36,150 bases of DNA, taken from assembly GCF_001646865.1 (NCBI RefSeq), contig NZ_LRRB01000117.1:1-36150 (forward strand). The letters run 5' to 3'. This stretch comes from Aldersonia kunmingensis (GTDB lineage: Bacteria; Actinomycetota; Actinomycetes; Mycobacteriales; Mycobacteriaceae). The notes beneath the pieces were generated by a model. That model was not told the DNA's origin and made no database searches. It worked only from the letters and a program-made list of their open reading frames with translations. Position 1 is the stretch's first letter. Every line of letters begins with the position of its first letter. Below, piece by piece: positions 1-36,150 of the stretch. A program made the translations under genes and the position numbers.

Positions 1-16
1 GAAGGACGACAAGTAG
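1..16 (+). CDS. 3' end of an unidentified gene (partial)
   Basis: Reading from base 2, the frame gives Lys-Asp-Asp-Lys followed by TAG at 14-16, and a strong terminator hairpin follows 17 bases later. That arrangement suggests the tail of a plus-strand gene entering from the left. Four residues cannot identify it. Another frame is also open here, so the call rests mainly on the terminator. Confidence 0.35.
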
Positions 17-33
17 CCCAACGGGCGAAACGA

Positions 34-65
34 AAAGGCCCCGCACCGGATGGTGCGGGGCCTTT
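34..65. terminator. Bidirectional intrinsic terminator
   Basis: There is a perfect 14-bp stem (34-47 with 52-65) around a GGAT loop. The arms begin with AAA and end with TTT, so the hairpin has a T-tract on both strands. It lies between the incoming plus-strand gene and the minus-strand membrane protein that stops at 79, and can serve both. Confidence 0.85.
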
Positions 66-78
66 CGCTTGCCCATAT

Positions 79-1005
79 CTAGCTGGTCGCCGGTGACACC
101 GGTCCACGCACCAGAACGCGGAATGCGTAGGTTGCGGCGATCAAGGTGACCGGACCCGAGACGAGCAGGCCGACGCCGCACAGGATCGCGCCGACGATGT
201 TCAGGCCGATGCAGGCCAGCGCCAGCAAGAGCAGCGGACCGACATTCTGCGAGACCAGGTTGTAGCTCGACTTGATGGCGTCGACGGCTTCCCGTCGCTG
301 ATCGATGACGAACGGCAGCGTATAGAACAGCAGGAACCCGACGATGATGCCCGGGATGATGCACAGGATCAGACCAACCCAGGTGGCCAGGCCGACCAGC
401 AGCGCGGCCAGGACCAGCTGTCCGACGTTCTCCCAGCGGAAGAACGACCCGAAGTCCGGGCGGCGGCCGTCCAACTCGTGCAGGGCGCCCTGGAAGAACG
501 CGGCCTGAATCAGCACGCCCACCACGAACAGGATGAGGGCGCCGATGATCGCGAGCACGATCGAATCGCTCACACGGAACAAGACCTGCAGCAGGCCCTG
601 GATCACGATCGCGGCCAGCGTGATACCGATCCACACCAGCGCGTTGCCCTTGAACTTCTCCCAGCCGTAGCCGATCGCTGCACCGACGCTCAGCTCCGGT
701 CCGGCGTCATAGCCGTATCCGCCGGATGCGGCGGGGAAGGGCTCGCCATAACCGGGCCCCGGCGGCGGCGGGGGATATCCGCCCTGCGGCGGCTGACCGT
801 ACTGCCCGGGCGGGGGACCGTAGCCACCACCGGGAGGCGGACCATATCCGCCCGGTGGGGGTCCCTGGGGCGGCGGTCCGTACTGACCGGGCTGACCCGG
901 CGGCGGGCCCTGCGGGGGCTGGCCGCCGGGGTACGGCGGGTATTGGGGGTCGTTCTGCGGTGTATCGCCGCCCTCGCCACGCGGCGGCGGGGGATTTTCA
1001 GTCAT
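79..1005 (-). CDS. Pro/Gly-rich N-terminus, multi-pass membrane protein
   Basis: The predicted product has 308 residues. The first 115 or so are low-complexity Pro/Gly/Gln/Tyr repeats of the PPPG-GYGPP type. They are followed by a soluble linker (ELSVGAAIGYGWEKFKGNA) and about six hydrophobic segments, for example ALVWIGITLAAIVIQGLLQV and VLAIIGALILFVVGVLIQAA. This matches the actinobacterial Pro/Gly-rich transmembrane proteins; from memory, M. tuberculosis Rv2560 sits beside rarA in the same way. The molecular function is unknown. I chose the ATG at 1005 because AAGGA lies about seven bases upstream and the proline-rich tract begins there; the longer open frame upstream is non-coding in character. 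It is divergent from the phosphotransferase at 1247. Confidence 0.85.
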   Translation of the reverse strand: MTENPPPPRGEGGDTPQNDPQYPPYPGGQPPQGPPPGQPGQYGPPPQGPPPGGYGPPPGGGYGPPPGQYGQPPQGGYPPPPPGPGYGEPFPAASGGYGYDAGPELSVGAAIGYGWEKFKGNALVWIGITLAAIVIQGLLQVLFRVSDSIVLAIIGALILFVVGVLIQAAFFQGALHELDGRRPDFGSFFRWENVGQLVLAALLVGLATWVGLILCIIPGIIVGFLLFYTLPFVIDQRREAVDAIKSSYNLVSQNVGPLLLLALACIGLNIVGAILCGVGLLVSGPVTLIAATYAFRVLVRGPVSPATS

Positions 1006-1121
1006 CTGCGTTTCCTTGCAGGAGAAGGAGGGATTACGGAAAATTCGGACCTCGCCACACTCTAGGTGCAACCGAGGTGTCAAGCGCGGCACGAGCGATC
1101 TTGCTCCGGCGTGTCTTGCAA

Positions 1122-1165
1122 GGTGTTTGCTCTGAACACCCCGTAATGAACTTGCAACCGGTTGC
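1122..1165. promoter_or_regulatory. Two inverted repeats in a divergent intergenic region
   Basis: The 241-bp gap between the divergent genes at 1005 and 1247 holds two symmetrical elements. One is GGTGTT-N7-AACACC at 1122-1140. The other is a perfect 12-bp palindrome, GCAACCGGTTGC, at 1154-1165. Their position fits operator sites for one or both flanking genes, but no regulator is identified. Nothing else was recognised in the gap apart from the -10 at 1233. Confidence 0.35.
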
Positions 1166-1232
1166 GCCGAGTGGTCACCGTCGCGTGCTCGTAGTGAAAC
1201 TCTCCGTCGGGCAGAATCTGTCCGAACACGGG

Positions 1233-1238
1233 TAGGTT
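1233..1238 (+). promoter_or_regulatory. -10 box TAGGTT of a (near-)leaderless promoter
   Basis: TAGGTT fits the actinobacterial TAnnnT -10 consensus and ends eight bases before the ATG at 1247. Transcription would therefore start at or just before the start codon. No convincing -35 is visible. Confidence 0.5.
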
Positions 1239-1246
1239 GGAAGGTA

Positions 1247-2416
1247 ATGACCGCAGTATTGGCCGAACGCGCAGCCGAAGTCCTGGCCGCTGCGCAGCAG
1301 TTGCTCACCAAGCGTATGGGGTCACCCGTCAAGCTTGTGGACCCGGTGGAACTGGGGGCGGGTCGCCGCACGGTCGTGCTGCGTGCCCGAATTGCGGAGA
1401 ATGCGTATTCCCTTCCGCGGACGGTCATCCTGAAGCAGATCAACGGTTCCGCGTACGAGGCGCTGAACCGGGGTCCCGAGGCGCGCGGCGACACCGCACT
1501 CGCATCGGCATTCGTTCGGGAAGCGGTTTGCTACCAGTTCGCCACCTCGCTCGCGCCGGGCAACCGACCCGGCCCGGAACTGCTCGGTTACGACATCGAT
1601 TCGCGCCTGCTGGTGTTGAGCGATCTCGGCGATGAACACCAGATGACGAGCCTGCTGAAGCACGGTGACGACAACGCCGTCACGAACATGCTGATGGCCC
1701 AGGCACAGGCGCTGGGCCGCATGCACGCGGCCACCGTCGGCCGCGAAGACGACTTCATCGCACTGGCTCGGCGAGCAGACATGGACCGTCACGACGAGCT
1801 GGCCGAACAGGCCGAGGCGTCGGTGGAGGGCCTCGCGGATCTGCTGCGCGAAAAGGTCGGCATCGAGGTGCCTGCCGATATCACCGAGATGGCTCGGCGG
1901 TGCAGCAAGCTTTTCAGCGGCGGGCGGCTGCGGGCGTTCAGTCCGTCCGACCTGTGCCCGGACAACATCATCGTCAACGGGGAAGGCGTCCGCTTCCTCG
2001 ATTACGAGTGGGGCGGCTTCCGAGACGCGACGCTCGACATTGCGGAGACGCTGGTCTCCTTCCCGGGTTGCCTGTGCGACTACGACCTGACTGCGCCGCG
2101 TGCGCGGGCGATGGTGGAAGCCTGGCGCGCCGAGGTGGTCGGGATGTGGCCGCAGCTCGCCGACGACGAACTGCTGCGGCGCAAGATTCTCGACGCCGAG
2201 CTGATCTGGGTGTGGCTCAGCACGTTCTGGTACCTGCCGGACAACAACTCACGCCTCGCCGAGGTTCGCGAGCACGGCTTGGCGGTGCGGCGCTCGGTCG
2301 CGTTGCCGCGCCGGTGGCGATCGCTGGCAACCTTTGCCGTACATGTAGGTGAGGGTTCGCTCGCCGCGTTTGCCGAGGCAGTGGCGGACGCCTTCGAAAC
2401 CAAGTGGGTCGGCTAG
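1247..2416 (+). CDS. Aminoglycoside-phosphotransferase-fold kinase-like protein
   Basis: The predicted product has 389 residues and a protein-kinase-like APH/choline kinase fold. The N-lobe has a beta-strand lysine in VILKQING. The catalytic loop reads FSPSDLCPDN, giving catalytic-base Asp235 and metal-binding Asn240. FLDYEW supplies the Mg-binding Asp252, followed by the family's DATLDIAETL helix. The usual His-Gly before the catalytic Asp (HGD) is replaced by Pro-Ser, so activity and substrate are uncertain. A real aminoglycoside-resistance role should not be assumed; many members phosphorylate small metabolites. The ATG at 1247 is supported by the -10 box eight bases upstream. The gene is convergent with the sigma factor, 21 bp away. 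Confidence 0.8.
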   Translation: MTAVLAERAAEVLAAAQQLLTKRMGSPVKLVDPVELGAGRRTVVLRARIAENAYSLPRTVILKQINGSAYEALNRGPEARGDTALASAFVREAVCYQFATSLAPGNRPGPELLGYDIDSRLLVLSDLGDEHQMTSLLKHGDDNAVTNMLMAQAQALGRMHAATVGREDDFIALARRADMDRHDELAEQAEASVEGLADLLREKVGIEVPADITEMARRCSKLFSGGRLRAFSPSDLCPDNIIVNGEGVRFLDYEWGGFRDATLDIAETLVSFPGCLCDYDLTAPRARAMVEAWRAEVVGMWPQLADDELLRRKILDAELIWVWLSTFWYLPDNNSRLAEVREHGLAVRRSVALPRRWRSLATFAVHVGEGSLAAFAEAVADAFETKWVG

Positions 2417-2437
2417 GCCGATCCCGCGGCCAGGAGC

Positions 2438-3787
2438 TCAGCGTTCCGGGACAACGCCATTCGCGCAGGATTCGGCGCGGGAGTTGAGAAGGTCTCGCTC
2501 GGCCTGATTTCGGGTCAGTTCCGCTGCCTGTTCGAATTCGGCTCGGGCCTCGTCGAATCGGCCCAGGTGAGCGAGGAAATCGCCGCGCACGCTTGGCAGC
2601 AGGTGGTAGTTGCGCAGCGACGGCTCGTCGCGGATCGCGTCGACAACGGCCAATCCGGCCGCCGGCCCGCGTGCCATCGATAGCGCCACCGCGCGGTTGA
2701 GTTCGACGATCGGCGACGGCTGCTTTGCCGCGAGCAGACCATAGAGGCTCGCGATGCGTTCCCAGTCGGTGTCCTCGGCGCGCGCGGCGCGTGCGTGGCA
2801 GGCCGCGATCGCGGCCTGCATCGTGTACGTACCGGGTTCGGCGGCAAGGTCTTCGGCGCGTTCGAGGGCATCGAGTCCGCGGCGGATCATCAGTTGGTCC
2901 CAACGGCTGCGGTCTTGATCGAGCAAAAGGATCGCTTCGCCGTTGGGTCCGCGTCGGGCGGCGGTGCGTGACGCCTGGATTTCCATCAGCGCCACGAGGC
3001 CGTGCACCTCGGCCTCGTCGGGCATGAGGCCGGCCAGGATCCGACCGAGTCGCAATGCCTCCGCACACATCTCGGGTCGCAGCCAGTCGTCGCCGGCCGT
3101 CGCGGAGTAACCCTCGTTGAAGATCAGGTAGATCACCTCGAGCACCGAGTCGAGCCGCGCAGGAAGCTCATCCCTGCCAGGCACCTCGAATGGCACCTGC
3201 GCGTCGGCGAGCGTGCGTTTCGCCCGCACGATTCGTTGCGCCACGGTTGATTCCGACGCAAGGAAGGCCCGCGCGATCTCCGGTGTTGTGAGCCCGCCGA
3301 GCAGCTTCAGCGTGAGGGCTACGCGAGCCTCGGTGGACAGCACCGGATGGCACGAAACGAACATCAGGCGCAGCAGGTCGTCTTCGATCTGCTCCTCGAG
3401 CAACGCCTCGTCCTCGACACCCGAGTTCAGCTCGGTTTCGAGATCGCGTGCGATCTCCTGATGCTTGCGGTCGAGGCGCTCCTGGCGCCGGAATCGGTCG
3501 ATCGCGCGGCGCTTCGCGATGGCCATCAACCAGGCGCCCGGGTTTCGCGGAACGCCGGTTTGTGGCCACTGCTCGAGCGCGGCGACGAGGGCGTCCTGTG
3601 CGAGTTCCTCGGCGAGGCCGACGTCGTGCACCATGCGGGTGAGTCCGGCGATCACGCGCGCGGATTCGATTCGCCAGACGGCATCGATCGCCGCGTGGGT
3701 TTCGTCGGTCGGCGGGGGAGTTGGCTCGTGGTCGGCCGTCACGATCACCAATCTCACCACGTCCTGCCGACATGCGGCGCGGGTCAT
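2438..3787 (-). CDS. ECF42-group RNA polymerase sigma factor with TPR-like C-terminal extension
   Basis: The predicted product has 449 residues, far longer than a classical 180-200 residue ECF sigma factor. Region sigma-2 (about residues 38-105) includes LAQDALVAALEQWP and NPGAWLMAIAKRRAIDRFRR. Region sigma-4 (about 135-192) includes LGGLTTPEIARAFLASESTVAQRIVRAKRTL. A helical C-terminal extension of about 250 residues follows (LVALMEIQASRTAAR, NRAVALSMARGPAAGL, YHLLPSVRGDFLAHLGRFDEA). This architecture, and a YCII-type gene immediately upstream, define the ECF42 group (DUF6596 extension). Such sigma factors have no anti-sigma factor and are thought to be controlled by their own extension. The ATG overlaps the stop of the upstream gene (ATGA), indicating translational coupling. 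A GTG at codon 16 is an alternative start. Confidence 0.9.
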   Translation of the reverse strand: MTRAACRQDVVRLVIVTADHEPTPPPTDETHAAIDAVWRIESARVIAGLTRMVHDVGLAEELAQDALVAALEQWPQTGVPRNPGAWLMAIAKRRAIDRFRRQERLDRKHQEIARDLETELNSGVEDEALLEEQIEDDLLRLMFVSCHPVLSTEARVALTLKLLGGLTTPEIARAFLASESTVAQRIVRAKRTLADAQVPFEVPGRDELPARLDSVLEVIYLIFNEGYSATAGDDWLRPEMCAEALRLGRILAGLMPDEAEVHGLVALMEIQASRTAARRGPNGEAILLLDQDRSRWDQLMIRRGLDALERAEDLAAEPGTYTMQAAIAACHARAARAEDTDWERIASLYGLLAAKQPSPIVELNRAVALSMARGPAAGLAVVDAIRDEPSLRNYHLLPSVRGDFLAHLGRFDEARAEFEQAAELTRNQAERDLLNSRAESCANGVVPER

Positions 3788-4074
3788 GTTCCGGCGATCG
3801 GGGCCACCGTCAGTTCGACGTCGACGAATTCGTCCGCCAGCCGATTCGCCCACTCGACTGCCTCGGCGAGCGAGCGCACGTCGACGATCACCAGTCCGGT
3901 CGGCGCGGCGTCACCCGTTCCACCGGCGATCCGTTGGCCGTCCCGTACGGCGATGCGGGCACCGGCCGGCTCGAGTGTGTCGCAGGCGAGTAGCACCCCC
4001 GCGCGGTGCGCGGCAGCCGCGAAGCGGTCTCGCGCGGGGACGGTGGGACTGCGGTAGAGGACGAGGTAGCGCAT
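3784..4074 (-). CDS. Short YCII/DGPF-family protein, partner of the ECF42 sigma factor
   Basis: The predicted product has 96 residues. It begins [10 protein letters not shown] and contains [22 protein letters not shown] and [10 protein letters not shown], which follow the YCII-like ferredoxin-fold proteins encoded beside ECF42 sigma factors. Two things are unusual. The protein is short, since relatives are usually 110-140 residues. The stretch expected to carry the name-giving DGPF motif reads GTGDAAPTG instead. The biochemical role of the family is unknown. The ATG at 4074 is preceded by GGGAG at suitable spacing. It is the first gene of the operon, overlapping the sigma gene by ATGA, and is preceded by an ECF42-like promoter at 4114-4140. 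Confidence 0.75.
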
Positions 4075-4113
4075 CGGTGGGCTCCCGGGGGTCGGAACGG
4101 CTCTTGTCAGTGC

Positions 4114-4140
4114 GTCGTCCGGGGAGCGCACGATTCGACA
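4114..4140 (-). promoter_or_regulatory. Candidate ECF42-dependent promoter (TGTCGA-N17-CGAC)
   Basis: On the minus strand TGTCGA lies at 4140-4135 and CGAC at 4117-4114, separated by exactly 17 bases. The transcript would begin about 35 bases before the YCII start at 4074. As I recall, ECF42 sigma factors recognise TGTCGA in the -35 region and CGA/TC in the -10 region upstream of their own DGPF genes, so this fits autoregulation. The spacing and elements are seen; the regulation is inferred. Confidence 0.7.
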
Positions 4141-4170
4141 GCCCCGCCCTCGGGAGGCAACCGAGGTCGG

Positions 4171-4176
4171 TACGGT
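4171..4176 (+). promoter_or_regulatory. -10 box TACGGT of a leaderless rarA promoter
   Basis: TACGGT matches TAnnnT and ends six bases before the GTG at 4183, the usual spacing for a leaderless actinobacterial transcript. It supports the GTG as the true start. It lies back-to-back with the ECF42-type promoter. Confidence 0.6.
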
Positions 4177-4182
4177 CGAGGC

Positions 4183-5529
4183 GTGACCGAAAGTCTGTTC
4201 GAGGTGCCCGGCGAGGGCGGCGACCGCGGTGCGGTTGACTTCGCGGGCCCCGGGGCGAGCGCCCCGCTCGCCGTGCGGATGCGCCCGGCCACCCTCGACG
4301 AGGTGGTTGGGCAGCAGCACCTGCTTGGCCCGGGTTCTCCGCTGCGCCGGCTCGTTGAGGGTGCGGGCGCGGCATCGGTACTGCTCTACGGCCCACCAGG
4401 GACCGGGAAGACCACGCTGGCCTCGCTCATTTCGCAGGCCACCGGACGCCGGTTCGAGGCATTGTCGGCGTTGTCCGCGGGTGTCAAGGAGGTTCGCGCG
4501 GTCATCGATCTCGCGCGGCGTCGCCTGTTGAACAACGAGCAGACCGTGCTGTTCATCGACGAGGTGCACCGGTTCTCCAAGACGCAGCAGGACGCCCTGC
4601 TCGCCGCGGTCGAGAACCGGATCGTCCTGCTCGTCGGCGCCACCACCGAAAACCCGTCGTTCTCGGTGGTCTCTCCGCTGCTGTCGCGGTCGCTGGTGCT
4701 GCAGCTGCGCTCACTGTCGGACGACGACATCAGGGCGGTGCTGGACCGCGCGCTGACCGACCCTCGGGGTCTCGGCGGCCGGTACACGATTGCCGACGAC
4801 GCCGTCGACCACATCGTGCGCATCGGCGGCGGCGACGCGCGACGCGCACTCACCGCGCTGGAAGCCGCCGCGGAGGCCACGGGTGACGGCTCCGAGGTCA
4901 CCCTCGAACTCGTCGAGGCCAGCGTCGACCGCGCCGCCGTGCGCTACGACCGGGACGGTGATCAGCACTACGACGTGATCAGCGCCTTCATCAAATCGAT
5001 CCGCGGGTCCGACGTCGACGCGGCACTGCACTACCTCGCGCGGATGATCACCGCAGGCGAGGACCCGCGTTTCATCGCCCGCCGGCTCGTCGTGCATGCG
5101 AGCGAGGACATCGGCATGGCCGACCCGACCGCACTGCAGACCGCGACCGCCGCCGCGCAGGCCGTGCAGCTGATCGGGATGCCCGAGGCGAAACTCGCGC
5201 TGGCTCAGGCGACGATTCATCTCGCCACCGCTCCGAAGTCCGGTGCCGTCGTGGCCGCAATCGGGGCCGCGATGGCCGATGTCTCCGCGGGGAAGGCCGG
5301 GCTGGTCCCGCCGCACCTGCGCGATGGCCATTACGCCGGTGCCGAGCGGCTCGGCAATGCCAAGGGGTACCGGTATCCGCACGACGATCCCGACGGTGTG
5401 CTCGCTCAGCAGTACCCGCCGGACGACCTCGTCGGAGTCGACTACTACGTGCCGACCGATCACGGCGTCGAACGTGAAATAGGCCCTCGGGTCGAAAAGT
5501 TGCGCCGGATCGTGCGCGGCCGTCGCTAA
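4183..5529 (+). CDS. rarA: Replication-associated recombination protein A (RarA/MgsA AAA+ ATPase)
   Basis: The predicted product has 448 residues, the normal family length. It is a clamp-loader-like AAA+ ATPase acting at stalled replication forks. Visible motifs are [15 protein letters not shown] at the N-terminus, Walker [10 protein letters not shown] (about 70-78), Walker [10 protein letters not shown] (Asp126-Glu127), sensor 1 GATTENPSF and arginine-bearing [10 protein letters not shown]. The C-terminal tetramerisation and lid region includes [26 protein letters not shown]. The GTG start at 4183 is preferred over the upstream in-frame ATG at 4006 because a -10 box sits at 4171-4176 and because family homology begins shortly after it. 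From memory, M. tuberculosis has the same neighbour order (Rv2559c close to alaS). Confidence 0.95.
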
Positions 5530-5568
5530 CCGTGTCCAGCCATGCATAACTGAGTGGCACGCCCCCGG

Positions 5569-5574
5569 TAGTCT
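5569..5574 (+). promoter_or_regulatory. Possible -10 box (TAGTCT) for alaS
   Basis: TAGTCT fits TAnnnT and would give a leader of about 35 nt carrying the GAAGGA ribosome binding site at 5603-5608. No clear -35 is visible, and read-through from rarA is equally possible. Confidence 0.35.
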
Positions 5575-5614
5575 GGACGAGGCCGAAATCGCGCTTCGAG
5601 TTGAAGGATTACAC

Positions 5615-8278
5615 GTGCAGACCCATGAGATCAGGCGGCGTTTCCTTGATCATTTCGTCAAGGCCGGACACACCGAGGTCCCAAGCGCGTCGCTGATCCT
5701 CAACGACCCCAACCTGCTGTTCGTCAATGCGGGCATGGTTCAGTTCGTGCCGTTCTTCCTCGGTCAGCAGACCCCGCCGTACCCGCGGGCGGCCAGCGTG
5801 CAGAAGTGCGTGCGCACCCTCGACATCGAGAACGTCGGCATCACGACTCGGCACAACACGTTCTTCCAGATGGCCGGCAACTTCTCCTTCGGCGACTACT
5901 TCAAGCGCGAGGCGATCGAGTTCGCCTGGACTCTGCTGACGAACGCCGTCGAGGACGGCGGATACGGATTCGACCCGAGCCGGCTGTGGGTGACCGTCTA
6001 TCTCGATGACGACGAGGCCATCGCGCTGTGGAAGGACGTCGCCGGGCTGCCCGAGGAGCGCATCCAGCGTCGCGGCATGGCCGACAACTACTGGTCGATG
6101 GGCATCCCCGGCCCGTGCGGCCCGTGCTCGGAGATCTACTACGACCGCGGCCCCGAGTACGGCATCGACGGTGGTCCTGAGGCCGACGAGGATCGCTACC
6201 TCGAAATCTGGAACCTCGTCTTCATGCAGAACGAGCGCGGTCTCGGCACCTCGAAGGACAACTTCGAGATCATCGGCCCGCTGCCGAAGCAGAACATCGA
6301 CACCGGCATGGGCGTCGAGCGCGTCGCGTTCCTGCTGCAGGGCGTCGACAACGTCTACGAAACCGACCTCGTTCGACCGGTGATCACCAAGGCCGAGGAG
6401 CTGACCGGCCGGAGCTACGGCTCTGTGCATGAGGACGATGTCCGCTTCCGTGTGATCGCGGACCACGCGCGTACCGCAGCGATGCTGATCGCGGACGGCG
6501 TGAATCCCGGCAACGACGGCCGCGGCTACGTGCTGCGCCGCCTGCTGCGCCGCATTGTTCGCTCCGCGCGCCTGCTCGGCGCCGAGAAGCCCACCATGGC
6601 CGCGTTCATGAGCGTGGTGCGTGACGAAATGTCGCCCTCCTACCCGGAACTCGCGTCCGACTACAAGCGCATCGAGACCGTTGCGGTCGGCGAGGAGACT
6701 GCGTTCCTCAAGACCCTGACCTCGGGGTCCAAGCTGTTCGAGGGCGCCGCGGACTCGGTGAAGGCCAAGGGCGGCAAGGTGATCGGCGGCAACGAGGCGT
6801 TCACCCTGCACGACACCTATGGCTTCCCGATCGACCTCACGCTCGAGATGGCAGCCGAGGCCGGCCTCTCGGTGGATGAAGAGGGCTTCCGTTCGCTGAT
6901 GGCCGAGCAGCGACAGCGTGCGAAGGAAGACGCGCAGGCGCGCAAGCATGCGCACGCCGACCTGACCATCTACAAGGAGTTCGTCGACTCCAACCCCACC
7001 GAGTTCACCGGTTTCAGCGAACTGAACTCCGAGGCTCGCGTGCTTGCCCTGATCTCGGGCGGCGTGCGCATCCCGACCGCAGGCAAGGGCGAGGACGTCG
7101 AGGTCATCCTCGATCGCAGCCCGCTCTACGCCGAGGCCGGCGGCCAGATCGCCGACCAGGGCTCGCTCACCGCCGCCGGTCTTCGCGTCCGCGTCAACGA
7201 CGTACAGAAGATCGCGAAGAAGGTCTGGGTGCACAAGGTCACCATCGAGGAGGGGCAGCTCACCGAGGGTGACGAGGTGCTCGCTCAGGTCGACCCGGGC
7301 TGGCGCAAGGGCGCGACCCAGGGCCACTCGGGCACGCACATGGTGCACGCCGCGCTGCGGCAGGTGCTCGGTCCCAACGCTGTTCAGGCCGGCTCGCTGA
7401 ACAAGCCGGGCTACCTGCGGTTCGACTTCAATTGGCAGGGCGGGCTTTCCGAGCAGCAGAAGGCCGATATCGAGTCGGTTACCAACGACGCCGTCGGCTC
7501 GGATTTCCCGGTCAACACGTTCGTTACCGATCTGCCCAAGGCCAAGACCATGGGTGCGCTCGCGCTGTTCGGCGAGAACTACGGCGACGAGGTCCGCGTC
7601 GTCGAGATCGGCGGCCCGTTCTCGATGGAGCTGTGCGGCGGCACGCACGTCGAGCACTCCAGCCAGATCGGTCCGGTGACACTGCTCGGCGAATCGTCGG
7701 TCGGCTCGGGTATTCGACGTGTTGAGGCGTTCGTCGGCCTGGACTCCTACAAGTACCTCGCCAAGGAGCGGGCCCTGCTCGCCGGTGTCGCGTCGTCGTT
7801 GAAGGTGCCGTCCGAAGAGGTTCCCGCCCGCGTCGAGCAGCTCGTGGAACGCCTGCGCGTCGCCGAGAAGGAACTCGAGAAGACCAAGGCCGCTGCGGTG
7901 CTGTCCGCAGCGGGCACGTTCGTGGACAAGGCGCACCGCGTCGGTGGGCTGCTGCTCGTGGCCGAGCAGGCGCCCGACGGCGTGTCCGGAAATGACCTGC
8001 GCACGCTCGCGATGGACATCCGTGGCCGGTTCAACGAGGCCGCCGTTGTCGTGCTGCTCGGCAGCGCGGACGGGAAGGTGCCGTTCGTCGTCGCCGCGAA
8101 CAAGGGCGCGATCGATCTCGGCATCAAGGCCGGCGACCTGGTCGGCAGCTTCGGTCCGTCGATCTCGGGCCGCGGTGGCGGCAAGCCGGAGCTGGCTCAG
8201 GGCTCGGGCGCCGATCCTGCCGGTATCCCCGCGGGTCTCGCGGCCGTCCGTGCACGGGTCGGCGAACTGGTGGGTTAG
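5615..8278 (+). CDS. alaS: Alanine-tRNA ligase
   Basis: The predicted product has 887 residues, full length for bacterial AlaRS, which charges tRNA-Ala in the cytoplasm. The N-terminal class II catalytic domain starts [19 protein letters not shown] and contains [13 protein letters not shown]-like and [18 protein letters not shown] segments. The editing domain carries the zinc-type residues His571/His575 (HSGTH) and Cys674/His678 (CGGTH). The C-Ala region ends with the glycine-rich [15 protein letters not shown]. The GTG start at 5615 has GAAGGA six bases upstream. A very long minus-strand open frame across this gene is a codon-bias shadow. Confidence 0.98.
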
Positions 8279-8312
8279 CGCATGTCTCCCAAACTCCCTT
8301 GTCGGCGCCCTA

Positions 8313-8846
8313 GTGCCTGATCTGCCCGGCCCCGACCATCCCGGCGTCGATGATCCCGGTCGCGGGCGTCGCATCGGGATCGATGTGGGCAGCGTCCGGA
8401 TCGGCGTCGCGTCGTGCGATCCGGACGGCATTCTTGCGACCCCGGTTGAGACCGTTGCGCGGGCGAAAGACAACTCGCCGGGCGCTCCGGATATCCGCAG
8501 GATCGTTGCGATCGTGGGGGAGTATGAGGCCGTCGAAGTGATCGTCGGGATGCCGCAGACGCTTCGAGGCGAGCGCGGGAAAGCCGCTGAACTGGCGGTG
8601 GCCTTCGCGCGAAGGCTGCGGACAGCACTCGACCCGGTTCCGGTTCGACTGTCCGACGAACGCCTCACTACAGTGACGGCCGCGCGATCACTCCGCGAGA
8701 GTGGCGTGCGGGCCAAGGGACAGCGCGGCGTGATCGACCAGGCCGCTGCGGTCGCCATCCTGCAGGGATGGCTCGAGGAACGGAGTGCACGGTTGGGACG
8801 CGTCGAAGCTGACGGATCCGTACCGGAGGCGGGGGGCGGCCGGTGA
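8313..8846 (+). CDS. ruvX: RuvX/YqgF-family Holliday junction resolvase-like protein
   Basis: The predicted product has 177 residues with an RNase H-like fold. Motifs are [15 protein letters not shown] (first catalytic Asp), [24 protein letters not shown] and the C-terminal [15 protein letters not shown], which contains the last acidic residue. The family is linked to 16S rRNA 5' processing and to Holliday junction resolution; which applies here is not shown. The GTG at 8313 is the only start close to the conserved N-terminus, giving a leader like the M. tuberculosis protein (short Pro/Asp-rich tail, then DPGRGRR). The stop overlaps the mltG start as GTGA. Confidence 0.93.
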
Positions 8847-10123
8847 GCGACGGCCGGAGCCGTTCGCAGCCGCGTCGTGGCAGTGTGGCGGAGATGGACG
8901 ATGCGCGCGGACCCAGGCGTACTCGGCGTCCCGAGCCCACCCGGGTCGGCCGCCGTCGCCGTGAGCGCGCCGCGGAAGCGCGGCGTCGCCGCGGCCGCGT
9001 CGTCGTTGTTGTCTTCGGCGTCGTCTTCGCGGTGCTGATCGCCGGCGGTGCCGCGTTCATCATGAAGAAGTACTTCGGCTCCGAACCGGCTGCCGATTAT
9101 GAGGCCGGGACCTCCGAGCAGGACGTCGTCGTTCACGTCGGCTCAGGCGAAACTGCCTCGGAGATCTCGCAGACCATGGTCGACCAGGGCGTCGTTGCGA
9201 GCTCGGCCGCGTTCTACGAAGCGGCGGTGCAGGATTCGCGGATGGAGAGCGTTCAGCCCGGGTACTACGCACTTCCCAGCCACATTCCGGGCGACGAGGC
9301 CGTCGCGACTCTTGTCGGAGGAGAGTCGCGGGTCGGGCAGATGGTGCTGTCCGAGGGGCGGCAATTGCACGACAACCGTGACGTGACGACCGCCGCCATC
9401 AAGGAAGGCATCTACACCAAGATCGCCAAGGCCAGCTGCTACGGCGCCGATGAGCAATGCGTGAGCTACGACGACCTGAATGCAGCCGGCGCATCCGAGG
9501 ACCTGGACGCGCTGTGCGTACCCAAGTGGGCGATCGCGGGCGTGCGGGCCGTCCCGGATCGGGATCGCCAACTCGAGGGTCTCATCGCGTCGGGCACGTG
9601 GGACTTCGACCCCACCGCGACGCCCACCGAGATCCTGTGCCAGCTGGTTTCGGAGAGCGCCGCGCGATACGAAGAGACCGGACTGCTGAACCCGGCCAGG
9701 GAGAACGGTCTCACGCCGTACCAGATGCTCACTGCGGCATCGTTGGTCGAGCGGGAATCGCTGCCCGACGATTTCGCCAAGGTGGCGCGCGTCATCCTGA
9801 ACCGGCTCGCCGTTTCGCAACCGCTGCAGTTCGACTCGACGGTGAACTACGCACTGGACGAGACCGAGGTCGCGACAACCGACGCGGACCGGGCGCGCGA
9901 AACCCCGTGGAACACCTACGCAATGGCCGGTCTGCCCGCGACGCCGATCGCGGCGCCGAGCATCGACGCGCTCGAGGCGGTCGAGCAGCCGGTACCGGGA
10001 CCATGGTTGTACTTCGTCACCATCGACCAGCAGGGCACGACGTTGTTCACCGAGAGCTACGACGAGCACCTGCGCAACATCGAAAAGGCAAACGAAAGCG
10101 GGATTCTCGACAGTGGGCGCTGA
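8843..10123 (+). CDS. mltG: Endolytic murein transglycosylase MltG
   Basis: The predicted product has 426 residues. A basic cytoplasmic tail of about 50 residues rich in Arg is followed by one membrane anchor ([21 protein letters not shown], about 53-73). The extracytoplasmic YceG domain comes next, with an LSM-like segment ([19 protein letters not shown]). The catalytic block AASLVERES contains the predicted catalytic Glu303, and the family-typical [22 protein letters not shown] lies near the end. MltG cleaves nascent glycan strands and terminates peptidoglycan chains at the membrane. The GTG start overlaps the ruvX stop (GTGA). The 3' end overlaps aroE by 11 nt, suggesting one operon. Confidence 0.95.
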
Positions 10124-10934
10124 CGTTCGTAAGGCCGCAGTTCTCGGTAGTCCGGTGTCCCATTCCCGGTCTCCGCAGCTCCATCTCGCCGCGTACCGCG
10201 CGCTCGGGCTGACCGATTGGACCTACGAGCGGATCGAGTGCACGGCCGAGCAGCTGCCCAAGCTGGTCTCCGTGCTGGGTCCGGAATGGGTTGGCCTGTC
10301 GGTGACGATGCCCGGCAAGGTCGCTGCACTCGATGTCGCCACCACTCAATCCGATCGCGCGGTGCTCGTCGGTTCGGCGAACACGTTGGTACGTACAGAG
10401 AACGGCTGGCATGCGGACTGCACCGATGTCGACGGCGTGCGTGGAGCCCTGATCCAGGGCGGTGCGCCTGATCTCGAAGGCGCGTCGGCTGTCGTCCTCG
10501 GTGCGGGCGGTACGGCACGCCCGGCGCTGCTCGCGTTGGCCGAACTCGGGGCGGCGCAGATCACCATCGTGGCGCGCGACGCCGAACGGGCTCGCCCGGC
10601 GCTCGAGTTGTCGGCGATCCTGGGCATGCCGGCGCGGGTCATCGATCTCGAGAAGTCGGTGGTTGCCGAGGCCTGCGGTGACGCGACCGTCGTGGTCAGC
10701 ACCATGCCCGCCACAGCCACTCCATCGATTGCGGAAGCGGTCGCGAAGTGCGGGTTCGTTCTCGACGCGATCTACGACCCCTGGCCGACGCCCGTCGCGC
10801 ACGCGGTGGAGGCTGCCGGTGGGGTCGCGGTCAACGGACTGATGATGTTGCTGAACCAGGCCTATGGCCAGGTCGAGCAGTTCACCGGGATGCCCGCGCC
10901 GCGCGACGAGATGGCCGCGGCGCTGTTCAACTAG
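10113..10934 (+). CDS. aroE: Shikimate dehydrogenase
   Basis: The predicted product has 273 residues. It reduces 3-dehydroshikimate to shikimate with NADPH. The substrate domain has the family opening VLGSPVSHSRSPQLH, catalytic Lys69 in VTMPGK, and Asp104 in ADCTDVDG. The dinucleotide-binding loop is VVLGAGGTARPAL. The C-terminus carries the MMLLNQAYGQVEQFTG helix. The GTG start lies inside the end of mltG. The order mltG-aroE-prepilin peptidase matches my memory of M. tuberculosis Rv2553c-Rv2551c, although here the dienelactone-hydrolase-like gene is inserted on the other strand. Confidence 0.96.
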   Translation: MGADVRKAAVLGSPVSHSRSPQLHLAAYRALGLTDWTYERIECTAEQLPKLVSVLGPEWVGLSVTMPGKVAALDVATTQSDRAVLVGSANTLVRTENGWHADCTDVDGVRGALIQGGAPDLEGASAVVLGAGGTARPALLALAELGAAQITIVARDAERARPALELSAILGMPARVIDLEKSVVAEACGDATVVVSTMPATATPSIAEAVAKCGFVLDAIYDPWPTPVAHAVEAAGGVAVNGLMMLLNQAYGQVEQFTGMPAPRDEMAAALFN

Positions 10935-10939
10935 CAGCG

Positions 10940-10958
10940 CCGCCGGTCAGGCGGTTTT
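10940..10958 (+). terminator. Weak terminator-like hairpin after aroE
   Basis: A short stem CCGCC (10940-10944)/GGCGG (10950-10954) with a 5-nt loop is followed by TTTT. It lies six bases after the aroE stop and overlaps the last codons of the convergent gene. The stem is only 5 bp, so the function is uncertain. Confidence 0.4.
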
Positions 10959-11684
10959 GAGCTTGTCGGCGAAGAAGTCCAGCACCGTCTGGACCGCGAC
11001 GTCGTTGCGCTCCGACGTCAGCGTCGAATGGCCCTTGCCCATGAACCAGTAAGGAATGAAGGCGCCGCCCAACTCGTCGCCGAGTGTTTGGAACCGCTTC
11101 CCGACCATCACATCGTCGCGGTATTGCAGGCCCAGCACCTGGCAGCCTTCGGCGGCACGCTTCTTGACGGCGGCGAGGTCATCGGGGGAGAGATTGAGAT
11201 CTCGACCGTGCTTCGGCGTGATCGCGAACGGGAGTGAGGGCTGCGCCAGGACCGGGGCCACGACCGACGGCTCGATCATCATGGCGAGTGCGAAATTGCC
11301 GGTGGCGCACATGCCCAACGCGCCCACGCCCGGGCCGCCCAATTCCTCGTGTAGCTCGTTGGCGAGGCTGCGCAGCCAGGCGGTGACCGGAGAGGTGCGT
11401 CCGCGGCGCAGGACGTTGAACTCGGCGCTGACGCACAGTCGCGTAATGGTTTTCGTGATTGTCCACTCGTTTTTCGGCGCGCCGACCTTGCCGAACAGTG
11501 CGGGCATTACGACGGTGTAGCCCGCCGCCACGACCTCCTCGGCGAACTCGACGACGTCGGCGTAGATGCCCGGGACCTCGTGGATGATGACGACGCCCGG
11601 ACCGCTGCCCTTGCGATAGGTCGGGTAGGTCACGCCCTTGTCCGACGTGTGCGAACCCGCGGTCCAGTCATCGAGAAATGCCAT
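10947..11684 (-). CDS. Dienelactone hydrolase family protein
   Basis: The predicted product has 245 residues and an alpha/beta hydrolase fold with the cysteine-type triad of dienelactone hydrolases. The nucleophile is in GMCATGNFAL, the acid in QYRDDVMVG, the histidine in GKGHSTL, and the characteristic glutamate in IIHEVPG. The substrate is unknown, because the family includes many hydrolases unrelated to chlorocatechol degradation and no catechol genes are nearby. There is no signal peptide. The ATG at 11684 is preceded at seven bases by CATAAT, suggesting a leaderless transcript. The gene is convergent with aroE and divergent from the prepilin peptidase. Confidence 0.9.
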   Translation of the reverse strand: MAFLDDWTAGSHTSDKGVTYPTYRKGSGPGVVIIHEVPGIYADVVEFAEEVVAAGYTVVMPALFGKVGAPKNEWTITKTITRLCVSAEFNVLRRGRTSPVTAWLRSLANELHEELGGPGVGALGMCATGNFALAMMIEPSVVAPVLAQPSLPFAITPKHGRDLNLSPDDLAAVKKRAAEGCQVLGLQYRDDVMVGKRFQTLGDELGGAFIPYWFMGKGHSTLTSERNDVAVQTVLDFFADKLKTA

Positions 11685-11691
11685 GCCGACG

Positions 11692-11697
11692 ATTATG
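11692..11697 (-). promoter_or_regulatory. -10 box CATAAT, probably leaderless
   Basis: CATAAT differs from TATAAT by one base and ends seven bases before the ATG at 11684 on the minus strand. This fits a leaderless transcript for the hydrolase. Confidence 0.45.
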
Positions 11698-11788
11698 CGG
11701 GGGCGGATCTATCCACAACCGATCGCCCGTCCACAACTCGGCAGTAAGGCCACCCGATTCGGGATTTCGATCGCAAGACTCAGCTCCC

Positions 11789-12226
11789 ATGACCGGATTG
11801 GTGCTCGCGGTATTCGTCGCCTGGTGTGCCTGGCTGACAGTGATCGATCTGCGGGAGCGGCGGCTGCCGAACGCGTTGACCGCGGGCGGTGCGGTGGCGG
11901 TCCTGCTGTTCGCCGCAATGACCGGGCGGTGGTCGGCAGCGTTGATCGGCGGGCTGTTGCTCTTCGCGGTCTATCTCGTGGTTCATCTGGTCGCGCCGGG
12001 AGCCCTCGGCGCCGGTGACGTGAAGCTCGCCTTCGCGCTCGGCGCCGCTGTGGCGCTTGCCGGTGGGCAGGCGTGGGTGACCGCGGCACTGCTCGCACCG
12101 GTCGGCACCGCGCTCGCGGGATCGCTACTGTGGCTGCGCGGCGGCCGCGCGCGTGCGCCGACCGTGGTGGCGCACGGACCGGGCATGTGCCTCGCGAGCC
12201 TCATCGCACTCGCACTGTCGATGTGA
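11789..12226 (+). CDS. A24-family prepilin peptidase-like protease (short form)
   Basis: The predicted product has 145 residues and is very hydrophobic with several membrane segments. It carries the two aspartates of the GxGD aspartyl proteases: Asp20 in [11 protein letters not shown] and Asp77 in GAGDVKL. It lacks the N-terminal methyltransferase half of PilD, so it resembles the CpaA/TadV form that trims Flp-type or type II secretion prepilins at the membrane. No pilin or secretion gene is in the window, so its substrates must be encoded elsewhere. The ATG at 11789 places the first aspartate at the usual position; an earlier in-frame start at 11678 would add a polar tail without homology. 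Actinobacterial relatives sit between aroE and aroC. Confidence 0.88.
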
Positions 12227-12290
12227 GCGCAAGCGTGTCGTGCCGGACCACGTGCTCGGGCATGTCCTCCGACATGGGAAGATTGCGGGC

Positions 12291-13474
12291 GTGCTGCGCT
12301 GGATAACTGCCGGAGAATCCCATGGTCCCGCCCTCGTCGCCTTGCTCGACGGGATGATCGCCGGAGTCGAGGTGACTTCGGACCAGATCTCGACGCAGTT
12401 GGCGCGGCGTCGGCTCGGCTACGGCCGCGGCGCACGGATGAAGTTCGAAGCCGACAAGGTCACCATCGTCGGCGGTGTGCGGCACGGCCGCACGATGGGC
12501 GGACCGGTCGCCATCGAGGTCGGCAATACCGAGTGGCCCAAGTGGGAAACCGTCATGTCGGCCGACCCGGTCGATCCGGACGTGCTCGCCGATCTGGCCC
12601 GCAATGCCCCGCTGACCCGGCCCCGTCCGGGCCACGCCGATTACTCCGGCATGCTCAAGTACGGCTTCGACGACGCCCGACCGGTGCTCGAGCGTGCCAG
12701 TGCGCGCGAGACCGCTGCCCGCGTCGCGTGCGGCACGGTCGCTCGCGCATTCCTGCGTCAGGCGTTCGGTGTCGAGGTGATCTCGCACGTCGTCTCCATC
12801 GGTTCGGCCGCCGCGCCGGACGGCCTGGTGCCCACCGCCGCCGATCTCGCTGCGATCGACGAGAGTCCGGTGCGCGCGTTCGACAAGGACGCCGAGGCGG
12901 CGATGATCGCCGAAATCGACGCCGCCAAAAAGGACGGCGACACTCTCGGCGGTGTGGTCGAGGTTGTCATCGAGGGTCTGCCCGTCGGCCTCGGCTCGTT
13001 CACGAGCGGCGAGAACCGCCTTGACTCGCGAATTGCCGCCGCACTCATGGGTATTCAGGCCATCAAGGGTGTCGAGGTCGGCGACGGCTTCGAGACCGCG
13101 CGCCGCCGCGGCAGCCAGGCCCACGACGAAATGCGTCCCGGACCGGACGGCGTACTGCGCTCCACCAACCGTGCCGGCGGCCTCGAGGGCGGCATGACCA
13201 ACGGCGAGGCGCTGCGTGTACGTGCCGCCATGAAGCCGATCTCCACGGTGCCGCGCGCGCTGTCCACGGTGGACATGACCACTGGTGAGGAAGCCGTTGC
13301 GATCCACCAGCGCTCGGACGTGTGTGCCGTTCCCGCCGCGGGTGTCGTTGCCGAGTCGATGGTGGCGCTCGTGGTCGCGCAGGCCGCGCTGCAGAAGTTC
13401 GGTGGCGACTCGCTGACCGAGACGACGGCGAATATCGCCGCGTACCTCGGGCGGGTCGCCGCTCGCCCGCCGCG

Positions 13475-13478
<4 letters not shown>
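12291..13478 (+). CDS. aroC: Chorismate synthase
   Basis: The predicted product has 395 residues. It converts 5-enolpyruvylshikimate-3-phosphate to chorismate using reduced FMN. The sequence begins with the near-invariant [14 protein letters not shown]. It contains [45 protein letters not shown], the [20 protein letters not shown] stretch and the C-terminal signatures [10 protein letters not shown] and MKPISTVP. The GTG at 12291 places the conserved N-terminus at residue 2; longer frames upstream have no homology. The stop overlaps aroK as ATGA. aroC, aroK and aroB form a coupled shikimate operon. Confidence 0.98.
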
Positions 13479-15165
<1,687 letters not shown>

Positions 15166-15178
15166 CGGTACAGAAACG

Positions 15179-15214
15179 AAGAAGAGGCCGACCAGAAATG
15201 GTCGGCCTCTTCTT
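15179..15214. terminator. Strong bidirectional terminator
   Basis: There is a perfect 16-bp stem (15179-15194 with 15199-15214) closed by a GAAA tetraloop, with A-rich and T-rich flanks on the two sides. It lies 13 bp after the aroB stop and 18 bp before the end of the convergent membrane gene, so it can end both transcripts. Confidence 0.92.
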
Positions 15215-15232
15215 TGCTCTGTGGGCGGAGCC

Positions 15233-15847
15233 TTACTGGCTCTTGCCGTCCTGGGGCCGGTCGGTGATCGCCGGGAACTGCTCGGTCGGTGCTTCGGCAT
15301 CGACCTGCCGCTGTTCTGTCGGGAAGATCGACGGGTCGTAGCCACCGGCCTCGCCGTACGCACCCGAGGCGCCCACCGCAACCGGCTCACGCGAGTGCTT
15401 GGGAGCCGACTCCTCGGCCTTGTCCTCGGCACGGCGGGCAATGAAGTGCCCGATCCCAATGCCGATCATCGCCGGAACGAAGATCAGCAGGATCGTCCAT
15501 GCGGCGCCCGCGGTGAGTTCGAAGAAGAGCGGGTTGTCGCCGAGGTCAAAGCTCGGGAACATGTCGACCAGCCACGCGAGCGCGCCGCCGGCAAGCCCTC
15601 CGAGGATGGCGGCCTTCAGCCACAGCATGGTCAGATCCGCGCCCTCATCCTCGCCCGGGTACGCCGCACGATCGCGCTTCGCGTCGACGTATCCCCAGCC
15701 AGCGGCGGCGAGAATCACCACGAGCAACGACAACAACCGCATCGGTGTGCCCTGCATCGGCCACTGCCCGATTCCGAAACCGAGGAGAGCTCGGACGGCG
15801 ACATTGACCACTGCAAGTACGAGACCGCGTACCACCCACGCATTCAT
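15233..15847 (-). CDS. Four-helix membrane protein of the B-4DMT transporter-like family
   Basis: The predicted product has 204 residues. Four hydrophobic segments are visible at about 4-24, 37-55, 73-95 and 108-132, followed by a 65-residue polar, Pro/Glu-rich cytoplasmic tail. The sequence MNAWVVRGLVLAVVNVAVRALLG and the gene position match the actinobacterial membrane proteins next to pepQ (Rv2536 in M. tuberculosis, from memory), annotated as B-4DMT-type transporters. No substrate is known. The ATG at 15847 has TACTCT eight bases upstream, so the mRNA is probably leaderless. Confidence 0.82.
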   Translation of the reverse strand: MNAWVVRGLVLAVVNVAVRALLGFGIGQWPMQGTPMRLLSLLVVILAAAGWGYVDAKRDRAAYPGEDEGADLTMLWLKAAILGGLAGGALAWLVDMFPSFDLGDNPLFFELTAGAAWTILLIFVPAMIGIGIGHFIARRAEDKAEESAPKHSREPVAVGASGAYGEAGGYDPSIFPTEQRQVDAEAPTEQFPAITDRPQDGKSQ

Positions 15848-15855
15848 AGGGCAAC

Positions 15856-15861
15856 AGAGTA
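15856..15861 (-). promoter_or_regulatory. -10 box TACTCT, probably leaderless
   Basis: On the minus strand TACTCT (TAnnnT) ends eight bases before the ATG at 15847, consistent with a leaderless transcript of the four-helix membrane protein. Confidence 0.5.
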
Positions 15862-15941
15862 GCCGTACACCCACCCCCTGTGGCAGACCCCACAGGAAGT
15901 TCACCCTCTGGCGATGCGTCACTCGGCTCCGGACCCGGCGG

Positions 15942-15947
15942 TAGGTT
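15942..15947 (+). promoter_or_regulatory. -10 box TAGGTT of a leaderless pepQ promoter
   Basis: TAGGTT ends seven bases before the ATG at 15955 and only one base before the in-frame ATG at 15949. The spacing supports 15955 as the leaderless start. The same hexamer precedes the gene at 1247. Confidence 0.55.
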
Positions 15948-15954
15948 GATGTTC

Positions 15955-17055
15955 ATGCCCGACGACCATCGCCGCCGCCGCCAAGCCCTGCGAGCGCTGC
16001 TGGCCGACCGAAATGCCGACGCGCTGCTGGTCACAAACCTGCTCAACGTTCGCTACCTCACCGGTTTCACCGGTTCCAACGCCGCGCTGCTTGTGGCGAC
16101 CGAGGACAGCGAGGACGAGGCTCGAACCATCATCAGTACCGATGGGCGGTATCTGACCCAGGTCGCGGAGCAGGTGCCGGACCTCAAAGCGGAGATCACG
16201 CGCGCGGTCGGGACCCGGCTGATCGAGCTCGCCGGAGGCAACGGCGCGCGCCGCCTCGGCTTCGAGAGCCATGTCGTCACCGTCGATCAGCACCGCGCCT
16301 ACGCAGATGCGGCCGGGAATATCGAACTGGTGCGGTTGCCGGGGCTGATCGAGCAGCTGCGAATGGTCAAGGATGAGCAGGAGGTCGCGCTCCTGCGCGG
16401 TGCGTGTGCCGCCGCCGACGCAGCGTTGAGCCAACTGATCGAGAACGGCGGGCTGCGGCCGGGACGGTCGGAACGTGAGGTCGCGCGCGAGTTGGAGTTC
16501 CTGATGCTCGAGCACGGCGCCGACGGCATTTCGTTCGAGACAATCGTCGCGGCCGGGTCGAACTCGGCGATTCCGCATCACCGCCCGACGGAAGCCGTCC
16601 TCGCGACGGGTGATTTCGTCAAGCTCGACTTCGGTGCGACGCTGCGCGGCTACCACTCCGATATGACCCGCACGTTCGTGCTCGAGACCGTGGCGGACTG
16701 GCAACGCGACGTGTACGAGCTCGTGGCTCGCGCGCAGGCGGCGGGCCGAGCGGCGCTGCGACCCGGTGCCGCGGTCGCCGAAGTCGACGCCGCCGCCCGC
16801 GATCTCATCGACGCCGCAGGCCACGGCGATCTGTTCCTGCACGGCCTCGGTCACGGGGTGGGGCTCGAGATCCACGAAGCGCCGGGAATCGGCAAGGCCG
16901 CGACCGGTACACTTCTTTCCGGCGCGGTCGTGACCGTGGAGCCCGGCGTGTACTTCTCCGGACGTGGAGGCGTTCGGATCGAGGACACACTCGTGGTGCG
17001 CGATGAGGGTCCCGAGCTGCTGACCCTCACCAGCAAGGAACTGACCGTCGTCTGA
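15955..17055 (+). CDS. pepQ: Xaa-Pro aminopeptidase/prolidase family M24 peptidase
   Basis: The predicted product has 366 residues. The N-terminal creatinase-like domain begins [26 protein letters not shown]. The C-terminal pita-bread M24B domain carries the dinuclear metal ligands: the first Asp in VKLDFGA, the second in HSDMTRTFV, His in [15 protein letters not shown], Glu in VTVEPGVY and the last Glu in [10 protein letters not shown]. It likely releases residues N-terminal to proline in cytoplasmic peptides. The start at 15955 is favoured by the -10 spacing and by alignment with the M. tuberculosis N-terminus; 15949 is also possible. It precedes efp by 34 bp, as in relatives. Confidence 0.94.
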
Positions 17056-17089
17056 GACGACAAAGACGAACGAAAGACAGGCAACTCAA

Positions 17090-17653
17090 GTGGCGGACAC
17101 CAGCGATTTCAAGAACGGCCTCGTGCTGAAGATCGACGGCAACCTTCAGCAGATCATCGAGTTTCAGCACGTGAAGCCGGGCAAGGGCCCCGCCTTCGTG
17201 CGCACCAAGCTGAAGAACGTGCTCTCCGGTAAGACCGTCGACAAGACCTTCAACGCCGGTGTGAAGGTGGAGACCGCCACCGTCGACCGCCGCGATATGA
17301 CCTACCTCTACCACGACGGCACGGACTACGTGTTCATGGACGGCGAGACCTTCGATCAGATCTCGGTCAGCGAGCAGGTCATCGGTGACGGTGCCCGCTT
17401 CCTGCTCGAGAACATGACCGTGCAGGTCGCGACCCACGAGGGCGCGCCGCTGTACGTGGAGCTGCCGGTGACGGTCGAGCTCGTGGTTCAGCACACCGAT
17501 CCGGGCCTGCAGGGCGATCGCTCGACCGGTGGCACCAAGCCAGCGACGCTCGAGACCGGCGCCGAGATCAACGTGCCACTGTTCATCAACACCGGCGACA
17601 AGCTGAAGGTCGACTCCCGCGACGGGAACTACCTCGGCCGCGTGAACAACTGA
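17090..17653 (+). CDS. efp: Elongation factor P
   Basis: The predicted product has 187 residues with the usual three beta-barrel domains. It binds the ribosome between the P and E sites and relieves stalling at polyproline. That is relevant here because neighbouring genes encode proline-rich proteins. The tip loop of domain I is KPGKGPAF, with Lys32 at the position that is modified in some bacteria. Later signatures are [24 protein letters not shown] and the domain III end [19 protein letters not shown]. The GTG start (ADTSDFKNG) is preceded by AGACAGG. nusB follows after 2 bp. Confidence 0.98.
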
Positions 17654-17655
17654 GC

Positions 17656-18192
17656 GTGCGGGACGAGGCTGCGAGAAACAAGGCGGAGGGACGCACGTTG
17701 TCGGGCACCCAGAAGAAGCTCGGCGCCCGGCACAAGGCGCGCAAGCGAGCTTGCGACCTCCTCTTCGAGGCCGAGGCGCGAGATATCGACCCGGCGGTGC
17801 TGGTCACCGAGCGGGTCGAGCTCGCGGCCGATGACGACACGATCCCGCGCGTTCAGCCGTACGCCGCGACGATTCTGAACGGCGTCGCCGACGACCTCGA
17901 CCGGATCGACAACACCATCGAGTCGTACCTGCAGGACTGGGCGCTGGACCGCCTACCCGCGGTCGACCGCGCGATCCTGCGCATCGCGGTCTGGGAGCTT
18001 TTCCACGCCACCGACGTTCCACCCGTTGTCGCGGTGGACGAGGCCGTCGAGCTGGCCAAGGAGCTGTCCACCGACGAGTCGCCAGGCTTCATCAACGGCG
18101 TGCTCGGACAGATCGTGCTCGTCGCGCCTCAGGTTCGTGCGGCTGCAGCGGCAACGCTGAGCGCGCCGGAAGCCCCGGACACCGCCGAGTAG
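17656..18192 (+). CDS. nusB: Transcription antitermination factor NusB
   Basis: The predicted product has 178 residues and is an all-helical RNA-binding protein. With NusE/S10 it binds boxA RNA in rRNA operon antitermination. Signatures are [21 protein letters not shown] (arginine-rich helix 1), [58 protein letters not shown] and FINGVLGQI. The N-terminal 25 residues ([18 protein letters not shown]) extend beyond the usual start, so translation could begin later, but the GTG at 17656 is 2 bp after efp. The C-terminal 20 residues are Ala-rich and variable. Confidence 0.95.
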
Positions 18193-18203
18193 CGCCTGTC
18201 GAA

Positions 18204-18255
18204 CCCGCAGGGCGGCTGCTTCGTGATCATCACGGAGTAGTCCGAGACCTGCGGG
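18204..18255 (+). promoter_or_regulatory. Nested inverted repeats before the triple-Rieske gene
   Basis: The 70-bp gap contains CCCGCAGG (18204-18211) pairing perfectly with CCTGCGGG (18248-18255), which encloses a smaller hairpin CGTGA-TCA-TCACG (18222-18234). The right outer arm overlaps the GGGAG ribosome binding site of the gene at 18263. It could be an operator or an RNA fold that hides the binding site. There is no T-tract, so it is not a standard terminator. Confidence 0.4.
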
Positions 18256-18262
18256 AGTCGGC

Positions 18263-19531
18263 ATGGATATCGACGGACCCATCATTTCGCGCCGGACCGT
18301 TGTGGTCGGCGCGGGGGCAATTGCGGGAGCCGCTGCGGTGGCCGCGTGCACCGGTAGCGAGCCGAAGTCTCCGTCGGGGACGAGCGCGTCGACATCATCG
18401 TCAGGAGCGGCGCCGTCGTCGTCTGCCGAAGCCGCTCAACCTCCGCCTGCGGGACGCCCTCCGGGTGCGGTGGCCCGCGCCGCGGATGTTCCGGTCGGAT
18501 CGGGCGTCATCACCGGCGATGTCGTGGTGACGCAGCCCAATCCTGGTGATTTCGACGGATTCTCGGTGGTATGCCCGCACCAGGGCTGTGCGGTGAACGA
18601 GGTTTCCGGCGGCAGGGTCCTATGTCCTTGCCACGGTAGCGAATTCAATCTCGATGGCTCGGTCGCGGTGGGCCCGGCCGTGTCGGGGTTGGCGCCGCGT
18701 CCGGTCAGTGTGCAGGGAGACTGGATCGTCGCGGGCAGTGGGCCACCCGCGCAGGTAGAGCGGCAAGCCGAGGAGCCGGAGGTCCAGCAACCGGTCACCG
18801 ATGCGTCGGCGCCGCCCGGTGCGGTGGCCCGGGCGTCCGCGGTTCCCGTCGGGGCCGGGGTGATCGCCGGCAGTGTCGTAGTGACGCAGCCGAATCGCGG
18901 TATTTACCAGGGTTTCTCGGTGGTCTGTCCGCATGCGGGCTGCGCGGTGAACTCGGTGTCGGGCGGGACGATCAACTGCCCGTGTCATGGCAGCAAGTTC
19001 AACCTCGATGGCTCGGTTGCGGACGGACCCGCCGTGTCGGGGTTGGCCCCGCGGGCGGTCAGCGTCCAGGGCGATTGGATCGTGGCGGGCGGCGGCCCAG
19101 CCCCTGCCGTCCAACAACCGCAGTCGCAACAGCCGGCGCAGCAACCGCCGGCGACGAAACCGGGCAGCGCGGTCGCGCGAGTGGCGGACGTACCTGTCGG
19201 TGCCGGCGTGATTGTCGGCGATGTCGTGGTGACTCAGCCCAGTCCGGGCGATTTCCGCGGAATGTCCTCGGTGTGTACGCATTTGGGCTGTGCGGTGGAT
19301 TCGTTCACCGGCGGGAAGATCAACTGTCCCTGCCATGGCAGCAAGTTCAACCTCGATGGCAGCGTGGCCGTCGGACCCGCAACGAAGCCGTTGCCGCCGC
19401 GTCCCGTGCAGGTGTCGGGGGAGTGGATCGTGCTTCAAGGGGGCGGAGCACCGGGCGTCCCGCCCCCGCCGAAACCTTGGTGGTGCGAGGTCACCGACCT
19501 ACTGGGTTCGGCGGGGAGCTCCGGTTGCTGA
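18263..19531 (+). CDS. Tat-exported lipoprotein with three tandem Rieske [2Fe-2S] domains
   Basis: The predicted product has 422 residues. The N-terminus has a twin-arginine motif (SRRTVVV, 9-15), a short hydrophobic stretch and a lipobox VAAC with Cys29, so the protein should be exported folded and anchored to the outer face of the membrane. A Ser/Ala/Pro-rich linker leads to three Rieske domains at about 66-157, 184-276 and 301-392, spaced 116-118 residues apart and joined by Pro/Gln/Glu-rich linkers. Each has all cluster ligands and the disulfide pair: C104-H106-C109/C121-C123-H124, C222-H224-C227/C239-C241-H242 and C338-H340-C343/C355-C357-H358. A proline-rich tail with WWC and a terminal Cys follows. 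Single-domain Tat Rieske lipoproteins are common in Nocardia-like bacteria; a triple one is unusual. A role as an extracytoplasmic electron carrier is inferred, and no partner enzyme is nearby. Confidence 0.93.
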
Positions 19532-19550
19532 GCTGCGTCGCGGGCGGCGA

Positions 19551-19826
19551 TCAGCCTTCGCCCGTGGTCGGGTCGATGATCCCGTGCACCTGGTACAGCT
19601 TGTCGTAGAGGAACCCGCTGGTCTCCGCGTGCTCGCGAACAGCGTCCTCGTCGTCGGCGATGTATACGCACATGAGTGTGTCGTCCGAGACATACGACTG
19701 AATCCATTGCGCCCGCCCGGCCATGCCGTCGAGCACTTCGTTGGACTTCCGCGCTGCGGCCTGGAGTTGATCGGCGCTCATTTTGCCGACTCCGGGGATT
19801 GGCCGCTCGATAAGGTACTTCGGCAT
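19551..19826 (-). CDS. DUF4242 small ferredoxin-like-fold protein
   Basis: The predicted product has 91 residues. The N-terminus MPKYLIERPIPGVGKMS, the segment WIQSYVSDDTLMCVYIADDEDAVREHA and the end IIDPTTGE are typical of the DUF4242 family. One Streptomyces member (SCO4226) is a nickel-binding protein, as I recall. The biological role is unknown. The ATG at 19826 matches the family N-terminus. It is divergent from the AraC regulator at 19943, which may control it, and convergent with the Rieske gene with a 19-bp gap. Confidence 0.82.
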   Translation of the reverse strand: MPKYLIERPIPGVGKMSADQLQAAARKSNEVLDGMAGRAQWIQSYVSDDTLMCVYIADDEDAVREHAETSGFLYDKLYQVHGIIDPTTGEG

Positions 19827-19877
19827 CGTTCTACTCCGATCTTTTCGTCCCGGTGGGACGTGTATTTGTTGACAGTT

Positions 19878-19903
19878 CAATCGTGATTGGAGCGGCCTAT
19901 GCT
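19878..19903 (+). promoter_or_regulatory. Palindrome and -10 box before the AraC-family gene
   Basis: A palindrome CAATC-GT-GATTG lies at 19878-19889, nine bases before TATGCT (19898-19903), a good TAnnnT -10 box. It sits in the 116-bp divergent region between the DUF4242 and AraC genes and could be the operator of the regulator. A TTGACA at 19869 is 23 bases from the -10, too far for a normal -35. Confidence 0.4.
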
Positions 19904-19942
19904 GACCATGACCGGTGCACCGCACTGGGTGACCGAAACGCC

Positions 19943-20932
19943 ATGATTCAGATGACGATTGACGACAATTCGGGCGTTCTACGCGAAACGCTCGCGAATC
20001 TACGCGTATCGGGCTCCATCTTTCTGCGTGCCGAATACACCGATCCGTGGGCCTACCGTTCCGTCGATGGCCCGACGACGGCCGCGATGTTGATGCCGAG
20101 CGCGGAGCGACTCGTCCTATTCCACCTCGTCGCGTCCGGGCGGTGTTGGATCTCGCTCCCGGCTGGCGAGAAGCACTGGGCCGAGGCGGGCGATGTCATC
20201 GTCATCCCGTATGGGGACCAGCACCTCATGGGTGGCGAGTCGGTATCCGACATTGTCGACCTGCGCACTTTCCTTACCCCGCCACCCTGGAGCGAGATGC
20301 CGGTGCTTCGGCATGGGAGCGGCGGGGCCCGAACCGACGTGATATGCGGATACCTGCATAGCGAGGACTTGCTTCTCGATCCGCGTATGCGCGCGTTTCC
20401 GGATATCTTCGTGGTCCACCCACCGGCCGGCCCAGCGGCCCAATGGGTCTCGGCCAGCATCGATTTCGCGCTCGCCGCCTCGGCCGGACTGCGCACGGAT
20501 CCGGTGGCAGCGCGACTGCCGGAACTCTTACTGACCGAGGTACTCGGCATTCACCTGGCAACGACGCCTGCCGCGGGTGGCTGGCTTGCCGCCCTGCATG
20601 ATCCGATCGTCGGCCCCGCCATGGCGAAGTTGCACGCCGATCCGCGGCGGCGGTGGACAGTGGCGGACCTGGCCTCTGAATGCGCTGTGTCGCGGTCGCT
20701 TCTCGACAGCCGGTTCCGAAAGATATTGAAGCGCGCGCCGATTCGGTACTTGACCGAGTGGCGGCTGCATCTCGCCGAGGTGTTATTGGCTGATACGACC
20801 GATCCGGTGTCGAAGATTGCGCACGCCGTTGGGTACGATTCGGACGAGGGGTTCAGCCGGTCGTTCAAGCGGACACGGGGGGTTTCGCCGTCAGCGTGGC
20901 GGAGTGCTCATTCGCCGACACTGCCGGTGTGA
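19943..20932 (+). CDS. AraC-family transcriptional regulator with cupin sensor domain
   Basis: The predicted product has 329 residues. The N-terminal half is a cupin-type ligand domain (Cupin_6-like), with HLVASGRCWISLPAGEKHWAEAGDVIVIPYGDQHLMGG. The C-terminal half has the two helix-turn-helix motifs of the AraC family, VADLASECAVSRSLLDSRFR and VSKIAHAVGYDSDEGFSRSF, and ends GVSPSAWR, all intact. The inducer is unknown. Of several in-frame starts I chose the ATG at 19943, because an upstream one at 19853 would lie over the probable promoter; the ATG at 19952 is also possible. Divergent DUF4242 is the most obvious candidate target. Confidence 0.88.
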   Translation: MIQMTIDDNSGVLRETLANLRVSGSIFLRAEYTDPWAYRSVDGPTTAAMLMPSAERLVLFHLVASGRCWISLPAGEKHWAEAGDVIVIPYGDQHLMGGESVSDIVDLRTFLTPPPWSEMPVLRHGSGGARTDVICGYLHSEDLLLDPRMRAFPDIFVVHPPAGPAAQWVSASIDFALAASAGLRTDPVAARLPELLLTEVLGIHLATTPAAGGWLAALHDPIVGPAMAKLHADPRRRWTVADLASECAVSRSLLDSRFRKILKRAPIRYLTEWRLHLAEVLLADTTDPVSKIAHAVGYDSDEGFSRSFKRTRGVSPSAWRSAHSPTLPV

Positions 20933-20981
20933 GCGGCAAACCGACTGATGGCTCAACCACTTCCGTAGCTCACCAGCCGCG

Positions 20982-21359
20982 TCAGCCCAGCGCTGGCTCG
21001 CCTTCAAATTCTGCCTCGGTCGCATCATCGACCTCAGTGTCCGTGTCGGCTTCGACGGATTCCGCTTCGGAGATCAACGCGCGAAGTTCGAGGTCGTCGA
21101 GTTCCTTGATTCGCGTTTGCTCGGTGCCGAACACATTGGCCCAGGCGGAGGGACCGAATTCGTAGTAGGTGAACGAGAACCTATGTCCGTCGTCGGCGAA
21201 TCCTGTTGCAGTGATTGTCAATACCCCGGCCACGGAGATGCTGTAGCCATAGATGACGGTGTCGCCGGTTTCGTGCTCCCCGTCTGCAAAGCTCACACTG
21301 CCGTCATCCTCGGCCTCGTAGTGGAACTTCTCGTCGATCAGCTGGACATCTACGCTCAC
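20982..21359 (-). CDS. Hypothetical acidic protein
   Basis: The predicted product has 125 residues and I do not recognise the family. The first 85 residues look like a small beta-rich domain (VDVQLIDEKFHYEAEDDGSVSF, TVIYGYSISVAGVLTITATG, HRFSFTYYEFGPSAWANVFG). The last 40 are strongly acidic (about 17 Asp/Glu). There is no signal peptide or membrane segment. The GTG start at 21359 is well supported by AAGGAGAAAC immediately upstream. It lies 21 bp downstream of the alpha/beta hydrolase on the same strand, so the two are probably co-transcribed. Confidence 0.7.
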   Translation of the reverse strand: MSVDVQLIDEKFHYEAEDDGSVSFADGEHETGDTVIYGYSISVAGVLTITATGFADDGHRFSFTYYEFGPSAWANVFGTEQTRIKELDDLELRALISEAESVEADTDTEVDDATEAEFEGEPALG

Positions 21360-21380
21360 GTTTCTCCTTCTTAGTCGCTG

Positions 21381-22490
21381 CTACGCGTCGGCGAATGCGA
21401 TGACGCGGTCGAATGAAGCGAGGAATTCGCCAATCCGCGGCCAGGTGAACGAGCTGGCATCTGTACCGGCGAGCAGGCCAAGGTGGCTCGTTTCGACGGT
21501 GGTGAACTCGACTCGCTCGGACGCCGCGAAGAGGTCGACGCCGTGGTGTACCGCCGGCCAGCTGACGATGGCGTCGCGGTGGGTGCCGAAAAGCTGGATC
21601 GGCGCCGTGATGGACGTGAGGTCGACCACGCGGTCACCGAACTGGAGTACGCCGCGGGCGATTTCGTCGCGGTAGATGAGGTTTTCCCACATCTGTTCGG
21701 ACACCTTGCCCGGGTATCCCGGCATGGTCTCCTGAAATCGATCGATGACCTGCATGCGGGCCAGCGCGTCGAGGTTTTCGGCGTTGCGCAGGATGTACTG
21801 CGGCTTGCGCAGTTCACGCTGCCACGCGGTGGCGCGGTAGGCGATGCGGACCAGCGGCGCCGGGATGCCGCCCGTCGCGCGGAGCGCGAGGGTGACGGCC
21901 TTGCCGCCGGTTGGTTTGGTGAGTCGCTTTGCCAGCGGGTATCCGGCGATTCGGTTGTAGTCGAGCGGTGTTCCGATCGCGGTGATCGAGCGCACCGGGA
22001 GGTCAGCCCGCGCCGCGGCCGTCATCAGCGCGATCGTGCCACCCAAGCTCCACCCGATCAGATCCACCTCGCCGGCGCCGTGGTCATCGAGCACGGCGCG
22101 GATGGCCCCCGGAACGATGTCGTCGAAGAAGTGCTCGAACCCGAGGTGGCGGTCGGCGTAGGTCATTTCGCCGAAGTCGACAACATAGGGGATGCGCCCG
22201 GTGTCGAGGAGATGCGCGACCAGGGACATATCGGGGGCGAGGTCGTAGCACCGAGCCGAGACCGCCAGCGGCGGCACCAGCAGGACCGGGGGCGTGCCGA
22301 CGGCACGTGCGGCGTCGAGCTGGGCCGCGGTGCCATAACGACGCAGCCCACGGTGCGTGCGATCGTCGATCGTGGTGTGGGTCGTCTGCCGGTCTTCGGC
22401 GACGCGGTGGCCGCTGGCGAGGTTTAAGAGCATCTGGAGGCCGTCGAGCATTCCGATATTCAACACGAGGTCGGTGTGCTCGGATTGCAC
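21381..22490 (-). CDS. Alpha/beta hydrolase, PHA synthase-like
   Basis: The predicted product has 369 residues. The nucleophile elbow is GWSLGG (Ser148), preceded by VLLVPPLAVSARCYDLAPDMSLVAHLL and YVVDFGEMTYADRHLGFEHF. This pattern resembles PhaC-type polyester synthases and related mycobacterial hydrolases. The candidate acid is in FGTHRDAIV and the histidine in TVETSHLGLLAG. Serine in place of the PhaC cysteine, and the absence of other PHA genes, argue for a hydrolase or acyltransferase rather than a polymer synthase. The GTG at 22490 has no clear ribosome binding site; the ATG at codon 14 is an alternative. The 196 bp between this gene and 22687 hold nothing I can recognise. Confidence 0.8.
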   Translation of the reverse strand: MQSEHTDLVLNIGMLDGLQMLLNLASGHRVAEDRQTTHTTIDDRTHRGLRRYGTAAQLDAARAVGTPPVLLVPPLAVSARCYDLAPDMSLVAHLLDTGRIPYVVDFGEMTYADRHLGFEHFFDDIVPGAIRAVLDDHGAGEVDLIGWSLGGTIALMTAAARADLPVRSITAIGTPLDYNRIAGYPLAKRLTKPTGGKAVTLALRATGGIPAPLVRIAYRATAWQRELRKPQYILRNAENLDALARMQVIDRFQETMPGYPGKVSEQMWENLIYRDEIARGVLQFGDRVVDLTSITAPIQLFGTHRDAIVSWPAVHHGVDLFAASERVEFTTVETSHLGLLAGTDASSFTWPRIGEFLASFDRVIAFADA

Positions 22491-22686
22491 CGGATCGGCG
22501 GCGGTGAGATGCGCCTGTCGGGGTCGCGTTGTGGCCTCGCGGCCCGCTTCTGTCGATTACGGAGTTGAGAGCTTTGGGCAGGACTTCTGGCAATTCGACG
22601 ACCACGTCGGCGAATGCACCGACGGGTACCTGACCGGATGGTGCCGAGCGCAGATCGACGCGCCCGGCCCCTTTCCGATGACGCGA

Positions 22687-22986
22687 TCAGGCTCCGGTTG
22701 CGGAGGTGGATTCCCAATCAGTCGAAAGCTTGGTTATGCGGATTCGCGCCGTCGCGTCCGCCGGAAGGTCGTCGACCTTGTGCCCGCTTACGCCCATCGC
22801 TTTCGCCAGGAGTCGCGAGGCCCAGTACTGGCGGGACGAGTAGGCCTCTCCGACATGGTCTTCCGTGACGAACACAACGCGCCAACGCTCGTCTTCGCTC
22901 TCCGGGTTCTCCGGGAATATGAGGGAAGTGTGGTCACGGAAGCTCTTCGTACGTGCGCTTGCGTCCCAGCCGTTGTTGCTAGCCAT
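22687..22986 (-). CDS. Hypothetical protein, 99 residues
   Basis: The family is not recognised. The sequence (MASNNGWDASARTKSFRDHTS, then DERWRVVFVTEDHVGEAYSSRQYWASRLLAKAMGVSGHKVDDL) is soluble and mixed in charge and hydrophobicity, as expected for a small folded protein. I chose the ATG at 22986 because GGAGG lies 11 bases upstream; an ATG at 23004 would include that site in the coding region. It stands alone on the minus strand. The gap 22987-23169 has a T-rich patch but no hairpin or promoter I can support. Confidence 0.6.
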   Translation of the reverse strand: MASNNGWDASARTKSFRDHTSLIFPENPESEDERWRVVFVTEDHVGEAYSSRQYWASRLLAKAMGVSGHKVDDLPADATARIRITKLSTDWESTSATGA

Positions 22987-23169
22987 ACCGGGCAGATCCT
23001 CCATTCAAGTTCGTTGACCAGTACCCCATGATCGGATTGCCTGGTCCCCGACGGGCATCGAGAGTCTCTTAACGCCTGGGGCACTTTTTGTTACAGCTAT
23101 CTCGAGTCACTCGGGGGAGGCGGCTCGACGGGTGAGACACCTACGGATTGTCGCTACGAGGCTTTGGAA

Positions 23170-23703
23170 CTATCGGATCTTCTCCGACAACCCCAACAGC
23201 ACCCACGCCGCCAAACTTTGCGCGTCACAAACCTGCCCACCCCGCACCATCGCCTCGAACTCCGCCCGCGAGAACCAAGCAGTCCGCATGTCCTGCTCGG
23301 TCTCCTCCCGCTCGTGCGGCCCCTCGACCAGTTCGGTCGCCAGGAACACAGATCCCCGCTGACTCGACATCCCCGGCGCGACGTCGATCTCGCCGAGCTT
23401 CTCCATCCGACCAGCCTGCAACCCTGTCTCCTCGCGCAGTTCACGCGCCGCCAACTCCGCGGGATCAACCTCCAAGCGATCCGGGGCGGTGCCCTGCGGG
23501 AACTCCCAGCGCCTCGCACCGACTGGGTAGCGGAATTGTTCGACCAGGTGCACTCGGCCGCCGTCGAGTGGGATGACCAGGGCGAAGTGGGGTTTGTCGA
23601 CCACACCGTAGATGCCCAGCGAGCCGTCGTCGCGGCGGACGTCGTCCTCGCGGACGGTCATCCACGGGTTCGCATATACCTCGCGTGAGCCGAGTGTCTC
23701 CAC
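23170..23703 (-). CDS. Nudix hydrolase (ADP-ribose pyrophosphatase-like)
   Basis: The predicted product has 177 residues. It begins with the ADPRase-type start VETLGSREVYANPWMTVREDDV and carries WEFPQGTAPDRLEVDPAELAARELREETGL. This is a Nudix box with the REL-EE-G core; it has two more residues than the strict 23-residue consensus, a variant common in relatives. It probably cleaves a nucleotide sugar or ADP-ribose type diphosphate. The GTG at 23703 is chosen because GGGAGG lies five bases upstream. It begins 10 bp after the serpin stop on the same strand, so the two form an operon. Confidence 0.9.
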   Translation of the reverse strand: METLGSREVYANPWMTVREDDVRRDDGSLGIYGVVDKPHFALVIPLDGGRVHLVEQFRYPVGARRWEFPQGTAPDRLEVDPAELAARELREETGLQAGRMEKLGEIDVAPGMSSQRGSVFLATELVEGPHEREETEQDMRTAWFSRAEFEAMVRGGQVCDAQSLAAWVLLGLSEKIR

Positions 23704-23713
23704 GCGTGCCTCC

Positions 23714-24802
23714 CTAAGCCCCGACCTGGCCGGCCACAACAACAAGCCCGCTCGGGCGATGCACGGCAATGAATCCGAATGGCGGCTCGAATTTCGCCTC
23801 GATGATCTTCACCCGCTTGAGCTTCGGGATGAAGGCGCCGGCGAGGCGCATCGCGAGCGCGGTCACCGCGGCGGCTTCGAAGCCCGTTGCCGAGAATTGC
23901 GCGTACACGTCCTGGGCGCCCTGGCTGATCGCCAGCGGCTCCGGGCTGATCGCGGGGAAGTGGCCATGGCTGTCATCCATCGCTGCCGCGAGGCCGAACA
24001 ACTCCGCATGCCTGCTCAAGTCATGGGACGAGCGAATAGTGAACGGCGGCAACGAGACTCGTAGCGAGTCGGCGTCCGCGGTGCCCGCGCGCACCTTCAG
24101 CCCCGGCGCACGCGTCCCATCCGTTAACTCGCTGCCAGCGCGCGCCGCAACTCCGCCAGCCAGCGCGGTGATGCCGACGCCGAGAGCGTCCACGCCCTGT
24201 ACCAAGTGCACATCGAGATCGTCCCGGCCCCGAACGATCATCCGGGTCACAGGCGACGGCGAATCCAATACGGCCACGTCATCCAAATCCGAGGTCGAGC
24301 GGTTCAGCACCTTCCCCTCGCCGAACGCGTCGACCCACTCCGTCTTCGCCGCGAGCGCGGTCGCTAAGACCATGACGTCACTAGGCCGGACCTGCAAAGG
24401 AAAGCGTTCGATCATGCCGCGCGTGTGCTCGGCCGCCCACTCGTCGAGCCGCGCCTGTCCAGCTAATTGCTCCAGCACGCCCGGGGGCAAAGCGGCGACC
24501 CATTCGTCGTGCAGCGGCAGGCCGGCGCGGACCCAGACGCCGAGTGCCGCCGACGTCGCACCCCCGCGGGACAGCAACTCCAGCACCTCGAGTGCAGCCT
24601 CCCGCCCGGTCTCGGCAGAAATCCCGCACGCCGCGGCCAGCTCTTCACGTGCCAAACCATCCGCGCTGGACGCCAGCAGCGCGAGTAGCGGCCAGAGTCC
24701 GGCCCCGGACAGCACGAACTCGCCGCTACCCGCGGCGGAACACCATCGCGCGGTCAGGTCGTTCGCGGCGGCAACGTGGGCGTCGGGCAATACATGGGAC
24801 AC
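23714..24802 (-). CDS. Serpin-family protein, apparently cytoplasmic
   Basis: The predicted product has 362 residues. Serpin features are FVLSGAGLWPLLALLASSADG near the N-terminus, VMVLATALAAKTEWVDAF (the NxxYFKGxW-like strand), SLPPFTIRSSHDL, and the C-terminal signature PPFGFIAVHRPSGLVVVAGQV. The reactive-centre hinge is readable as G307-F-E-A-A-A-V-T, with the small residues needed for loop insertion, so an inhibitory serpin is possible; Phe at P14 is atypical. No signal peptide is visible, so the protein should stay in the cytoplasm. The target protease is unknown. TATGGT 13 bases before the ATG is a plausible -10. The Nudix gene follows directly. Confidence 0.82.
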   Translation of the reverse strand: MSHVLPDAHVAAANDLTARWCSAAGSGEFVLSGAGLWPLLALLASSADGLAREELAAACGISAETGREAALEVLELLSRGGATSAALGVWVRAGLPLHDEWVAALPPGVLEQLAGQARLDEWAAEHTRGMIERFPLQVRPSDVMVLATALAAKTEWVDAFGEGKVLNRSTSDLDDVAVLDSPSPVTRMIVRGRDDLDVHLVQGVDALGVGITALAGGVAARAGSELTDGTRAPGLKVRAGTADADSLRVSLPPFTIRSSHDLSRHAELFGLAAAMDDSHGHFPAISPEPLAISQGAQDVYAQFSATGFEAAAVTALAMRLAGAFIPKLKRVKIIEAKFEPPFGFIAVHRPSGLVVVAGQVGA

Positions 24803-24843
24803 ACTTCGACCATAAGCGCGTCCGCGACAATGCGGTCGCGGCT

Positions 24844-24849
24844 TACGGT
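24844..24849 (+). promoter_or_regulatory. -10 box TACGGT, leaderless
   Basis: TACGGT ends exactly six bases before the ATG at 24856, the same hexamer and spacing as at rarA. It supports that ATG as the start of a leaderless transcript. Confidence 0.55.
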
Positions 24850-24855
24850 GAAGCC

Positions 24856-25161
24856 ATGAGCGAGCCAGGGGAGACCGGCCTGATCATCAGCGGTTGGATC
24901 CGCGTCGATTCGGCCGAGCGCGACGACTATGTGGCCGGTTGTGTCGAGGTGGTGCGTGCCGCGCGGGCAGCTCCTGGGTGCCTGGACTTCGCGATCGCCG
25001 CCGACATCGTCGATCCCGGCCGAATCACCGTCTACGAGCGGTGGACCGACGAAGCGTCGCTGATGGAGTTCCGGGGCTCGGGTCCGCCGGCCGAGCAGGA
25101 GTCCCAGATCCTCGATGCCGAAGTCCGGCGCTACGAGATCGGTGCTGTCGGCCCGGCGTGA
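24856..25161 (+). CDS. Antibiotic biosynthesis monooxygenase (ABM)-fold protein
   Basis: The predicted product has 101 residues. The pattern GLIISGWIRVDSAERDDYVAGCVEVVRAARAAPGCLDFAIAAD, then ITVYERWTDEASLMEFR, is the dimeric ferredoxin-like ABM/YgiN fold. Members oxidise quinones or polyketides or degrade haem; the substrate cannot be told here. The start is fixed by the leaderless promoter. Its last 31 bases overlap the end of the convergent DUF429 gene. Confidence 0.85.
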   Translation: MSEPGETGLIISGWIRVDSAERDDYVAGCVEVVRAARAAPGCLDFAIAADIVDPGRITVYERWTDEASLMEFRGSGPPAEQESQILDAEVRRYEIGAVGPA

Positions 25162-25883
25162 CCTACCAGGGCCGCCAGCGACCCGGATGGCACGTGCACC
25201 CAGCCCTCGCGCCGCGCCACCGCCAGTTCGTCAGGCTCGGGGCCATACGTCGCTCCGCACTCCACCGCCCGAGCCAGCAGTGCCGCGATCACCGCATCGA
25301 AGGCATCGTGCTGCTCGGTCACCAGCTCGACGAAAGAACCCAGATCGAGCCACGGCGCAGCTTCGCGAAGCGCCGCGACCATCCCGGTCAAGCCGACGGC
25401 GGTGGACTTGCCGCGAAACGGTAGTCCCCAGAGCTTCAGCCCCGCAACGGGATACACCTCGACCGCCCATCCGTCGGCGCGATTGGTGACCGCCAGTTGC
25501 TCGAGCAACCCCGCGCATCGCAGGGCGACGTGCCCGATCAGATCGGCCGACACGCTCAGCGGCATGAGCCCGGTCCGCTTCGCCACAACGAGGTCGGTAT
25601 GTCGTTTCGTCAGCGGCCGACGCTGCTCGCGCGTCTGCAAAGACACCGCGGGCGGATCGCCGCGGTGATGCGCGGTCACGAAGTCGACGAACGCATCCGG
25701 CCAGCCGAAGGGGGAGTCGATCCCGACGCGTGCCGCTCCAGCAGCGCAGGCGACAATATCGGCGTCGGACACATTCACCCGGACGTCGGTCAACCGCGCC
25801 GAACTCGCAGACCATTCGATCACCGCCAGCGCGGTACGCGCGGGTTCGGCGGCGAGGTCAACGCCGACGGTGTGAACTGTCAT
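25131..25883 (-). CDS. DUF429 protein (predicted RNase H-like nuclease)
   Basis: The predicted product has 250 residues. The N-terminus VGVDLAAEPARTALAVIEW gives the first acidic residue of an RNase H-like fold. GIDSPFGWPDAF, RHTDLVVAKRTG, VEVYPVAGLKLWGL and HDAFDAVIAALLARA are the typical DUF429 blocks, the last with paired acidic residues. Its activity is unproven in the family. The ATG overlaps the TetR stop (ATGA), so it is co-translated with that regulator. Its 3' end overlaps the convergent ABM gene by 31 bp. Confidence 0.85.
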   Translation of the reverse strand: MTVHTVGVDLAAEPARTALAVIEWSASSARLTDVRVNVSDADIVACAAGAARVGIDSPFGWPDAFVDFVTAHHRGDPPAVSLQTREQRRPLTKRHTDLVVAKRTGLMPLSVSADLIGHVALRCAGLLEQLAVTNRADGWAVEVYPVAGLKLWGLPFRGKSTAVGLTGMVAALREAAPWLDLGSFVELVTEQHDAFDAVIAALLARAVECGATYGPEPDELAVARREGWVHVPSGSLAALVGHAGPTAPIS

Positions 25884-26521
25884 CTGCCGTTCGTTGAAAC
25901 CGACTGCGCGGATTCGGTATTGGCGCGCGGTGCGAGCATCGGCCGGATCACGCCGCGCAGAAACTCGCGCAGTTCCTCGCCCGACCGAGGCGGTTCAGGC
26001 GGGTGCTCGAGGAATGAAACAACCAGGCGCAGTAGGAGTTCGGTGAGGTTGTCGAGCTCGTGCCCGGACAGCGGCGTCTGATCCCAGTCGATGGGCAACC
26101 GGCGAACGATGTTCTGTGCGAATTCCATTGACGTGGACGAGGTCGCGCCGCGTGCGAACAGTTGCGACTCACCGACCTGCAAGAGCAGGCCGGTGTAGCT
26201 ATTGCCCGGGACTGTCTGGACGGTGAAGACAATCGATTCGACCAATATCTCACCGGGGTCCGTGTATCCCGCGACGTGGCTGGTCATTTCGTCGAGAAAC
26301 GTTGCCGCGTCCGCATGTCCGACCGCGTAGAGAATTGCCGGCATTCCGTTGAAGTACCGGTAGACGGTCTGCCGGGTGATGCCGAGCTCGGTGGCGACGT
26401 CGGCAAGAGTCGTCTTGCCCGCGCCGTATCGATCCACGCACTGGCGGGCCGCCGACACGATGCGCTCACGCGCCTCGTCGTCTGAGCTCGGGGCGCGACC
26501 CTGCCACCCTCTGGTCCGCAT
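25880..26521 (-). CDS. TetR-family transcriptional regulator
   Basis: The predicted product has 213 residues. The N-terminal helix-turn-helix is ARERIVSAARQCVDRYGAGKTTLADVATELGITRQTVYRYFNG, an intact TetR DNA-binding domain. The C-terminal ligand domain (EILVESIVFTVQTVPGNSYTG and onward) is not assigned to a subfamily. I chose the ATG at 26521, which leaves a 20-residue polar lead before the first helix; the ATG at 26593 would add 24 residues. It is divergent from the DHA2 exporter and probably represses it through the palindrome at 26599-26608, a common arrangement. DUF429 is downstream in the same operon. Confidence 0.88.
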   Translation of the reverse strand: MRTRGWQGRAPSSDDEARERIVSAARQCVDRYGAGKTTLADVATELGITRQTVYRYFNGMPAILYAVGHADAATFLDEMTSHVAGYTDPGEILVESIVFTVQTVPGNSYTGLLLQVGESQLFARGATSSTSMEFAQNIVRRLPIDWDQTPLSGHELDNLTELLLRLVVSFLEHPPEPPRSGEELREFLRGVIRPMLAPRANTESAQSVSTNGR

Positions 26522-26596
26522 CTGCTCATCGTGCCACGAGCGATAGGCCGTTTTGTGCGCCAGCTCACCCGCCGAGGCGCGTGGGCAAATCATCCG

Positions 26597-26625
26597 GTCA
26601 TACGTATGGTGTCTGTATGTATGAT
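26597..26625. promoter_or_regulatory. Likely TetR operator over the exporter promoter
   Basis: A perfect palindrome CATACGTATG (26599-26608) is followed by a second half-site-like GTATGTATGA, so TCATAC and GTATGA arms bracket the region. Inside it TATGGT (26605-26610) is a -10 box six bases before the ATG at 26617. A protein bound here would block exporter transcription. That TetR is the ligand is inferred from the divergent arrangement. Confidence 0.6.
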
Positions 26626-28215
26626 CAGGGGGTAAGCCCAGCGGCGGAGGTCGCAAAAGCGGACACATCCGAGGGGATGTCCAAGGACGCACGGCGGACC
26701 TTGGTCGCCAGCACCCTCGGCGTTTCCCTGGTCATCGGCACGACGGTCGCGCTCAACAGCGCGCTTGCCGATATTGCGGTGCAAACATCGGCCACACAGT
26801 CGCAGCTCACCTGGATCGTGGACTCGTACACGGTGGTGCTCGCGGGTGCAGTTCTCCCGGCCGGCGCGCTGGGCGACCGTTTCGGTCGCCGGGGTGCGCT
26901 GATTCTCGGCCTGGCGATTTTCATGGCAGCGTCACTGGCGCCCGTGGCGATCAGCAGTCCCGAGCAACTGATCGTCGCCCGCGCGATCGCAGGACTGGGC
27001 GCCGCATTGGTCATGCCCGCCACGCTGTCGCTGATCACCACGGCGTTTCCACCCGAGAAACGCGCGCGGGCGATCGGCATCTGGTCCGGCGTCGGCGGGT
27101 CATCGTCAATCGTCGTCTTGCTCGGATCCGGTGTGCTGCTCGAATATTGGGGCTGGCAGTCCATCTTCTGGGCGCTCAGCGCAATCGGGCTGGTGACGTT
27201 TGTCGTGTCCTGCACAATCTCGACCTCGCGTGACCCCAATTCGACACCGATCGACGTGCCGGGCTCGATCCTCATCTGCGCTTCCGTCGCGCTCCTTGTG
27301 CTCGGCGTGGTCGAGGCGCCGCTGAAGGGCTGGACCGACCCGTTCGTCTACTCCACGATTGCGGCGGGTTTGGCGGGCGGTGCGTTGTTCGGTGTGCTGG
27401 AACTGCGTCGCCGGTATCCACTGCTGGACGTCCGCCTGTTCCGGAACGCCACCTTCACCAGCGCCGTCATCGCGGTGACCGCGCTGTCGTTCTCCACGTT
27501 CGGCCTGTTCTACCTCATCGTTCAGTACATCCAAATGGTGCTGGGCTACTCGCCGTTGCTCGCAGGCCTGGCGCTCGGCCCGCAAATTTTCCCGATCGCG
27601 GTACTTGGCGTGATATCGCCATTGATGGTGCCCCGGTTCGGGTTACGACTGCTGCTCGGCACCGGCCTCGCGCTGCAGGCGGTCGGTTTTGCCACGCTCA
27701 TGACACTCGAGATGGACTCCACTTATCTGGAATCGGTGTGGCCGCAGTTGATCATCGCCGTGGGTCTTGGATTGACGATGACGCCTGCGACCGCGGCGAT
27801 CATGGCGTCGGTAAGCGACGACAAGCAAGGCGTCGCGTCGGCAGTCAACGACTCCACCCGGGAGATCGGTGCGGCGCTTGGTATCGCAGTCGCGGGTTCA
27901 CTCCTCGCGGCGCGCTATGCCGGCGCGGTGACGCCGAAACTCGCGGAATTCCCCGAACAAGTCCGCGAGCCGGCCGCGAGTTCACTTGCCGCCGCAATGC
28001 ATATCGCACCTCAGATCGGGCCGCTCGGTGAACAGCTCGAGGTCCTGGCGAAGTCGGGATTCATGGAGGCTATGAACGCCTCGGCCATCGGAATGTGCGT
28101 CATCCTCGCCGTCGCTGCGGTGATCGTCGCGCTCTGTGGCCCCGGCCGTGACGGACGGGTGCTGATCCGCATCGGCAGGAAACAAGATCAGGCACGGTCT
28201 AGCGACACAGGTTAG
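26617..28215 (+). CDS. DHA2-family MFS drug/proton antiporter (EmrB/QacA type)
   Basis: The predicted product has 532 residues with about 14 hydrophobic segments. Motif A GALGDRFGRRGALILG and the motif C-like GVGGSSSIVVLLGSGVLLEYWGWQSIFW are typical of DHA2 proton antiporters. TWIVDSYTVVLAGAVLPAGALG is the standard segment around helix 2. It is probably an inner-membrane exporter of toxic or signalling compounds. The ATG at 26617 fits a leaderless start; codons at 26581 and 26677 are alternatives. It is divergent from a TetR gene that likely represses it. An iron box begins inside its last codons and belongs to the next gene. Confidence 0.9.
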   Translation: MYDQGVSPAAEVAKADTSEGMSKDARRTLVASTLGVSLVIGTTVALNSALADIAVQTSATQSQLTWIVDSYTVVLAGAVLPAGALGDRFGRRGALILGLAIFMAASLAPVAISSPEQLIVARAIAGLGAALVMPATLSLITTAFPPEKRARAIGIWSGVGGSSSIVVLLGSGVLLEYWGWQSIFWALSAIGLVTFVVSCTISTSRDPNSTPIDVPGSILICASVALLVLGVVEAPLKGWTDPFVYSTIAAGLAGGALFGVLELRRRYPLLDVRLFRNATFTSAVIAVTALSFSTFGLFYLIVQYIQMVLGYSPLLAGLALGPQIFPIAVLGVISPLMVPRFGLRLLLGTGLALQAVGFATLMTLEMDSTYLESVWPQLIIAVGLGLTMTPATAAIMASVSDDKQGVASAVNDSTREIGAALGIAVAGSLLAARYAGAVTPKLAEFPEQVREPAASSLAAAMHIAPQIGPLGEQLEVLAKSGFMEAMNASAIGMCVILAVAAVIVALCGPGRDGRVLIRIGRKQDQARSSDTG

Positions 28216-28229
28216 GCAACCCTTATGCT
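28207..28229 (+). promoter_or_regulatory. IdeR/DmdR-type iron box and -10 for the siderophore-binding protein
   Basis: ACAGGTTAGGCAACCCTTA (28207-28225) matches the actinobacterial iron-box consensus TTAGGTTAGGCTAACCTAA at 14 of 19 positions. It overlaps a -10 box TATGCT (28224-28229), so bound IdeR/DmdR with iron would block transcription. It also spans the stop codon of the MFS gene. Confidence 0.7.
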
Positions 28230-28276
28230 GCGTTCGGGGTGGCGAAGTGGCCACCCGCCAGCCATGAGGAGAAGTG

Positions 28277-29266
28277 ATGCAGCCAGGTAAGACCTTCCGG
28301 CGCGGTTTGCGCAGCGTCGCAATCGCAGCGGTGGCGAGTGGGCTGGCGCTCACCGCCGTCGGATGTAGTTCCGATGACAGCGATGAGGCGTCGGGCGCTC
28401 AGGCGACGGTCGTCATCGAGCACACTCTTGGGTCTACGGAGATCGACAAGACGCCGGAGCGAGTTGTCGCGCTCGGCGATCAGTGGCTGGACGCCGCGGA
28501 GTCGCTCGGCATCGAACCGGTCGGCTACGCCGCCGCCGCGAGCGTCCTGACCGGCGGGGCGCCGATCCCGTGGGAGCCTGAGAGCCTGGCGAAGGCCACG
28601 GTGATCAACCCGGCCGGCGACATCATCGAGCAGGTTGCGGCGCTGAACCCGGACCTGATCCTGGTGCCGAACTTCCTGGTGGACAAGCCGAAGTACGAGA
28701 AGCTTTCGCAGATCGCGCCGACGGTCGGTTCGCTCACGCCTGCTCAGGTCGACCCGTGGGACAAGCAGGTGCAGACCCTCGGCCGGATCCTGGACAAGGA
28801 GTCCGAGGCCGAAAAGGTGGTCGCCGACGTGAACGGGCAGATCGAGGCATTCGCGCAGGCGAACCCGGGCCTGAGGGGTAAGACCTTCCTCACCAGCATG
28901 CTGGCGAGCCCGACCCAGCTGATGGTCCTCGCGGACCCGAATGACGGCTCGAGCAAGATCTTCCAGCAGCTCGGCATGGTCATTCCGCCGAAGATGGTCG
29001 CCGAGGCGGGCGCCCAGGGCCGTATCGGCCTGTCGCCGGAGCGAGTTGGCGAGCTCAACTCGGACTTCCTCGTAACCAGCGCGATGCCGGGTATGGACGG
29101 CGCCTACCAGAAGCTGCCCGGGTACGACACCCTGCCGGCAGTGCAGAAGGGTGCGGTCTCGAATCTCGACATCATCGCGGTGACGGGGCTCAACACGCCC
29201 ACGCCGCTGTCGGTGCCGTACGTGCTGAACCTCATGCAGCCGGGTCTGGCCAAGGCTGCTGCGTAG
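28277..29266 (+). CDS. Iron-siderophore ABC transporter substrate-binding lipoprotein
   Basis: The predicted product has 329 residues. A basic N-terminus and hydrophobic stretch (SVAIAAVASGLALTAVGC) end in a lipobox with Cys30, so it is an exported lipoprotein. The mature part has the FecB/FepB fold: VVIEHTLGSTEIDKTPERVVALGDQWLDAAESLGIEPVGYA, LNPDLILVPNFL, a long central helix, and NLDIIAVTGLNTPTPLSVPYVL. It probably captures a ferric siderophore outside the membrane. No permease or ATPase gene is adjacent, so it works with proteins encoded elsewhere. The ATG at 28277, behind GAGGAGA, is preferred over the GTG three bases earlier. An iron box upstream indicates repression by iron. Confidence 0.9.
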   Translation: MQPGKTFRRGLRSVAIAAVASGLALTAVGCSSDDSDEASGAQATVVIEHTLGSTEIDKTPERVVALGDQWLDAAESLGIEPVGYAAAASVLTGGAPIPWEPESLAKATVINPAGDIIEQVAALNPDLILVPNFLVDKPKYEKLSQIAPTVGSLTPAQVDPWDKQVQTLGRILDKESEAEKVVADVNGQIEAFAQANPGLRGKTFLTSMLASPTQLMVLADPNDGSSKIFQQLGMVIPPKMVAEAGAQGRIGLSPERVGELNSDFLVTSAMPGMDGAYQKLPGYDTLPAVQKGAVSNLDIIAVTGLNTPTPLSVPYVLNLMQPGLAKAAA

Positions 29267-29285
29267 CAAACCGCGTAGATACGAC

Positions 29286-29326
29286 GGAACCCGGGCGAAT
29301 CCAACGAGATTCGCCCGGGTTCCTTT
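29286..29326 (+). terminator. Intrinsic terminator after the siderophore-binding gene
   Basis: A perfect 16-bp stem (29286-29301 with 29308-29323) with a 6-nt loop is followed by TTTGTTG. It lies 20 bp after the stop at 29266. Confidence 0.9.
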
Positions 29327-29506
29327 GTTGTGTCCTGCGTGCGGGCCGAGGGCCTCGATCCAGTAGCGCGGGGCTTCGATGGCCTGCTCGCCCGGAAACC
29401 GGATCCGCACAGCTCCTTCGTAGCGGAGGCGACAATCCCGGCGCGGCGTACGTCACAATCGGTCGAGGTCACAGGCCCGGCGTCCGAAGCGATGCGTCGT
29501 CGCTGC

Positions 29507-29512
29507 TAGGAT
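29507..29512 (+). promoter_or_regulatory. Likely -10 box (TAGGAT) of the pyr operon
   Basis: TAGGAT fits TAnnnT and would give a leader of about 55 nt that includes the whole PyrR-binding loop. No clear -35 is seen. The rest of the gap 29327-29506 holds nothing I can support. Confidence 0.5.
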
Positions 29513-29529
29513 TTCGAGCCGTAAGACAT

Positions 29530-29566
29530 CCTTTAACGACCCGTCCAGTGAGGCGGAGAAGGAGGT
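29530..29566 (+). promoter_or_regulatory. PyrR-binding RNA loop overlapping the pyrR ribosome binding site
   Basis: The core TCCAGTGAGG (29544-29553) matches the conserved loop of PyrR-binding RNAs and is closed by CCG/CGG (29541-29543 with 29554-29556). Purine-rich AGA and CCTT (29530-29533) pairing with AAGG (29559-29562) complete the element. The lower stem contains the ribosome binding site AAGGAGG, so PyrR bound with UMP would block translation. Translational repression of this kind is known in mycobacteria. Confidence 0.8.
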
Positions 29567-29573
29567 CCGCGGT

Positions 29574-30182
29574 ATGAGCGTGCCCGAGGAACGGGTGCCC
29601 CATCATCGCCGTCACGAGTCCGAGGCGGCGCGCGAACTGCTTTCTGCATCCGATGTTTCGCGCACGATTGCGCGCATCGCGCATCAGATCATCGAGAAGA
29701 CTGCGCTCGATTCGGATGATCCCAATACGCCGCGAGTCGTCCTCGTCGGCATTCCCACCCGCGGCAGCACGCTCGCCGTCCGGCTTGCCGACAAGATCGC
29801 CGAGTTCTCCGGCATCCGTCCCGCGGTCGGTTCTCTCGACATCACGCTCTATCGCGACGACTTGCGCACCAAGCCGCACCGACCCCTCGAGCGCACTTCG
29901 GTGCCCGAAGGCGGGGTCGAGGACGCGCTGGTCGTGCTCGTCGACGACGTCCTCTTCTCCGGTCGCTCCACCCGCGCCGCGCTCGACGCGCTGCGCGATC
30001 TCGGCCGCCCCCGCGCCGTGCAGCTCGCCGTCCTGGTCGACCGGGGCCACCGCGAACTGCCGATCCGCGCCGACTACGTCGGAAAGAACGTCCCGACCGC
30101 GCGCTCGGAAGACGTGTCCGTACTGCTGGTCGAACAGGATGGTGTCGACGGAGTGCAGTTGTTCCAGGGTGGTGCGCAATGA
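29574..30182 (+). CDS. pyrR: PyrR, pyrimidine operon regulator / uracil phosphoribosyltransferase
   Basis: The predicted product has 202 residues with a type I phosphoribosyltransferase fold. The PRPP loop is [36 protein letters not shown] and the [13 protein letters not shown] flap are typical of PyrR. It binds the pyr mRNA leader when UMP is high and may salvage uracil. The ATG at 29574 has an excellent AGAAGGAGGT ribosome binding site, which lies in the PyrR-binding loop. It is the first gene of the operon; its stop overlaps pyrB as ATGA. Confidence 0.96.
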
Positions 30183-31153
30183 GGCACCTGCTCTCGGTTA
30201 CCGATCTCGACCGCGCGAGCGCGACCGAACTGCTCGATGAGGCGGAGCGGTTCGAACAGGCGTTGCTCGGACGCGAGATTCGCAAGCTGCCGACGCTGCG
30301 TGGTCGCACCGTCATGACGGTGTTCTTCGAGAACTCGACCCGCACCCGCGTTTCGTTCGAGGTCGCCGGCAAGTGGATGAGCGCCGACGTCATCAATGTC
30401 AGCGCCAGCAGTTCGTCGGTGGCGAAGGGCGAGTCGCTGCGCGACACCGCGATGACCCTGCACGCGGCGGGTGCCGACGCGCTGATCGTGCGCCACCCGG
30501 CTTCCGGTGCGGCGCATCAGATCGCGAACTGGCTGGAGGCAGCGGCCGACAGGAGCGGAGCCCGCGGAGCGACCGATGGCTCGGTACCCGCGGTGATCAA
30601 TGCGGGCGACGGCACGCACGAGCATCCGACCCAGGCGCTGCTCGACGCGCTCACGCTACGGCAGCGGCTGGGCACTATCGAGGGCAAACGGATCGCGATC
30701 GTCGGCGACATCCTGCACAGCCGGGTCGCGCGTTCGAACGCGTTCCTGCTCGCCGAACTCGGCGCGGAGGTCGTGCTGGTCGCGCCGCAAACGCTGCTGC
30801 CGATCGGCGTCGAAAGCTGGCCGGTGCGCGTATCCCATTCGATCGACGCCGAACTGCCGGCCGCCGACGCGGTGCTGATGCTGCGAGTGCAGGCCGAACG
30901 GATGAACGGCGGGTTCTTCCCGTCCGCGCGCGAGTACTCGGTGAACTACGGCCTGTCCGAGCGGCGGATGGGGTTGCTGGCCGACCACGCCGTGGTCCTG
31001 CACCCGGGCCCGATGCTGCGCGGCATGGAAATCGCATCGGCGGTCGCCGATTCATCGAAGGCGGCTGTGCTGCAACAGGTTACGAATGGAGTGCACATGC
31101 GCATGGCTGTGCTGTTCACGCTGCTGGTCGGTACGGACGAGGCCGTCGCATGA
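30179..31153 (+). CDS. pyrB: Aspartate carbamoyltransferase catalytic subunit
   Basis: The predicted product has 324 residues. It joins carbamoyl phosphate and aspartate in the first committed step of pyrimidine synthesis. Carbamoyl-phosphate binding is shown by [24 protein letters not shown] and the [11 protein letters not shown] segment; [11 protein letters not shown] near the end binds substrates. No regulatory pyrI gene follows. Start and stop both overlap neighbours (ATGA each side), so it is tightly coupled to pyrR and pyrC. Confidence 0.98.
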
Positions 31154-32478
31154 GCATCCTGATCCAGAATGTGCGGCTCTACGGCGAGGGCGAGCCGGTC
31201 GACGTGCTGCTCGCCGACGAAGAAATCGCCCAGATCGGCACCGGCATCGACGCGGGTGACGCCACGGTGATCGACGGCGCGGGCAAGATCCTGCTGCCCG
31301 GTTTTGTCGACCTGCACACACACCTGCGCGAGCCCGGCCGCGAGGACACCGAGACCATCGAAACCGGTTCGGCCGCGGCAGCGCTGGGCGGTTACACCGC
31401 GGTGTTCGCGATGGCGAATACCAACCCGGTCGCCGACTCTGTGGTCGTCACCGACCACGTCTGGCGGCGCGGGCAGGAGGTCGGCCTCGTCGACGTCTAC
31501 CCGGTCGGAGCAGTCACCGTCGGTCTCGAAGGCAAGCAGCTCGCCGAGATGGGCACCATGGCCAGCGGTGTCGCCGGGGTTCGGATGTTCTCCGACGACG
31601 GGCACTGCGTCCACGATCCGCTAATCATGCGCCGCGCTCTGGAATACGCGAACTCGCTCGGTGTACTCGTCGCCCAGCACGCGGAGGAGCCCCGGCTCAC
31701 CGCAGGCGCGGTTGCGCACGAGGGCCCGAACGCGGCCCGGCTCGGCCTGGCCGGCTGGCCGCGTGCTGCCGAGGAAGCCATCGTTGCCCGCGATGCGCTG
31801 CTCGCTCGCGATGCCGGTGCGCGCGTGCACGTCTGCCATGCCTCGACCGCCGGCACCGTCGAACTGATGCGCTGGGCCAAGAGCCTCGGCATCAAGATCA
31901 CCGCCGAGGTGACACCGCATCACCTGCTGCTCGACGACAACCGGCTCGAGACGTACGACCCGGTGAACCGAGTCAACCCGCCGCTGCGCGAGACATCGGA
32001 CGCCGAGGCGCTGCGCCACGCGCTCGCCGAGGGTGTCATCGACTGTGTCGCCACCGATCACGCGCCGCACGCCGAACAGGACAAGTGCCACGAGTTCGCC
32101 AAGGCCCGCCCCGGCATGCTCGGTCTGGAGACCGCCCTGTCGGTGGTTGTCGCATCGATGGTCGAAACGGGCCTGCTCGACTGGCGCGGTGTTGCTCGGG
32201 TGATGAGCGAGCGGCCGGCGGAGATCGTTGAGCTCACCGATCAGGGCCGTCCGATCGCGGTCGGCGAACCGGCAAACCTCGCGCTCATCGACCCGGATGC
32301 CACGTGGACCGTCAGCGGACCGGAACTCGCGAGCATCTCGAGCAACACCCCGTACGAAGCGATGACCCTTCCCGCGCGGGTAGTGGCCACCTTCCTGCGG
32401 GGCAAGGTCACCGCTCGTGACGGCAAGGCGGGAGCGCAGCCTGCCGAGCGACCCGGAGGTACGGGGGTGAGCGCGTAG
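31150..32478 (+). CDS. pyrC: Dihydroorotase (type I)
   Basis: The predicted product has 442 residues with an amidohydrolase TIM barrel. It cyclises carbamoyl aspartate to dihydroorotate. The metal motif [10 protein letters not shown] lies after the N-terminal beta domain. RMFSDDG provides the Asp typical of type I enzymes, and AQHAEE, HVCHAST and [14 protein letters not shown] supply the remaining metal and catalytic residues. The C-terminus ends in a Gly/Ala-rich tail. The ATG overlaps the pyrB stop (ATGA) and the TAG shares one base with the next GTG. Confidence 0.97.
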
Positions 32479-32969
32479 TGGAGCGGGTGCTGTGGGTGAT
32501 CGGGCTCGTCCTCCTGTGGGTTGTGCTGATCGGGCTGATGTACCGCGGCTGGCGCAAGCGTGCCGCTCGGCAGGCTCCCCAGATCGGTGAACTGCCCGCC
32601 ATGCCCGACGATCTCGGTGCGCAGACAGTCGAGCCGACCACCGGGCTGTATGTGGGCAGCACGATCGCGCCGAGCTGGCAGGACCGGATTGCGGTCGGCG
32701 ACCTCGGCCATCGCGCGGCGTCCACAATCACGCGCTTCGAGAAGGGCATCCTGCTCGAGCGATCGGGCGCGAGCACGATCTGGATCCCGCAGGACACCAT
32801 CCGCGCGGTGCGAACCGAGCGCGGTCTTGCCGGAAAAGTCATGACGAAAGACGGCGTACTTGTGGTGCGCTGGCAGTTGCCGACCGGAACCGAGATCGAT
32901 ACCGGTTTCCGCGGCGACGACAAATCGGTTTATCCCAATTGGATTGATCAGAACGGAGTGAGCGCGTGA
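32478..32969 (+). CDS. Single-pass membrane protein with PH-like domain, in the pyr operon
   Basis: The predicted product has 163 residues. One transmembrane helix ([22 protein letters not shown], about 3-24) with a basic stop-transfer RKRAAR is followed by a cytoplasmic domain with [28 protein letters not shown], which looks like the PH-like domain of actinobacterial proteins encoded between pyrC and carA (Rv1382 in M. tuberculosis, from memory). The function is unknown; the conserved place suggests a link to pyrimidine synthesis or simply a frozen gene order. The GTG start shares one base with the pyrC stop, and the stop overlaps carA by GTGA. Confidence 0.85.
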
Positions 32970-34084
32970 GCGCCATACCAGCAGCCCTGGTACTGGAGGA
33001 CGGAAAGGTTTACCGCGGCACCTCGTTCGGTGCCGTCGGCGAGACCCTCGGTGAGGCGGTGTTCAGCACGGGCATGACCGGTTACCAGGAGACGCTCACC
33101 GACCCGAGCTATCACCGCCAGATCGTGGTGTCCACCGCGCCGCAGATCGGCAACACCGGCTGGAACGACGAGGACGACGAGTCCTCCCAGATCTGGGTGG
33201 CCGGCTACGCCGTGCGCGACCCCTCACGGACCGTGTCGAGCTGGCGAGCTACCGGTTCGCTCACCGACGAACTGGTGCGCCAGGACATCGTCGGCATCGC
33301 GGGCATCGACACCCGTGCCGTCGTGCGGCACCTGCGTACCCGCGGCTCGATGAAGGCGGGCATCTTCTCCGGCGACGCCCTCGCGGGCACCGAGGACCTG
33401 CTTGCCAAGGTGAACGGCCAGCCCTCGATGCTCGGGGCGGACCTCGCCAGCGAGGTCACCACGAAGTCCGGCTACATCATCGAGCCGACCGGCACGCCGC
33501 GCTTCACCGTCGCCGCCATCGACCTCGGCATCAAGACGAACACCCCGCGGATGTTCGCCGAGCGCGGCATCCGGGTACACGTGCTTCCCGCGAACACCAC
33601 GTTCGATCAGGTGCAGGAGCTGAAGCCGGACGGCGTGTTCCTGTCCAACGGCCCGGGCGACCCGGCCACCGCCGGAGGGGCTGTCGCGCTGACCCAGGAG
33701 GTGCTGAATGCGGGGCTGCCGCTGTTCGGCATCTGCTTCGGTAATCAAATCCTTGGCCGTGCGCTCGGCCGCAACACCTACAAGCTGAAGTTCGGCCACC
33801 GCGGCATCAACGTCCCGGTCATCGAACACGCGACGGGCCGCATCGCGATCACCGCCCAGAACCACGGCTTCGCGCTTGAAGGCGAGGCGGGGGAGCAGTT
33901 CGACACCCCGTTCGGTCGCGCTGAAGTCAGCCACACCTGCGCGAACGACGGAGTGGTCGAGGGCGTGCGCCTGGTCGACGGCCGCGCGTTCTCGGTGCAG
34001 TACCACCCGGAGGCGGCCGCCGGACCGCACGACGCCGCATACCTTTTCGACCGGTTCTCGGGCCTGCTGGAGGGCGATAAGTAA
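32966..34084 (+). CDS. carA: Carbamoyl-phosphate synthase small subunit
   Basis: The predicted product has 372 residues. It is the glutaminase subunit that supplies ammonia to CarB. The N-terminal domain has [17 protein letters not shown] and [17 protein letters not shown]. The C-terminal class I amidotransferase has the nucleophile in [12 protein letters not shown], with His and Glu in [13 protein letters not shown]. The GTG overlaps the preceding stop (GTGA); the TAA shares one base with the carB ATG. Confidence 0.98.
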
Positions 34085-36150
34085 TGCCACGCCGCACTGA
34101 TATCAACCACATCCTCGTGATCGGCTCGGGGCCGATCGTGATCGGTCAGGCCTGCGAGTTCGACTACTCGGGCACCCAGGCCTGCCGCGTGCTGCGGGCC
34201 GAGGGCATGCGTGTATCGCTGGTGAACTCCAACCCGGCGACGATCATGACCGACCCGGAATTCGCCGACTCCACCTACGTCGAGCCGATCACGGCCGACT
34301 TCGTGGAGAAGGTCATCGCCCGGGAGGCCGAGCGGGGCAACAAGATCGACGCCGTGCTCGCCACCTTGGGTGGGCAGACCGCGCTCAACACCGCGGTCGC
34401 GCTGCACGAGCAGGGCATCCTCGAGAAGTACGACGTCGAGCTCATCGGCGCCGACTTCGACGCCATTCAGCGCGGCGAGGACCGGCAGAAGTTCAAGGAC
34501 ATCGTCGCCAAGGTCGGTGGCGAGTCTGCGCGTTCGCGCGTCTGCTTCTCCATGGACGAGGTGCGCGACACGGTCGAAGAGCTCGGTTACCCGGTCGTGG
34601 TGCGCCCGTCGTTCACGATGGGCGGGCTCGGATCCGGCATGGCGTACAACGACGAGGATCTCGAGCGGATCGCCGGCGGTGGCCTCGCGGCCTCGCCGAC
34701 CGCGAATGTGCTCATCGAGGAATCCATCCTCGGCTGGAAGGAATACGAGCTCGAGCTGATGCGCGATGGTCGCGACAATGTCGTGATCATCTGCTCGATC
34801 GAGAACGTCGACCCGGTCGGTGTGCACACCGGCGACTCGGTGACGGTCGCCCCGGCGATGACGCTGACCGACCGCGAGTACCAGGAAATGCGCGACCTTT
34901 CGATCGCGATCCTGCGCGAGGTCGGCGTCGACACCGGCGGCTGCAACATCCAGTTCGCGATGGACCCGCGCGACGGGCGTCTCGTCGTCATCGAAATGAA
35001 TCCGCGAGTCTCGCGGTCCTCGGCCCTCGCGTCGAAGGCGACCGGGTACCCGATCGCGAAGATGGCCGCCAAGCTGGCGATCGGCTACACGCTCGACGAG
35101 ATCATCAACGACATCACCAAGGAGACGCCGGCCTGCTTCGAGCCGACGCTCGACTACGTCGTCGTGAAGGCACCGCGCTTCGCGTTCGAGAAGTTCCCGG
35201 GCGCCGACGCGACGCTGACCACCACGATGAAGTCGGTCGGCGAAGCGATGGCCATCGGCCGCAACTTCACCGAGGCGCTCGGCAAGGTGATGCGCTCGCT
35301 GGAGACGAAGGCCGCCGGTTTCTGGACCGACGCGCAGTCGGAGAAGGGCGACCTCGACGCGTTGCTCGAAGAGCTGACGGTCCCGCACGACGGTCGGCTG
35401 TACGGCATCGAGCGCGCGATGAGCTGGGGCGCGACGGACGAGCAGCTGTTCGAGGCGACCAAGATCGACCCGTGGTTCCTCGACCAGATCCGGCAGATCC
35501 ACGAGCTGGGCAACGTCGTCCACGACGCACCCGAGCTCGACGAGCAGCTGCTGCGGCAGGCCAAGTACCACGGCCTGTCCGATCGCCAGATCGCCGCGCT
35601 ACGACCCGAACTCGGCACCGAGGACGCGGTGCGCGATCTGCGCGGGAAGCTCGGTATCCACCCGGTCTTCAAGACCGTCGATACCTGTGCCGCCGAGTTC
35701 GAGGCGCGTACGCCGTACCACTACTCGACCTATGAGCTCGACCCCGCGGCCGAGTCCGAGGTCGCCGAGCAGCGGGACAAGCCGAAGGTGCTCATCCTCG
35801 GCTCGGGCCCCAACCGCATCGGTCAGGGCATCGAGTTCGACTACTCGTGTGTGCACGCGGCGCTGACGCTGTCCGAGGCGGGCTACGAGACCGTGATGGT
35901 CAACTGCAACCCGGAGACCGTCTCCACCGACTACGACACCGCCGACCGGCTGTACTTCGAGCCGCTGACCTTCGAGGACGTGCTCGAGGTGTACCGCGCG
36001 GAGTCGGAATCGGGGACCGTCGCCGGTGTCATCGTGCAGCTCGGCGGGCAGACCCCGCTCGGCCTCGCACGTCGCCTCGAGGCCGCGGGCGTGCCGATCG
36101 TCGGCACCAGCCCCAGCGCGATCGACCTCGCGGAGGACCGCGGCGAGTTC
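34084..36150 (+). CDS. carB: Carbamoyl-phosphate synthase large subunit (partial, runs off the window)
   Basis: The visible part has 689 codons of an expected 1,100 or so. The first half is the carboxyphosphate domain: [28 protein letters not shown], the ATP-grasp segment ([53 protein letters not shown]), then the oligomerisation region. The second ATP-grasp half begins at about residue 566 with [21 protein letters not shown] and is cut at the edge within EDRGEF. The ATG overlaps the carA stop as TAATG. No frameshift is seen. A long minus-strand open frame opposite this gene is a shadow. Confidence 0.97.

Follow-up and report, generated by a model that had tools for sequence, protein, structure and literature searches.

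The serpin gene carried in a window of 36,150 nucleotides of Aldersonia kunmingensis DNA (the whole stretch analysed here: assembly GCF_001646865.1, contig NZ_LRRB01000117.1, positions 1 to 36,150 of the forward strand) belongs, as judged from its sequence and those of its relatives, to a distinct clade of Actinomycetia serpins, which we call the F class. Serpins are textbook metastable proteins, and their switch is considered to centre on the P14 and P17 residues of the hinge and on the shutter formed by Ser56, Asn186 and His334. A large clade that holds on to a near-invariant Ala-rich hinge but has the switch residues replaced would be evidence that the metastable state can also be kept and released by other means. 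Furthermore, a cytosolic compartment removes the usual extracellular explanations for serpins, and the F class makes the intracellular role of prokaryotic serpins directly testable in soil actinomycetes. With little better than even confidence, we read the window serpin as a putative suicide inhibitor of the cytosol whose switch for loop insertion has been rewired.

The gene of this putatively cytosolic F-class serpin occupies positions 23714..24802 on the minus strand, opens with GTG, closes with TAG and encodes a protein of 362 amino acids that scores 67.9 bits (E 1.2e-18) with the Pfam family Serpin (PF00079), for which the cut-off is 27. Scored at the level of the genome, its agreement with the general serpin profile is modest, consisting of two stretches of 36 and 28.6 bits, and it is no chance match because 23 of 23 diverse relatives of the window serpin match PF00079 as well (E 0.001). 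A profile built from 23 members found PAI-1 as its best match among solved serpins (E 1.8e-26), again in two stretches (profile positions 19-168 and 263-389), and also matched conserpin, antitrypsin and 1sng, which we take to be thermopin of Thermobifida fusca. AlphaFold2, given an input of five sequences (the window protein and four named relatives), gave a mean pLDDT of 33.9, and the structural reading accordingly goes no further than the profile match to solved serpins. No other serpin was detected in the 5.6-Mb genome. Among named relatives, the serpin of Aldersonia sp. NBC_00410 comes closest, at 71% identity to the window serpin, and a scan of 84,980 species with the window protein, whose reach extends to close relatives only, retrieved five loci, all from Aldersonia and Nocardia.

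For the wider comparison, searches ranging over the family, the order and the class yielded 191 matching frames, from which 153 distinct serpin domains of at least 280 amino acids were kept; loci entered the sample either as top matches to the window protein or from the two ends of the score range for PF00079, with many places of about 60 to 280 bits left out. These domains were split by P14 alone, Phe or Leu defining the F class (n = 102; Phe 100, Leu 2) and Thr or Val the canonical class (n = 51; Thr 48, Val 3), and the P14 counts are thus not independent, since P14 defined the classes. The tree, the shutter and the location were looked at after this split. A single branch with an SH-aLRT support of 99 divides 74 F-class from 30 canonical representatives (104 of the 153), with and without the hinge columns, in trees that were quick, for which the root was not inferred and in which three canonical rows are long-branched. 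Outside the class, 20 serpin places in 19 of the 34 matching genomes from other classes of the phylum, many with lipoprotein-like N-termini, have Thr (18), Ala (1) or Val (1) at P14 and Phe in none, so that in this sample of the phylum the F class is seen only in Actinomycetia.

The two classes also differ in residues that had no part in defining them. Shutter positions are given in alpha-1-antitrypsin numbering, mapped by motifs. The canonical shutter set of Ser56, Asn186 and His334 is replaced in the window protein by Gly35 (24698..24700), Thr148 (24359..24361) and Gln297 (23912..23914), all on the minus strand. At position 56 all 102 F-class members have Gly, versus Ser in 46 of 51 canonical ones, and position 186 is Thr or Ser in 98 of 102 versus Asn in 48 of 51; at position 334 Gln is found in the entire F class (102/102), and the canonical class is divided between His (33/51) and Gln (18/51). 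In the hinge region, P17 Glu is absent from 99 of 102 F-class members, being retained in three, versus 51 of 51 canonical serpins that have it, and the window protein has Ala; P19 is Phe or Tyr throughout the F class (102/102) versus Val throughout the canonical class (51/51). The canonical Lys/Arg290 is replaced in about two thirds of the F class. Common to both classes are Trp194, P15 Gly and the alanines of P12-P10, which in the F class amount to 102 of 102 for P15 and to 100, 101 and 101 of 102 for P12 to P10, and P9 Val, found in 97 of 102 F-class members, is also found in 34 of 51 canonical ones. Several hinge variants are perhaps informative intermediates, namely L161, L142 and the loci L162-L164 (GFKSAAIT, GFRAAAGT and the P14-Val set GVEAAAVT).

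The proximal hinge of the window serpin, G-F-E-A-A-A-V-T-A from P15 to P7, comprises residues 307-315 (23858..23884, minus strand), P14 being Phe308 with its codon at 23879-23881. The eight residues GFEAAAVT (307-314, first codon at 23884) had been called an inhibitory-type hinge in the earlier note; the motif is there and its Ala-rich part agrees with this description, but P14 Phe and P17 Ala do not fit the inhibitory consensus ExGTEAAAA for P17-P9, which almost all "hub" serpins are said to share (PMC8233489). Of 326 windows of this shape, the one made up of P15, P14 and P12-P7 varies least in the F class, with a mean entropy of 0.22 bits versus 1.90 overall; the same hinge window has 0.49 bits in the canonical class. 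The reactive centre loop region (residues 307-342; 23777..23884, minus strand) runs from Gly307 at P15 up to the distal PF motif and belongs to a long type: in 101 of the 102 F-class serpins this span measures 31-37 residues, versus 24-31 residues in 51 of 51 canonical ones. Along the loop, F-class variability stands at the 62nd percentile for P6, the 74th for P3, the 80th for P2 and the 70th for P2', with P1 at the 57th, P1' at the 56th, P5 at the 41st and P4 at the 48th, and among the 35 family members nearest to the window the entropy of P3 exceeds the 90th percentile. By the 17-residue rule P1 would be Ala321, the corresponding residue being Ala in 14, Gly in 11 and Thr in six of these 35; loop indels make the assignment of P1 uncertain, and hence no specificity is claimed.

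Regarding the effect of such residues, hinge flexibility has been said to rest on an uncharged P14, and in a mite serpin Pro at P14, or Glu combined with a second change, strongly impaired the inhibition of chymotrypsin, Phe lying outside the set of changes described there (PMC3394726). Val at P9 may lower hinge flexibility, according to PMC12737784, and the residue changes considered from PMC3691886 are to Asp only.

That the serpin lacks a signal peptide and looks cytosolic, as the earlier note had proposed, is borne out by several observations. Upstream of its GTG lie 27 open codons without ATG, GTG or TTG, and with no in-frame start among them a signal peptide is excluded for the chosen gene model. 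Export signals are also absent from the window protein, and none was seen on reading the N-termini of 34 other members. These 34 represent our comparison set of other full-length family members, which show 44-71% identity to the window protein in the best tblastn segment and come from Nocardia and a few related genera; since genome G220 contributes two of them, the set includes at least one paralog. Across the larger sample, an export-signal scan, which is our own heuristic rather than SignalP and of whose canonical positives at least two (L162 and L163) look spurious, flagged none of 102 F-class members versus 43 of 51 canonical ones, 40 of the 51 having a lipobox. The frame stays open for less than 18 codons ahead of the start in 37 of the 102 F-class genes, and for those the negative result is independent of the choice of start. 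Among the fetched loci, at least 14 genomes hold both classes, their canonical serpins being mostly lipoproteins. In genomes of family f30 that also hold the F class, canonical serpins occur in close pairs or triples, most with lipoprotein signals (L105, L106, L108, L111, L112, L118, L119, L121, L125).

In the reading that we favour, an intracellular protease would cut the exposed loop; the Ala-rich hinge would then insert into the central sheet, and the protease would end covalently trapped by the serpin. This protease could be an endogenous one that is wrongly sorted or set free, or one that gains entry or is let loose when the cell lyses or comes under attack. A role against an internal protease is plausible. 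An invariant hinge next to a loop centre that varies to an average or high degree is what loop-inserting inhibitors show, and the Phe at P14 is at least uncharged, which also speaks for inhibition; what counts against it is that the loop centre is not hypervariable throughout, P5 and P4 lying below the median, and that with P14 Phe, P17 Ala and a replaced shutter the protein strays from the canonical inhibitory set. The frequent absence of the gene among Nocardia genomes and the lack of a matching protease among the candidates described below weigh on the same side. Extended to the entire clade, the proposal becomes tentative, and we give it somewhat less than even confidence: the F class may represent a second, cytosolic kind of serpin in Actinomycetia that is still inhibitory and whose switch has been rebuilt as a set, with aromatic residues at P19 and P14, no P17 Glu, and Gly56, Thr186 and Gln334. 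If this is true, some genomes would run surface lipoprotein serpins with the canonical switch and, in addition, intracellular ones with the new switch.

The same replacements can be turned into an argument for an F class that is not inhibitory, in which the fold would have been reused in the cytosol, for instance for binding or in a chaperone-like manner, and the altered breach and shutter would no longer support insertion: canonical P14 Thr, P17 Glu, Ser56 and Asn186 are all replaced, and so is Lys/Arg290 in about two thirds of the members. We regard this as rather unlikely, given that no window of the protein is more conserved than the Ala-rich hinge, whereas in the well-known non-inhibitory serpins the hinge is usually lost. 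A published suggestion points both ways: a non-inhibitory state has been proposed for a Streptomyces clade deviating in breach and shutter, many of whose serpins nevertheless keep the hinge motif (PMC8233489). An action outside the cell is less probable still, and we consider it improbable that the serpin works after lysis by shielding the released contents or the mycelium from proteases of a host, of a competitor or of the cell's own secretion. The carriers of the F class, which include Nocardia and, by plasmid records, Streptomyces, Kitasatospora and Embleya, are mycelial soil actinomycetes and would suit such a role, as would the presence of mostly lipoprotein canonical serpins beside F-class ones in the genomes with both; however, the absence of an export signal from all F-class members sampled stands against it, and nothing in the sequence points to release.

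Loci of family f29, which we take to be Streptomyces, fall in the F class. The closest published counterpart is a Streptomyces clade within Group U whose breach and shutter are not canonical and which is possibly non-inhibitory (PMC8233489, 2021). It resembles the F class in being actinobacterial, in its non-canonical breach and shutter and in often keeping the hinge motif; the section on it gives neither residues nor a location and mentions Streptomyces as the sole taxon, and the term "P14" is absent from the main text (PMC8233489). This Streptomyces clade is probably part of the F class, the two having been set beside each other by description. The Streptomyces branch had already been partly noticed, and it is extended here across Actinomycetia as a clade without export signals and with a coherent set of residues. 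In the open-licence PMC literature on bacterial and actinobacterial serpins, the P14 hinge and thermopin, we found no description of a cytosolic clade with P14 Phe. The canonical serpins of our own sample share the family profile and the Ala-rich hinge with the F class and differ in P17 Glu, P14 Thr or Val, the lipobox and the shorter loop; thermopin (Thermobifida fusca) belongs to the serpin family by profile, as the F class does, and the residue differences attributed to it rest on the canonical class of the sample. An intracellular function has been considered before. Control of intracellular proteases or housekeeping has been proposed for Pnserpin, Tkserpin and the "hub" prokaryotic serpins, as for the F class (PMC8233489; PMC5297747), but the ExGTEAAAA motif present in almost all "hub" serpins is missing from the F class (PMC8233489). 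For chloropin of Chlorobium limicola, the authors likewise discuss an intracellular role against endogenous proteases, and this serpin, which we set beside the F class by description, is reported to have the canonical inhibitory conformation and an inhibition accelerated by DNA and heparin (PMC10090351).

Downstream of the serpin lies a gene for a Nudix hydrolase of 177 amino acids with a GTG start (23170..23703, minus strand), which matches PF00293 with 41.5 bits against a cut-off of 21.1 and contains a Nudix box by a pattern of relaxed spacing. Its nearest solved relative is the ADP-ribose pyrophosphatase 1mk1 (E 6.8e-22), but the window protein falls below the NCBIfam equivalog cut-offs, with 47.5 versus 169 bits for NudE and 25.4 versus 248 for ADP-ribose diphosphatase. 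Between the TAG of the serpin and the GTG of the Nudix gene there is a gap of 10 bp (23704..23713, minus strand) containing GGAGG, confirming by coordinates the spacing given in the earlier note, and the two genes are probably co-transcribed in A. kunmingensis. It had further been suggested that serpin and Nudix hydrolase make up a stress or damage-control module, an idea that the lack of a conserved pairing among relatives would refute, and the 10-bp spacing with GGAGG ahead of the Nudix start is what speaks for it. In the neighbourhood survey, however, a scan for the Nudix box with relaxed spacing, covering about 1.5 kb on either side, extended to as much as about 9 kb in 24 wide loci, found none adjoining the serpin in the 34 other members or in 21 further clade loci, the lone distant match to the pattern, 4.1 kb off in L051, reading like a P-loop protein. 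Searching 29 of the 34 loci by tblastn with the window Nudix protein likewise found it adjacent in none. The sister Aldersonia does have an ortholog of the Nudix gene (87% identical), but about 5.5 kb downstream of the serpin, from which it is separated by genes that read, from sequence, as acyl-CoA ligase-like, PhaC-like and alpha/beta hydrolase-like. The pairing is thus local, the module idea fails the test of conserved pairing that came with it, and no such stress or damage-control partner turned up in the neighbourhoods. We therefore consider a functional module very improbable; the Nudix gene looks like a bystander by position in A. kunmingensis and not like a conserved partner.

A gene for an ABM-domain monooxygenase-like protein (24856..25161, plus strand) diverges from the serpin with 53 bp between the start codons, and it adjoins the serpin in the sister Aldersonia too; a DUF429 gene follows (25131..25883, minus strand), and among the loci searched by tblastn it stands beside the serpin and the ABM gene in the two Aldersonia only. 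The interval that contains them is bordered on one side by pepQ-like (M24 peptidase), efp and nusB genes (15880..18192, plus strand; named from Pfam matches of homologs) and on the other by pyrR-like and pyrB genes (29574..31153, plus strand), of which the former is named from the phosphoribosyltransferase domain of a homolog and from its position, and the latter from position and length. At least one of the two housekeeping blocks, pepQ-efp-nusB or pyrR, is near the serpin in 16 of 21 other neighbourhoods with wide flanks, which makes the serpin look like a long-standing occupant of a single chromosomal interval that has no recurrent partner. In family f30, represented by 17 loci, clade members lie instead near genes that read, from sequence alone, as dTMP kinase (16), a DNA polymerase III subunit (15) and topoisomerase I, the last of which is near the serpin in eight loci, including one (L061) in the window's own family. 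No conserved partner recurs across families in the neighbourhoods read, the repeated neighbours being local chromosomal genes.

Within Nocardia, a serpin match of at least 240 bits is present in 65 of 118 genomes, and six more have weaker or partial matches only, which suggests that the serpin is dispensable and has decayed in some Nocardia lines. Truncated or fragmentary F-class genes with signs of loss can be seen in this genus at L009:5980-6681, G1014:C4:291548-291987 and G1048:C2:4631899-4632195. Carriage by mobile elements was considered and rejected: no phage record carrying the gene turned up, viral contigs gave no match with either the window protein or the 23-member alignment, and only six of 72,556 plasmid records hold an F-class serpin, three from Streptomyces, two from Embleya and one from Kitasatospora.

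Candidate targets were sought in the A. kunmingensis genome among the families Trypsin_2, Peptidase_S8 and Trypsin. This gave nine distinct protease genes. Judged by N-terminus and hydrophobic segments, two of them, a subtilase and an HtrA-type protease, read as soluble and cytosolic, and each of the remaining seven shows either a signal-like N-terminus or a membrane segment, in the case of L201 only by eye and below the threshold. The signal-less subtilase, located at L199:411-1622 (G000:C25), has intact D-H-S motifs. Its orthologs (E 1e-50) were found in one of 118 Nocardia genomes, and the subtilase was rejected on this ground as a dedicated target of the clade. The HtrA-type protease (E 1e-60) is found in 65 of 118 and was rejected as well for lack of co-distribution with the serpin, 38 genomes having both, 27 the serpin only, 27 the protease only and 26 neither (Fisher p 0.46, kinship ignored). 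Across these 118 genomes, neither of the two candidates thus emerged as the target protease.

Besides the single-copy arrangement of A. kunmingensis, F-class serpins occur in tandem, as two or three genes with differing reactive loops, at L083:247-3877 and also at L081, L087, L095 and L097, in genus g64, presumably Salinispora, with genomes of about 5-6 Mb. Some members are extended beyond the serpin domain. In Nocardia, five of them (L018, L023, L024, L025 and L029) carry a Pro-rich C-terminal tail of 102-124 residues with 21-41% Pro after the domain, and at L056 (G249) the serpin frame continues into a helix-turn-helix-like region, which may represent either a natural fusion or a lost stop codon.
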